This document shows, in pieces, positions 1 to 45,157 of a stretch of 45,157 nucleotides of DNA (positions are counted from its first letter, which is position 1; each line of letters starts with the position of its first letter). This stretch comes from a virus. Under the pieces are notes generated by a model. It had not been told where the DNA came from. It was given only the letters and a program-made list of their open reading frames with translations, and ran no database searches. The DNA lies in IMG/VR virus record IMGVR_UViG_3300033145_001380, positions 1 to 45,157 of that record. The stretch is one strand, 5' to 3'. A program made the translations under genes and the position numbers.

Positions 1-902
1 GTATAATCGGTAATCGTGGCTGTCTGGCCCAGTCCTGTCCCTGCAATAACCGTGAGGACCCACGTGTTAAAATAATCATCCGCTTCTGCCCTATCACTGT
101 CCACCAAGGTTGTAGCCCCACCACTATCGGCAGTTCCAGTTTCACAATCCATCGCATTGAAACGGGACGTATAGGGCACTTTTAGAGTGTCTGCTACTAC
201 CGGTGCGGGATCGACAATCATTTCCCAACGTCTCGAAGAACCGAGTGCCCCCGCTGTTGGCTGATAGGGGGCAAACGCAACTTTAGTTACATACCCCGTA
301 GAAATAAAGTCGGCCCGAAATTTACGAATTGTGGATTCATCGACTATCGAAATATCAGTAGCATGATTAGAACTGGCGGCGTAAGTAACCGCCCCGCTCA
401 CTTGGCCGTCAAAATCTTCGGGCATCAAATTGACCTTTTCCAATTGATAAATCGATGTAGTATCCGGGGTTGATCCACCCGATAAAGCAGTGAAAGTTAA
501 GGTGCTTGTACCACTATCAAAATCAGTAATAGTGGCTGTTTCACCGACCCCAGTACCGGCGGTAATAGTTAAAACCCAGTCATTGAAATAGTCGTCATCC
601 TCGTCTCGATTCGTAGTATCGATCAGCGTAGTTGCAGACCCATCGGTTGCCGTGCCGCTTTCACTTGCTGCCAATGCGATACTCGCTATACGTTCTTTCC
701 AATGCCATCCTCGTGCAGGTGGGCTACTATCGAATAACCGGAAACCGTCGTTTACAATCCGTTTACATTTATCTAAGTTGAATGAATCAATCGGTACAAT
801 AGCCTTACCCTGCCCATCGCTACCGTAATAGGCCATACCCGCTTTTTCAGCTACACGTAAAAGTAAGTCCCGGAAACCAAGCACACCTGTTGGCTCTGAC
901 AT
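1..902 (-). CDS. Tail adaptor / head-tail connector-like protein, 3' end off window
   Basis: An open frame starts at an ATG at 902, three bases after the stop of the preceding gene, and runs without a stop to base 1. The first ~75 residues (FNLDKCKRIVNDGF, then SSPPARGWHWKERIA) have the pattern of podovirus tail adaptor proteins of the T7 gp11 type, which sit below the portal and start the tail. After this core are two copies of a beta-rich module. Each opens with SGTATDGSATTL- or TGTADSGGATTL-like sequence, continues with DDYFN-WVLT, and ends in GTG-G-TATITD. The copies lie near residues 80-135 and 240-300. The position after capsid genes fits the role. The function is inferred from order and motif only, and the last residues are missing. 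Confidence 0.6.
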   Translation of the reverse strand, partial: MSEPTGVLGFRDLLLRVAEKAGMAYYGSDGQGKAIVPIDSFNLDKCKRIVNDGFRLFDSSPPARGWHWKERIASIALAASESGTATDGSATTLIDTTNRDEDDDYFNDWVLTITAGTGVGETATITDFDSGTSTLTFTALSGGSTPDTTSIYQLEKVNLMPEDFDGQVSGAVTYAASSNHATDISIVDESTIRKFRADFISTGYVTKVAFAPYQPTAGALGSSRRWEMIVDPAPVVADTLKVPYTSRFNAMDCETGTADSGGATTLVDSDRAEADDYFNTWVLTVIAGTGLGQTATITDY

Positions 903-904
903 TG

Positions 905-1249
905 TTACTCTCCGATTTCTTCCATATTAACCACGCGGCAGATAACTTCTTCGTGTAATACGCCACCCAGTTGGGCTTTGCCTTCGGCTGTAAGCGAGAC
1001 CAGTTTGTCAACTACTGATCTCAAAATCCGAGCCTCTTTTTCGTCGAGGAGCAAAAATTCCGAAGTCGTCTTGCTTATCTCTCTAGCAAGCATAACTGCA
1101 TCGACTAATTCTATAGAGGTCTTGAACATCCCGACTGTACGTAGAAAGTCACTCAAGTTATTCCGAAGAGGGTATGTAATCTCTCCACCGCCTTTATTAG
1201 CAAGATCGGGAACAGTATATTCGCTTAAATCTAATTTGAACTTTTTCAT
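905..1249 (-). CDS. Small protein between capsid-associated and adaptor genes
   Basis: This 114-residue protein has an AAAGGAAA ribosome site nine bases before its ATG. It is mostly helical by composition (KTSIELVDAVMLAREIS, then EKEARILRSVVDKLVSL) and has no membrane segment or cysteine cluster. It lies between the lectin-fold capsid-associated gene and the adaptor gene, where podoviruses often keep a small head-completion or structural accessory gene. I do not recognise the family, so a structural role is inferred from position alone. Confidence 0.65.
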   Translation of the reverse strand: MKKFKLDLSEYTVPDLANKGGGEITYPLRNNLSDFLRTVGMFKTSIELVDAVMLAREISKTTSEFLLLDEKEARILRSVVDKLVSLTAEGKAQLGGVLHEEVICRVVNMEEIGE

Positions 1250-1326
1250 GTTTTATTTCCTTTACAAGGGTTAGAGTTAGGGTTAATGTTGGCCCGACCC
1301 GCTTCCGCCCTTGTTGAGGAGAACTG

Positions 1327-2190
1327 TTACTGAGCGTCATTGCGATCACATGCAAAACGAATCCAGTCAATAGCCAGATACTTAGCATCGCCAGCACTAC
1401 CTGGATCATCATTAACCATTGTACCAATGATAATGCCAAGCGGGGTAAGTTCGTTGGCCGTAACAGTGGCGAAGTCATCAACATCAAGTGTGCCGACTAA
1501 CGCACCATTGATGTAATACTCCAGACTTTTCTTGCCATCGAACTTCAAACCCAATTTTACATAAGTGTCATTAATCCATGATGCTTGTGCAAAAGCAGCA
1601 TCCTTTACCTGTGTAACAGAGGTATCGCCGACTTCATTGTAAATAGCATCGATATCGTGAATCTTGGTACCGTCGGTAAACGCGACAAATCCAACGAAGT
1701 CCCGACTTTCGATGTTGTCTGGTGTCGCGGATGCTTCAAGAACTGCACTACCCTCTAACAAGGTAGCATCGCCGAGGCCACAAATAAGCGATAGATCAGC
1801 GGTGATGTCTTCGAGCTTAATACGGGCCTCGAACCACATTTTTCGCCTGCTGTTCATCACCAGTTGATACAAAAGCTGGCTGACGAGATAGGCCTCGTCG
1901 TACTGAGTTTCACCGTCAGGCTCTATTTGGATTACGCCATGCTCATTATCATAAGCAGTAGTGTCTACCGTAGCATATCCATCTCCGCCGTTATCAACTA
2001 ATGTAAACGGAGTGCCGACCAACGCACCACCTGCGGTAAGATTAGTATACGCCCCCAAGAAATCCTCCATGAAATGAATGCCCTTCCCTGGGTCTTTTTG
2101 CATTGTTACCACCGGACAATCAGCCCAGATAATAGGACTCGGCCCACCTGTTGGGACTGTATTGGCAGTTTTGTAAGTAACTAAACTCAT
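1327..2190 (-). CDS. Capsid-associated protein with a lectin-like (LamG/ConA-type) fold
   Basis: This 287-residue protein has the strong ribosome site AAGGAG seven bases before ATG. Its N-terminus (about residues 30-60) contains GKGIHFMEDFLGAYTN, a pattern common in phage head proteins encoded next to the major capsid gene. Residues ~105-285 read as a jelly-roll of concanavalin/LamG type: WFEARIKLED, YVKLGLKFDG, LEYYINGALVGT and a C-terminal AIDWIRFA strand. This matches the style of the C-terminal domain of the fibre gene at 39221-40153. Placement right after the major capsid gene suggests a capsid decoration protein that displays a carbohydrate-binding-like fold. The fold is inferred from strand pattern only. 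Confidence 0.65.
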   Translation of the reverse strand: MSLVTYKTANTVPTGGPSPIIWADCPVVTMQKDPGKGIHFMEDFLGAYTNLTAGGALVGTPFTLVDNGGDGYATVDTTAYDNEHGVIQIEPDGETQYDEAYLVSQLLYQLVMNSRRKMWFEARIKLEDITADLSLICGLGDATLLEGSAVLEASATPDNIESRDFVGFVAFTDGTKIHDIDAIYNEVGDTSVTQVKDAAFAQASWINDTYVKLGLKFDGKKSLEYYINGALVGTLDVDDFATVTANELTPLGIIIGTMVNDDPGSAGDAKYLAIDWIRFACDRNDAQ

Positions 2191-2322
2191 GTACTTCTCC
2201 TTATCCTCTACATATAGAGGTTATCTAAGAAAAATAAAATTTATCTTGGGGAACACGCTGTCCCCCAAGATGATACTAATGTTACGACGCCTTGTGCATC
2301 ACAAAGCCAGCGGTACGAAGAT

Positions 2323-3294
2323 TCAGGCACAAGTTATTATGCGCCCCATCCACGAATACCGTAAATGTAGTATGCTGTAACCGGTCCGTAACTGGCTCAC
2401 CCTCTTCCATCCAGTAACCTTCATGGACATAGGGGATAAACTTTGCAGATATACGAGACCAGTCTCGTCCATTTTAATGTTGCCAAGAACATCCTTGCCA
2501 GAGTGACTATCGTCACGCTGATCGGCCAATTCCTGAAGCCGAGCCACGGTATCGAAGTCAGTATACACGCGCTTTGCAGCAGTACGTTTGTCCGACGGGT
2601 CTTTCACGAACAGCGGAGCCTTGAAATGTGTATACATAAACGCCAACCGGAACGACCGAAGTAGGCTATTATTTATATCCGTGTACAATGCAGCGTAGTT
2701 GCGCCACTTGGTTTCAGACGAGGAATCGATACCGGAACAATTCGTACCAGTTGTTCCATCCTGGTAAGTAATTGTGGCACCGACGAAACCGGCAGTCGAA
2801 TTGACGCTACCTGAAGCATTTTTCACCTTCAGATAATATGGCACACCATTCGGATACAGATCATCTGTAGCACTAGTCGGCGTCTTCCATGCACGCTCTT
2901 CGATCAACTCGGCAAGAGACCAAAGACCGTCGATACGCCGGACCTTCATCAGACTGATAAAGCCTTTTGCCGAATTCTTCTGCTGAAGAATCTCAAACTT
3001 TTCCCACGAATAATTAGTACCGATTTTCGTCCACGGAACTTTGATCGTATGAATTACATCGCCAACTGTCGGCTTATCAGTATCAAAACTCCTGCGATAC
3101 CGGGCGTTACCAGTATTGTCGAGCATGACTTTACGCTCAATCTGGGTGCCACCATCGATCACTGTTCTTTCTTTCTGATAGATGCGACAGAACTCATAGT
3201 CCTGGTTATCCCACCCCACTTCAAATTCCTGCTTCGGCAGATCATTGATTGTAGTCGCAATAAGATCAGCTAAATCTGCATCTTTAACGGCCAT
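2323..3294 (-). CDS. Major capsid protein (zero-frame product; sequence continues in another frame to 2282)
   Basis: This 323-residue frame follows the acidic scaffold gene by 13 bases and precedes the decoration-like gene, the normal place of the major capsid protein. Its N-terminus (ADLIATTINDLPKQEFEV) and the body with WTKIGTNYSWEKFEI and SAKGFISLMKVRRIDGL resemble a group of phage coat proteins from uncultured podoviruses. In the zero frame the last ~45 residues look unnatural. In the -1 frame from about 2465 to the stop at 2284-2282 a convincing continuation is found (FIPYVHEGYWMEEGEPV, then VFVDGAHNNLCLNLRTAGF). The functional coat protein probably ends at 2282 through recoding, or an indel lies near 2465-2470. 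Confidence 0.75.
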   Translation of the reverse strand: MAVKDADLADLIATTINDLPKQEFEVGWDNQDYEFCRIYQKERTVIDGGTQIERKVMLDNTGNARYRRSFDTDKPTVGDVIHTIKVPWTKIGTNYSWEKFEILQQKNSAKGFISLMKVRRIDGLWSLAELIEERAWKTPTSATDDLYPNGVPYYLKVKNASGSVNSTAGFVGATITYQDGTTGTNCSGIDSSSETKWRNYAALYTDINNSLLRSFRLAFMYTHFKAPLFVKDPSDKRTAAKRVYTDFDTVARLQELADQRDDSHSGKDVLGNIKMDETGLVYLQSLSPMSMKVTGWKRVSQLRTGYSILHLRYSWMGRIITCA

Positions 3295-3306
3295 GTGCTA
3301 TTCCTT

Positions 3307-4410
3307 TCATCGAAATGTTTTTTGTAAATTAGCCCTAACTTTTGCTTCTCTTTCTTTCTCGGTCATTTTAGAAGCGTCCTTAACCGAGACTACCTTCTTT
3401 GACTTGGCGGGTTTAAGAGACTTACCTCTTGCACGTTTCTTAACCTTCGCCTTCAACTCTGAGCGTATAGCATTTTCACGCTCAGGCTCACTCACGATCA
3501 GATGGGCTTTTTCCAAAGCCTCCTCAAGCGTGATCTCGCGACCCTGCCTCTGGCAGCCCATGATGATGCTATCGGCTGTTTCCAGCACTTCGTACCGATG
3601 GTCAGACTGCTCACGAGTTAACTTTGCCTCATCCTTACCTTTGCCGTAAAAATCGTTATACGGCTTGAGAGAGGGGTCAATGAAGAATTTCTGAATGCGC
3701 TCGACGATGGCTGGATTCAGTTCCTCCTCGGCATCCTGATTGCCTGGTTCAGATTTTGCAGCTAATTTATCAATTGTCTTCTGTTGTTCAAGAACAATCT
3801 TTACTACTGCACTATCTTCACCATATTCTGCTTTGAGGGCGGCAATAGCGGCGGTATCCTTGTCCACTGTGTCGTCGGTCTTTGCCGCAACTTCCTTCTC
3901 TTTAGCGGGTTTCATCCGTCCGATTTTTGCGAACTCCTTTGAAAGTTTGTTCGTAGTTTCGTGGATTTTAGCGAAAGTTCTAACCGCTAATTCCGGTGTA
4001 GCTTCAAAATACTCCGTTATTTCATCAGGTTTCCATCCCTGATGAATTGCTGCACGATAGTATGCTTCGGGCAGCGTTATTTCCTCTTCAACATCAGACT
4101 TTTCTTTTGCTTCATCTTTTTCTTCTTCGTCGTCAGGGGTAGAGTCGTCGTCTTCATTGTCTTCTTCTGCCTGTTTTTCGTCGTCTTTTTCATCTTCATC
4201 GTCGTCTTCAGGGGTAGAATCGTCAACTTCTTCGCCGTCATCTGCCTGCTCGTTGTCATCCGTGTCCTCTTCGTCCTTCTCCTCTTCGTCATCGGAAGAT
4301 TCATTAAAGACTTTACTGAGACCCGCTTCTACGGATTCTTCAAGTTCCTTGTCAGTAGTACTTTCGTCCTCAAGTTCTTCTTCTGTCGTCTTCTTTGCTG
4401 ATGTTGCCAC
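3307..4410 (-). CDS. Capsid scaffold protein
   Basis: I chose the GTG at 4410 because GGAGG lies about eight bases upstream; a TTG at 4425 is the alternative. The product has ~367 residues. Residues ~10-120 are an extreme Asp/Glu tract with only short breaks. Then comes a helical core (EAYYRAAIHQGWKPDEITEYF, PELAVRTFAKIHE) and a basic C-terminus (KAKVKKRARGKSLKPAKSKK). A highly acidic helical protein ending in a basic coat-binding tail, encoded directly upstream of the major capsid gene, is the standard picture of a scaffold that organises coat subunits and then leaves the prohead. The conserved-looking block FFIDPSLKPYNDFYGKG supports this. Confidence 0.8.
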   Translation of the reverse strand: MATSAKKTTEEELEDESTTDKELEESVEAGLSKVFNESSDDEEEKDEEDTDDNEQADDGEEVDDSTPEDDDEDEKDDEKQAEEDNEDDDSTPDDEEEKDEAKEKSDVEEEITLPEAYYRAAIHQGWKPDEITEYFEATPELAVRTFAKIHETTNKLSKEFAKIGRMKPAKEKEVAAKTDDTVDKDTAAIAALKAEYGEDSAVVKIVLEQQKTIDKLAAKSEPGNQDAEEELNPAIVERIQKFFIDPSLKPYNDFYGKGKDEAKLTREQSDHRYEVLETADSIIMGCQRQGREITLEEALEKAHLIVSEPERENAIRSELKAKVKKRARGKSLKPAKSKKVVSVKDASKMTEKEREAKVRANLQKTFR

Positions 4411-4470
4411 CTGTCTTACCTCCAATAAAGGGTTAGGGGCTTAATTGCCCGTAGCTATATCGGTAATTGG

Positions 4471-4800
4471 TTAGGCGATGCGCTCGCCCTTGTTCCTAAT
4501 CTTCTGCGGCATCTTTACAAAGCCGGTTTGTTTACAATAATTACTTTGCTTCTTGACTGAATCAAAATGCAATCGTCCATCGGGTAACACATCTATGCCG
4601 GGAAATAACTTCCGATGCACTTTTGTCTGACAAGGATTTATGGCTAATGACGAGGAAGTGTGATGATAGTCCCCTTCTCTGATTCCGCCACCACATAACC
4701 ATCGCATGTCAGCACCACATTTAGGACAGACGCGGGCTTTAGCATTAGTTGCCGTTACTTTAGTATCACAATTATCACAGATGAATTCTTGCATAGGCAC
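4471..4800 (-). CDS. Zinc-ribbon protein of the head gene cluster
   Basis: The likely GTG start at 4800 has GGGG about seven bases upstream, formed by the last codons of the preceding gene; the ATG at 4794 is the alternative. The 109-residue product opens with an FmdB-like zinc ribbon: ICDNCDTK, then VCPKCGADM (two C-x2-C pairs). Near the C-terminus it has HFDSVKKQSNYCKQTGFVKMPQKIR. Small proteins of this plan are regular members of phage portal-scaffold gene clusters, but their function is unknown. A DNA- or protein-binding role is only inferred from the zinc ribbon. Confidence 0.7.
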   Translation of the reverse strand: MPMQEFICDNCDTKVTATNAKARVCPKCGADMRWLCGGGIREGDYHHTSSSLAINPCQTKVHRKLFPGIDVLPDGRLHFDSVKKQSNYCKQTGFVKMPQKIRNKGERIA

Positions 4801-4802
4801 GG

Positions 4803-5144
4803 CTATCCCCTTTTCTTTTTCTTCTGCATAAGTTCTTTCTCTATTTCTTTATCAGAATATCCGGCATTTTTTAATTGCCGTCGCATAGACTTATCAAGGG
4901 GGGCGTCCTTCGCTGCTTTCTTTTTTCTAAAATGCTTTTGGACTTTTTCTTTTAACTTACCGACCCAAGATTGCTTGTCTTCTTTTTTCTTAGACATAAG
5001 CGACTTTCCTTTTTTCTTATGAACTTCACCGCCGACTGATTTCCCTTTGCCAGTAATAGCGATTTTGATATACCTGTCACCGGATAATTTTTTAGTGCGA
5101 ATTTTTGCACCCTTGCGAACTGCTTCTTCAAATGCTTTTGGCAT
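4803..5144 (-). CDS. Lysine-rich basic protein of the head cluster
   Basis: This protein has 113 residues, about a third of them Lys or Arg. Residues 1-40 form a small folded part (PKAFEEAVRKGAKIRTKKL, RYIKIAITGKGKSV). They are followed by KKKGKS and HFRKKKAAK runs and a C-terminal helix-loop resembling a short SHOCT-like segment (MRRQLKNAGYSDKEIEKEL). It lies three bases from the next gene. The charge suggests nucleic acid contact or packing inside the head, but I do not recognise a characterised family. Confidence 0.65.
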   Translation of the reverse strand: MPKAFEEAVRKGAKIRTKKLSGDRYIKIAITGKGKSVGGEVHKKKGKSLMSKKKEDKQSWVGKLKEKVQKHFRKKKAAKDAPLDKSMRRQLKNAGYSDKEIEKELMQKKKKRG

Positions 5145-5148
5145 TAGT

Positions 5149-5367
5149 TTATTCCTTAAACAGTTCGGACAATTTCTTTTCTGTATTTTTTTCCATGTTC
5201 AATTGTGCCGTAACTTCTGCTATAGCGGCAGCGTGTTTCTTAGCGTAAATTTTAATCGCAGCTACTTTCTTTTTATCTTTAAGAATCTCTTTTGCACGAG
5301 TCAACGTATCAAATGCGCTTTCAATCTGATATCTTTCAAACCCGCCAATTTTTTCTTCCTTACTCAT
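5149..5367 (-). CDS. Small helical protein after the portal gene
   Basis: The ATG at 5367 is preferred because GAGGAG lies at a workable distance upstream; an in-frame ATG at 5391 overlaps the portal stop. The 72-residue product is predicted to be almost all helix (ESAFDTLTRAKEILKDKKK, then IYAKKHAAAIAEVTAQL). Heptad-like spacing suggests a coiled coil. It belongs to the portal-to-scaffold string of small genes, and no function is recognised. Confidence 0.65.
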   Translation of the reverse strand: MSKEEKIGGFERYQIESAFDTLTRAKEILKDKKKVAAIKIYAKKHAAAIAEVTAQLNMEKNTEKKLSELFKE

Positions 5368-5390
5368 TTCTGAACACTCCTCATATTGCA

Positions 5391-7214
5391 TTAATACACC
5401 CCCTGATTTGCCTGTTGTGAAACATCAGCGCCACTCTGGGCCGCAGATCGAATATCAGTTTGCGGTGATGGTATGTTCGTTTGTGACGGATACCCGCCGT
5501 TCTGCATTATACCTGCTTGTGGCCCGGCTTTACGCGTGGAACCGGTAGACCCGGCACCAGCCCCACCGCCACCTCCCGCGGATTGCATTATTAAATATGT
5601 CTCCAATTTTTGTTGGAATTCAGGGTCGATAAAGATTTCCTGTATGTCATCGCCGATTCCTAAATCTTCAGCAGCCATTGTAATAACTTTCTGAAGATTA
5701 AAAGGCACGCCGAGTTGCATTGCCATCATAGCAGAATTAAATAACGCCGGAATGCCATTAGTAATGAATTCCATTAGCCGCTTTGATCGAATTGCTGGGT
5801 CAAGTTTTGACATGGATTTTGGTCTGATCTTGTAGATAAAGTCTTCAGGTTCCCCCCGAACTTGTTCAGGAGTAATGTTTATCTGTTCCATTTCCATGCC
5901 AGGTTTTCGGCGGGCTACGGTGATGTCTAACAGTGGATCATACCGCATGTACCATGCACAATCCTCACTTATCCCAGCGGCCCCATCGTAAAGAATATCC
6001 CTTGCATCCTCGATAGAAATCATCGCATTGTTCTGAAGTATGCTGGCTTGCGTTGCAGTTTCTGCATTGCTGTTTTGGCCAGATATCTGATCGGGATTGC
6101 CAGACATATAGTTAAACCACACTTGTAGCTGCTGGAGCATTTGGATGTTGCTGTCAGCCTGCCCGTCAAATGATACAACTTGGACTGCTTTAGGATCATC
6201 AGTAGCGACCGCTTCATTGTTTTCGGCATCAAGAACATCTTGGGCTACATCTGCATGTGACGGCTTATAGAGCATGATGTTCCGCTGGGCGTCTGACTGA
6301 TCAAGACTTTTAACCATCGTGCGGTTTACTGCACGGGCAAGATCATAATACAAACTAACCGGTGCAATGGGCATCGGGTTAGAGTCAACCGGAGGAGTAA
6401 AACTCAGGAAACGGTATGGGCCCTTCTTTGGGCCGTAATAATCTGTGATACCTATGTACTTGTCAAACGTAATTTCACGCGGGTCAGGTATAGTTACCAA
6501 AGCGTTAGCTCCCGGCACCCACAGTTCAACCACGTTCACCATGTCCTGTAAGTCCTTCATCTCGAAGGCACCTTGATACTGGACTGACAACTCGGCTGTT
6601 GCTCCTCGATCACCATGCAACATAGTTGAAGATGGCAACTTATTGACAAGATCATGGTCATACATGTCAAAATCCAACAAGAACTGCCGCGGAACACTTG
6701 TCTTATCACCAAAGAATGAGGACTCTGTAAGGCTTTTACAAAGCGGGTCAATTACAAAATCATCGAGATCAACCAGCGAGACATAAATTTCTCCAGGGTC
6801 GATAAGCTGGTCATCGATAAGAATGCAATTACCAGCCGCTGCTATACCAGTCTTGACGATACCAAGACTAAACATGGCGGACACGACCCAAGCTCTCAGA
6901 ATTTCTTTAAGTTTTAGGCGTCGTTGTATTGTATTTAATCCCATCGACTGTAACTCAGCGTACTCTTTATACGCCAGATGCGCAGTAGATACCTCATTCA
7001 CGGGATTCTTGCTTACGATTGCAGGGACTATAGCACGTATAGCGGAGAAAATCATGTTGATCGGCTGCTCTCCAGTCATACCATAGTGCTTGGAATAATA
7101 CTGCCCGACATATTCTTTTACAAACATGGCCCTTGCACGTCGGCAAACTTCAAGGCGTGCAAAACCGCACTTGACAACTTCCTGTACTTTTAGTGGGTTA
7201 ACCTCGTTTATCAT
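5391..7214 (-). CDS. Portal protein
   Basis: This 607-residue protein lies directly after the large terminase (four bases between stop and start) and before the scaffold, the classic portal position. Sequence features fit the large podovirus-type portals. An N-terminal helical region (INEVNPLKVQEVVKCGFARL) is followed by the crown/stem-type segment with ARAVNRTMVKSLDQSDAQRNIMLY and VQVVSFDGQADSNIQMLQQL. Then comes SGNPDQISGQNSNAETATQAS, a loop-helix region that is well conserved in these portals. A Gly/Ala/Gln-rich C-terminus (starting near residue 548) is probably the flexible barrel or tail. The protein forms the dodecameric ring through which DNA enters and leaves the capsid and docks terminase and adaptor. 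Confidence 0.9.
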   Translation of the reverse strand: MINEVNPLKVQEVVKCGFARLEVCRRARAMFVKEYVGQYYSKHYGMTGEQPINMIFSAIRAIVPAIVSKNPVNEVSTAHLAYKEYAELQSMGLNTIQRRLKLKEILRAWVVSAMFSLGIVKTGIAAAGNCILIDDQLIDPGEIYVSLVDLDDFVIDPLCKSLTESSFFGDKTSVPRQFLLDFDMYDHDLVNKLPSSTMLHGDRGATAELSVQYQGAFEMKDLQDMVNVVELWVPGANALVTIPDPREITFDKYIGITDYYGPKKGPYRFLSFTPPVDSNPMPIAPVSLYYDLARAVNRTMVKSLDQSDAQRNIMLYKPSHADVAQDVLDAENNEAVATDDPKAVQVVSFDGQADSNIQMLQQLQVWFNYMSGNPDQISGQNSNAETATQASILQNNAMISIEDARDILYDGAAGISEDCAWYMRYDPLLDITVARRKPGMEMEQINITPEQVRGEPEDFIYKIRPKSMSKLDPAIRSKRLMEFITNGIPALFNSAMMAMQLGVPFNLQKVITMAAEDLGIGDDIQEIFIDPEFQQKLETYLIMQSAGGGGGAGAGSTGSTRKAGPQAGIMQNGGYPSQTNIPSPQTDIRSAAQSGADVSQQANQGVY

Positions 7215-7218
7215 AGGC

Positions 7219-9141
7219 TCAATCCGTAAAATTATATCTCTGTTTCCACGATTTCTTTTTGTCGAGTTTTTTCTTCCGTAGAATCATCTTCATACGATAA
7301 CCCGTCGAGCCTACGGGAGGCTCTATCTTCCCAGCCTTTGAAGGGAGTACAGCTACTTTGCCCTCTTCAAGTGTAAGCGAGTCGGCGATCACACAATCAC
7401 CATGCGTTTTTCTCGCCGATGAATTTTCCTGCACCAAAGTTGCCGGTCCAATGTATCCATCAGGAAAATGGATGTAATACAAAGCCTCATCTAACGCGAA
7501 TTCACTATGGTTTATGTAACCGCCATGGGCCATAACCCTATCGTACTGCATAAGCAGTTCATTCTTTGAAACCGGATCAGAATGCCAGCCGTACTTCTTT
7601 GTTTCTGTGGCTGTCGTTTGTCCGCTAACCGTTTTCTTATAATAGAATGGATACTCAAATTGTATGACTAGCATGCGCCCAAGGTCCCACCCCGGCCCGT
7701 TCATTTCCCACTTCATAAAGGGTAACCGCTGTGGTAGTTTACCGCCGCACCATATAGCGATTGCAACAGCTATACGTGAAAGTTCGTATGGTGGCGTTTG
7801 TGCCCCACGCCATTCGGCTATCTTCTCTCCTGTTTCTCTGCACTTTACTGAAATCACGGAGTTCGATGCACCCTGGCCTTTACTAACATCAATGCCGAGC
7901 CGATACGATTTCGACTGATCTGGCCTTCCAAGCATCAAATGTGTCCATACTCTGAACTCACCTTTGTTGCTCCTTCGTATATTAACCGCTGAATAGTCTC
8001 GACGTTTAATAAAATGTCGGACTTCTTCATTAGCGATGTTTGATTGCAAGTCAATCGAAAAACGTGTCAACGGCGGACAGGCAAATAGAGTCTTATGCTT
8101 TTCAAAATTGATACTGGTAAAAAACATATCGCCCGATTCGATATCCTGTGCCAGAACTTCTTGTGCGAGTTCTTTCGGGCTACGGACAGACTTCTCTATA
8201 TCAAACCAGGGTGATCGTATTTCATAGCCGCCACCATCTTTTTCCACTATATGTCTTCCAGCACCCTTTTCCGGATGTTCCCAAAACGGAAGGTGGAAGG
8301 TTTTAATTTGACCCGATTTTTTCCACCGGCTGTATTCAGTTCCAGCACCAGCGGGTGTGGAATTGATAATGCGCATGAATGCTACATCTCTTGTTGCAGA
8401 ACGCATTTCATTACCAAATTCTACTTTGGCAAACTCATCAAGTAACGCCACCAAACGCCTGTCACCAGAACCGGCGTGCTTGGTAGTTGACTCGCCATCT
8501 ATCGTTGCACCAGTCAACTTATTGTGCATGTGCATTTTAGTACGGTGTTTATCGCCTACCATACAATCGGGCGGAAGCATCCATTCAGGGAGCCATTCGT
8601 TAATCTTATCATGCTTTTGGAATAGCGCTTTGTGGTTGCCGGTCTGATCCACATATTCGCGAGTACGAGACATTTCAAGTAACTGTGGTCCTCCCGGATG
8701 GAATAGCCACAGCCAGTGCATAAAGATTACACAGCACCACGATGCCCCCATATCGCGGCATTTTGAAATTAGTATGTCGTGAGGAGCGTGGGCTAAGCGA
8801 TTTTCAAATTCATTAAACAATTCATCTTGGATTTCCCAAGTTATAAATGGAACATGCGGGCTAAGTGACTCGATTCTCTCTCCAGTAATCGGGTCAACAT
8901 CAAACTGGTGGTACGTCCATACAAAAGCATTAGTGAAGAATAACAATGACTCTTTACAAGCAGCAAGTAAATCGGCCTGTAAAATTGTATCGTATTCCGC
9001 TTCAGCCAACAGTTTATTCTTCCAAGCGATATTTTCATTCAAACGCTTGGGGAGGATAAGGCCTGTTTTTGGACAGGTCCAGAATTCATCCCCCCGTGGG
9101 AAAGGTTGCTTTAATGTAGGTTTATATGCTTCAGTTATCAA
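7219..9141 (-). CDS. terL: Large terminase subunit (packaging ATPase-nuclease)
   Basis: This 640-residue protein starts where the small terminase gene ends. The ATPase half has a Walker A-like loop near residues 124-135 (ILISKCRDMGASW, in the variant seen in terminases that lack a canonical GKT). It also has Walker B hydrophobic-DE at D235-E236 (LVALLDEFAKVE) and a downstream NSTPAGAGTEY coupling motif near 260-270. The nuclease half starts with LGIDVSKGQG (first catalytic Asp ~D418). The enzyme pumps DNA through the portal and cuts concatemers. Neighbouring small terminase and portal genes confirm the call. Confidence 0.93.
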   Translation of the reverse strand: MITEAYKPTLKQPFPRGDEFWTCPKTGLILPKRLNENIAWKNKLLAEAEYDTILQADLLAACKESLLFFTNAFVWTYHQFDVDPITGERIESLSPHVPFITWEIQDELFNEFENRLAHAPHDILISKCRDMGASWCCVIFMHWLWLFHPGGPQLLEMSRTREYVDQTGNHKALFQKHDKINEWLPEWMLPPDCMVGDKHRTKMHMHNKLTGATIDGESTTKHAGSGDRRLVALLDEFAKVEFGNEMRSATRDVAFMRIINSTPAGAGTEYSRWKKSGQIKTFHLPFWEHPEKGAGRHIVEKDGGGYEIRSPWFDIEKSVRSPKELAQEVLAQDIESGDMFFTSINFEKHKTLFACPPLTRFSIDLQSNIANEEVRHFIKRRDYSAVNIRRSNKGEFRVWTHLMLGRPDQSKSYRLGIDVSKGQGASNSVISVKCRETGEKIAEWRGAQTPPYELSRIAVAIAIWCGGKLPQRLPFMKWEMNGPGWDLGRMLVIQFEYPFYYKKTVSGQTTATETKKYGWHSDPVSKNELLMQYDRVMAHGGYINHSEFALDEALYYIHFPDGYIGPATLVQENSSARKTHGDCVIADSLTLEEGKVAVLPSKAGKIEPPVGSTGYRMKMILRKKKLDKKKSWKQRYNFTD

Positions 9142-9552
9142 TTAGTTGCCTTGAGCCATGTTATTTAGACGCTTCTTATTTTCTGCGGATACCTTCTTAG
9201 GCAATGTCCGCTTTGATCTTTCGCCCTCATTTGACGGGGCTGCACGACCTTCCATACGATCAAAAATTAAGGCCATCATGCCAGCACTTGGTTTATGCAC
9301 AGTGGTCTTTTGCTTCTTCGGGTCGAATTCTTCATAACCAAGTGCGATCTTAAACATGCCACGAGCCATAGCTTCGGCTTTCGTCACCATGATATCTTCG
9401 CCGTCTACAGTAACGAGTTCGGTTTTCTCTTGTGCAACACGGCGTAGAAATTCCGATAACATACGACCGGCACGAGCTTTATCACCGATTGTGGGTGTTT
9501 TTGGAGCTTTAGGAATTATTTTCTTTTCAGGTTTAGGTGACGGCTTTGGCAT
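9142..9552 (-). CDS. Probable small terminase subunit
   Basis: This 136-residue protein has AGGAG before its ATG, and its stop abuts the start of the large terminase. The Pro/Lys-rich N-terminus (PKPSPKPEKKIIPKAPK) is followed by a helical core with MLSEFLRRVAQEKTELV, then VTKAEAMARGMFKIALGYEEF, and finally MMALIFDRMEGRAAP. The AEAMAR-MWKxALGY / FDRMEGR pattern is common in small proteins encoded just before terL in phages. They are taken to recognise packaging DNA. Position gives most of the support. Confidence 0.65.
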   Translation of the reverse strand: MPKPSPKPEKKIIPKAPKTPTIGDKARAGRMLSEFLRRVAQEKTELVTVDGEDIMVTKAEAMARGMFKIALGYEEFDPKKQKTTVHKPSAGMMALIFDRMEGRAAPSNEGERSKRTLPKKVSAENKKRLNNMAQGN

Positions 9553-9563
9553 TTTGTTGCTCC

Positions 9564-9794
9564 TTATACCGAACAGCCCTTTCTAAAAGATGCTGGGCGA
9601 CGGCAATTCTGACGTACATCGCAATCAAATTTCTTTGTATAGTAAAAACCGCATTTATTACACTGTATAGTAACGGCATCAAGACGATTACCCCAAAGAG
9701 GCAACTGGATTATTGCATAGGGGCGATAGTGCTCGATAATAGTAAACTCATGTCTACAGAATTTTCTTTTTATGTTATTCCAAAGATTTCGCAT
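9564..9794 (-). CDS. Small Cys/His protein, possible zinc finger
   Basis: I chose the ATG at 9794 because AGGAGG lies three bases upstream; the frame is open further up but overlaps NinG. The 77-residue product has KFCRHEF near the start, QCNKCGFYY in the middle and FDCDVRQNC later. This suggests a zinc site with a C-x2-C knuckle. The start overlaps the last codons of the NinG-like gene by 20 bases, so translation is probably coupled. Function unknown. Confidence 0.6.
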   Translation of the reverse strand: MRNLWNNIKRKFCRHEFTIIEHYRPYAIIQLPLWGNRLDAVTIQCNKCGFYYTKKFDCDVRQNCRRPASFRKGCSV

Positions 9795-10185
9795 GCGCCT
9801 CCTGTAATTCGTTAATTTTTGCCGAGTAATAAACAGCAGTTGATGCGACCCATTCCAAATCGATTTCCCGCTTTTGTTCACTCAATTCCATCAGATAAAA
9901 GATGTGTGCATCACTATATTTCTTTTGCATGAATCGGTAGTATTTGACCCATTCACCCTGACGCCGCATATTGCAACGGTAACACTGGGCGTGTACACAA
10001 GTTGGCTCAAATAAAATGCTATCCATGCGGCCAGGTATAAAATGCCCGGCCTGCAATTTTTTTAGCGGGTGTTTACTGCCACAAGTGCAACACAAACCAG
10101 CATCAAGTGTGCCAGTAGTTTCCAGACAGTCCCGCATACGAATATACATGGAGAAAATCTTCCACAAATCCTTTTTTGCTTTCAT
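9775..10185 (-). CDS. ninG: NinG/Rap-like HNH-fold recombination protein
   Basis: This 136-residue protein matches the lambda NinG (Rap) pattern. It opens with an LWKIFSMYIRMRDCLETTGT helix. The CCTCGSKHPLKKLQAGHFIPGR core has a C-x2-C pair and the GHF motif, followed by VHAQCYRCNMRRQGE with a second C-x2-C pair. In lambda, Rap is a structure-specific nuclease that helps recombination by acting on branched DNA, and the fold is related to HNH nucleases. Its place beside terminase genes is also typical of free HNH proteins that assist packaging, so either role is possible. Confidence 0.85.
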   Translation of the reverse strand: MKAKKDLWKIFSMYIRMRDCLETTGTLDAGLCCTCGSKHPLKKLQAGHFIPGRMDSILFEPTCVHAQCYRCNMRRQGEWVKYYRFMQKKYSDAHIFYLMELSEQKREIDLEWVASTAVYYSAKINELQEAHAKSLE

Positions 10186-10208
10186 AATCGGACTATCTTT
10201 GCGTTTTG

Positions 10209-10298
10209 CTATATTATGCCCCCCCCGCCTATTTCTTTTTTTAGGTTGACTATATCTTCGTAGTGCGCCCCGCCCTTAATGAATTCTAAAATTATCAT
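10209..10298 (-). CDS. Micro-protein of 29 residues
   Basis: The ATG at 10298 is the third in a set of short overlapping frames. The peptide reads LEFIKGGAHYEDIVNLKKEIG and ends in a Gly/Ile run. The amphipathic helix DIVNLKKEIG looks protein-like. The ribosome site is poor because AAAAGG directly touches the ATG. A longer 99-residue frame starting at 10508 contains this peptide but is improbable upstream of 10298. Existence is uncertain. Confidence 0.4.
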   Translation of the reverse strand: MIILEFIKGGAHYEDIVNLKKEIGGGGII

Positions 10299-10302
10299 CC
10301 TT

Positions 10303-10389
10303 TTAAGCCAACCGAATTGTATCATTAAAGTTGGCTGCCGGTGTGGGTTGCGCCAATGTAGAAAGTAAAGTCGCAAAGGCCTCATCCAT
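10303..10389 (-). CDS. Micro-protein of 28 residues
   Basis: The start overlaps the previous stop (ATGGATGA), so it depends on translational coupling. The peptide has DEAFATLLSTLAQPTPAANF, a segment that looks like the C-terminal helix of small conserved phage proteins. It may be the remains of a longer gene, because the other minus frame just upstream (WLDAPKLYAAVSVEK) reads naturally into it. Either it is a real micro-protein or a frameshifted remnant. Confidence 0.4.
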   Translation of the reverse strand: MDEAFATLLSTLAQPTPAANFNDTIRLA

Positions 10390-10519
10390 AAACGTGGTTG
10401 CTTTTCAACAGATACGGCGGCATATAATTTTGGAGCGTCGAGCCACACTCTTTTCCTATTGAACCATCCGGTTTTGCGCCAGCAAAAGATTTTCCACATT
10501 CTAAACATCCCCTATCCAT
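10382..10519 (-). CDS. 45-residue zinc-ribbon-like protein
   Basis: The ATG overlaps the stop of the preceding membrane protein gene (ATGGATAG), a coupled start. The product begins with RGCLECGKSFAG, followed by DGSIGKECGSTL, giving C-x2-C plus a later Cys, as in small phage zinc ribbons. The alternative frame (start 10508) gives an Arg/Trp-rich product without sensible features and is rejected. Function unknown. Confidence 0.55.
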   Translation of the reverse strand: MDRGCLECGKSFAGAKPDGSIGKECGSTLQNYMPPYLLKSNHVYG

Positions 10520-10748
10520 TCTCGTGCCAAGCAAGGTGTCCTAGGATTGTACCGGCCATAACCCCGGTAAATACATTTACGCCTAAGAATACCCAGACAC
10601 ACGCAAGAACCGCAACCATAATTATCGTATCAATCCATTGCGGAAATGTACCGTGGTATCGCTGACTGATAGTCTCTCTATTTTTGATCAGCAAATAGAT
10701 GTCCGCCAAACCCATGAAGACCATAATGATAAGTGTAAATACCGTCAT
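10512..10748 (-). CDS. Small membrane protein, two to three segments, holin candidate
   Basis: The ATG at 10748 has AAGGAAG five bases upstream, better than the in-frame alternative at 10793. The 78-residue product has an N-terminal hydrophobic helix (TVFTLIIMVFMGLADIYLLI) and a short polar loop (KNRETISQRYHG). The hydrophobic C-terminal half (WIDTIIMVAVLACVWVFLGV) continues with a glycine-bearing segment. The size and topology match small phage holins, and it sits near a membrane-anchored protease. The lysis role is inferred. Confidence 0.6.
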   Translation of the reverse strand: MTVFTLIIMVFMGLADIYLLIKNRETISQRYHGTFPQWIDTIIMVAVLACVWVFLGVNVFTGVMAGTILGHLAWHENG

Positions 10749-10749
10749 A

Positions 10750-10935
10750 TTATCTTCCTTTGATAGCCCTGTTCTTCCAATAATCACGCTCACGCCGGGT
10801 AGCTTCTATGTCGAAATACAAATACAAGATGTGAAGCCTTTGTTCACCAAGCAGGGCTTTAGCTTCCTCCGAAAGCCCCGAAAACTCCGATGTATTCCTC
10901 CTCGGTTTTTTCCGCTTCTTCCATTCGTTTGGCAT
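10750..10935 (-). CDS. Small basic helical protein
   Basis: I prefer the ATG at 10935 (about 61 residues); an in-frame ATG at 10950 is possible. The N-terminus is basic (PNEWKKRKKPRRNT) and the C-terminus is a charged helix (IEATRRERDYWKNRAIKGR). Its first ~77 bases overlap the 3' end of the protease gene in another frame. The overlap and weak start keep confidence moderate. No family recognised. Confidence 0.5.
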   Translation of the reverse strand: MPNEWKKRKKPRRNTSEFSGLSEEAKALLGEQRLHILYLYFDIEATRRERDYWKNRAIKGR

Positions 10936-11602
10936 AATTCGGCCCTTCATCTCTCCATCTTTCCATTAAAATAAGGATGTCGGCAGCGGGAGTTATAAAA
11001 TTCATACCGCAATTGTATGTAAAACCAGCAATAGCAATGCCAATAACTTGACCTTGCATATTGAAAACCGGCCCCCCGCTATTCCCAGGGTTAACCGCAG
11101 CGTCAATCATCACTACAGGATTATCACTCAGCCATTCATCCTGTACATCAAGTTTAGATACAATCCCGCGAGTAACATAATTAAAAAACTTTGGGTCTAG
11201 TGGGCTGCCGATTACTATGATGGGTTGGCCAATTTTAATATCGGTAGTCAAAATTAGCGGCCTAAGATTTGCCTTATGTACCAATAACACCGCGCAATCA
11301 GTCGTTTCGCTGATACGTATAGCCTGTACATCACGTCTTGTACCATCTTCAAATAGAACCGCATATTCGCCCTCCCTATCAACAACATGTCTTGCAGTTA
11401 TAATTAAATCGGGTGCAATAACAAAGCCCGATCCCGTGTGCCTACCATCAATCTCAATGAGTACTGTCGATGACATCTGTTCTTCAATACTACAGGTTAC
11501 GGCTGAATTAAAGTCGTAAATAGCAGATACAGCACCGCTAAAGATAAAAAAGCCGAGTATAATAATTACGGGGCCTATCAAAACTGCTAACCCATTACGC
11601 AT
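10859..11602 (-). CDS. Membrane-anchored HtrA-like (S1C/trypsin-fold) serine protease
   Basis: This 247-residue protein has GGAAAGG upstream of its ATG. Residues ~5-27 form one hydrophobic signal-anchor. The protease domain follows with the complete catalytic triad: H72 in LIITARHVV, D102 in TTDCAVLLV and S175 in NPGNSGGPVF, with the oxyanion-hole glycines. This is the S1C/DegP-like arrangement, but no PDZ domain follows, and the C-terminus is a short charged tail. The anchor would place the enzyme outside the inner membrane. It lies among small membrane and zinc proteins rather than beside scaffold or capsid genes. A role in lysis, host surface protein cleavage or virion maturation is possible but not shown. 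Confidence 0.85.
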   Translation of the reverse strand: MRNGLAVLIGPVIIILGFFIFSGAVSAIYDFNSAVTCSIEEQMSSTVLIEIDGRHTGSGFVIAPDLIITARHVVDREGEYAVLFEDGTRRDVQAIRISETTDCAVLLVHKANLRPLILTTDIKIGQPIIVIGSPLDPKFFNYVTRGIVSKLDVQDEWLSDNPVVMIDAAVNPGNSGGPVFNMQGQVIGIAIAGFTYNCGMNFITPAADILILMERWRDEGPNYAKRMEEAEKTEEEYIGVFGAFGGS

Positions 11603-11616
11603 AGCAAAAACCTTTC

Positions 11617-11934
11617 CTACGGTTTCAGTTTTGAAATATAAGCAGAAGCTCCATTAGCAAGTGCCTGATAATGTAATGACGTATAGCCGACCGGAATTGT
11701 AATAACCCGAACCGAACTTTCCGGCATAAACCAAATGACGTTCGCGGCTGTAGCTGTAGTTGCTGTAGTAGCATCGGTCATAATTTGATACGTGGCACCG
11801 GACACAACTGTTTCTGTGTGGTCGCCACCAATAGTAGCATCGGTAATTTTAATGCCAGAAGCAAGTACCGGATCACCAGAAATAACGCCTGGGGGAACAC
11901 GATTCCCGCCATTATCACTCAAAAATACTTCCAT
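11617..11934 (-). CDS. Small beta-rich protein, possibly virion-associated
   Basis: The 105-residue product begins at an ATG overlapping the preceding stop. It is rich in Thr, Ala, Val and Gly with alternating strands (SGIKITDATIGGDHTETVV, then VRVITIPVGYTSLHYQALA). It has no signal or membrane segment. Similar short beta-proteins occur as phage structural components that bind at surfaces. I do not recognise the family; the ribosome site of the following protease overlaps its end. Confidence 0.6.
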   Translation of the reverse strand: MEVFLSDNGGNRVPPGVISGDPVLASGIKITDATIGGDHTETVVSGATYQIMTDATTATTATAANVIWFMPESSVRVITIPVGYTSLHYQALANGASAYISKLKP

Positions 11935-12218
11935 TATTTGTTCCCCTTTTTAATTCGATAGTTTAATCGCCACAAGAATCGGGCTAATTCATTCGCCGTC
12001 TTATCGATTACTGCCTCGGTTTCCGACCATCGTAAAACATGAAGCGTTTCGTGGATAACTGTTTCCAATCCCGCCCGTGTATTCAAATCGCCAAATATCC
12101 GCATTGTCGGGACAGCATCATTGCCATAAGGACAATCTACTAATCCATCGCACTCTGTCTCGCACAAGTCAATTTTTAATTTGCGCCCATTAAAAGTGTG
12201 AGAACGTACTATGCTCAT
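11934..12218 (-). CDS. HExxH metallopeptidase-like small protein
   Basis: This 94-residue protein carries HETLHVLRW near residues 56-64, a zinc metallopeptidase HExxH motif. A downstream acidic segment (SETEAVIDKTANELARFLW) may supply the third ligand. N-terminal Cys residues (LCETECDGLVDC) add another possible metal site. The length is far shorter than normal peptidases but agrees with small phage proteins of the same plan. Activity is unproven. Confidence 0.65.
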   Translation of the reverse strand: MSIVRSHTFNGRKLKIDLCETECDGLVDCPYGNDAVPTMRIFGDLNTRAGLETVIHETLHVLRWSETEAVIDKTANELARFLWRLNYRIKKGNK

Positions 12219-12285
12219 TTATCAGGTTTTCCTTCCTGGTTATTACTAAGCCCGGCACTCCCGCAGGAAGACTCTCCGGGCATCG

Positions 12286-12462
12286 TTATCGCGGGGGCTG
12301 TCCCGCGTTATCAATCGGCTTCGATCCGGGACACTCACTATGATCTACATCTTTGTAAGTACCAAAACTTTTTCCACAATTTCTACAATAGCACATAGCC
12401 CCGTAAGGATTCGGTCCCATAGAAGTTGGGCTATGACGCTTCTTCTTCTTTCTATCATCCAT
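12286..12462 (-). CDS. 58-residue zinc-finger-like protein
   Basis: The start overlaps the previous stop (TAATG) and has AGGA upstream. After a basic start (DDRKKKKRH) the peptide has AMCYCRNCGKSFGTYKDVDH followed by SECPG. The spaced Cys/Cys and His/Cys residues look like a single zinc finger. It lies within a run of small overlapping genes. A 68-base stretch (12218-12285) follows that could hold a 22-residue frame but shows no reliable ribosome site. Confidence 0.55.
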   Translation of the reverse strand: MDDRKKKKRHSPTSMGPNPYGAMCYCRNCGKSFGTYKDVDHSECPGSKPIDNAGQPPR

Positions 12463-12803
12463 TAGTTCATCCTATTCAATGAATGGTCAATCGCAGCCTT
12501 ACGCTGGTATCCTGCCTGTTTCTGTGCTATGATATTGCCCAAGTCTTGCTGCATCATACCGGGAGACTGGATTGCGTATAATTCAATGCAAAACTGCTCA
12601 AAAGACATGTCCTTAAATGTAAAACTGTCATATAACTCTTTGGCCTGTTTTCGTTTCTTAAAAGGGATGGCCTCAAAACTCAAGGGTATAGACTCTTTAA
12701 CAGGTGCCGATTCTTCTTTGACTCCTGGATCGACTTCATCCTCACCTAAACAACCAAGATCATTTGGCGTGATGTCTTCCATTTTCATTTCGTCATCGGA
12801 CAT
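12462..12803 (-). CDS. Acidic/helical hypothetical protein
   Basis: The ATG at 12803 is chosen because GGGGAGG lies close upstream, inside the small membrane gene before it; the frame extends to 12863 without support. The ~113-residue product has an acidic N-terminus (DDEMKMEDITPNDLG, then EDEVDPGVKEES). Helices follow (KRKQAKELYDSFTFKDMSF, IIAQKQAGYQRKAAIDHSL). Function unknown. Confidence 0.65.
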   Translation of the reverse strand: MSDDEMKMEDITPNDLGCLGEDEVDPGVKEESAPVKESIPLSFEAIPFKKRKQAKELYDSFTFKDMSFEQFCIELYAIQSPGMMQQDLGNIIAQKQAGYQRKAAIDHSLNRMN

Positions 12804-12894
12804 CTCTAATCCTCCCCGCAAGAAAAACAATCCACGCAAAAGGCGATATGCAGACAACTGCATAAATGGTAATTAAAGCGGCTATTATTTTCAT
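12793..12894 (-). CDS. 33-residue single-pass membrane peptide
   Basis: ATGA overlap with the stop of the preceding gene signals translational coupling, and the 3' end overlaps the next start. The peptide is MKIIAALITIYAVVCISP followed by FAWIVFLAGR, essentially one membrane helix with a basic tail. Its position among other membrane peptides (10512-10748) and the anchored protease suggests an envelope-related function, possibly lysis. Small size limits certainty. Confidence 0.5.
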   Translation of the reverse strand: MKIIAALITIYAVVCISPFAWIVFLAGRIRDVR

Positions 12895-13292
12895 TTGACA
12901 GCCCCATTATCCTTCTTCGACTCTTCAATTTCTTTTGTCAGAGTCTCCGCACATTTACCACATCGACAGAGTTTATAATCCGATTCAAGTTCCGCTTTGA
13001 GTTTCTTATAGGCTACCATCAACTCGCCATACATTGCTTTTAGCCTATCATACTCACATTCTGCTGGTGTCGGTTCTGTCGGGGCGTATTTCTTCTGTAC
13101 CAACAACTTTGCTTTGATGCTATCAGTTTCGTGGATAATTTTGAATTTAATAAGTTTGATCGCATTATAATCGGGGTGCAGTTTTTCATAATGTCGGACT
13201 ATCATATCCGCCGAAATCAAGCCGTCACAGATATCCTTCATAGCATACTGTACATCAACATACATTCTTTTGCCAGTATTTTCTATGCCCAT
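12891..13292 (-). CDS. Hypothetical helical protein with C-terminal Cys pair
   Basis: This 133-residue protein begins with MGIENTGKRMYVDVQYAMKD. It has long helices in the middle and a C-terminal LCRCGKCAETL motif, a likely metal site. Its start overlaps the stop of the gene upstream by one base. No family recognised; probably cytoplasmic. Confidence 0.65.
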   Translation of the reverse strand: MGIENTGKRMYVDVQYAMKDICDGLISADMIVRHYEKLHPDYNAIKLIKFKIIHETDSIKAKLLVQKKYAPTEPTPAECEYDRLKAMYGELMVAYKKLKAELESDYKLCRCGKCAETLTKEIEESKKDNGAVK

Positions 13293-13612
13293 TATATTCT
13301 GACCTCCACTTTCATGCCCAATTTTTCCAATTCCGATTGAGCAAGGTTCATAATAGCCAGTAACGAATCTTGAATCCTAACTTTCAACATCTTATCCAAA
13401 TAATCGGGGCCATCCTTTGTATCCATTGTAATTTCGGCTCCACTTGCGCAAAATGGTGCCCAGCAATCAACTACTCCCTTAAAAATACAACCGGGCTGTC
13501 TCGAAGAGAACTCCCGAACCATCTTCAAATTTTGTACCATTTCCGATCCGCTTTCATTTGCAATTTTCTGGATAGCGGCGTTCAATTTTTCCAACATTTT
13601 GATCTGATTCAT
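13292..13612 (-). CDS. Hypothetical protein
   Basis: The ATG at 13612 has GAGGAAG six to seven bases upstream; the TTG at 13630 is a weaker option. The ~106-residue product is mostly helical (LEKLNAAIQKIANES, LLAIMNLAQSELEKLGM) with a central Cys-containing stretch (CIFKGVVDCWAPFCASG). The function is unknown. Confidence 0.65.
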   Translation of the reverse strand: MNQIKMLEKLNAAIQKIANESGSEMVQNLKMVREFSSRQPGCIFKGVVDCWAPFCASGAEITMDTKDGPDYLDKMLKVRIQDSLLAIMNLAQSELEKLGMKVEVRI

Positions 13613-13635
13613 TGTAATCTTCCTCAACAAAAAGG

Positions 13636-13797
13636 TTACTTCGCGGTATTTTCATCCGGCTCAGGCTCATTCCGTGTAACCATACACCAATCTAAGTTCT
13701 CGCCCACACGAATTGAATACCATTCCGGGTACCGGATATAATCAGCCAGGGTACCAAGGTCTTCTTTCTCTTCCTCTTTCTTTTCATTCATAGCCAT
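13636..13797 (-). CDS. First gene of the left minus-strand operon, small protein
   Basis: The ATG at 13797 is chosen because GAGGG stands ten bases upstream; the frame also opens at 13836. The ~53-residue product is MAMNEKKEEEKEDLG followed by YIRYPEWYSIRVGENL. It is the first gene downstream of the divergent regulatory region and lies 27 bases after the conserved operon-head motif at 13824-13847, so it marks the head of the transcript. Function unknown. Confidence 0.55.
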   Translation of the reverse strand: MAMNEKKEEEKEDLGTLADYIRYPEWYSIRVGENLDWCMVTRNEPEPDENTAK

Positions 13798-13823
13798 AAA
13801 AAGTACTCCCTCAGTAGTAGCCG

Positions 13824-13847
13824 AATTTGTTAGCATTTAGAAACTTT
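13824..13847 (-). promoter_or_regulatory. Operon-head motif, copy 3 (minus strand)
   Basis: On the minus strand this reads AAAGTTTCTAAATGCTAA and continues CAAATT. It matches copy 1 (14875) at 18 of 24 positions. A CTA and then GAGGG follow shortly downstream, as at the other copies, and the first gene begins at 13797. It may be a promoter or operator shared by three operons. Confidence 0.5.
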
Positions 13848-14110
13848 TTTTCAAAATTATTTTTCAAATTTTCTAAAAATTTTTTCTTGCCCCCCAGTAT
13901 CTATTATTTCCTGATATTTGTGGTGTCTAAGAATAGATATCCGCACATGCATATCGTCAACACCGAAGGGTACTACCCGGGGGTCCGATAACCGATAACC
14001 GAGCCGTCAAGGCCCTCCACATGCTTCAGGCTGGATTGGGGGTGTTATGATACCGGTGCTATGACGTTCGTCCATCCTGAGGCATCCTGAGGCCTGTGGT
14101 GGCAGATTGA

Positions 14111-14208
14111 CGGGGTGAGAGGGGTGTGGGTGGGCGTGGTGGCAATTGAGAAGATTGTGGGGGCGTAGGGGTTGTGAGGGTTGTGGGGGTTAGGGGGTGT
14201 GGATGGGG
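14111..14208 (+). other. G-rich strand with G-quadruplex potential
   Basis: The plus strand is almost free of C here and contains at least ten G runs of three or more, separated by short T/A spacers, such as GGGGTTGTGAGGG and GGGGGTTAGGGGG. Such strand asymmetry is uncommon in this window and can form quadruplexes. A minus-strand 62-codon frame here is Pro/His/Thr-rich and is judged a shadow of the base bias. Confidence 0.6.
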
Positions 14209-14386
14209 TCAAAATCACCTGCCAATCCAACATATCAGCGAAATCAGCGTACTTTCAACGAAATCGGCAGATTCAGTCCCCTCATACATGGTCCGAATAT
14301 AGATAAGCCACGAGCAATCGGCCGTATTAGCCTGATAATGCGAGTGTGATATAGGGAGTCATTTGTCGGCAATGCGATGGCACAGA

Positions 14387-14467
14387 AAAAGTGGGTTCAG
14401 AGCTTAATAACGCGGGTGTGCCATCGGGTGTGCTATCGGGAAAAGTGCGTTTAGGGCTTAATAATGC
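14387..14467. repeat. Iteron-like direct repeats, period 54 bp
   Basis: Two 27-nt units start at 14387 and 14441 and differ at four positions; both hold GCTTAATAA. Between them are two 12-bp tandem units of GGGTGTGCYATC (14414-14437). The second of these boxes, GTGTGCTATC, reappears in inverted orientation (GATAGCACAC) at 14801 and 14824, and with one change at 14682. Confidence 0.7.
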
Positions 14468-14800
14468 ACTTTTTATTTTTGACTTTATAGGACTAAGCCG
14501 GTGTAAACCCTTATCAGCAATGAAGTTAAAAAGAACTAACGGGGTTCAAGACACAAGGTATCGACAGTGAGATATCAGGGTGCTCATACTGCGCCTATAG
14601 AATATATTCTTACCCTATTCAGGACTATATTGGGTTACATCTACATTCTTTTTATTTTCTTATGGCTGGTATGAGTAACCTAATAGCACACTTTGACGTA
14701 AACCATTGCGGCCAAAAGGTTTAGGGTGTGATACTGGATAAGCGATATGTAGTTCCCTGAATCATAAGTCATGCAGCCGCAAAGATTTATGATTTTCGCG

Positions 14801-14833
14801 GATAGCACACCTAATATCTCACTGATAGCACAC
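14801..14833 (+). promoter_or_regulatory. Paired GATAGCACAC boxes
   Basis: Exact 10-bp boxes occur at 14801-14810 and 14824-14833, 23 bp apart. They are the inverse complement of the GTGTGCTATC box at 14428. A one-mismatch copy is at 14682. The spacing of about two helical turns suits binding of one protein to the same DNA face. Confidence 0.45.
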
Positions 14834-14874
14834 GCGATAGATTGTATCGGGTTATTATTATTATTATTGATAGC

Positions 14875-14898
14875 AACGTTTCTAAACGTTAAACATTT
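14875..14898 (+). promoter_or_regulatory. Operon-head motif, copy 1
   Basis: The site contains the inverted repeat AACGTTT-CT-AAACGTT followed by AAACATTT. Copy 2 at 19115 is identical at 21 of 24 positions. Downstream are CTATAAG and GAGGG, the latter acting as ribosome site of a leader peptide. It could be an operator for a dimeric regulator or a phage-type promoter. Confidence 0.55.
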
Positions 14899-14923
14899 GG
14901 GCTATAAGTGAGGGCGTAAATAA

Positions 14924-14959
14924 ATGAAAATGAAAAATGAAAACCTAAGGAGACTGTGA
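14924..14959 (+). CDS. Possible 11-residue leader peptide
   Basis: GAGGG nine bases upstream precedes ATG. The peptide is MKMKNENLRRL, and its stop overlaps the next start as TGATG. The arrangement could couple translation of the next gene. The frame is too short to prove coding; AAGGAG for the following gene lies inside it. Confidence 0.35.
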   Translation: MKMKNENLRRL

Positions 14960-15273
14960 TGAGTAAACAAGAAAACCAAACTGATGCCACCGCTGAAACT
15001 GTTACTAACGCCAGAATCGAGGCTGCCGACGCTATTGAAGTCGCTGTTGCCGAGGCTGTTAACGCTCTTGTTATCGCGGGTAATCCTGATATTAAGGCTG
15101 TCATTGTTGACGCCCTTGTTACTGTTATTACCCTCGCTGTTGGCACCATTATGACTTCTGAAGCCGCTGAAACTGTTACAGTTGCTATTACCAAAGCCAT
15201 TTATGCTATGGATGTTGTTATTGCCGCCATGCAAGCCGCTGATGAGATCGAGGGGAAACTGCCCGATGCATAA
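14959..15273 (+). CDS. Ala/Val-rich early protein
   Basis: The ATG at 14959 has AAGGAG at a normal distance. The 104-residue product is mainly Ala, Val, Ile, Thr and Glu in amphipathic helices. It has two similar halves, each opening with AETVT and holding long Ala/Val helices (EVAVAEAVNALVIAGN; MDVVIAAMQAADEIEG). It is the first plus-strand gene beside the control region, downstream of the operon-head motif, so early strong expression is likely. No homologous family is recognised; the hydrophobic helices may self-associate or contact membranes. Confidence 0.65.
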   Translation: MSKQENQTDATAETVTNARIEAADAIEVAVAEAVNALVIAGNPDIKAVIVDALVTVITLAVGTIMTSEAAETVTVAITKAIYAMDVVIAAMQAADEIEGKLPDA

Positions 15274-15306
15274 CCGCCCCATAATTCATAACCCATAATA
15301 TAACAG

Positions 15307-15329
15307 ATACTGTCATCACGCGACAGTAT
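15307..15329. repeat. Perfect 8-bp hairpin
   Basis: ATACTGTC and GACAGTAT are separated by seven bases. No T-tract follows, so it is more likely an operator or RNA hairpin than a terminator. It lies between the gene ending at 15273 and the promoter at 15439. Confidence 0.5.
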
Positions 15330-15356
15330 GTCCAGCATCCAGCGCCCAATGTCCAT

Positions 15357-15397
15357 GGCTTGGGTGCTTTACCATGTAGTTTTATCAAGCCCAAGCC
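15357..15397. repeat. Inverted repeat with 25-base loop
   Basis: GGCTTGGG at 15357-15364 pairs with CCCAAGCC at 15390-15397. The T-rich stretch that follows (15406-15426) could make it a weak terminator of the upstream gene before the promoter at 15439. Confidence 0.4.
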
Positions 15398-15438
15398 TCG
15401 GCCAAAATTATATTTTTCGAGTTTTTTGAAAAAAGTAC

Positions 15439-15467
15439 TTGACACGTGATAGGACTTGTGGTATATT
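15439..15467 (+). promoter_or_regulatory. Consensus sigma70 promoter P1
   Basis: TTGACA at 15439-15444, a 17-base spacer and TATATT at 15462-15467 form a near-ideal host promoter. An A/T-rich stretch (TTTTTTGAAAAAA) just upstream resembles an UP element. The -35 and adjoining bases AGTACTTGACACGTGATA are repeated at P2 (16483). The first gene starts at 15513. Confidence 0.85.
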
Positions 15468-15512
15468 CTACACAGTTAACATTATGTTGAATTTTGTTTT
15501 AGGGGTATAGTG

Positions 15513-15740
15513 ATGAAGTCAGTCAAAAAGGTCCTCGAATATCAAAGAACCATAATGCGAATTCTCGCTGATAGAGATTCGGACGTCCCTACAGTCGAAA
15601 ATATTTGCTTATGTCGTATCGGGCACATCGCTTGTTATGAAAGTTTCCAGCATGCTTTACGGGACTTAATAGCCAACGGCGCGGTCTGTTGTATTGGTGA
15701 TACACTATACAAATCAATCACCATAATCAAGCGCCGTTAA
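15513..15740 (+). CDS. Small early protein, possible winged-helix fold
   Basis: The ATG at 15513 follows TTAGGGG about eight bases upstream and the consensus promoter P1. The 75-residue product reads SVKKVLEYQRTIMRILADRD, then ENICLCRIGHIACYESFQHA, then LRDLIANGAVCCIGDTLYK. The order helix-helix-helix-short hairpin could be a winged helix, which would suit a regulator. No family is identified. Confidence 0.65.
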   Translation: MKSVKKVLEYQRTIMRILADRDSDVPTVENICLCRIGHIACYESFQHALRDLIANGAVCCIGDTLYKSITIIKRR

Positions 15741-15781
15741 CGGCTTAGATCAAAATTGAACTTTATTTTAGGAGTATAACA
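15736..15781 (+). repeat. Gene-leader repeat, copy A
   Basis: GTTAACGGCTTAGATC plus TTGAACTTTATTTTAGG lies before the gene at 15782. A nearly identical leader is at 16091-16137, and related shorter forms follow both promoters (15475-15512, 16519-16555). It includes the ribosome site. Confidence 0.7.
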
Positions 15782-16081
15782 ATGAAAGTGCAGAACATGA
15801 CATCCAGTAGAGGTAACAAAATTGCTAATCAGTTTGTTATCAGTGAAGAGGGACGTGGCAATAACGGAAACTTCAGACTCAAAGAAGTTTTCCAGAGCTA
15901 TGATAGTATTATCGTCGAACGCATCATTTGGGATAGCGGCACAAAAATTAAGCTCGACGCCGAAAAATGGGATTATAGCGTTACCACTGGCAAATATCGC
16001 AATATCTTTTTAGGCGAAACCAAACGGGAAACGCAAGCAAAGATAGATTCAGGTGAATATGTCCTTGCCGACTTAAACTAA
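15782..16081 (+). CDS. Conserved phage protein (DUF8033-like pattern)
   Basis: TTAGGAG precedes the ATG. The 99-residue product has the pattern seen in a family of small phage and plasmid proteins: SSRGNKIANQFVI at the start, VFQSYDSIIV in the middle and WDYSVTTGKYRNIFLGE near the end, finishing SGEYVLADLN. The function of this family is unknown to me, and the family label is from memory. It belongs to the early cassette behind promoter P1 and shares its leader sequence with the next gene. Confidence 0.7.
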   Translation: MKVQNMTSSRGNKIANQFVISEEGRGNNGNFRLKEVFQSYDSIIVERIIWDSGTKIKLDAEKWDYSVTTGKYRNIFLGETKRETQAKIDSGEYVLADLN

Positions 16082-16090
16082 TCACACGCT

Positions 16091-16137
16091 GTTAACAGTT
16101 TAGATCAAAAATTGAACTTTATTTTAGGGGTATAGCG
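16091..16137 (+). repeat. Gene-leader repeat, copy B
   Basis: It differs from copy A (15736) at only a few positions and again ends in a ribosome site directly before a start codon (TTTTAGGGGTATAGCG then ATG). The repeats suggest that these small genes spread or were duplicated as leader-plus-gene cassettes. Confidence 0.7.
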
Positions 16138-16467
16138 ATGATGACAATGGAATTTTTAAGAACCAACACCTGCTTAAAATTGATAGTTACCGATGATGCA
16201 GTTAACAAGGCCTTGCAGGACTATGAAAATGCGGGCGAACTGGATTCAGATGACGCTATGTATGAACTGTTTGGCGACATCTTACCATATTGTAGTTTTA
16301 GATGGATCGCCCCAGAAGAGATTGGCGCTTTGACAGCCGCACCAATACTCGGCATTGCTGATGAAAATGACAAGGTTGTTGAAGCATATGGTTATATGAA
16401 TTATGCTGTAACATCGCTGTTGCGGGACCTATTTGAACACGGCGAAGCGGTGCTGCAAAAAGGTTAA
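16138..16467 (+). CDS. Early hypothetical protein
   Basis: This protein has 109 residues, with an AGGGG ribosome site. It is acidic with mixed helix and strand (LKLIVTDDAVNKALQDYENA; VVEAYGYMNYAVTSLLRDLF). There are no cysteines in metal-type spacing and no membrane segment. It is the last gene before promoter P2. Unknown function; a host-takeover role is plausible from position only. Confidence 0.65.
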   Translation: MMTMEFLRTNTCLKLIVTDDAVNKALQDYENAGELDSDDAMYELFGDILPYCSFRWIAPEEIGALTAAPILGIADENDKVVEAYGYMNYAVTSLLRDLFEHGEAVLQKG

Positions 16468-16482
16468 TAACTGAAAAAGTAC

Positions 16483-16511
16483 TTGACACGTGATACGGGT
16501 TGTGCTATAGT
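16483..16511 (+). promoter_or_regulatory. Consensus sigma70 promoter P2
   Basis: TTGACA at 16483-16488, a 17-base spacer and TATAGT at 16506-16511. The 18 bases AGTACTTGACACGTGATA are the same as in P1, showing duplication of the promoter. The next start codon is at 16556, after a leader related to copies A and B. Confidence 0.85.
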
Positions 16512-16555
16512 TTATGTAGTTAGTATTGTGTTGAACCTTGTTTAGGAGTATGACG

Positions 16556-16753
16556 ATGACAGTGAAAAAGACAAAAAAGACAGTGTATGAGGTGCGGTAC
16601 GGGGTGGGCGGTGGCTTGTCAATGAAGTTTGATAAATACCCTACAAAAGCCGAAGCGATTAGTGCGGCGAAACGTGCCAGCAAACAAGACGTGGGTCGCC
16701 TTTATTATGTGCTAAGAGTATCAACCGAAGCAGTGTTTTTTACAGGAGTATGA
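16556..16753 (+). CDS. Small basic early protein
   Basis: The ATG at 16556 has TTAGGAG eight to nine bases upstream, which excludes the earlier TTG in the same frame. The 65-residue product is basic, with VYEVRYGVGGGLSMKFDKYP and a helix AEAISAAKRASKQD. It starts the cassette behind promoter P2. Strand-helix-strand order fits a small nucleic acid- or protein-binding fold, but no family is recognised. Confidence 0.65.
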   Translation: MTVKKTKKTVYEVRYGVGGGLSMKFDKYPTKAEAISAAKRASKQDVGRLYYVLRVSTEAVFFTGV

Positions 16754-16755
16754 TG

Positions 16756-16926
16756 ATGAAAGTTATTGGATATTACAATGAACTGGGGTATCGTTTTAGG
16801 CAGCCAGCAGGATGCTACAGGTACAAGGAATCAATTGTCTCTTGCCGCTATACAGGCTATGTGCGAGCAAACAACCAGAGATATAGCCGAAGAGGAAAAT
16901 GCCGAGTATGTAGGCATAGAATATGA
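16756..16926 (+). CDS. Small Arg/Tyr/Cys-rich protein (one of two competing frames)
   Basis: The ATG at 16756 follows CAGGAG by seven bases, the only good ribosome site here. The 56-residue product is MKVIGYYNELGYRFRQPAG, then CYRYKESIVSCRYTGYV, ending KCRVCRHRI. The composition (Arg, Cys and Tyr) is what one expects of a shadow of an acidic protein, and the frame at 16778-16963 encodes such a protein. Only one of the two is likely to be real. The ribosome site favours this one and composition favours the other. Confidence 0.45.
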   Translation: MKVIGYYNELGYRFRQPAGCYRYKESIVSCRYTGYVRANNQRYSRRGKCRVCRHRI

Positions 16927-16963
16927 TGAGTGTTTGAGTATCATCGCCAACGGTTTGAATTGA
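16778..16963 (+). CDS. Small acidic protein (competing frame)
   Basis: This 61-residue frame from an ATG at 16778 overlaps the frame at 16756. Its product looks natural (SLAAIQAMCEQTTRDIAEEE, then EYVGIEYDECLSIIANGLN), but it has no ribosome site. An indel near 16775 could merge the start of the other frame with this one, giving MKVIGYYNE followed by the acidic body. Confidence 0.4.
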   Translation: MNWGIVLGSQQDATGTRNQLSLAAIQAMCEQTTRDIAEEENAEYVGIEYDECLSIIANGLN

Positions 16964-16992
16964 AACAGAATAAAACTTTAGTATAACGGGGC

Positions 16993-17184
16993 ATGATGAC
17001 AGTGAAAAAAGGCGATAAAGTTACTACAAAACACGGACACGGCATAATTGTCGGTGTAGACACAGAGACGTATAGCATTGTGATGTATACAATTAAGTTA
17101 ACAACCAGTCGTTATGCTTCCGAGTTGCTAATTGTTTGCGAAAGTGAATTTATTGTAAAGGGGCACGATTATGGAACTGTATGA
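16993..17184 (+). CDS. Small beta-barrel (KOW/SH3-like) protein
   Basis: Two ATG codons in a row follow ACGGGGC. The ~62-residue product reads VKKGDKVTTKHGHGIIVGVD, then a strand-rich body. It resembles KOW/SH3-type barrels that begin with GDxV and a GxG turn. Related barrels occur in the gene at 20471-21298. Ligand unknown. Confidence 0.6.
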   Translation: MMTVKKGDKVTTKHGHGIIVGVDTETYSIVMYTIKLTTSRYASELLIVCESEFIVKGHDYGTV

Positions 17185-17662
17185 AGACGAAAATATCAGA
17201 GTAACAGTACCGGCAGCAACTGCCCGGGCCATAAATGTTGCAGCAGCGGCAAATAACAAGCTATTAATCATATCCAGTGATCCGATTCTGGAACCTCTTA
17301 TCGCTGATGGGGTTATAGCTGTTGAGCCACCGTGTCCCTGTGGCAATTACAAAATACAAAACGCTGTGTGTATTTGTCAAATTGAAGAGATTAATAAACA
17401 TACCAGAGATTTACGAATAAAATATGCAGATTATATGTGGTGCGAAAACCCTTTTTGCTTTGCAAGAGACATTAAACTAAAGGGGCTTGATGAAATGGGA
17501 AAAGCGTTATTGAAGCAAGCCTATCAAGAATTTACGCCAACAGTCATGCAAATAGTCATTATCTTAAAATCGGCCAGGGCGATAGCCAACATGGAAAAGT
17601 CTAAAAAAATTGAAGCGTGCCATATTGCCGAGGGCATAGCTTATAGACTGCCAAAAGATTAA
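17171..17662 (+). CDS. Orphan ComM/Mg-chelatase-like C-terminal domain
   Basis: AAGGGG lies eight bases before ATG. This 163-residue protein has PPCPCGNY with C55-x-C57 and VCICQ with C67-x-C69. That is the spacing of the insert in ComM-type ATPases, where NPCPCG is followed by CTC. It closes with ARAIANMEKSKKIEACHIAE and then GIAYR, the hallmark of the Mg-chelatase C-terminal lid (ARTIADL-x-EHIAEAIQYR). No Walker A or B motif exists, so the AAA+ motor is absent. ComM is a branch-migration helicase for natural transformation; a lid-only protein could be a decoy or partner for host ComM. The relation is from motifs and the role is speculative. Confidence 0.65.
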   Translation: MELYEDENIRVTVPAATARAINVAAAANNKLLIISSDPILEPLIADGVIAVEPPCPCGNYKIQNAVCICQIEEINKHTRDLRIKYADYMWCENPFCFARDIKLKGLDEMGKALLKQAYQEFTPTVMQIVIILKSARAIANMEKSKKIEACHIAEGIAYRLPKD

Positions 17663-17671
17663 AAAGGAAAA

Positions 17672-17953
17672 ATGATTATGAAATCTATGACATATGAACA
17701 GGCTTGGGCTTATCCCCCCAAACATGGCGGTTGGGCACAAGTAGATATTAACGGTCCTTCTATACAGGCTGCGGTAGCCGAAGTATTGGGCCAGCAATTA
17801 TGTATCAGGGCCGAAGCGGTCTATGATTGGGCTATGGAACAAAATGTATCCTTGAGAGACAATGCGAAGTTGTTTATTAACACGCCTGATTTATTGCTTT
17901 GCTGCGTATTAAATGATTGGTCTGTTGAGTATACGCTGGAGAAACTAAAATGA
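17672..17953 (+). CDS. Early hypothetical protein
   Basis: AAAAGGAAAA precedes the first ATG; a second ATG two codons on is also usable. The 93-residue product has MTYEQAWAYPPKHGGWAQVD, then AEVLGQQLCIRAEAVYDWAM and a helical C-terminus. Its stop overlaps the next start (ATGA), so the genes are coupled. Function unknown. Confidence 0.65.
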   Translation: MIMKSMTYEQAWAYPPKHGGWAQVDINGPSIQAAVAEVLGQQLCIRAEAVYDWAMEQNVSLRDNAKLFINTPDLLLCCVLNDWSVEYTLEKLK

Positions 17954-18087
17954 AAAAGAAAAAACTAATGCCCGATTGTGCTATTACTTGTGAGCAACAA
18001 AATTGTATACAACAAGAGAATGATGGTGAAGCTATACTTGACTGTAGCATCTGTCGTGATCGTAACAAGTGCCTAAATGAATCTTAA
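17950..18087 (+). CDS. 45-residue Cys-rich protein
   Basis: Its ATG overlaps the previous stop. After MKKKKLMPDC it has AITCEQQNC and later LDCSICRDRNKC, six cysteines in total. This could hold a metal ion or form a small zinc fold. Too short for family assignment. Confidence 0.55.
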   Translation: MKKKKLMPDCAITCEQQNCIQQENDGEAILDCSICRDRNKCLNES

Positions 18088-18116
18088 TTTTTTGAATGGC
18101 AACCAAGAGGTGTATT

Positions 18117-18185
18117 ATGGGGAAGCGATGGAGCATGTGGGAATACTTTATCGTAGCAGGATTATGCTATCTTGCTTTATGTTAG
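18117..18185 (+). CDS. 22-residue membrane peptide
   Basis: AAGAGG lies about seven bases before ATG. The peptide is MGKRWSMWEYF followed by IVAGLCYLALC, a short basic-aromatic head and one short hydrophobic helix. Good ribosome site and tight packing between genes support it, but length allows chance occurrence. Confidence 0.4.
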   Translation: MGKRWSMWEYFIVAGLCYLALC

Positions 18186-18213
18186 ACACTTTACCAGATT
18201 AAGGAAAACCAAA

Positions 18214-18456
18214 ATGACTGTTAAACAAGCACTGGAATTGATCATAGAGAACAATGGTTGCCCTGCATTAAGTCATGCAGTCAATTATGCAAAGTACGCA
18301 TTGGCATTATCTGCCTCTGGACAATTAGCTGAATTAAGGATTCAACTGTTGTATGTCGTCAGTAACATAATTCATTGGCGTTACAACAAAAACTTTTCCG
18401 CTACCGCGGCGGAGATTAAGCACTGCCGATCCGTGTTAAGCGAATCTTGTAAATAA
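18214..18456 (+). CDS. Early helical protein
   Basis: The ATG at 18214 has AAGGAAAA upstream; an earlier TTG in this frame is unlikely. The 80-residue product is helical (VKQALELIIENNGCPALSHA, then NYAKYALALSASGQLAEL) and ends with a Cys/His-containing helix. The helix-loop pattern resembles phage DNA-binding or antirepressor small proteins, but no clear family is seen. Confidence 0.6.
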   Translation: MTVKQALELIIENNGCPALSHAVNYAKYALALSASGQLAELRIQLLYVVSNIIHWRYNKNFSATAAEIKHCRSVLSESCK

Positions 18457-18468
18457 GGGGGGGACATA

Positions 18469-18633
18469 ATGGCGAGCAAGGCCAAAAGCGTATCAGGTAT
18501 AATCATCCAAGCGAAGTATAATGTCGTCAAGAAGAGGTTACACACTTGTAGCCCCGATGAAAAAGAGAACATGAAACAGTTGCTTGATTATTATCATACC
18601 GCTATACAAAGAAAAAGAGGCACAAAATTATGA
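18469..18633 (+). CDS. 54-residue basic protein
   Basis: AAGGGGGGG precedes the ATG. The product reads ASKAKSVSGIIIQAKYNVVK, then KRLHTCSPDEKENMKQLLD, ending basic. The stop overlaps the following start by ATGA. Function unknown; charge suggests nucleic acid binding. Confidence 0.55.
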   Translation: MASKAKSVSGIIIQAKYNVVKKRLHTCSPDEKENMKQLLDYYHTAIQRKRGTKL

Positions 18634-18824
18634 ACATGGTTGATATAGAGATGGCAGCAAAATTTTCACATATATTAAATATGGTCGATGAGAATGGTGA
18701 AGTTTACATACCACCGACCTTATATGTTGATCGTCAAATTGTGCCTACGCAATGGTGGGCAATACATTTTGGTTTCCAGCGTACAAAGCGGTTGAATTAT
18801 TGGAAATTAGTTGACTCTAATTGA
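18630..18824 (+). CDS. Small hypothetical protein
   Basis: This product has 64 residues, with a start coupled to the previous stop. It has MVDIEMAAKFSHILNMVDEN, then YIPPTLYVDRQIVPTQWWAI and an aromatic C-terminus. Nothing in it identifies a family. Confidence 0.55.
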   Translation: MNMVDIEMAAKFSHILNMVDENGEVYIPPTLYVDRQIVPTQWWAIHFGFQRTKRLNYWKLVDSN

Positions 18825-18833
18825 GGTGTAATA

Positions 18834-19088
18834 ATGGGAATGGGTAGGATACAAAAATATCGTGCACGGCTCGTTGAGTGCCGCAAACGTGCTTCGTTGG
18901 CCGGGGAGATATTCGATTTTGTTTGGGTGAGGGGGTGTTGGCGTCCGATCAAAAGTTATCGCACCATAAAACGCGGCAAGAAAAAGGGGTGGATCGAAGT
19001 CGTGCTGTATTATCCAGAGAACAGGAAGGTTAAAGTGCAGGCGGCTGCTATGCGATATAAAGAGATTGACTATGCTTTCGCAGTTTGA
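18834..19088 (+). CDS. Small basic protein, possible SH3-like barrel
   Basis: GAGG lies just before the ATG at 18834. The 84-residue product is strongly basic with strands (FDFVWVRGCWRPIKSYRTI, then GWIEVVLYYPENRKVKVQA). It is the last gene before the second plus-strand operon-head motif. Probably nucleic acid-binding by charge, but unassigned. Confidence 0.6.
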   Translation: MGMGRIQKYRARLVECRKRASLAGEIFDFVWVRGCWRPIKSYRTIKRGKKKGWIEVVLYYPENRKVKVQAAAMRYKEIDYAFAV

Positions 19089-19114
19089 AAATTTTTACAA
19101 AATAATCGGGCAAA

Positions 19115-19138
19115 AACGTTTCCGAACGCTAAACATTT
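19115..19138 (+). promoter_or_regulatory. Operon-head motif, copy 2
   Basis: It reads AACGTTTCCGAACGCTAAAC and then ATTT. It is followed by CACCTACTTGTGGAGGG and the start at 19163 of a helix-turn-helix protein. It shares 21 of 24 positions with copy 1. The placement at a regulator gene fits autoregulation. Confidence 0.55.
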
Positions 19139-19162
19139 CACCTACTTGTGGAGGGCTGAAAA

Positions 19163-19573
19163 ATGAGAAGTGCGGTAAATTGGGGGCATAAAATGAAGCG
19201 AAAATTAACTGCTAAGCAGATAGAAGCATACCGGCTGATAAGCGGCGAACATAAAGGGCTATCTACTGCTGATGCGGCCACAAAAATGGGGATAACCCCC
19301 CAATCAATAAACCGCTTGCTAAGAAGAGCGGAAAAGAGATGCCCAGAGCTTTTTCCGCTTCTTACAAAACAGGAAGCTGATACAAAAGCCCTATTCGCAA
19401 TAGGTTGGACAAATGCTGAAATCGCTGACAAGCTGGGGGTAGGCTTGAGTAGAGTAAGCCAAATCGTTAGTACTATCAATAACAAACAGGATGCTGACTA
19501 TCGCTATACCCCCCCTATCAAAATTGTAACATATAACCCATATCTTGATTCTCAAATTAAGAGAAAATTCTAA
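19163..19573 (+). CDS. Double helix-turn-helix regulator, sigma region 4-like
   Basis: GGAGGG lies seven bases before the ATG (a second ATG at 19193 also has a G-rich site). The 136-residue product has two HTH-like segments. The first is LTAKQIEAYRLISGEHKGL with DAATKMGITPQSINRLLRRA (residues ~14-55). The second is ALFAIGWTNAEIADKLGVGL with SRVSQIVSTI (residues ~72-105). Both follow the sigma70 region 4/LuxR spacing. It sits behind a motif found at two other operon heads, so it may be the factor that recognises that motif. No core-binding region 2 is present. Regulatory role is inferred. Confidence 0.7.
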   Translation: MRSAVNWGHKMKRKLTAKQIEAYRLISGEHKGLSTADAATKMGITPQSINRLLRRAEKRCPELFPLLTKQEADTKALFAIGWTNAEIADKLGVGLSRVSQIVSTINNKQDADYRYTPPIKIVTYNPYLDSQIKRKF

Positions 19574-19588
19574 TGCGTAATTAGGGGT

Positions 19589-19900
19589 ATGAATGTGAGA
19601 CCAGTAAGACGAACAGTTGAAATGCGATACGAGGGGGTGTATTATCGTGGTAAATGCTTGGGCGGCGTGTGGGGCAGGCTAATTAAGACGTTTGATTTGC
19701 CGATCAACGGGAAGTTTAGGATTATTATCAAAGCAGATGGGCCATACAAAATTGCAGTATGGCACAAAAGTAGTTGTCTTTATAGCATAAGAAAAGGCGG
19801 CGTGTATTCTGGTTGTCTTTGCAGAAAGGCTTTTCAAGAACTTTTCCGTTTCAAACCTGACGGGCGTAAACGATACGATATTCAAATTAAGAAATTATAA
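19589..19900 (+). CDS. Paralogous basic protein, copy 1
   Basis: TTAGGGGT precedes the ATG. The 103-residue product is basic, with MNVRPVRRTVEMRYEGVYYR, a strand-rich middle, and a C-terminus beginning CRKAFQELFRFKPDGRKRY. The next gene is a paralogue with the same order of features, and their last ~26 codons are identical in DNA. The fold may be a small DNA- or RNA-binding beta domain. Function unknown. Confidence 0.65.
   Translation: MNVRPVRRTVEMRYEGVYYRGKCLGGVWGRLIKTFDLPINGKFRIIIKADGPYKIAVWHKSSCLYSIRKGGVYSGCLCRKAFQELFRFKPDGRKRYDIQIKKL
19818..19899 (+). repeat. Exact 82-bp direct repeat, unit 1
   Basis: These bases, covering the 3' end of the gene ending at 19900, are repeated without change at 20142-20223. 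The remaining parts of the two genes differ clearly, so this segment was recently copied or converted. Confidence 0.9.
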
Positions 19901-19909
19901 TCGGGAAAT

Positions 19910-20224
19910 ATGAACATGAAACCAGTAAGACGAATAGTCGAAATACGATACGGGATGGCGTATTATCACGGTAAATGTTTAGGTGCTACGATATTCGGAT
20001 TGGGTAATATGTTTAATCTGCCGTCTGCTGGCAAGTTCAAGGTTGTCATTGAAGAAAAAATAGAGGGGGTATATAAAATCACGCCGTGGGGCAATCATTT
20101 TTATTGCGTGCAGATGATAAGTGGTTCGCCCTATAGCTGTATTTGCAGAAAGGCTTTTCAAGAACTTTTCCGTTTCAAACCTGACGGGCGTAAACGATAC
20201 GATATTCAAATTAAGAAATTATAG
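19910..20224 (+). CDS. Paralogous basic protein, copy 2
   Basis: Nine bases after the previous stop, an ATG opens a 104-residue paralogue with MNMKPVRRIVEIRYGMAYYH at the N-terminus and the same C-terminus as copy 1. The middle is diverged and differs in length by one residue. Identity is highest at the two ends, which suggests selection or conversion on the termini and a variable middle. Function unknown. Confidence 0.65.
   Translation: MNMKPVRRIVEIRYGMAYYHGKCLGATIFGLGNMFNLPSAGKFKVVIEEKIEGVYKITPWGNHFYCVQMISGSPYSCICRKAFQELFRFKPDGRKRYDIQIKKL
20142..20223 (+). repeat. Exact 82-bp direct repeat, unit 2
   Basis: Same sequence as 19818-19899, offset by 324 bp. A recombination between the units would delete exactly one paralogue and leave an intact hybrid gene. 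Confidence 0.9.
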
Positions 20225-20242
20225 TTGTAAAAGAGAAGCACA

Positions 20243-20458
20243 ATGATATACTTGCTATCGCGCAATCTGGACGATGTTGATTATGAGGAAAATGATGCTA
20301 TGGTCATTCGGGCGACATCTGAATCAGAGGCTCGTCGAATTGCGAATGAGAATAGTTCTGAAGGTAATATCTGGGGTGATAGAAAGCGGGTAATGTGTAA
20401 AAAATTGTACCCTGCTGCTAAAAGTGAACTTATTCTTAATAGTTTTAATGCGGGTTAA
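20243..20458 (+). CDS. Small conserved phage protein
   Basis: This 71-residue product reads IYLLSRNLDDVDYEENDAMV, then IRATSESEARRIANENSSEG and IWGDRKRVMCKKL. The order strand, acidic loop, strand, helix with SExEARxxA resembles a common small phage and plasmid protein type of unknown function. AGAAGC upstream gives a modest ribosome site. Confidence 0.65.
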   Translation: MIYLLSRNLDDVDYEENDAMVIRATSESEARRIANENSSEGNIWGDRKRVMCKKLYPAAKSELILNSFNAG

Positions 20459-20470
20459 AGGAGAATAGTT

Positions 20471-21298
20471 ATGCGGAAATTTGAAAGTGGGGCGACAAGA
20501 GACGATGATAAAAATAAACTTGATTTTGAGGGGTTTTTTAGTCCTTTGGTTTTGAATAGGTACGCCGAGTATATGAACAAGCACCGGAAACAGGCCGACG
20601 GCAAGCTACGAGATTCGGACAACTGGCAGAAGGGCATCCCATTAGCCGCTTACATGAAGTCTGGGTATCGACACTTCTTTGACTGGTGGGCGAACCACCG
20701 TAACGTAACTTCGGTAGTCAAGGACGATGTTGAGGAGAGCCTGTGTGCTCTACTTTTCAATACGATGGGCTATCTGCATGAGTATCTGAATCTGAATGAT
20801 TATCAGAATCTGAAGCCTCAACTCGGCGATTTGGTTTTTATTGATTTACGTTCTGAAACAAGTGAAGTGGTGAAGACAGCAGTTAAGTGGAATTATAATG
20901 TCGGCATAATTATAGAGGTGTGCGAAAATGACGATGTGGAACGTTATACTACCTCTGTAGGCGGTAAAAGTTTCGATTTTTATTCTGATGAGTTGACTGT
21001 ACTAAGAAGGGACGGGGGCGTAATAACAGGAAGAATAACATCTGACGTCTCGAATGTTGCAGAAGTTGATGGACCGTTTGTTGATGAATTTCGACCTGGC
21101 GACATCGTAGGTATTTGGCCACGAGAACGCATACATGCGGTCTATTTGGATCGCATAAAAAAGGCAAGATATAGTGGTGAAGTTGTCGAGAAACTTGACG
21201 CGAAACTTTATAGGGTCAATCTGGCATTTCATGTTGACGTAAATTTATTTTCTGATGAATTGACCTTGTTAAAAAAAGCTGATAGAAAAGGAGATTAA
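20471..21298 (+). CDS. dATP/dGTP diphosphohydrolase-like domain fused to two beta-barrel repeats
   Basis: AAGGAG precedes the ATG. Residues ~1-110 match phage dATP/dGTP diphosphohydrolase N-terminal domains. They show FESGATRDDDKNKLDFEGF, LRDSDNWQKGIPLAAYMKSG and RHFFDWW, then a helix with EESLCALLFNTMGYLHEYL, forming an all-alpha MazG-like metal site. Residues ~115-275 are an extra part made of two KOW/SH3-like units. Both open with a GD start (QLGDLVFID; RPGDIVGIW) and close with DFYSDELTVL or NLFSDELTLL. The enzyme would shape the dNTP pool during replication. The duplicated barrels are unusual and may bind nucleic acid or a partner. Confidence 0.7.
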   Translation: MRKFESGATRDDDKNKLDFEGFFSPLVLNRYAEYMNKHRKQADGKLRDSDNWQKGIPLAAYMKSGYRHFFDWWANHRNVTSVVKDDVEESLCALLFNTMGYLHEYLNLNDYQNLKPQLGDLVFIDLRSETSEVVKTAVKWNYNVGIIIEVCENDDVERYTTSVGGKSFDFYSDELTVLRRDGGVITGRITSDVSNVAEVDGPFVDEFRPGDIVGIWPRERIHAVYLDRIKKARYSGEVVEKLDAKLYRVNLAFHVDVNLFSDELTLLKKADRKGD

Positions 21299-21299
21299 A

Positions 21300-21701
21300 G
21301 TGAGAATTTATCTATCACACGCTATTAGGGGGGCGGCTGGTTTAGATGCAAGCCATGACGTCCAAGCTATGAATTGTGCCGAAGCGATTCGCATAGCCAA
21401 CATGCTACGGGCCGCATTTCCAAAATTGATACTGTACGTACCAGCAGAAAATGAAACATTTGTGCAGATCGCTTTTGATAGTGGACACGTTAACGAAAAA
21501 GCGATTCTCGATGTTGATTGCAAGATCATCGACCGCTGTGATGGTGTCCTTATTTATGTACCGGCAGGTGATGAGTTACAAGGTGGGCGAAAGATTGAGT
21601 GTGATCATGCGATAGCCACTAAAAAGCCAGTGTGCATATTCAGCCGAATAGACGAAGCAACTGACTACCTGTATGCACGATATCGGGGGGAATTGATATG
21701 A
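21300..21701 (+). CDS. DUF4406 / nucleoside 2-deoxyribosyltransferase-like protein
   Basis: The start is GTG at 21300 with AAAGGAG upstream, inside the previous gene's end. The 133-residue product follows the DUF4406 pattern: RIYLSHAIRG, then NCAEAIRIANML, a block with FPKLILYVPAENE, and ILDVDCKIIDRCDGVLIYVP. It closes with IECDHAIATKKPV. These Rossmann-like proteins are related to nucleoside deoxyribosyltransferases and often lie with phage nucleotide genes. Its neighbour is the diphosphohydrolase. Exact substrate unknown. Confidence 0.75.
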   Translation: MRIYLSHAIRGAAGLDASHDVQAMNCAEAIRIANMLRAAFPKLILYVPAENETFVQIAFDSGHVNEKAILDVDCKIIDRCDGVLIYVPAGDELQGGRKIECDHAIATKKPVCIFSRIDEATDYLYARYRGELI

Positions 21702-21829
21702 CATACTTGGACACTACGCCTTCACCGTCTTCCGAACATCCTGCTGCTAAGCCCATTTTTCCAGACGGCAGTATGATTGAGCTCGATGATGAAACTACAA
21801 AATTACTTAAACAACGGTTTGGGAGCTAA
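21698..21829 (+). CDS. 43-residue hypothetical protein
   Basis: The start overlaps the previous stop (ATGA). The product is TYLDTTPSPSSEHPAAKPIF and then PDGSMIELDDETTKLLKQRF. The second part resembles the end of small domains that carry a GSxIELDxET motif, so it may be the remnant of a longer protein. The last 20 residues are echoed in the next gene (EIDGEKIELSNETTEQLKKQ), which suggests a shared motif. Confidence 0.5.
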   Translation: MTYLDTTPSPSSEHPAAKPIFPDGSMIELDDETTKLLKQRFGS

Positions 21830-21831
21830 TT

Positions 21832-22272
21832 ATGAATGCGACAATGGGCCATTTTATTGGTTGGAAATTCGGCGCACCAGTGAGAATTCTGGATAAATAT
21901 AATGAAGTAGTTTGCACTTTACGGTATCTGATACATGAATATGAATCAGGTTTCGTTACGATTGATAAACATGGCAGTCAAACTAACTGGATTAAGGGTA
22001 GTAGACCTGATTACGGTGGCTACAGCTATGAACTTATTCCGTATTCGTTTAGGAATTTCAATTGTTTACGATACCCGGTGTGTTCAAGCAGAGAGACAGT
22101 CGCATACTGTAATGCCCATGGGGTAATGGATAATTTGACGACCATCCGTAAAGAGAGGCTTATTCCCAAGATAGAAAAGAGGGCGATACTCGAAATAGAC
22201 GGGGAGAAAATAGAACTTAGCAATGAAACAACAGAACAGTTGAAGAAACAGTTGGGGGTTAACCATGAGTAG
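21832..22272 (+). CDS. Hypothetical protein with C-terminal IELSNET motif
   Basis: This 146-residue product follows GGGAGC. It has MGHFIGWKFGAPVRILDKYN, then a region with Tyr-rich strands, and ends with ILEIDGEKIELSNETTEQLK, a motif shared with the small gene before it. Three cysteines are near residues 80-92. Its end overlaps the phosphatase start by eight bases, so translation is coupled. Function unknown. Confidence 0.65.
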   Translation: MNATMGHFIGWKFGAPVRILDKYNEVVCTLRYLIHEYESGFVTIDKHGSQTNWIKGSRPDYGGYSYELIPYSFRNFNCLRYPVCSSRETVAYCNAHGVMDNLTTIRKERLIPKIEKRAILEIDGEKIELSNETTEQLKKQLGVNHE

Positions 22273-22963
22273 AGTATTAGTAATTCCCGATTTACATGAG
22301 CCTGTAGCACATCCTGGAGCGTTGGCTTTTTGTAAGTATTTACACAATAAGCATAAATGTAATAAAGTTGTGTGCATAGGCGACCTAACTGATATGCAGG
22401 CCATTAGTTTTCATGCTAATAATCCACAATGTCCTGGAGCATTAGATGAATACCACTTGGCAAAAAAAGCTGTTAAGAAATGGCATAAGACGTTTCCGAA
22501 AATGACAATAACTTTAGGCAATCACGATTGTCGAGCGATACGGTTGGCCGAATCAGTAAATATCCCGCCACAATACTTAAGAGATTACTCCAGCGTATGG
22601 AACACTCCCGGTTGGAAATGGGTATATGATTGTATAATAGATGACACATACTACTGGCATGGTGAAGGACGTTCTGGTATCAACCCTGCGTTCAACGTTA
22701 TGAAGGATATGCTTATGTCCGTGGTCATGGGCCATTGTCATGCGGCCTCTGGGGTAAAATGGCTTGCTAACCCATTGCGTAGAACATTCGGAATGGATAC
22801 AGGATGTTTGATAAATATAGATGCGTTTAATTTTGCCTACGGAAAAGCGTCAAGGAAACGCCCAATGTTATCCGCCGCCGTAGTATTAGACGGCATACCC
22901 CAGCACTTTATAATGCCCTGTGGAGTAGGTGAAAAATATCACAAATCGAGGTTTAATAAATGA
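22265..22963 (+). CDS. Calcineurin-like metallophosphoesterase
   Basis: This 232-residue protein shows the two-metal motifs in order: D9-x-H11 (VIPDLHEP), G39-D40 (CIGDLTD), G85-N86-H87-D88 (TLGNHDC), and later a WHGEGRSG loop and VMGHCHA. All metal ligands seem present. Phage members of this family act on nucleotides or on phosphorylated ends of nucleic acids or proteins, for example lambda protein phosphatase. The neighbours suggest nucleotide or DNA metabolism. Confidence 0.85.
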   Translation: MSRVLVIPDLHEPVAHPGALAFCKYLHNKHKCNKVVCIGDLTDMQAISFHANNPQCPGALDEYHLAKKAVKKWHKTFPKMTITLGNHDCRAIRLAESVNIPPQYLRDYSSVWNTPGWKWVYDCIIDDTYYWHGEGRSGINPAFNVMKDMLMSVVMGHCHAASGVKWLANPLRRTFGMDTGCLINIDAFNFAYGKASRKRPMLSAAVVLDGIPQHFIMPCGVGEKYHKSRFNK

Positions 22964-23211
22964 GTGGTAAGGGCAGCAAACGTAGGCCGTGTTTAGTATC
23001 AAGAGCCGAATACAATTTACGGTGGGATTATGCCTACGGCAGGATAACCCGCAGGGAGTTTGACACGGGGCTGAAAGCCATAAAATCGGGCAACTGTATT
23101 CAATGTAAACATGGTGTTATGATCGAGCCGGATTATAAAATTACATGCTTAGTAACGCATGAACTACATGATCAGCACCATAGTTGCCCGAATTTTGAGG
23201 GTGAAAAATGA
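22960..23211 (+). CDS. Small conserved protein with Cys/His cluster
   Basis: Its ATG overlaps the phosphatase stop. The 83-residue product begins GKGSKRRPCLVSRAEYNLRW followed by DYAYGRITRREFD, a short conserved pattern common in small phage proteins. It ends with CIQCKHG and THELHDQHHSCPNF, a probable zinc site. The function is unknown; the family often accompanies replication genes. Confidence 0.7.
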   Translation: MSGKGSKRRPCLVSRAEYNLRWDYAYGRITRREFDTGLKAIKSGNCIQCKHGVMIEPDYKITCLVTHELHDQHHSCPNFEGEK

Positions 23212-23387
23212 CTATGGGGTTTTCATTCGGGAACGTTAAGCTGTATCGGCTTCGGAAGTATTACCTAAAGTGGATACACGCTACCTTACAAAGTGCTCGC
23301 ATGCTTAACATAACCCCACGCGACCGTTATTTAATACTCCAAATGGAAGAAAAATTGAAAATGTTAGTTGTCGCCGGAGCAAAGTAG
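23208..23387 (+). CDS. 59-residue basic protein
   Basis: The start overlaps the previous stop (ATGA). It reads MTMGFSFGNVKLYRLRKYYL, then a basic helix and ILQMEEKLKMLVVAGAK. The strong overlap and lack of gap support it as coding. Role unknown. Confidence 0.55.
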   Translation: MTMGFSFGNVKLYRLRKYYLKWIHATLQSARMLNITPRDRYLILQMEEKLKMLVVAGAK

Positions 23388-23401
23388 CCTGTTTGCTGGT
23401 C

Positions 23402-23560
23402 ATGGTCCGGCATTTGGTTTTGACATGGTGGGAATGTATTGCCGCTTGCCCGAACCTTATTGAAGATTTGTTAATCGGATTAGACACTGCGATTGAAAAA
23501 TGGGACGAAATAAGGCTAATTGGGTCAATAGAAACAGGCTTTAGAATGGAGACAAAATGA
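23402..23560 (+). CDS. 52-residue hypothetical protein
   Basis: The frame from ATG 23402 gives VRHLVLTWWECIAACPNLIE, then a helix with LIGLDTAIEKWDEIRLIG. There is no obvious ribosome site, but the 3' end overlaps the next start by ATGA. Moderate support. Confidence 0.45.
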   Translation: MVRHLVLTWWECIAACPNLIEDLLIGLDTAIEKWDEIRLIGSIETGFRMETK

Positions 23561-23712
23561 CAGCAGACGAAAGAAATAGCGAGCTATATGATGAAGCGAT
23601 TGACGCCATAGACGCACTTTTTGGAGACTTGGGCGTTGATAAAGAGTGTACGCAATCAAATCTTAGGGAGCTAATCAGTGAATTGCAGATCAGGCTGGTT
23701 GCCCTCTCTTAA
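23557..23712 (+). CDS. 51-residue acidic protein
   Basis: GGAG stands before the ATG. The acidic helix-rich product is MTADERNSELYDEAIDAIDA, then LFGDLGVDKECTQSNLRELI. A perfect 14-bp palindrome (TCTCTTAAAAGAGA, 23705-23718) spans its stop and lies just before the DNA polymerase start. Function unknown. Confidence 0.55.
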   Translation: MTADERNSELYDEAIDAIDALFGDLGVDKECTQSNLRELISELQIRLVALS

Positions 23713-23718
23713 AAGAGA
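23705..23718. promoter_or_regulatory. 14-bp palindrome before DNA polymerase
   Basis: TCTCTTAAAAGAGA is a perfect inverted repeat, 12 bases upstream of the polymerase start codon and overlapping the previous stop codon. It may be an operator, or a small RNA hairpin that influences translation start, but chance cannot be excluded. Confidence 0.35.
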
Positions 23719-23730
23719 TAAAGGATCAAC

Positions 23731-24873
23731 ATGAATACCACTGAGATTCTAAAATGTGCCAAATACCCTACAGACTTTGTGGTTTTGGATTTTGAGACAT
23801 ATTACAATAAGAACTATTCGCTGTCCGGCATGAGTTACTGGGAATATGTCAATGACAAACGGTTTGAAGTACTCGGCTGTGGGTTCAAGTACTTTAATGG
23901 TGGGGAGTATTTTATTTGGGGCGACAGCTTAGATTACTATTTTGAACAAACGCAAGAGCTATTTGGTAAAAATTTAGAAAACATCACAGTTGTGATACAG
24001 AATGTCTCGTTTGACGCCTTGATTCTCCAGGAAAAATATAACATCAAGCCAAAATTTATGATTGACCTCAAACACTTAGACGCTCATTTCGATAGCCGCC
24101 GGTCTCATCGGCTGAAAGACATGGCAAAGCGAGAAAATCTGCCCGATAAAGGTGAGACGATAAAATTTATTGGGCTGCATTTGGGTAATTTCACCGATGA
24201 ACAACGACAGGCCATGGAAGAATACTGCGGCAGAGACTGCGAATTAGAATTCAAACTGTTTGAAATCCTGCTGCCTTATCTCTCCAATGCCGAAACTGAA
24301 CTTGCACTTGCTCGACATACGGTAAATTTGTACCTTCAGCCCAGATTAAAATTTGATTTTGATTTGGCTGCCGAATTGAAGGCCGGGATGGAAAAATACA
24401 TTACAGACGCCTGCGAATCGGTAGGTATGAAGGCCAAGGATATTTCAGGCAACACAACTTTCACGGCAGCGTTGCAAGCAGTATTGCCCGAGGGCGAAAA
24501 AGTCCCAACAAAATATGGCAAACGCCCCGGTAAAAAGATGACTGCTTTACTCGGTAGAGAAGGAGTCATACCCGCATTTGCAAAAACAGATGATGGGTGT
24601 AAAATGTTACTGGCCCACCCTGACAGCAAAGTGCGTAACCTGATGGAAGCAAGGCAGACAGTGAAGTCATTGCCTTTGCACATTAAGCGTATCGATGCGA
24701 TGACTCGGCTCGCTACGGCTTGTGAAGGCTGGCTTCCTGTCCCCTTAGTATATTACGGATGCCATACAGGTAGATTTAGCGGGGGGGGCGGAATCAATTT
24801 GCAAAATTTAGGGGGTGGTAAACAGGGCACACATCCATTGATTAGGAAGATGCGGGAGTTATTGTATGTCTAA
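23731..24873 (+). CDS. Family A DNA polymerase, N-terminal part (3'-5' exonuclease and thumb)
   Basis: AAAGGA precedes the ATG. The 380-residue product starts with the DEDD exonuclease: VVLDFETYY holds D20 and E22, with VIQNVSFDALIL and later YCGRDCELEFKLF giving the other acidic residues. Then come helices of the thumb region and VYYGCHTGRFSGGGGINLQN, the conserved TGR-S-NLQN motif near residues 345-365. The frame stops after LIRKMRELLYV, just where polymerase motif A should follow. Motif A and the rest are found in the separate gene at 25431-26315. The enzyme is therefore split, with a methyltransferase-like gene between the two parts. Confidence 0.85.
   Translation: MNTTEILKCAKYPTDFVVLDFETYYNKNYSLSGMSYWEYVNDKRFEVLGCGFKYFNGGEYFIWGDSLDYYFEQTQELFGKNLENITVVIQNVSFDALILQEKYNIKPKFMIDLKHLDAHFDSRRSHRLKDMAKRENLPDKGETIKFIGLHLGNFTDEQRQAMEEYCGRDCELEFKLFEILLPYLSNAETELALARHTVNLYLQPRLKFDFDLAAELKAGMEKYITDACESVGMKAKDISGNTTFTAALQAVLPEGEKVPTKYGKRPGKKMTALLGREGVIPAFAKTDDGCKMLLAHPDSKVRNLMEARQTVKSLPLHIKRIDAMTRLATACEGWLPVPLVYYGCHTGRFSGGGGINLQNLGGGKQGTHPLIRKMRELLYV
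24865..24872 (+). repeat. 8-bp repeat at left edge of polymerase insert
   Basis: TATGTCTA occurs here and again at 25430-25437, at the two borders of the insert in the polymerase gene. The copies lie in different frames, so simple loss of the insert between them would not restore the polymerase. Confidence 0.5.
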
Positions 24874-24983
24874 AAACAACTAAAGGACACGATGTAGTAA
24901 GCTGTGACTTATCACCAACAGAAAGGCCGGGGCCTCACATACAGGGGGACATATTTAGTATTCTTGGGGATGGTTGGGATTTG

Positions 24984-25427
24984 ATGATTGCCCATCCACC
25001 TTGTACACATTTAGCCATAAGCGGAGCAAGATGGTGGAAAGAAAAACAAAAAGATGGGCGACAACAGCAGGGCATAGATTTTTTTATGGGCCTTATAAAT
25101 GCCCCGATTCCCAAGATTGCAGTAGAAAACCCGGTAGGTATAATGACAAAGGCTTACCGAAAGCCCGACCAGTATATCCAGCCATACTGGTTTGGTGATT
25201 CAGTCCGAAAGAAAACTGGTCTTTGGTTGAAAAACCTGTCACTGTTGAGGCCAACCAATATGGTTGACAAGGGGGAAAGTTACATCGACCCGCGGGGCCA
25301 TAAACATGGGGGAGCTTTTACTCTTCGGGCTTTAAGAACTGTCGCCTTCCCGCGGGAACCCCGGTGGAAAATACGGAGCCGAACTTTTCAAGGAATAGCC
25401 AATGCTATGGCGGAACAATGGGGGTGA
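24984..25427 (+). CDS. 5'-truncated DNA methyltransferase-like protein inside the polymerase gene
   Basis: The sense sequence begins near 24885 (KGHDVVSCDLSPTERPG, then HIQGDIFSILGDGWDL). No ATG, GTG or TTG starts it after the stop at 24843-24845; the first ATG is at 24984. The body has MIAHPPCTHLAISGARWW, APIPKIAVENPVGIM, KPDQYIQPYWFG and SRTFQGIANAMAEQWG. These match a phage family related to cytosine-5 methyltransferases, with HPPC in place of the PCQ catalytic loop and ENPVG as the ENV-like motif. The SAM-binding start (usually about 20 residues earlier) was replaced by the polymerase sequence. It is probably inactive, or else translated by -1 frameshifting from the polymerase. Confidence 0.7.
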   Translation: MIAHPPCTHLAISGARWWKEKQKDGRQQQGIDFFMGLINAPIPKIAVENPVGIMTKAYRKPDQYIQPYWFGDSVRKKTGLWLKNLSLLRPTNMVDKGESYIDPRGHKHGGAFTLRALRTVAFPREPRWKIRSRTFQGIANAMAEQWG

Positions 25428-25429
25428 TA

Positions 25430-25437
25430 TATGTCTA
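25430..25437 (+). repeat. 8-bp repeat at right edge of polymerase insert
   Basis: Second copy of TATGTCTA; it includes the ATG that starts the polymerase C-terminal part. See the left copy at 24865. Confidence 0.5.
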
Positions 25438-26315
25438 GTTCAAAACTAATTATCGCCGATGCCGCCCAAATTGAAGTACGTGTCTTGGCATGGTTAGCCG
25501 GACAAACGAATATGGTCGAGGCATTCGCGGAGGGTCGGGACATCTATAGTGAGTTTGGCACAGGGTTATTCCGTGCGAGACTAAGAAAACCCAGAAAGAC
25601 CGATCCTTCGCCTGTTTATAAATTGCTTACGATTCGCCGCGATTTTTCTAAAATGGTGATTTTGGGCGCGGGATATGGACTCGGCCCAACCAAGTTTCAC
25701 ACCAGTTGTTTGATGAACCCTACGTTACGTCCATTATTCGACGGCGGGGAGTACAACCTTCAATTTGTTAAGCGGCTGATAAAAGGATACCGTACCACAT
25801 ATCCACAGATACCTAAATTTTGGACAACGGTTGAAAAATGTTTCCGTATTGTAATCAGGCACCCCCACCAAGTAATGCGATATGCGCCGGAAGGTAGTAA
25901 AGTAGGTCAAGAAGATTTACTCACGTTCTGGAACGACAGCGGAACCGTCAATATCCAGCTACCTTCCGGTCGTATATTGTACTACCCACATGCTTCAATC
26001 AAAAAGAAGATAAACCACTATGACTATGATAACCAATTACGGTACCAACATGGTCCACTGTGGGGGGGAAGTTTGACGGAAAACATTGTGCAAGCTGTGG
26101 CTCGTGATTTACTTGGTTATTGGATACTGGAATGCGAAAAAGAATGTCTGCCGGTTGCATTACACGTGCATGATGAGATCATAGCTATAACGCCTGACAT
26201 GTTTGCAATAAAGAATCTTGAGGTACTGAATACTATAATGAGTAATGGGCCGGCTTGGTCAGAGGGAGTGCCATTGGCCGCAGAGGGTGAAATTACAAAG
26301 ACATATAAAAAATGA
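25431..26315 (+). CDS. Family A DNA polymerase, C-terminal part (palm and fingers)
   Basis: The ATG at 25431 follows GGGGGTGAT, a good ribosome site. The 294-residue product starts directly in motif A (KLIIADAAQIEVRVLAWLAG, catalytic D10). Motif B comes next (RRDFSKMVILGAGYG, with K74 and Y82), then motif C (ALHVHDEII, D248 and E249). All three catalytic motifs of the palm and fingers are intact. Together with the part at 23731 it makes a full-length polymerase (about 675 residues). The two polypeptides may assemble, as in other split polymerases, and the clean start argues for expression rather than decay. Confidence 0.88.
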   Translation: MSSSKLIIADAAQIEVRVLAWLAGQTNMVEAFAEGRDIYSEFGTGLFRARLRKPRKTDPSPVYKLLTIRRDFSKMVILGAGYGLGPTKFHTSCLMNPTLRPLFDGGEYNLQFVKRLIKGYRTTYPQIPKFWTTVEKCFRIVIRHPHQVMRYAPEGSKVGQEDLLTFWNDSGTVNIQLPSGRILYYPHASIKKKINHYDYDNQLRYQHGPLWGGSLTENIVQAVARDLLGYWILECEKECLPVALHVHDEIIAITPDMFAIKNLEVLNTIMSNGPAWSEGVPLAAEGEITKTYKK

Positions 26316-26329
26316 AAAAAGAGGTTCTA

Positions 26330-26539
26330 ATGGCCGAATCTAAAAAAAGACATTACTGGACTCTTGTATGCAAGGGAACAAAAGCGGCGATACTGCCTTT
26401 TGATTGCAACCCACATTCAAAAAATGATGATGGCTTGCTTGTTTATTACAGTTATCAAGCAGCACGTGCCGCCAGTACCCACCAAAAAGAACTATACGGA
26501 ATTGACTGCGAGCCTTGTAGACTTGGAGAAGAAGACTGA
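26330..26539 (+). CDS. Small protein before the nuclease gene
   Basis: The ATG at 26330 has AGAGG well placed; an in-frame ATG at 26312 lacks one. The ~69-residue product has KKRHYWTLVCKGTKAAILPF and a C-terminal CEPCRLGEED with a C-x2-C pair. Its N-terminal MAESKKRHYW resembles the start of the next gene (MAETKKRKQW), which suggests duplication of the start region. Function unknown. Confidence 0.6.
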   Translation: MAESKKRHYWTLVCKGTKAAILPFDCNPHSKNDDGLLVYYSYQAARAASTHQKELYGIDCEPCRLGEED

Positions 26540-27759
26540 TGGCTGAAACTAAAAAAAGAAAACAATGGCGTTTGTCGGCCTCTTCAATTACTTGTTTCAA
26601 AAAGTGCCCCTATAAGTACTTCTTGAAATACATTAAAGGTATTAAACTGGTTGAAGAACCGGGACACTTCAGATATGGTACTAACTGGCACAAGATTATG
26701 GAGATTATCTCGTTGACGCCCGGCGATCCTTGCCGCTGTGTTAATGCGCTGCCTACAGAGCCAGATGCTGAACCAGAAGAGTATTACTGTATTGTCTGCA
26801 ATGGTACTGGAGTTGTGCCCGATGATATAATGGAGGCAGTAACCCGGGTCATTGATGATGCTTATTATCATATTCCTAATTCTGTTTCCCCCGAAGATTG
26901 GGCCGTAGAACGTGCGAAGCTACTATATTCTGCCGTTGGCTATAACTGGTACTACCAGAACGAGCCACTTAAAGCTACACACACTGAAGTCAGATTTTCT
27001 ACGCCGATTCCTGGACGTACAGGTCGGATGATACCTAACCTATTGGTTACTGGCGTCATTGACAAGATAATAAAAAATGCTGGCAACATGGTCGTTGAAC
27101 ACAAGACCACCAGTAAGTCTGTAGCTCCCGATTCCAAGTATTGGGGTAAATTGACATTGGATACGCAGACTTCACTTTATACTTACGTTCTTCAACTGCT
27201 TCGGGGTCAGGCGAAATTAAATCTTACGGGTGAAATCAGTGGCTTCTATTATGATGTATTCCACAAGCCGGGGATCAAGCCGAAATTCCTGTCCATCGCC
27301 GCCAGTAAAAAGTTTGTTGAAGATGGCGAGTACTATGGCGGAAAATTTATAGTAGACAGTAAATGGGCAGATGACGGCCCGGCTATGTTTGTATTAGATG
27401 TCTCTGGTACGACTGCAATTGTTGAAATGACAGCAAAAGAAGGCCAGTATAAGATCAAAGAGACGCCCGATATGTATGGGCATAGGCTCCTCGCTGATAT
27501 CGTAGAGCGTCCTGAGTTTTACTTCGCTCGTCGTGAGATGGCCAAGACTAATGCTGATTCTGACCAATTCCACAGGCAGCTACTCGGCATTATTTCCTCA
27601 TTACGCGCCCACTTGAAAAACGATAGCTGGTATAAATGTGAGGGAGAATGCGAGAACGAGTATAATTGCGAGTACATCGATCTGTGTTACAATGGGATCG
27701 ACCCTGACGGGCAGCTTCCCGCTACGCTTATTAAGAGAGTGAAAGGAGGTAAAGAATGA
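26539..27759 (+). CDS. PD-(D/E)XK nuclease of RecB/AddB/Cas4 type with Cys clusters
   Basis: This 406-residue protein overlaps the previous stop (TGATG). It begins with RLSASSITCFKKCPYKYFLK, the typical RecB-like opening with a first Cys, followed by GTNWHKIMEI (the His motif). The catalytic core is VTGVIDKII (D175) then VVEHKTTSK (E187, K189), with QTSLYTYVL as the QxxxY motif. C-terminal cysteines (CEGECENEYNCEYIDLC) with the early Cys could hold an Fe-S cluster as in AddB and Cas4. A CxC and C-x2-C insert lies near residues 65-95. It probably processes DNA ends for the Sak4-like recombinase nearby. Confidence 0.85.
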   Translation: MAETKKRKQWRLSASSITCFKKCPYKYFLKYIKGIKLVEEPGHFRYGTNWHKIMEIISLTPGDPCRCVNALPTEPDAEPEEYYCIVCNGTGVVPDDIMEAVTRVIDDAYYHIPNSVSPEDWAVERAKLLYSAVGYNWYYQNEPLKATHTEVRFSTPIPGRTGRMIPNLLVTGVIDKIIKNAGNMVVEHKTTSKSVAPDSKYWGKLTLDTQTSLYTYVLQLLRGQAKLNLTGEISGFYYDVFHKPGIKPKFLSIAASKKFVEDGEYYGGKFIVDSKWADDGPAMFVLDVSGTTAIVEMTAKEGQYKIKETPDMYGHRLLADIVERPEFYFARREMAKTNADSDQFHRQLLGIISSLRAHLKNDSWYKCEGECENEYNCEYIDLCYNGIDPDGQLPATLIKRVKGGKE

Positions 27760-27842
27760 GATTTATAATGGTTATGTATATGATGGGCAGTGTATTCTTT
27801 TTTATCGGTTCACTACTTAGTTACTTACGGGCTTCACAATAA
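27756..27842 (+). CDS. 28-residue membrane peptide with ideal ribosome site
   Basis: AAAGGAGGT five to six bases before the ATG is the strongest ribosome site in the window, and the start overlaps the nuclease stop. The peptide is MRFIMVMYMMGSVFFFIG then SLLSYLRASQ, one membrane helix with a basic C-terminal end. Strong translation and membrane character suggest a real micro-protein. Confidence 0.6.
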   Translation: MRFIMVMYMMGSVFFFIGSLLSYLRASQ

Positions 27843-27861
27843 AAATAGAAAGGGAAATACA

Positions 27862-27948
27862 ATGGCAGTGAAGAAACGACCAATACCAAAACCACCTAAA
27901 GTAGTAAGTACGCCAACACGATGGTCCCGACTAAAAACTTTAAGATAG
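27862..27948 (+). CDS. Short frame overlapping the start of the Sak4-like gene
   Basis: AAAGGGAA stands before this ATG. The 28-residue product, AVKKRPIPKPPKVVSTPTR and then WSRLKTLR, has the Lys/Pro-rich pattern expected at the N-terminus of Sak4-like ATPases. It stops inside the next frame. Either it is a leader that couples translation, or the first 20 residues belong to the ATPase and an indel near 27920 has separated them. Confidence 0.5.
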   Translation: MAVKKRPIPKPPKVVSTPTRWSRLKTLR

Positions 27949-28694
27949 AATCCGGAGAACGGCCTGGAAACGGCAAAGGCATTGTGATTCATGCCGACTC
28001 TGGCATGGGTAAAACTACTTTGGCCAGTCTCGCACCTCTTCCAGCGTTTATAGGCCTCGATAATGGCGGCGTGGGCATCAAAACATATCATCGTGTGGAT
28101 GGTGTTGATACTTTTTTGGATGTAAGATCAGCATTACAGGCCCCCATCTATGATAACTACAAGACAATAGTGGTGGATACAGTTACTCTGCTTGAAGAAT
28201 TAGGAGAGCGACACGTGTTGGACACTATACCCACCGATTCGGGGAATCAGGCAAAAAATCTTGTACATTATGGTTGGAACAATGGCTATCGACATCTATA
28301 CGATACCATGAAACTCGTCCTTCAAGATTGTGATGCCTTGATTCGTAAGGGCAAGAATGTAATCCTCATTGCCCAATCTACACCACACAATGTACCAAAT
28401 CCCGGAGGAGCGGACTTTATTCGACAAGGCCCCCGGCTAATGAGCCGCAAAAATGCGGACATCGAGGCCCTATACTGTGAATGGGCGGATCATATTTTCT
28501 ATATAGGGTATCAATTTTTAAGTGTCGATAAGAAAAAGAAGGTTAGTGGCGATGGGAAGCGGGCAGTTTTCGTACATCCGGAGCCACATTTTAGAGCGAA
28601 GTCTCGTACTTTGGGGCTTGATAAAGCAGTCGTATCATTCGCCGACCCGGCAGATGATTCCATCTGGAAATTTTTATTCGGCAAGAGCAGTTAA
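27921..28694 (+). CDS. Sak4-like RecA-fold single-strand annealing ATPase
   Basis: The 257-residue frame opens at an ATG without its own ribosome site, inside the short frame before it. The P-loop is IHADSGMGKTTLAS (residues ~24-36). Walker B is KTIVVDTVTLLEE (D86). Later sensor regions are NVILIAQSTPHNV and FVHPEPHFRAKSRT. This matches the phage Sak4/RecA-like group that anneals or exchanges strands in recombination-dependent replication. It lies between a RecB-like nuclease and an SSB-like protein, the standard company. The missing normal start is the only oddity. Confidence 0.8.
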   Translation: MVPTKNFKIESGERPGNGKGIVIHADSGMGKTTLASLAPLPAFIGLDNGGVGIKTYHRVDGVDTFLDVRSALQAPIYDNYKTIVVDTVTLLEELGERHVLDTIPTDSGNQAKNLVHYGWNNGYRHLYDTMKLVLQDCDALIRKGKNVILIAQSTPHNVPNPGGADFIRQGPRLMSRKNADIEALYCEWADHIFYIGYQFLSVDKKKKVSGDGKRAVFVHPEPHFRAKSRTLGLDKAVVSFADPADDSIWKFLFGKSS

Positions 28695-28715
28695 TTGGGT
28701 TTTAAGGGGACAAAA

Positions 28716-28898
28716 ATGAAAAAACCAGCACTAAATCTTGGCGCATATAAGGATGTCCGGGATAGAGATTATGACCCTACACAGCTATGTGATCATTGTC
28801 GTGTAAAACTGGCGGGCGTTCTACTAGCTTGTAAGGGCGAGACTGGAAATATCTTTGAGTTCGGGGGCCATTTATTCCGGGTAGTATGCTTAAAATAG
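28716..28898 (+). CDS. 60-residue protein with C-x2-C
   Basis: The ATG at 28716 follows AAGGGG; an upstream TTG in frame is not needed. The product has KKPALNLGAYKDVRDRDYD, QLCDHCRVKLAG and a strand ending FRVVCLK. One zinc-type pair plus later Cys residues suggests a metal site. It sits between the ATPase and SSB-like genes. Function unknown. Confidence 0.6.
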   Translation: MKKPALNLGAYKDVRDRDYDPTQLCDHCRVKLAGVLLACKGETGNIFEFGGHLFRVVCLK

Positions 28899-28928
28899 AC
28901 AACTAATAATTTTTATGGGAGACAAAAG

Positions 28929-29834
28929 ATGAGTTTAATTAGTGAAGCAGGTTCGTATCGTGGCGTGGTATTAGAGCATACAGCAAGTATTACAAAAGAA
29001 AGTGGGCTGCCACGGATGGAGATAAAGTTACGTGCATTGGAGTTTTATGATGATGACGAGAAAATATGGCTGCCTTGTGAGGGCGATAACGACAGGATTA
29101 CCGCTTTTCTCACGCTGTTTAATAAACATAAGGAGCCGATTTTTCATGCCCGTGATGTTATGCGAGTTTTCGAGTGGGACGGCAAGTCTCTTATTACTCT
29201 CAATAATCTTGACCTTGAAGGAGCGGAAGTACAATTTGAAGTTGCCGAGAATGTTTATAACGAAAAAACTTCGATGAAAGTGCAAAACATCCGCGGCTAT
29301 AATGATGAACCCGGCAACTCATTGAAAAAACTTGATGATGCTGAACTCAGTCAACTTAATGCAGAATTTAGTGCCGCTCTCAAGAAACTTGGCGGTGCCC
29401 CAAAAGTCGCATCGGCTAAAGCTAAAGCACCGGCTGTACCTGCAAAGGCAACGACGAAGAAAGCCACCAAAAAGGCCGCTCCGAAACCTCCTGCTGCACC
29501 TACAGCTAAAGCGGTTGAAAAACTTACGGACGCCTCACCTGAACTTCCTGTCGAAGAAGCGGTCGAGGAATTCCAGAAAGCTCCGCCGAAACCTCCGAAA
29601 GCAGCACCAAAACCAGCTACTGCTGTTGTTGATGATGCCACAACGTATGAGGGGTCGTGGGGTATATGCTGTGCCCAAAAAGCTGAAGGTGTCACAGATG
29701 ATGCGCTTGCTCAAGCATTTACGCGGGCCATGTACAACATAGCCCCGAACCAGAGTGAAGATGAAATCGTTGCTGAAGACTGGCAGAAAATTACGGATAC
29801 CGTAACTGCTGAAACTGGTACTTTTGCTAAGTAA
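28929..29834 (+). CDS. SSB-like protein with Ala/Pro/Lys-rich linker
   Basis: GGGAGAC precedes the ATG. Residues ~1-135 (ISEAGSYRGVVLEHTASITK, MEIKLRALEFYDDDEKIWL) have the beta pattern of phage OB-fold or DUF669-like single-strand binding proteins that accompany Sak4. Residues ~150-225 form a flexible Ala/Pro/Lys linker. A C-terminal acidic domain follows (CCAQKAEGVTDDALAQAFTR and later residues). The linker resembles the tails by which SSBs recruit partners. Role in recombination and replication is inferred from position and fold. Confidence 0.7.
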   Translation: MSLISEAGSYRGVVLEHTASITKESGLPRMEIKLRALEFYDDDEKIWLPCEGDNDRITAFLTLFNKHKEPIFHARDVMRVFEWDGKSLITLNNLDLEGAEVQFEVAENVYNEKTSMKVQNIRGYNDEPGNSLKKLDDAELSQLNAEFSAALKKLGGAPKVASAKAKAPAVPAKATTKKATKKAAPKPPAAPTAKAVEKLTDASPELPVEEAVEEFQKAPPKPPKAAPKPATAVVDDATTYEGSWGICCAQKAEGVTDDALAQAFTRAMYNIAPNQSEDEIVAEDWQKITDTVTAETGTFAK

Positions 29835-29846
29835 GTTGCTTTAATA

Positions 29847-29920
29847 TATGGGGCTGGTAGGACCTGCGTAAGAGGGAACTTGTAACTCCTGTAGTTATGA
29901 CACTCCTGCCTACCCCCATA
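29847..29920 (+). ncRNA. 74-nt structured RNA element, tRNA-sized, possibly a terminator
   Basis: The ends pair perfectly over seven bases (TATGGGG with CCCCATA). A further GTAGG at 29857-29861 can pair with CCTAC at 29909-29913. TTTT follows at 29921. In the middle, CTTGTAA stands at the place of an anticodon loop, with four of five flanking bases able to pair. The T-arm and its usual TTC loop are absent, so it is not a normal tRNA. A structured leader, a terminator with a large loop or a tRNA mimic are all possible. Confidence 0.35.
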
Positions 29921-29972
29921 TTTTGAAAAGCGACAGGTATGCAAGCAGGCTGCTTTTTCTGGAAGGCATAAT

Positions 29973-32228
29973 ATGGCAGAGCCAAATTTTGCAAATTTGT
30001 TTGAAACATATCGGCAGAATGTTTGCCCCGCTATGCTTGAATACTTAGCCAATGACCTTGGTGTGACTGCTAAGTCTCTTGACACCATGGGCGTTGGCTA
30101 CGAGTTTGCCGGTCCGTCATGGGTCTTTGCAGAGCGTAGCCCGTCCGGTAAAATCATCGGCTTAATTCGCCGATTTCCTGATGGTAAAAAATATACAATC
30201 AGTGGTTCTAAGCGTGGTCTGACCTATATAATCAACCCTGATTTTGGCAAGCAAAAAGATCGTTATGTCCCGGGCAGACACAATTGGACTAGAGTTTCCC
30301 CAAGCATGCCATGCCCTTTATGTGGTAGAACTAAATGGTGCATGGTGTCCTCCGAGAATATCGATAACCCGCCAGCGGTTATCTGCGGCAATAAAACCGG
30401 CTCAGTTTGTGAGTGCGGTGAAGGGACTTATCTCCACATACTTCGTTCAGAGGATAATAGGAGTTCAAGCTGCGAGACTGTCCTCCCGCAAACCACACTC
30501 CCCATACTCATCGTTGAAGGCCAGACAGATGTAGCGGCGGCAGCCGACTTAGGTTTTGTAGGAATCGGTAGACCTTCAGCTAAGTCCGTTAAGATGCTGC
30601 TAAAGATGCCATTGAATAACCGCCCTGTTGTTGTTATCGGCGAAAACGATGCTGGGGCTGGTAAGGGCGGGATGGAATCTGCTTATCGTACTATAGGCAA
30701 ACTCACTGCTAACATCATACAGCTTATGCCTCCTACCGGGATCAAAGACTTACGAGCATGGCTGAAGACCGGACTTACTAGCGACGGGCTGATTGCCGCG
30801 ATTGAAAATGCACCGGCTGCACCTGTTAGTGAAGTGTTCGAGGATGACGTAGCACATACAGTGGCGAAAGCGTGGATGGAAAAGGAACTCCTGATAGATG
30901 GGTTCCCCAATATACGACTTTATAAAGGACAGTGGCTGCATTACAATGACGGGCGTTATCAAAAAGAAGTAGACGTATTGCTACGTGGCCGCTTGTACAA
31001 GTTTCTTGACGGGAAACAGTATCAAAAAGTTGACAGTGTTGGTGCTATTACCCTTGCTCCCTATAAACCTTCGCGTGCTAAAATCAGTGATATTTTTGAC
31101 GCACTCAATCAATGGTGCCCGATTGTACAAGACCCGCCTACGTGGCTGGACGACGAACCCCATACTGACCCAGTGAATCTGATCCCTTTCAAAAATGGCA
31201 TCCTCGATTTCGATGCGTACATGGAAGGCAGCATTGTATTGCTTGAACCTACCCCTGCATTTTTTAACATGAACGTAGTACCATATGACTTTGATGAAAC
31301 TTTGGAATCAAAAATATGGGACGACTTCCTTGATGACATATTCAATGGGGATCGGGAAAAGATTAACTTATTGGCTGAATGGATGGGGTACAATTGTGTG
31401 CCTGACATGTCGCATGAGAAGATGATGATTTTTACTGGCCGACCACGGTCGGGTAAGTCAACAGTACTGGAAGCATTACGACACATGCTTGGCCATGAAC
31501 AGTGTTGTGAGTCAACCTTCCAAAGTCTATGTGGGCCTTTTGGGCTGCAACCTATGGTGGGCACGCTTGCTGCTTTGATTGGTGACGCTAAGACACCTCA
31601 TGCTCGTGAATCGGATGCTGCATTGGAAAAATTATTGCAGATTGTAGGTGGTGATCCTGTTACGATTAACCGCAAGGGCATATCACAAATGCCTACTGTC
31701 CAGTTGAAATGCAGATTCACCATGGCCATGAATGAGTTACCGGCTTTTGCCGATCATGCTAATGCGTTGGAACCCCGGAAAGAAGACCGCTTCTTAAAAA
31801 CAAAATTGAATAAGGAAGCTAGTGTCGGTAGGCTTATTAACTTCGCATTACGTGGGCTAAAACGGTTGCGGGAGAACAAGGTTTTTACGTTGCCGAAAAG
31901 TTCCAGTGATCTAACGGACCAGTTTAGGATTATCTCCAACCCTATCCACGAATTTGTTGACGAGTGTTGTGAATTTTCTACCGATGAGTCTCATCGTGAA
32001 TCACGTAATAAATTAAAGGTAGTAACAAATGACTTGTATGAAACGTGGCGTGTTTGGTGCAAATGTAACGGTAGAGCGCCTGGGATCAAGCCATTGTTTT
32101 TCAGTAGGTTTGCTGCAAGTTATCCACATATTGTTAAAAACAGGACTCGGGTTGACGGTTCTCAACGGTATGTTTACAGGGGTGTAATGTTAACTGAAGA
32201 AGCTAAATTAAAATACTTAGGGGGTTAA
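29973..32228 (+). CDS. Primase-helicase (TOPRIM plus SF3/D5-like)
   Basis: This 751-residue protein has GAAGG upstream. After a basic N-terminus it has a zinc region near residues 113-150 (PCPLCGRTKWC, VICGNK, CECGEG). The TOPRIM core follows (ILIVEGQTDVAAAADLGFVG near 179, with VVVIGENDAG after it). Next come a D5-type N-terminal region with LIPFKNGILDFD and SF3 helicase motifs: GRPRSGKST (~488-497) and ALIGDAKTPHARES. C-terminal winged-helix-type sequence ends the protein. Such enzymes lay primers and unwind DNA at the fork. The rest of the replisome (polymerase, SSB, nuclease) is encoded just upstream. Confidence 0.9.
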   Translation: MAEPNFANLFETYRQNVCPAMLEYLANDLGVTAKSLDTMGVGYEFAGPSWVFAERSPSGKIIGLIRRFPDGKKYTISGSKRGLTYIINPDFGKQKDRYVPGRHNWTRVSPSMPCPLCGRTKWCMVSSENIDNPPAVICGNKTGSVCECGEGTYLHILRSEDNRSSSCETVLPQTTLPILIVEGQTDVAAAADLGFVGIGRPSAKSVKMLLKMPLNNRPVVVIGENDAGAGKGGMESAYRTIGKLTANIIQLMPPTGIKDLRAWLKTGLTSDGLIAAIENAPAAPVSEVFEDDVAHTVAKAWMEKELLIDGFPNIRLYKGQWLHYNDGRYQKEVDVLLRGRLYKFLDGKQYQKVDSVGAITLAPYKPSRAKISDIFDALNQWCPIVQDPPTWLDDEPHTDPVNLIPFKNGILDFDAYMEGSIVLLEPTPAFFNMNVVPYDFDETLESKIWDDFLDDIFNGDREKINLLAEWMGYNCVPDMSHEKMMIFTGRPRSGKSTVLEALRHMLGHEQCCESTFQSLCGPFGLQPMVGTLAALIGDAKTPHARESDAALEKLLQIVGGDPVTINRKGISQMPTVQLKCRFTMAMNELPAFADHANALEPRKEDRFLKTKLNKEASVGRLINFALRGLKRLRENKVFTLPKSSSDLTDQFRIISNPIHEFVDECCEFSTDESHRESRNKLKVVTNDLYETWRVWCKCNGRAPGIKPLFFSRFAASYPHIVKNRTRVDGSQRYVYRGVMLTEEAKLKYLGG

Positions 32229-32230
32229 TT

Positions 32231-32782
32231 ATGGAGCATACAGATATAGTACTTCTCACTGTAATTATTTCGTTGTTAATCTTTATAGCCTTTATAGGAG
32301 GCTGTGCCATGTTCCAGGCCGGAACAAATTCAGGTGATACTCTCATCGATTTACCTGAGACGGGTACACAGGCTATGTTTCAGACATTGAGGAGGGCTAA
32401 TTGGCTATACACTTTGTCTATTATCGGTATCGGCGCTGGGTTTTATGCCTTTTTGAATGGCAGTGGTAAGGGGCTTCAAATCATGGCGGCATGTTTTGTA
32501 GTCCTTAGTCTTATCATAGGGATAACCCGGTATTCTGCAATTATCGCTGCTATCGCTATGATTGGGGCGGTGTGTTTAATGGTTTACAGCACAGTAGTTA
32601 AGAATAAGGCCCTGCGAGAAGTTATAGCAGGTGTACAAAAAACTCGTGATGTAATGCGAGTTGGGTCACGAGTCGGGATTATGAAACCACAGATCGGGGC
32701 TGTAGAAATGGATGACCGTCTTTCTGAAATGCAATCCAAAACAACCGAGGCCATTGTCAAGGCCGTGAAAGGAACATTATGA
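32231..32782 (+). CDS. Membrane protein with four predicted segments
   Basis: GGGGG precedes the ATG. Of 183 residues, hydrophobic helices are near 7-27 (VLLTVIISLLIFIAFIGGC), 57-77, 80-97 and 102-122. A charged C-terminal half follows (VIAGVQKTRDVMRVGSRVG). The LIFIAFIGGC stretch resembles a lipobox, so the first segment may be cleaved and lipidated. No known family; a role in lysis control or envelope change is possible but unproven. Confidence 0.6.
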   Translation: MEHTDIVLLTVIISLLIFIAFIGGCAMFQAGTNSGDTLIDLPETGTQAMFQTLRRANWLYTLSIIGIGAGFYAFLNGSGKGLQIMAACFVVLSLIIGITRYSAIIAAIAMIGAVCLMVYSTVVKNKALREVIAGVQKTRDVMRVGSRVGIMKPQIGAVEMDDRLSEMQSKTTEAIVKAVKGTL

Positions 32783-32940
32783 AAGCAAGTGAACTGATAG
32801 TGGAATTGAAAAGACAAGTTAAATTACATGGTGATTTACAATGTATTCTTGACGATGACTATGGGGGTTTGGACATAAATGGAGTGAGGGTAACTGATAT
32901 ATATGGAGAAGAAGTATTTCTTATTACCGATGCAGTATGA
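32779..32940 (+). CDS. 53-residue conserved phage protein
   Basis: The start overlaps the previous stop (ATGA). The product MKASELIVELKRQVKLHGDL, then QCILDDDYGGLDINGV, matches a frequent small phage protein pattern: a helix, an acidic turn and a strand. No known function. Confidence 0.65.
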   Translation: MKASELIVELKRQVKLHGDLQCILDDDYGGLDINGVRVTDIYGEEVFLITDAV

Positions 32941-33293
32941 AAAATTTCCTAAATAGAGGCCAGTTACTTACTTGGTTAGATCAGCACGCACCTACCAGAG
33001 CCGTTCAGCGTGGATTACATTCAGGCCTGCCAGTCGTATTACTCGGTGGTTTTAAGCCGCTACCTAACAGTAATCGTCCTGGCTGGATCATCATGGTCCA
33101 GACGAAAACGGGGCGTGAGTACTACGTGGCCATAGCTATCGGGTGGAACCGTGATCCGTATGCTTACTTAGTTGATTACGTTGATTGGAAGGACTATTGC
33201 TCCAGTGATCACCCGCTGTACAAAGGTGACATACCCGACGTAGCAGCAAAACACCAACAACTTGGTACAGTAGAAAGAGTAAATAATGACTAA
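32937..33293 (+). CDS. Hypothetical protein
   Basis: The start overlaps the preceding stop. The 118-residue product has MKNFLNRGQLLTWLDQHAPT, a Trp-rich beta middle (GWIIMVQTKTGREYYVAIAI) and an acidic strand (YLVDYVDWKDYCSSDHPL). No family recognised; the pattern looks like a small mixed alpha/beta domain. Confidence 0.6.
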   Translation: MKNFLNRGQLLTWLDQHAPTRAVQRGLHSGLPVVLLGGFKPLPNSNRPGWIIMVQTKTGREYYVAIAIGWNRDPYAYLVDYVDWKDYCSSDHPLYKGDIPDVAAKHQQLGTVERVNND

Positions 33294-33501
33294 CGAAAAA
33301 TTGATACCTCTGTCAGCAGTCCCTGCTATTCTTGCTGAACTTACTGGAGTTACGCGTTCTAAAGCTACGGTTTATCTGTGGATAAAAAAAGGTTGCAGAA
33401 CGTATGACGGCAGGATCGTAATGTTCCCGGCCAAGTTTCATTTTGGTCAGTGGTTTACAACGCGATCAGAAGTCGTACAATTTATTGGAGATGTGGGATG
33501 A
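33286..33501 (+). CDS. Excisionase/MerR-like winged-helix protein
   Basis: The 71-residue product has a predicted winged helix: LIPLSAVPAILAELTGVTRS, then KATVYLWIKKGCRTYDGRIV and a C-terminal FTTRSEVVQFI. It resembles small DNA-binding proteins of the Xis/DUF1580 type, which begin with a helix-turn-helix and a KGxxxxDG turn. It is late in the plus-strand cluster. No integrase is seen, so a regulatory rather than excision role is more likely. Confidence 0.65.
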   Translation: MTNEKLIPLSAVPAILAELTGVTRSKATVYLWIKKGCRTYDGRIVMFPAKFHFGQWFTTRSEVVQFIGDVG

Positions 33502-33728
33502 ATCGGAGAAGTTTCCTAAAGAAAATAGCGGCCGTTGCTACTGGTGTTGTAGTCCTGCCGACAGCGGTAAAGAAGCTATCGTTCAAGCCTAATCCTGTTC
33601 AGGTAGAATGGATGTGGATACATGCTGGGTATAGCTACAATAAGAATGAGATTAATCGCATGTGTAGCACAATACCAGTAGAGAATCGCTTTATCAAAAA
33701 ATTAGTTAATAACGAGAATGTAGGATAA
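33498..33728 (+). CDS. Small protein with twin-arginine (Tat) signal
   Basis: The ATG overlaps the previous stop. The 76-residue product starts MNRRSFLKKIAAVATGVVVL, an exact Tat consensus (RRSFLKK) with a hydrophobic core and PTAVKK after it. The mature part would be about 45 residues with aromatic strands. Tat export moves folded proteins across the inner membrane. A phage-encoded Tat substrate is unusual and points to a role in the host periplasm late in infection. Confidence 0.65.
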   Translation: MNRRSFLKKIAAVATGVVVLPTAVKKLSFKPNPVQVEWMWIHAGYSYNKNEINRMCSTIPVENRFIKKLVNNENVG

Positions 33729-33731
33729 ATA

Positions 33732-34046
33732 ATGGCATATACTCAAAAGACTATCTGCGTCATACAGCATAATAACAACAAGCTGGCGATCTTAAAGTTT
33801 ATGGACCCAGCAAATTTGATGGCTCTTGCTCTTAGCGGAGGTGCAATTGTGTGGGTCTATCGCGGTATGGCAATGTTGATACCGGCAGCAAGGATTGCGA
33901 ACATGGCTTCTATGGTCGAAGCTGTAGGGAAAATTGATTCGAAAAAATCATGCTTCCCGCAATTCATGTTCACTGTGGAAGACGTAATTATTTTACCAAA
34001 AGAAATTGCTAACGCACTATTGAGTGAGGATGTAGAATCCCATTGA
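33732..34046 (+). CDS. Hypothetical protein at the end of the plus-strand cluster
   Basis: This product has 104 residues, with AGGA before the ATG. It has MAYTQKTICVIQHNNNKLAI, a mid hydrophobic stretch (LMALALSGGAIVWVYRGMAM) and an acidic tail. Its last 30 bases overlap the 3' end of the convergent holin-like gene. It resembles no family I know. Confidence 0.6.
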   Translation: MAYTQKTICVIQHNNNKLAILKFMDPANLMALALSGGAIVWVYRGMAMLIPAARIANMASMVEAVGKIDSKKSCFPQFMFTVEDVIILPKEIANALLSEDVESH

Positions 34047-34196
34047 TATAAGTAGTGTAGTAACTACTCCGATACCAGCGAAAAACAGCCTTTTGTGGTG
34101 GGCCATATGATCGGTTAATAGGTTTTTAATCCATTTAACATCGGTTGAAAGTTCCATCAATAGATCTCTATCTGTTTGTTCTGTTTTCTCTGTCAT
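34017..34196 (-). CDS. Holin-like / XhlA-like membrane protein
   Basis: GAGGAAAC precedes this ATG. The 59-residue product opens with an acidic helix (TEKTEQTDRDLLMELSTDV), then KWIKNLLTDHMAHHKRL. One membrane segment follows (FFAGIGVVTTLLISMGFYIL). This is the layout of haemolysin XhlA-type and other small phage holins: coiled N-terminus with KWL-H-KR, then one C-terminal helix. It is the last gene of the minus-strand virion block, a normal place for a lysis gene. No endolysin stands beside it. Confidence 0.7.
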   Translation of the reverse strand: MTEKTEQTDRDLLMELSTDVKWIKNLLTDHMAHHKRLFFAGIGVVTTLLISMGFYILTQ

Positions 34197-34253
34197 TTTG
34201 TTTCCTCTATCTTTTTTGTTGAAGTCATCAGTCCTGCACTTGTCGTGAGAGCA

Positions 34254-37200
34254 TCAAACCCGTCTATTTCTCCGGTTATTTTGAACCTGTATCGGCTGTG
34301 CAGCACGTGCTTCGTAAAGAATGAAAGAGAGTGCTTGGCTATATTCCACTGGCTTGCCACCACCCGCAGAATACTTTGTTAAAGCGCCTCTTAATTTGCC
34401 GCCTTTTTCTTCTCCCCTGCGATAACCGCCTTTACGGGAGGCGGTTTTATATTTCCCTTTATCGTCGATACCGAGGATTTCACTAAAAGACGTAAATTTT
34501 CTGCTCCTCCAATCTTCACCGGTTATAACATCTAAAAATATCCGGGATGTTACGCTTCCTTTATGCTTAGCAGAACGTACTGGGTGAATCGCAAATTTTA
34601 CCGGGTCTTTGAAATGGCCGATAAGTGAGAAGTATTTCCTCTTGTCATGGCTTCCACCTAATAACCTATATAACGGGGTTATATCGACGTCCAGCCATCG
34701 TAGACTCCCAGCTTTCCATGCTTTTTGATACCGTTCGATAAAGTCCTTATCATCGCCAGCGGCCATTAGGAGATTAAATATAATAGTAGCCACGCCCATT
34801 TTGAAAGCTACTCTCCCCCAGAGAGCGCGGTATATGGCACCTTCATCGCCCCCCTTAAATGCCTTAACCATTGATCTGATATTGGATTCTGTCCAGTCAG
34901 GGGCAAGAGTTACAAGCTGGAAGATGTGCTGGACAGTCGGGTTACGACCCATTCTTCTCAGATTGAGATTACCAAAGTCATCATTGGCATAATCTGCTAC
35001 CATTTTAGCGATATCATGCTGCGTTATTTCTCCTCTTTCCAGCTTCCCCCGATTCTTTTTTAGCTGAAAACGATATTCTAACAGTGCAGTTTGCACCTTC
35101 AAATAGGGCCCCAGTTTCTTAAACAGGAAATCTTTCTGCTGCTGCATAATTTCATTAACAGCATCCAGTCCTTTTTCTCCCGCTTCAAAATGTCTGGCAA
35201 CTCTACTATAAACAGTGTCCTTCTGCCACAGGTCTTCTTCATTCCATTCTTGTATCTCGCCCGTCAATAGGCCCCCCCTAACAAGTTGCTGGAATTCGGG
35301 TTCATAATTAAGTATTGCTTTTCTTCCTTTTTTGTAGCCTTTAACAGGACTAAGATTCTTAAAGCCGGTTCTTCCGCCCGCCATATATGACCTCAGATAC
35401 GCTTGATGGTGAAAAAATGAAGTCATCAGAATGTTCTGTTTGATTATCGCATTCCATTTCGACAGCCAGTCAATCCCTGCTATGCCTCGTAACTTAGACC
35501 CCGTCAAAGCATTATTTAATTTCTTAGCAAGAACCGGTTCGGCGTACATTTCAACCCGTTCCATAACAGTTCCTTCTTTTGTTACAAAGAAGTTTTGGCC
35601 GTATGCCTCGCCGGGTTCCGCCTTACCTGCAAATTTCCAAGTAGTAAAATTGGGGTGCTCTACTCTCACCCAACCTTCAAGTCGTTTTGGACTGATCAAA
35701 CCCCAGTCTTTCGCTAATTTCATAACCTGCTTATCGACCATAGCTTGGGTCACTTGCATGTGTGCTACTTTTTGAGCCTCAATAGCTCCTGTTATCCTAA
35801 GAGTTTTCCCAAGAGACCAACCATGTAAAATTCCTTCAAGAGTCCTCGCTTTAGCTCTTGCTGTTGTAGTACCGAATTTCTTAAACAGGGGTCTTTTTTC
35901 TTTCTGTCCCCAGAGTATCGCTGTATAGTATTCCTTAGAGTTGTGGATAACTTCTTGGTCTTTAGCTATATCACCAAAGGCTTTATTCTCTGCTATTATT
36001 TTATCGGCAAAAGATTGGACCTCAGGTGGGAGATTCTGGGCTAAATCTACTACCTTTTTTTGAGCCGCAGTTAATTTATCATAGTGCTTTATCTGATCAG
36101 GGTTATTCTGCAAATCAATATACACATGCACCGCGAAATCCATCAACTTTGCATCTTGACCATATTTTTTCAGCCCCATTATTTCTGTCAGTTCAGCTTG
36201 ATGCTGAGTAGCTACTACTTTTGTAGCCGTTTCTTTATCGTCCCGCTCTGCATAGAACATATCAAGCAGGGCAGAGGTATCTTTTGAATCGGAAGTTAAT
36301 CTTATCGGGGCCACTTTTGCTAATTGCGCCAAATTAGTCTGTACGACGGGTTCTACTGTGGGAGTAATCACGTCGCCAGAAGGCTTGATTCTTGCCACTT
36401 CTACTGATTCTTTCGCCGATTCTTTTAAGGTAATAACGCCTCCGGTTTTTGCGGCCTGTCTGCCGTACTCATTACTGAATTCGGCTATCTGGTCGCCAAC
36501 GGCTTTTATTCGCTCGAAGCCCTCTTTCGATGGGGATTCTGTAAAGCTATTTATCGCGTCGGCGTATTCCGGTAGCAGTTCTTCTATCTTGCCAAGCTCA
36601 GCCAGTAATTCGGGGTTATCTCTTATGTCCTCAGAAATGTTGTCGTAATGTTCTTGTATCTTCGCCAGATCAGATTTCATTACTTTAACTTGTGATTCCT
36701 TGCTGCCCGCACCAGCGACGATGTTATCAGCATTATTTCTGATAGAGGTTAGCTTCGCAACAAAACCTTTGGAGTATACCTTACGGAGTACCCTTTTTTT
36801 GGTTACTTCCGTGATGATTTGTGCAGTAGGTGTAGTACTAAGCCTATCGCGATAATCTTCAGCCATTTTTTTAGCGGCAGCAGCATTACGTAATTTTATA
36901 GAGTGTACTTCTTTACCATTCAGCTTGAATAATACCAGATTATCTTTGCCGTTAAATATATCTTTTGTTTCATCGTATTCTATTTGTGTTCCGGGAATAA
37001 AGGATGTAGCGGGGGTTGTATCACCTGCTCTTGCTGCCGCTTCAACAATGCCTTCATACAATCCCGCTTCTTTTTCAACTCCAATAGCCTGCTCGGTCGT
37101 TTGCTGAAGAGTGTGAAGCATAGCTTTTTTTTGGTCATCAGGCATATTGGGGCTTTTCTCAATCTCATCGGCTATTTCTTGTGCCCGATTCAGGGTAGCG

Positions 37201-38309
37201 GCTTCTTTCTCATTGGTAGCCTGTCCAACTATGCCGCCTGCTCCGCCGCCCGCTGCTCCTGCTGCTCCAGTCATTGTAGCCGCGATTAGACCTTCTTGTG
37301 CTCGCCGGTCAATGAACCCCCGTAGACCGCCTACAGGCTTCTTACCGTATAAAAGATAGGCGGTAGCTTCCTGCCAGGTACCTTGGGCCATTTCTTCGAC
37401 GGCCTCCCTAAGGGACTCTTTGATAATTCTTGGCGTAAGTCTTTTAAGAGTGCCGATTTTCCCTACTGCTCGCTTCAATACTGATTGATATGATTTTTTA
37501 CCAACTCGCATAAAGCCTTTTAGCTGTAAGTTTTCAAGGACCGCTGCAACTGATCCATACATTACATAGGCATCACCAGCAGTTTTTTCAGTCTGCCCAT
37601 CGGCGATAGCTTGGTCATAAGCCTGCTGGCCCTCAGAGGTAAATAATAGTGTATACCCGATCCCCGGCATTCCCCCAGCACTAGCGAGACCAGCAGCAAC
37701 AAGAAGCGGGGTAGACTCTACAACTGCCGCGGCTAATTTATCCGGGTGGGTAATTAAATCTTGGAAATTCTTTGGGGGAATCGTTGCCCATTCAGGGTGG
37801 CGTTCGTAGATTTCTTCTATCTGTTTATCCTGGCCACTTAAAAAATCTTTGTACCAATCCTGAACTGCCCCGATAGCCTGCTTCGTTGGGCCCGATTTCG
37901 GGGGAGTACGTCCTACAGGTGCGTAAGAAGGCCCGGTGTATTTTGTTTTTGATAAGTTTCTAATTCTGTCCATTACATGAAGCGGAGCATAGGCCATCCC
38001 ACGACCAAGATTCCCGACGCCCCTGATAGCTGCCCCTTCCACCCGTTCAAGTAGTGTGCCCGCTCCCGGTTCAACTTCACCATGGCTACGTACCTGAATT
38101 TGTGTGAGCATTTTCTCAGCGGCTGCACGCGGACTGAAATTGGGGCCGACTATCGACCGGTCTGGGGCCTGTTCTTCAGGTTTAGGTGCGGGCCCAATAG
38201 CCCCTTGCCTATCCATTTCAAAGCCACCGGCGAGCCTATCAAATATATCTGGCTCTTGCTGTTGCTGTTGCTGTTGTTGCATCGCCAATCTATCGAATAT
38301 GTCCGCCAT
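34254..38309 (-). CDS. Large internal virion / ejection protein
   Basis: This 1351-residue protein has an ATG that overlaps the previous stop (TAATG). The N-terminus has the repeated motif DIFDRLA twice, separated by a poly-Gln run. A hydrophobic Gly/Ala region is near residues 200-240 and again near 340-360. A long helical middle and a conserved C-terminal half follow (DWLSKWNAIIKQNILMTSFF, MGVATIIFNLLMAAGDD). Length, DIFD motif and position match large virion or polyvalent proteins of podoviruses that are ejected with the DNA. No lysozyme motif was recognised. Confidence 0.75.
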   Translation of the reverse strand: MADIFDRLAMQQQQQQQQEPDIFDRLAGGFEMDRQGAIGPAPKPEEQAPDRSIVGPNFSPRAAAEKMLTQIQVRSHGEVEPGAGTLLERVEGAAIRGVGNLGRGMAYAPLHVMDRIRNLSKTKYTGPSYAPVGRTPPKSGPTKQAIGAVQDWYKDFLSGQDKQIEEIYERHPEWATIPPKNFQDLITHPDKLAAAVVESTPLLVAAGLASAGGMPGIGYTLLFTSEGQQAYDQAIADGQTEKTAGDAYVMYGSVAAVLENLQLKGFMRVGKKSYQSVLKRAVGKIGTLKRLTPRIIKESLREAVEEMAQGTWQEATAYLLYGKKPVGGLRGFIDRRAQEGLIAATMTGAAGAAGGGAGGIVGQATNEKEAATLNRAQEIADEIEKSPNMPDDQKKAMLHTLQQTTEQAIGVEKEAGLYEGIVEAAARAGDTTPATSFIPGTQIEYDETKDIFNGKDNLVLFKLNGKEVHSIKLRNAAAAKKMAEDYRDRLSTTPTAQIITEVTKKRVLRKVYSKGFVAKLTSIRNNADNIVAGAGSKESQVKVMKSDLAKIQEHYDNISEDIRDNPELLAELGKIEELLPEYADAINSFTESPSKEGFERIKAVGDQIAEFSNEYGRQAAKTGGVITLKESAKESVEVARIKPSGDVITPTVEPVVQTNLAQLAKVAPIRLTSDSKDTSALLDMFYAERDDKETATKVVATQHQAELTEIMGLKKYGQDAKLMDFAVHVYIDLQNNPDQIKHYDKLTAAQKKVVDLAQNLPPEVQSFADKIIAENKAFGDIAKDQEVIHNSKEYYTAILWGQKEKRPLFKKFGTTTARAKARTLEGILHGWSLGKTLRITGAIEAQKVAHMQVTQAMVDKQVMKLAKDWGLISPKRLEGWVRVEHPNFTTWKFAGKAEPGEAYGQNFFVTKEGTVMERVEMYAEPVLAKKLNNALTGSKLRGIAGIDWLSKWNAIIKQNILMTSFFHHQAYLRSYMAGGRTGFKNLSPVKGYKKGRKAILNYEPEFQQLVRGGLLTGEIQEWNEEDLWQKDTVYSRVARHFEAGEKGLDAVNEIMQQQKDFLFKKLGPYLKVQTALLEYRFQLKKNRGKLERGEITQHDIAKMVADYANDDFGNLNLRRMGRNPTVQHIFQLVTLAPDWTESNIRSMVKAFKGGDEGAIYRALWGRVAFKMGVATIIFNLLMAAGDDKDFIERYQKAWKAGSLRWLDVDITPLYRLLGGSHDKRKYFSLIGHFKDPVKFAIHPVRSAKHKGSVTSRIFLDVITGEDWRSRKFTSFSEILGIDDKGKYKTASRKGGYRRGEEKGGKLRGALTKYSAGGGKPVEYSQALSFILYEARAAQPIQVQNNRRNRRV

Positions 38310-38824
38310 TACTGGGAATACCCCCGTTCCTTAGCTAACTGACGAGCCTTTGCCGGATCGCCACCTACTTCTTGTAAAAGTGATCGGGCAATATCTTCTG
38401 TTAAAACTTCTGGCGATTTCTTTTTCGGCAAAGCCTGTAATATGCTCATTGCGAATGGGCTTGTAGCTTCATTCGGGCCGGTAGGAGTCTTACGAGATCG
38501 CTGCCCATAATAAGCTCTAGTAAGTGGCCCCCTTGCCCGTAGGGCCTTAATCGGTTGAGAAGTTGGGTCCCATTTCCAAACGCCTTCCTGACTGGACACC
38601 CAATCGTCCCATTGAGTATCAACTTGCTTTTTTTCTCCGGGGGTTAGAGCATCATAGCCGATAAAATTTTTCCACGCTGTATACTTTTTAATAAGGTCCG
38701 CTTGAGATCGCCCTTTGATATCTCGTACAGGCCAGTCCAAGCCAGTCCAACTGTACCGTTTTTCCCTGAAATTTTTTGGCGTTTGTGATGCAAATTCTTC
38801 TACAGAATCCCGAACCCTATTCAT
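38309..38824 (-). CDS. Structural accessory protein
   Basis: The start is ATG at 38824, which overlaps the preceding stop; a TTG at 38839 is weaker. The 171-residue product has RDSVEEFASQTPKNFREKRY, a middle with WDDWVSSQEGVWKWDP and a C-terminal helix (DIARSLLQEVGGDPAKARQL, then a short AKERGYSQ end). The end matches the short helix-plus-AKERGY motif seen in some phage internal proteins. It is probably a virion protein delivered together with the large one that follows. Confidence 0.6.
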   Translation of the reverse strand: MNRVRDSVEEFASQTPKNFREKRYSWTGLDWPVRDIKGRSQADLIKKYTAWKNFIGYDALTPGEKKQVDTQWDDWVSSQEGVWKWDPTSQPIKALRARGPLTRAYYGQRSRKTPTGPNEATSPFAMSILQALPKKKSPEVLTEDIARSLLQEVGGDPAKARQLAKERGYSQ

Positions 38825-39137
38825 TTCTGTTAGGCTCAACCGACCACGTTCTGGTTTTGGCTGTTCCGGTGGCTTTCATGCCCTGTTCCGGGTCCGCGAT
38901 AATTCCAAGATCAACCATAGCCTGTGTTTGTTGTAGTTCCCGTGCTTTGGATTGGAAAAAAGATATCTGTTCGTTAAGCTGTTCCTGTTTCTTGTTAACT
39001 TCATCGGCATAAGATTTTTCATCAAGTCCTTGCGCCCGAAGATTACGCTCCCAATCGGCAGTCTCTTTCTGTAGCTGTTGATACTGATTACTGAGATACA
39101 ACTGCGGTGTTGAAGGCGGCATATTAAAATTTGGCAT
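38817..39137 (-). CDS. Small coiled-coil protein
   Basis: GGGAGAG stands before the ATG. The 106-residue product is dominated by a long coiled coil (LYLSNQYQQLQKETADWERN through NEQISFFQSKARELQQTQAM), with a loose C-terminus. It lies between fibre and internal virion genes and may be a small structural or chaperone protein. Confidence 0.65.
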   Translation of the reverse strand: MPNFNMPPSTPQLYLSNQYQQLQKETADWERNLRAQGLDEKSYADEVNKKQEQLNEQISFFQSKARELQQTQAMVDLGIIADPEQGMKATGTAKTRTWSVEPNRNE

Positions 39138-39220
39138 GATTCACTCTCCCGATATTGTTTTATCGCTACCTTATTATCTGGCTGGGTCAGTATCTTCTAT
39201 TATTCTCTAATTTATAGTAT

Positions 39221-40153
39221 TTACGCAGGTTCAATCCAAGCATCCATAGATGAAATATCTATAGAACCAGCAGCAGCCGCCCCCGAATTGGTGATATATA
39301 TCCCCATATTAACAGAAGCATTGTCGGGCTGGTTTGTATCTACAGTTGCTACTAAAGAATTATTGATATAAAACAATGTCTGCGTTCCAAAATACTCTAT
39401 TTTAACATTGTAGGTTTCCCCCTTAATTAAATCTACACCCGTATCAACTTGTGTATTTCCTACGCCATCCCCACACGAGGCGTACATATCCCCGGACGTA
39501 TCTACGTACATTGCACAATGTTTATCATTGGCAGCAGGGGCGGTGGGGTGCTCCAAAAAACCTGCCCATACTTCTCGGGTATCGGGGTTGAGGGATACAG
39601 TATAAAGAGTAAAACTGTATTTCCACAATCTATAAATATTATCTTTGTCCATGTAAAACTGCCGAGTTACGTAATACGCAGCTTCACTATTTAGAGTATT
39701 TCCTGTATTATTTCTTATTAAATGTATGGCCTTTATGTGAGACCCAGTACCGGACGTGTATTCAGTAAAGGGCGCATCAGTATCAAACTGAAAATGACAC
39801 CAGAATTTTCTAACGTCAAGGGTATTGTTGTCAACATAAGTTTTTATGGCTTTTTCTGTGGAGACTGCACTATCTGAGTTGCCATCCAAAGTTCCGTCGG
39901 TAGAAAACTCAGTGATAGTATTGACTATAGTTAGTCCTGTAAAAGTGGGGGTATCCCCAGTACCCAAACCGATTGAAGTTCTCGCAGTATCGCCACTCTC
40001 ATAGGCAAATGTTCCTGCTCCTGTACCTACCAAGAACTGTCCATCAGCGGCAACTTGCCCCAATGTATTCAAATCATCGAGTACGGCCCCATAAGTTTGC
40101 CAGATACCTCCGGGTATTCCGATTTGAAAATGAGTATCGTGGACACCTTCCAT
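39221..40153 (-). CDS. Tail-fibre protein with lectin-like C-terminus
   Basis: This product has 310 residues. The N-terminal half has short repeats common to phage fibres (GQFLVGTGAGTFAYESGDTA, TFTGLTIVN, DSAVSTEKAIKTYVDN). Residues ~150-310 form a jelly-roll of LamG type (ETYNVKIEYFGTQTLFYINN, SIDISSMDAWIEP). It follows a longer fibre gene by 11 bases. The C-terminal domain likely contacts host polysaccharide. Its start has only a weak ribosome site. Confidence 0.75.
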   Translation of the reverse strand: MEGVHDTHFQIGIPGGIWQTYGAVLDDLNTLGQVAADGQFLVGTGAGTFAYESGDTARTSIGLGTGDTPTFTGLTIVNTITEFSTDGTLDGNSDSAVSTEKAIKTYVDNNTLDVRKFWCHFQFDTDAPFTEYTSGTGSHIKAIHLIRNNTGNTLNSEAAYYVTRQFYMDKDNIYRLWKYSFTLYTVSLNPDTREVWAGFLEHPTAPAANDKHCAMYVDTSGDMYASCGDGVGNTQVDTGVDLIKGETYNVKIEYFGTQTLFYINNSLVATVDTNQPDNASVNMGIYITNSGAAAAGSIDISSMDAWIEPA

Positions 40154-40164
40154 ATATAAGGTAA

Positions 40165-42120
40165 CTACTGCATCTTGCGCCCCTGTACATCCAGTATTAA
40201 ACGAGAGGTTTTATCCAATTCCACATCTTCACTCAACGCAGCGTGAATATGGTGTATAGTTTCAGCATTCGTCAATTCGGCAGAACATTCCGAAGTAATT
40301 ATGGTCGTTTTATTCGAGGTTCCATCTGCATCTACTTTGCTCAGCACTGCACATATCACCGTGGTTCTTTGATTAGATTCGCCTTTTTTAGCGTGTAGGT
40401 CTAAAGTAATTACGCCAGCGGTCAGGGTAGAAATTCCGGGTTGCCCTGCTTCTGTAATAAAGCCTTTAATTAACTGGTCATCGCCAAGTCCAAGTGCCCC
40501 CGAAACAATAGTAGATTCAGCTTCTTCTGTTTCATGTGGATACATGTAATTGAGAGACCCTACCCCGCTACCAGTATCCGATAGAAAGAAAGTTTTTCTT
40601 ACACCAATAGCTAGATCAACATACTCTTTAGTAGCAAGATGACTACCGTCCGTTGGAGTAACTCCCGTTACTACCCCCGTAAAAGTACCACCCGCCCCAC
40701 CTGTTACTGTTATTTGGTCTGCTGTTCCTGTTAATGTAGCAAGTACCGGATTATTTCCAGTGTCTCCTATCATTAACTGTCCGTCCGTAGCAGCATTCAA
40801 AGCTGTAGTAAAATCGTAAGCATCTTTTGCATTGGCTACAGATAAGGAAACAGTGCCATCATGTAATACACCAGATAGATAAAGATTTTGCCATCTTGTG
40901 TATGTACCCTCCGTCTCCCCGGTTGAATAAACTCGAAAAGTACCTTCATAGCTGGAGATTGCTGTCCACGGAGGGCTTAATTGTATGTACGTCCCACCAT
41001 CATAGGCTGTACCATTGAGCCATTTCTGGCTATAATCATAACCAACAGCCGAAATCCAGACCGCGTACATTGTAGCCCCACTTAAAGTATAGGGCGTCTC
41101 TAACTCAAAATCTGTCCACTCATACACAGAATTACTAATAGAAGTACCATCAATAGTAACAGAAGCTAAATCGTCTCCTATTGGCACACCTTCATCAGTT
41201 TCAGATAAGTGAAGTGTTACGTCACCACTTCCTTCGGGACTACGTTTAAGCATAAAAGCCACTTTACCTAAATCAAAACCGGCTTCCGTCGTAAAAGTAG
41301 TTCCCCGCAGAGTGCTTCCTACCGAGCCCTCGGAATTAGTTTCTGCTTGTTCTATTACTAAAGAAAATTCTGGTTCTGATTCTTCTATTAAACCTAAGTC
41401 ATAAGCATCATCGGCATACGGTATCAAACCAGCAAACGTGGGGGCCGCATCAGTAGAATAATCCTGACTAACTATCGCATCATCTTCTACTGTCAAAGTT
41501 TTAGAAGCGGCAGAAAAATCTATAGCCCCTGCATTAGTGGTACATACTGTTAGGAGATTTGCGGCCGTATAATTCGCTGATGTGATTGACTGAGTAAAAG
41601 TTACAAGCCCTGTTGTTGTGAAACTAAATGCTCCACCGTCGCTATTTATCGCGTCATGTTGGAGAGTGTCTCCATCGTGTAAATGCGACCCCCCTGAACC
41701 ACCTATATCGGATAACAGTTCCGCCCCAGTACGATATTTTATAACACCAGAAGAGTCAACTAAGAATTTATCTACATCGGAACTTTCATTTGCTATGTTA
41801 GAAAGAGTTAGCCCGTCGAAAGTCGGGGAAGCCCCAGTATGAATATCCTGTGGAGTTGACAGGGTAACAGTTCCATCCCCATCATCAGTAACGGTTATTT
41901 CATTCGCAGTTCCCGCTATGTAGTCCGCCAGATCGACTACCGACTCAATTTTTTTATTCGCATCAATGTTTACAAGTCTACTCGCTGTAAGATCAGACAG
42001 TGTAAAACTTCCAAAAGTAGGTGAGGAACCGGTATTAAGCGCATGGTCCAATCGCATCAACGCATTTATTACCCCGTTCCAATCACCGGGGACTGGCCTT
42101 GCAGTTAGTCTATGCCCCAT
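40165..42120 (-). CDS. Tail-fibre protein with inserted jelly-roll domain
   Basis: AAGGATT precedes the ATG. This 651-residue protein is built of fibre repeats (TGSSPTFGSFTLSDLTASRL, TGASPTFDGLTLSNI). It then has an inserted domain of ~150 residues (FSLVIEQAETNSEGSVGSTL to TFRVYSTGE), which looks like a carbohydrate-binding jelly-roll. Further repeats lead to a C-terminal domain (GSHLATKEYVDLAIGVRKTF onward). It is probably the main receptor-binding fibre. No peptidase or hydrolase motif was identified. Confidence 0.8.
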   Translation of the reverse strand: MGHRLTARPVPGDWNGVINALMRLDHALNTGSSPTFGSFTLSDLTASRLVNIDANKKIESVVDLADYIAGTANEITVTDDGDGTVTLSTPQDIHTGASPTFDGLTLSNIANESSDVDKFLVDSSGVIKYRTGAELLSDIGGSGGSHLHDGDTLQHDAINSDGGAFSFTTTGLVTFTQSITSANYTAANLLTVCTTNAGAIDFSAASKTLTVEDDAIVSQDYSTDAAPTFAGLIPYADDAYDLGLIEESEPEFSLVIEQAETNSEGSVGSTLRGTTFTTEAGFDLGKVAFMLKRSPEGSGDVTLHLSETDEGVPIGDDLASVTIDGTSISNSVYEWTDFELETPYTLSGATMYAVWISAVGYDYSQKWLNGTAYDGGTYIQLSPPWTAISSYEGTFRVYSTGETEGTYTRWQNLYLSGVLHDGTVSLSVANAKDAYDFTTALNAATDGQLMIGDTGNNPVLATLTGTADQITVTGGAGGTFTGVVTGVTPTDGSHLATKEYVDLAIGVRKTFFLSDTGSGVGSLNYMYPHETEEAESTIVSGALGLGDDQLIKGFITEAGQPGISTLTAGVITLDLHAKKGESNQRTTVICAVLSKVDADGTSNKTTIITSECSAELTNAETIHHIHAALSEDVELDKTSRLILDVQGRKMQ

Positions 42121-42132
42121 GATAATCCTTGA

Positions 42133-42813
42133 TTAAATGTTATATGGATTAAGACCTTTTAATCCTGTAGGTGTGCCGCCTTTTCCTAAGTAATCACTGT
42201 AGAAAGAACCGGTAGTTCCGGACTTAGGTGCCGCCCCCTTCTGTTTATCGTAGAATGCCTTGCCAAAATACACTCCTTTGTAACCAGTCGGCTGGGGCTT
42301 AAAGATACTCGGAAACTTGAATTTTTTTTGCGCTAATCTTGTTGATGCTGTTGGTGCTGGTGCAGATGTCCGTCGTCCTGAGGATACCGCAGGCCCGTAT
42401 CCAACTGCCCTTCTGATATTGCTATCGCGATATGGGGTTGTAGAAGTAGTTCTACTATAGCGGGTAGCGAGATTGGCTTCTGCACCGGCTTGTCCCTGTA
42501 ATAACCCGGCTAAGGCGCTGAGTCTTTGAGTATTCGCTGCTGCCAGTGCGGGCTGAGCTATGTCCTCTTCGTACATCTGGCCTATATTTCCAGCCAATGA
42601 GGTTCCAGCCATACCCGAAGCGGCAAGATTCTGCATCCCGGTAGCTACGGCTCTCTTCTGCCCCCGTGCTAAACTAAGATCGGTACCTTTCATATACCCA
42701 CCACCGGGTGCATATAGTCGCTTAGCTTCTTCAAAGAGTCTCCGTACAGCTAATCTTGACATCCCGCTTACACCAGAAGTTGTTCTTGATACGTTTGTGT
42801 TGAATCCGGCCAT
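42133..42813 (-). CDS. Virion-associated protein
   Basis: GGGAG precedes the ATG, which overlaps the previous stop. The 226-residue product has Gly/Ser/Thr-rich ends and a helical middle (LARGQKRAVATGMQNLAASG, EDIAQPALAAANTQRLSALA). Small Ala/Gln-rich helical proteins of this kind lie beside tail genes in many podoviruses and are found in virions. Function unknown. Confidence 0.65.
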   Translation of the reverse strand: MAGFNTNVSRTTSGVSGMSRLAVRRLFEEAKRLYAPGGGYMKGTDLSLARGQKRAVATGMQNLAASGMAGTSLAGNIGQMYEEDIAQPALAAANTQRLSALAGLLQGQAGAEANLATRYSRTTSTTPYRDSNIRRAVGYGPAVSSGRRTSAPAPTASTRLAQKKFKFPSIFKPQPTGYKGVYFGKAFYDKQKGAAPKSGTTGSFYSDYLGKGGTPTGLKGLNPYNI

Positions 42814-43856
42814 TATTTTTTTCTCCCGCTATCTTTTAGATGTACATATAAATCTTCAAAGGCCCAGCTTTCTCCGGCTGTAGTGTTTTGCAATCGGATA
42901 CTCATGTGGGCATTACGCACAGTTTGCCGTCGTGTAGCTCCACGAACACTACCTGGGCCAGCAAACGTGCCCGCAAAATCTGGCGTTGAATTTGCATTCG
43001 CTAGTTCAATCACTTTAGATGAAGTCCTTGCTGTAAAGACTCTGAAATCAACGTCATCAGAATCAGCTTGGCTGCCGCCGGAAATACCCCCACCTGCAAC
43101 GGTCAAATCAATTCCGCTAAGAGTTCCGTTTCTTTGCGGCACGCCAGACATGGGCATCGGGCCGATACAAGCGTAGCTTTCTATAGCATTCTCTTGCTCG
43201 CCTACTACATCGTTTTTAACAGTGTCATCAAAATAACGAATATAGCCATCCATACAGCCTAAGACTAGGCTCTTTTGCGCTGCCGTATTAGAATCATAGT
43301 ACACACCAGAATAAATCGAACATGCGGTGGGGTAAGATTCTGGGAAGAATCCGCCGATTTCTTGTTCATCAAGTGCATTAAGATCATACCAGTAATTGCT
43401 ATTCGCTCCGGTTGCAAGCACAGTAATCGCCACCAAAATACCGTGGCGGTCATTGTCATACAGCAAAGTTACGCGGTGCGTTATCGGGCTTGCTGCCTCT
43501 GTTTTTACGATGCGGGGCAGTTTGAATTGTGATATACATCGCGGATTACCCGGAATGGTCGTTTTATATAGCCCATTGTTGCCCCAGAAATAGAAGTTGT
43601 TATTGTTGTCCCAGCAATATGATTGCGCTCCGAAGATTCCGGTAGTTAGGCTCAATTCGCGGATTGCCCCACCATGTCTCGGATCGCCGAACATGACCCA
43701 GATGCTACTTGCACACCCGAAAATAAGATAGTCGTCTTTGTACGGGGCAAGGCATCGGATAATATCGCCGAGTTCACCGAGCGTATATATTAGTTTGCCT
43801 TGACATATACCATTGGTTTGGCGCAGTCGGATCACCGGAAAGTACAGCGCGTCCAT
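42813..43856 (-). CDS. Neck/tail propeller-like protein, C-terminal fragment
   Basis: This 347-residue frame has no ribosome site at its first ATG. Its natural part begins LGELGDIIRCLAPYKDDYLI, then FGCASSIWVMFGDPRHGG, SLTTGIFGAQSYCWDNNNNF and YFWGNNGLYKTTIPG. These match the second half of phage neck/tail proteins related in plan to P22 gp10-like stabilisation proteins (propeller repeats). The first half lies in another frame (43774-44391). About 20-25 residues usually present between QWYMSRQ and GDIIR appear to be lost. Confidence 0.6.
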   Translation of the reverse strand: MDALYFPVIRLRQTNGICQGKLIYTLGELGDIIRCLAPYKDDYLIFGCASSIWVMFGDPRHGGAIRELSLTTGIFGAQSYCWDNNNNFYFWGNNGLYKTTIPGNPRCISQFKLPRIVKTEAASPITHRVTLLYDNDRHGILVAITVLATGANSNYWYDLNALDEQEIGGFFPESYPTACSIYSGVYYDSNTAAQKSLVLGCMDGYIRYFDDTVKNDVVGEQENAIESYACIGPMPMSGVPQRNGTLSGIDLTVAGGGISGGSQADSDDVDFRVFTARTSSKVIELANANSTPDFAGTFAGPGSVRGATRRQTVRNAHMSIRLQNTTAGESWAFEDLYVHLKDSGRKK

Positions 43857-44391
43857 TATACAGACAGCCGAGGTACGCTTTTAATGGCATAGTGCCCGCC
43901 GCTGCATTACCTTTATCAGGAATCCAGTCATGGAAATGTGGCGGGTTCGTTACAACGGTTGGAGTAAATGTCGTGCCATCACCACTCCCGCTAACTTCAT
44001 CATCAGTATTAAAGGCAGTTCTATTTCCAGAATAGTAGGCGAACCCATAAGTTGTTAGCTTATCGTCGGATGTGAAATCAACTACCATAAAGGCCTGGTT
44101 GGGGTCAGAACTCTGTGTTAATAAATCGCCATGTTTATGTGCTGTGGTGAGTTCCGTATGCGTCAGCTTCACCGTGCCAAAATCGGCTACTCTAAGATTA
44201 GCACCATTCACGATCAATGCTTTCTGATATGCCTCGAACATATTAAGCTGGTCAGTCGTATCAATCGACAAACCTCCAAGGCCCAACTCTAACATTTCTC
44301 CAGCAGCCATATTATCCTCGTACCATAATTCATCACCGCCGATAGTAACTAAACGGCGTTTGTTTGTATATTCCGTAAGCGTAACAGCCAT
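43774..44391 (-). CDS. Neck/tail propeller-like protein, middle fragment
   Basis: The ATG at 44391 has GAGG about nine bases upstream, inside the WYED codons of the upstream frame. The ~205-residue product has VTLTEYTNKRRLVTIGGDEL, WYEDN, MFEAYQKALIVNGANLRVAD and NGRAVLSGDPTAPNQWYMSR. It ends in a frameshift at ~43790. The next frame (42813-43856) continues the same protein. It could form a separate subunit, but the natural reading is one gene split by indels. Confidence 0.6.
   Translation of the reverse strand: MAVTLTEYTNKRRLVTIGGDELWYEDNMAAGEMLELGLGGLSIDTTDQLNMFEAYQKALIVNGANLRVADFGTVKLTHTELTTAHKHGDLLTQSSDPNQAFMVVDFTSDDKLTTYGFAYYSGNRTAFNTDDEVSGSGDGTTFTPTVVTNPPHFHDWIPDKGNAAAGTMPLKAYLGCLYNGRAVLSGDPTAPNQWYMSRQTNIYAR
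44310..44327 (-). repeat. 18-bp WYED repeat, copy 2
   Basis: TATTATCCTCGTACCATA here is identical to 44866-44883; a related form with one base change in the core lies near 44398-44413. The minus strand encodes WYED, and its GAGGAT acts as ribosome site before following starts. Confidence 0.75.
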
Positions 44392-44393
44392 GT

Positions 44394-44747
44394 TTAGATA
44401 TCCTCATACCATACCTGATCATAGCTCACGACTATTAGCCGCTTCCTATCTGCTAAGTTAGTAGACGGTGGAGCAAACGATTGCCATGAATACTCTTGGC
44501 CCAGTATCATGTCATCGGTGATCGTCAGCGTCTTAGTCGCGTATCCAGTTTCTACGAGAACCATCGATCCCGTTGGTCCGAAGTAAACATCGTAGTCATC
44601 AAAGTCAGGATCATTCGGATCAACCCACGATAGATCGACTCCACCCGATTTTTGTCCTGTTGCTGAATCGGCTGGTGATGGCGTAGTAACTTTGTTTGCC
44701 CCAAGTTGTGAGGCCGGGCCGCTGTCCTCCTCTTGCCCGGCTATCAA
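44394..44747 (-). CDS. FnIII-like segment in the broken neck gene
   Basis: This frame starts at a TTG without good context. The 117-residue product starts naturally near LGANKVTTPSPADSATGQ, then DLSWVDPNDPDFDDYDVYFG and TKTLTITDDMILGQEYSWQS, an FnIII/Ig-like fold. It ends RLIVVSYDQVWYEDI, which repeats the end of the partial gene at 44858-45157 and a stretch of the next frame. Probably a domain inserted into the neck gene; frames before and after it are broken. Confidence 0.5.
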   Translation of the reverse strand: MIAGQEEDSGPASQLGANKVTTPSPADSATGQKSGGVDLSWVDPNDPDFDDYDVYFGPTGSMVLVETGYATKTLTITDDMILGQEYSWQSFAPPSTNLADRKRLIVVSYDQVWYEDI

Positions 44748-44865
44748 GAACGTCGTATAGCCGCACGTTGTTCATTGAAAATGATGTTGCATAAGGCTGG
44801 CTACCCGTTGTTCTTCCCAGATTCAATCCGAGAAGCGGAAATTGAAGTTGCATCGGTCTACCCAT
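44620..44865 (-). CDS. N-terminal fragment of the neck/tail protein
   Basis: The start ATG at 44865 overlaps the stop of the upstream gene and has GAGG nearby. The natural part is GRPMQLQFPLLGLNLGRTTG, then SFSMNNVRLYDVLDSRARGG and QRPGL, typical of the N-terminus of the phage neck/stabilisation family. After PGL the frame is lost; the sense sequence continues in the frame at 44394-44747. The last ~27 residues of this ORF are a shadow. Confidence 0.6.
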   Translation of the reverse strand: MGRPMQLQFPLLGLNLGRTTGSQPYATSFSMNNVRLYDVLDSRARGGQRPGLTTWGKQSYYAITSRFSNRTKIGWSRSIVG

Positions 44866-45157
44866 TATTATCCTCGTACCATATTTTTCCATTAGCTGCT
44901 GCTACAAGCCGTTTTACAGTTATCATGTTGCTCTGACCAGTTGTATATCCAAGTTCAGAATCGTAACTGGGGGCCGGAGGGTAAAAGTCTACCGTAGTAA
45001 ATGACCATACTTCTGAATCTTCAAGATCACCTGCGGTATTGGCTCCCTGTATTTGCCAATAATATGTTGTAGCATATTTTAATCGGCTGATATTGAGGCT
45101 ATCATTATAAAACGCTTGTACCCAATCCGCCACCAGGTCATCTTCAGTAAAGTTTGC
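44858..45157 (-). CDS. Ig/FnIII-like protein, 5' end off window
   Basis: The frame is open at 45157 and stops at 44858; a GTG at 45133 is in frame but probably internal. The ~99 visible residues have ATTYYWQIQGANTAGDLEDS then EVWSFTT, an FnIII signature, and a C-terminal MITVKRLVAAANGKIWYED. That end recurs in the two next frames. It may belong to the adaptor-neck region continuing from beyond the window. Function inferred as a virion-surface or tail domain. Confidence 0.55.
   Translation of the reverse strand, partial: ANFTEDDLVADWVQAFYNDSLNISRLKYATTYYWQIQGANTAGDLEDSEVWSFTTVDFYPPAPSYDSELGYTTGQSNMITVKRLVAAANGKIWYEDNNG
44866..44883 (-). repeat. 18-bp WYED repeat, copy 1
   Basis: See 44310. 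This copy lies across the stop/start overlap between the partial Ig-like gene and the neck-protein start. Recombination between copies would reshuffle the domains between them. Confidence 0.75.

Follow-up and report, generated by a model that had tools for sequence, protein, structure and literature searches.

The replicative family A DNA polymerase of an uncultured phage is encoded in two frames, parted by a truncated methyltransferase-like gene, and the best explanation of this arrangement, which on our analysis we hold with somewhat better than even confidence, is that the enzyme is made as two chains. The window, by which we mean the whole stretch of DNA that was analyzed, is an entire IMG/VR virus record of 45,157 bases and consists of one metagenomic contig. 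A precedent exists in the phages MEP401 and MEP402, whose family A polymerase is divided in the corresponding loop just ahead of motif A (PMC10580990); what is new here is the methyltransferase cargo, together with the recurrent use of one split site in one lineage.

In the arrangement that we propose, chain N (exonuclease and thumb) would be translated first and would stop within the loop, short of motif A; chain C, with the palm and fingers, would start at its own ATG by means of a ribosome site formed by the end of the methyltransferase gene, and the two chains would associate non-covalently into a single polymerase. The loop site would repeatedly have taken up methyltransferase genes, an MT-A70 pair in a second phage, L146, and a cytosine-type gene in the window. 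The features of the locus are listed in Table 1.

Table 1. Features of the split polymerase locus, in window coordinates.
Feature	Position	Strand	Remarks
Polymerase half N	23731..24873	+	380 aa; 3'-5' exonuclease, thumb, HTGR and NLQN motifs
TATGTCTA, 8-base direct repeat, left copy	24865..24872	+	Insert end
ATG and five codons (ATG TCT AAA AAC AAC TAA)	24866..24883	+	Overlaps the end of half N
Insert, outside the polymerase	24874..25430	+	Missing from continuous relatives
5'-truncated DNA (cytosine) methyltransferase-like gene	24880..25427	+	phrog_757 match; HPPCT and ENPV motifs
GGGGGTGA, last codons and stop of the methyltransferase	25420..25427	+	Shine-Dalgarno-like site for half C
TATGTCTA, 8-base direct repeat, right copy	25430..25437	+	Insert end
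Polymerase half C	25431..26315	+	294 aa; motifs A, B and C (palm and fingers); own ATG

Two polymerase frames with a full set of catalytic residues

The preliminary description had placed the exonuclease, thumb and NLQN motifs in one frame and motifs A to C in another, with every catalytic residue intact, a ribosome site belonging to the second part, and the insert in the loop right before motif A. Each of these points is borne out. Searches with Pfam and with phrog_17 (PHROG 17, DNA polymerase) recovered both frames at the positions claimed: half N matches DNA_pol_A_exo1 (4e-9), and half C matches DNA_pol_A (1.2e-14; 54.6 bits against a cut-off of 34.3). Positions 668-999 of the phrog_17 profile are matched by half N and positions 1007-1231 by half C, with about seven positions at most lost at the split, and thus almost no polymerase sequence is missing.

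The catalytic sites were read from an alignment of the window with L146 and 43 loci that encode a continuous polymerase. All of the exonuclease residues (D20, E22, D95, Y165 and D169) are kept in half N, as are the D and E of motif A, the K/Y of motif B and the HD of motif C in half C. The locus therefore has the exonuclease residues and the A, B and C motifs that define a family A DNA polymerase (PF00476 and PF01612), but it is not a single continuous chain; the window polymerase is two frames with 557 bases between them. A single continuous chain is usual for family A DNA polymerases without being obligatory.

In an AlphaFold model of the intact enzyme of the closest relative, L010 (pLDDT 92, pTM 0.91), the split maps to residues 398-403, a stretch predicted to be a short loop between the helix at 389-397 and the motif A strand at 404-411. 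The solved folds nearest to this model are phage G20c Pol I, Aquifex Pol and Klenow. Half N ends ...KMRELLYV-stop, that is, within the loop directly ahead of motif A, and half C of the window, when modeled alone, is predicted to be compact (pLDDT 89.5, pTM 0.88).

No second polymerase of family A, B or C was found elsewhere in the window record. The window also has a minus-strand frame, 34254-38309, of 1351 aa, for which PHROG gave no match at E 0.001. Half C alone also matches phrog_10285 (321 positions) and phrog_7766 (186 positions), short families annotated as 'DNA polymerase' that may themselves derive from polymerases split in other phages. The split also calls for caution with phage annotations, in which a short gene labeled 'DNA polymerase' may be half of one enzyme. 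The nearest match to a genome contig, in a Lentisphaerae bin, was only 35% identical, which was too weak for a bacterial host to be named.

A truncated methyltransferase gene in the insert

The insert had been described as a methyltransferase-like gene, and this holds for the family to which it belongs though not for a whole gene. It matches phrog_757 'DNA methyltransferase' with an E value of 1.5e-53 over profile positions 33-219 of 247, and in annotated phages phrog_757 is a DNA (cytosine) methyltransferase. The only families found for the insert in PHROGs were of the methyltransferase type, and there was no match to it in Pfam or NCBIfam. At its 3' end the gene is complete, with the HPPCT and ENPV motifs and the C-terminal end all there. 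When compared with 79 related loci, it is without the SAM-binding N-terminus, approximately the first 20 residues being missing. In particular, the ACE[FY]SG motif, found upstream of GHD in the 79 relatives from elsewhere with two exceptions, is absent from all three frames of the window insert, and there is no in-frame ATG, GTG or TTG for the methyltransferase before 24981, the first common start codon being the TTG at that position. The profile match of the phrog_757 gene in another locus, L018, begins at position 11, compared with 33 for the window insert. (Two other phrog_757 loci, L078 and L082, were also without an N-terminal ACE[FY]SG in the frame read.) Because both the SAM-binding N-terminus and a normal start are missing, the encoded methyltransferase is, on the evidence of its sequence, probably inactive, and the gene is probably a decayed passenger.

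The short frame that begins at 24866 may be a remnant of a gene that was replaced. In L146, the equivalent spot holds the start codon of the first of two MT-A70 genes (ATG CTT AGA AAA TAT...), a likeness that is short and only suggestive. A tblastn search for an MT-A70 remnant in the window gave no significant match, so this short likeness is the whole basis for an MT-A70 origin of the frame.

The methyltransferase gene closes with the codons TGG GGG TGA, which give the ATG at 25431 a strong ribosome site, with a duplex energy of -9.7 kcal/mol; the best 1% of random positions in the window start at -10.0. In many relatives, the phrog_757 methyltransferase ends with the ATG of the next gene often following directly. 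The two ends of the insert carry an 8-base direct repeat. Among 3000 random pairs of 30-base stretches, 36 had a word of this length in common, and octamers of the pattern ATGYYTAR occur in the window no more often than chance would predict. (Note that a programmed frameshift that would carry ribosomes from half N into the frame of the methyltransferase was considered and set aside, as no slippery site was seen at the stop.)

Continuous relatives and a second split phage

In L010, the polymerase is continuous and reads through the split site as MRNLILANEHSKLLIVDSAQIEAR. Identity between the window and L010 is 73% for half N and 74% overall (73-75% across comparisons), and dN/dS is about 0.1 and low in both halves, with dS near saturation; because the window is a single contig, most of this divergence may predate the split, and the ratio is therefore no gauge of selection since that event. 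The polymerase is likewise continuous in 226 of the 242 loci with a polymerase match, a count in which some contigs figure more than once. The others are contig-end cuts or partial matches, with the exception of the window and L146. The preliminary description had taken a continuous frame in relatives to count against the split; such frames are indeed the rule, yet they do not refute it, because L146 shows the split again in another contig. Further scans of viral records did not turn up a third split member of the lineage.

L146 (IMGVR_UViG_3300033148_004867) encodes a polymerase that is 66-69% identical to that of the window (69% for half N) and is split in the same loop. Its half N ends ...KMRELLYA-stop and its half C starts MPNVSKLIIVDSAQIEAR; both halves are open and, in the alignment, keep every catalytic residue. 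Between them lie two intact MT-A70 methyltransferase genes (99 and 116 bits in Pfam, over the full profile), which are 47% identical to one another, and at both ends of the insert there are 8-base overlaps with the polymerase halves. L146 thus resembles the window in its lineage, in the loop that is split and in having methyltransferase genes in the slot; it differs in that its two genes are intact and of the MT-A70 (DPPW, adenine) type, whereas the window has one truncated gene of the cytosine type.

Methyltransferase genes are ordinary neighbors of phage polymerase genes. In L018, the gene immediately before a continuous phage family A polymerase is a phrog_757 methyltransferase, and in L025 and L028 such a gene is followed by the start of a family A polymerase gene, at which the contigs end; in all three loci the end of the methyltransferase overlaps the start of the polymerase. 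In L098, an MT-A70 gene (about 3855-4370), which shares 72% identity with the second of the two in L146, is found just downstream of a continuous polymerase of the window lineage. (Three relatives, L124 and L125 (both with a polymerase ORF of 921 aa) and L143 (834 aa), have in-frame inserts at motif B, with ends that by eye look intein-like: ILG/CLAHGTPIQTDNG...LCSN/CGYGMG and KA/CIAEGTLVYTDHG...IVHN/CILGLGYAMG, where the slash marks the junction.)

In phylogenetic trees, the window groups with L010 (100/98 support) and L146 falls outside. Since L010 is continuous and yet nearer to the window than L146 is, the split either arose twice or was lost or moved. We give about even weight to a single split in the common ancestor of the window and L146 with later exchange of the insert, a history that is compatible with a two-chain polymerase. 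In its favor, the two phages share the end codons of half N (MRELLY[VA]-stop) with an overlapping ATG at the left end, both have ATG[CT][CT]TA at either end of the insert, and over the final 60 bases of half N the window has an identity of 0.70 to L146 as against 0.56 to L010. Against it, the trees join the continuous L010 with the window, and a clade of the window and L146 was rejected for half N (p 0.013) but could not be rejected for half C (0.13) or the two halves joined (0.067). Whether there were two insertions at one spot, or a single ancient split followed by refusion or transfer, the spot is special. A more elaborate scenario, which we put forward only tentatively and consider decidedly improbable, is that the loop before motif A acts as a standing exchange slot: the polymerase would be kept as two chains while methyltransferases were swapped in, the methylation function would be translated along with the replicase and might be physically coupled to it, and the cargo of the window would have been replaced and then partly lost.

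Alternative readings and comparison with known split polymerases

A two-chain polymerase is favored by the two long intact frames, by their being the sole polymerase in the record, by the parallel in L146 and by selection on the split enzyme of MEP401 and MEP402. According to PMC10580990 (2023), these are isolated OM43 phages of the Zobellviridae in which the family A polymerase is encoded in two ORFs with a 77-aa ORF of unknown function between them, and most of the metagenomic genomes related to them share the split. In our alignment, their split lies in the same loop as that of the window (gp13 ends ...NLQNFDGEIKTLFLSRYGE and gp15 starts MILNADAKALEW). Since MEP401 and MEP402 diverged, dN/dS has been 0.128 in the N chain and 0.071 in the C chain, which indicates that both halves of the split enzyme are under purifying selection. 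Because L146 is split alike and the MEP401 and MEP402 halves are under such selection, we consider a functional two-chain enzyme in the window plausible. What speaks against this reading is the placement of the continuous L010 nearer to the window than L146, and also the truncation of the methyltransferase, in that part of the locus has decayed.

The same truncation suits a different account, in which the insertion recently inactivated the polymerase, the phage either is defective or replicates with a polymerase of its host, and the frames are still open as the event is young. That the inserted gene is itself damaged, that the nearest relative is continuous and that selection since the split cannot be gauged from a single contig are all points in its favor. 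We nevertheless think it unlikely: L146, despite the sequence distance that separates it from the window, is divided alike, its two halves being open and catalytically complete, MEP401 and MEP402 grow with a polymerase split in this loop and keep both halves under selection, half C has a strong ribosome site, and the record has no other polymerase of families A, B or C.

Much less probable is an assembly artefact, that is, the methyltransferase gene of another phage mis-assembled into the polymerase. The contig is metagenomic, the insert begins on its left at a ragged junction and methyltransferases of this family turn up in many viral contigs (302 relatives of the query), but an artefact would need two separate false joins in one gene, at the very loop that is split in L146 and MEP401, and the base composition hardly changes from one side of the joins to the other (0.44, 0.47 and 0.45).

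Least probable of all is that the halves are rejoined by a self-splicing intron, an intein or ribosomal bypassing that removes or skips the insert; although introns are common in phage polymerase genes (PMC11878797), the cyanophage Mic1 has one inside motif A (PMC7156551) and some relatives have the intein-like inserts at motif B, Rfam gave no intron or RNA family at the gathering threshold in the window and none of relevance at E<=5 in 24700-25600, a methyltransferase coding frame occupies nearly the whole insert, and half C is equipped with an ATG and ribosome site of its own. The insert cannot be an intein, since it does not share the frame of half N and closes with its own stop ahead of half C. 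No ribozyme core of a group I or group II intron matching Rfam was found in the insert, and it encodes a methyltransferase-type family with no homing endonuclease match. The 8-base repeat was likewise rejected as a simple splice or excision signal, since removal between the copies gives TAT GTC TAG, leaving a stop and the wrong frame.

The split adds methyltransferases to the cargo known from within phage replicase genes. The preliminary description knew of no family A phage polymerase split at this place by this type of gene. As regards the place, this does not stand, given MEP401 and MEP402 (PMC10580990) and, near motif A, Mic1 (PMC7156551); as regards the cargo it does, and we found no paper that describes methyltransferase genes at this polymerase split. 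The window insert belongs to phrog_757 by sequence and differs in having lost both the ACE[FY]SG motif and the start codon, which nearly all other members keep. Methyltransferases are not known to act as mobile cutters.

The closest known system is that of MEP401 and MEP402. Like the window, it has a chain with exonuclease and thumb, a chain with palm and fingers and a small gene between them, the split being in the loop before motif A and the second chain having a separate start; it differs in that the insert encodes an unrelated 77-aa protein and no methyltransferase, and in that the polymerases are only distantly related to that of the window. Splits in the same loop, in the window lineage and separately in these distantly related phages, point to a permissive cutting site at which a family A polymerase could be cut in two and still work, a property that would be useful for the design of split polymerases. 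Mic1 also has a family A polymerase (gamma-type) in two ORFs, ORF86 and ORF85, parted near motif A, whereas there the interruption is described as a 298-bp intron within motif A, with no gene reported in it (PMC7156551). The group I introns of SPO1, Bastille and T7-like phages (PMC11878797) are similarly foreign DNA that interrupts a phage polymerase gene, but they are spliced out by a ribozyme and often come with a homing endonuclease, neither of which was found in the window insert. Finally, in the jumbo phage MIJ3 a replicase gene is again broken by an inserted gene, although that polymerase is of family B and the interruption is described as a split intein with an HNH endonuclease (PMC6892783).
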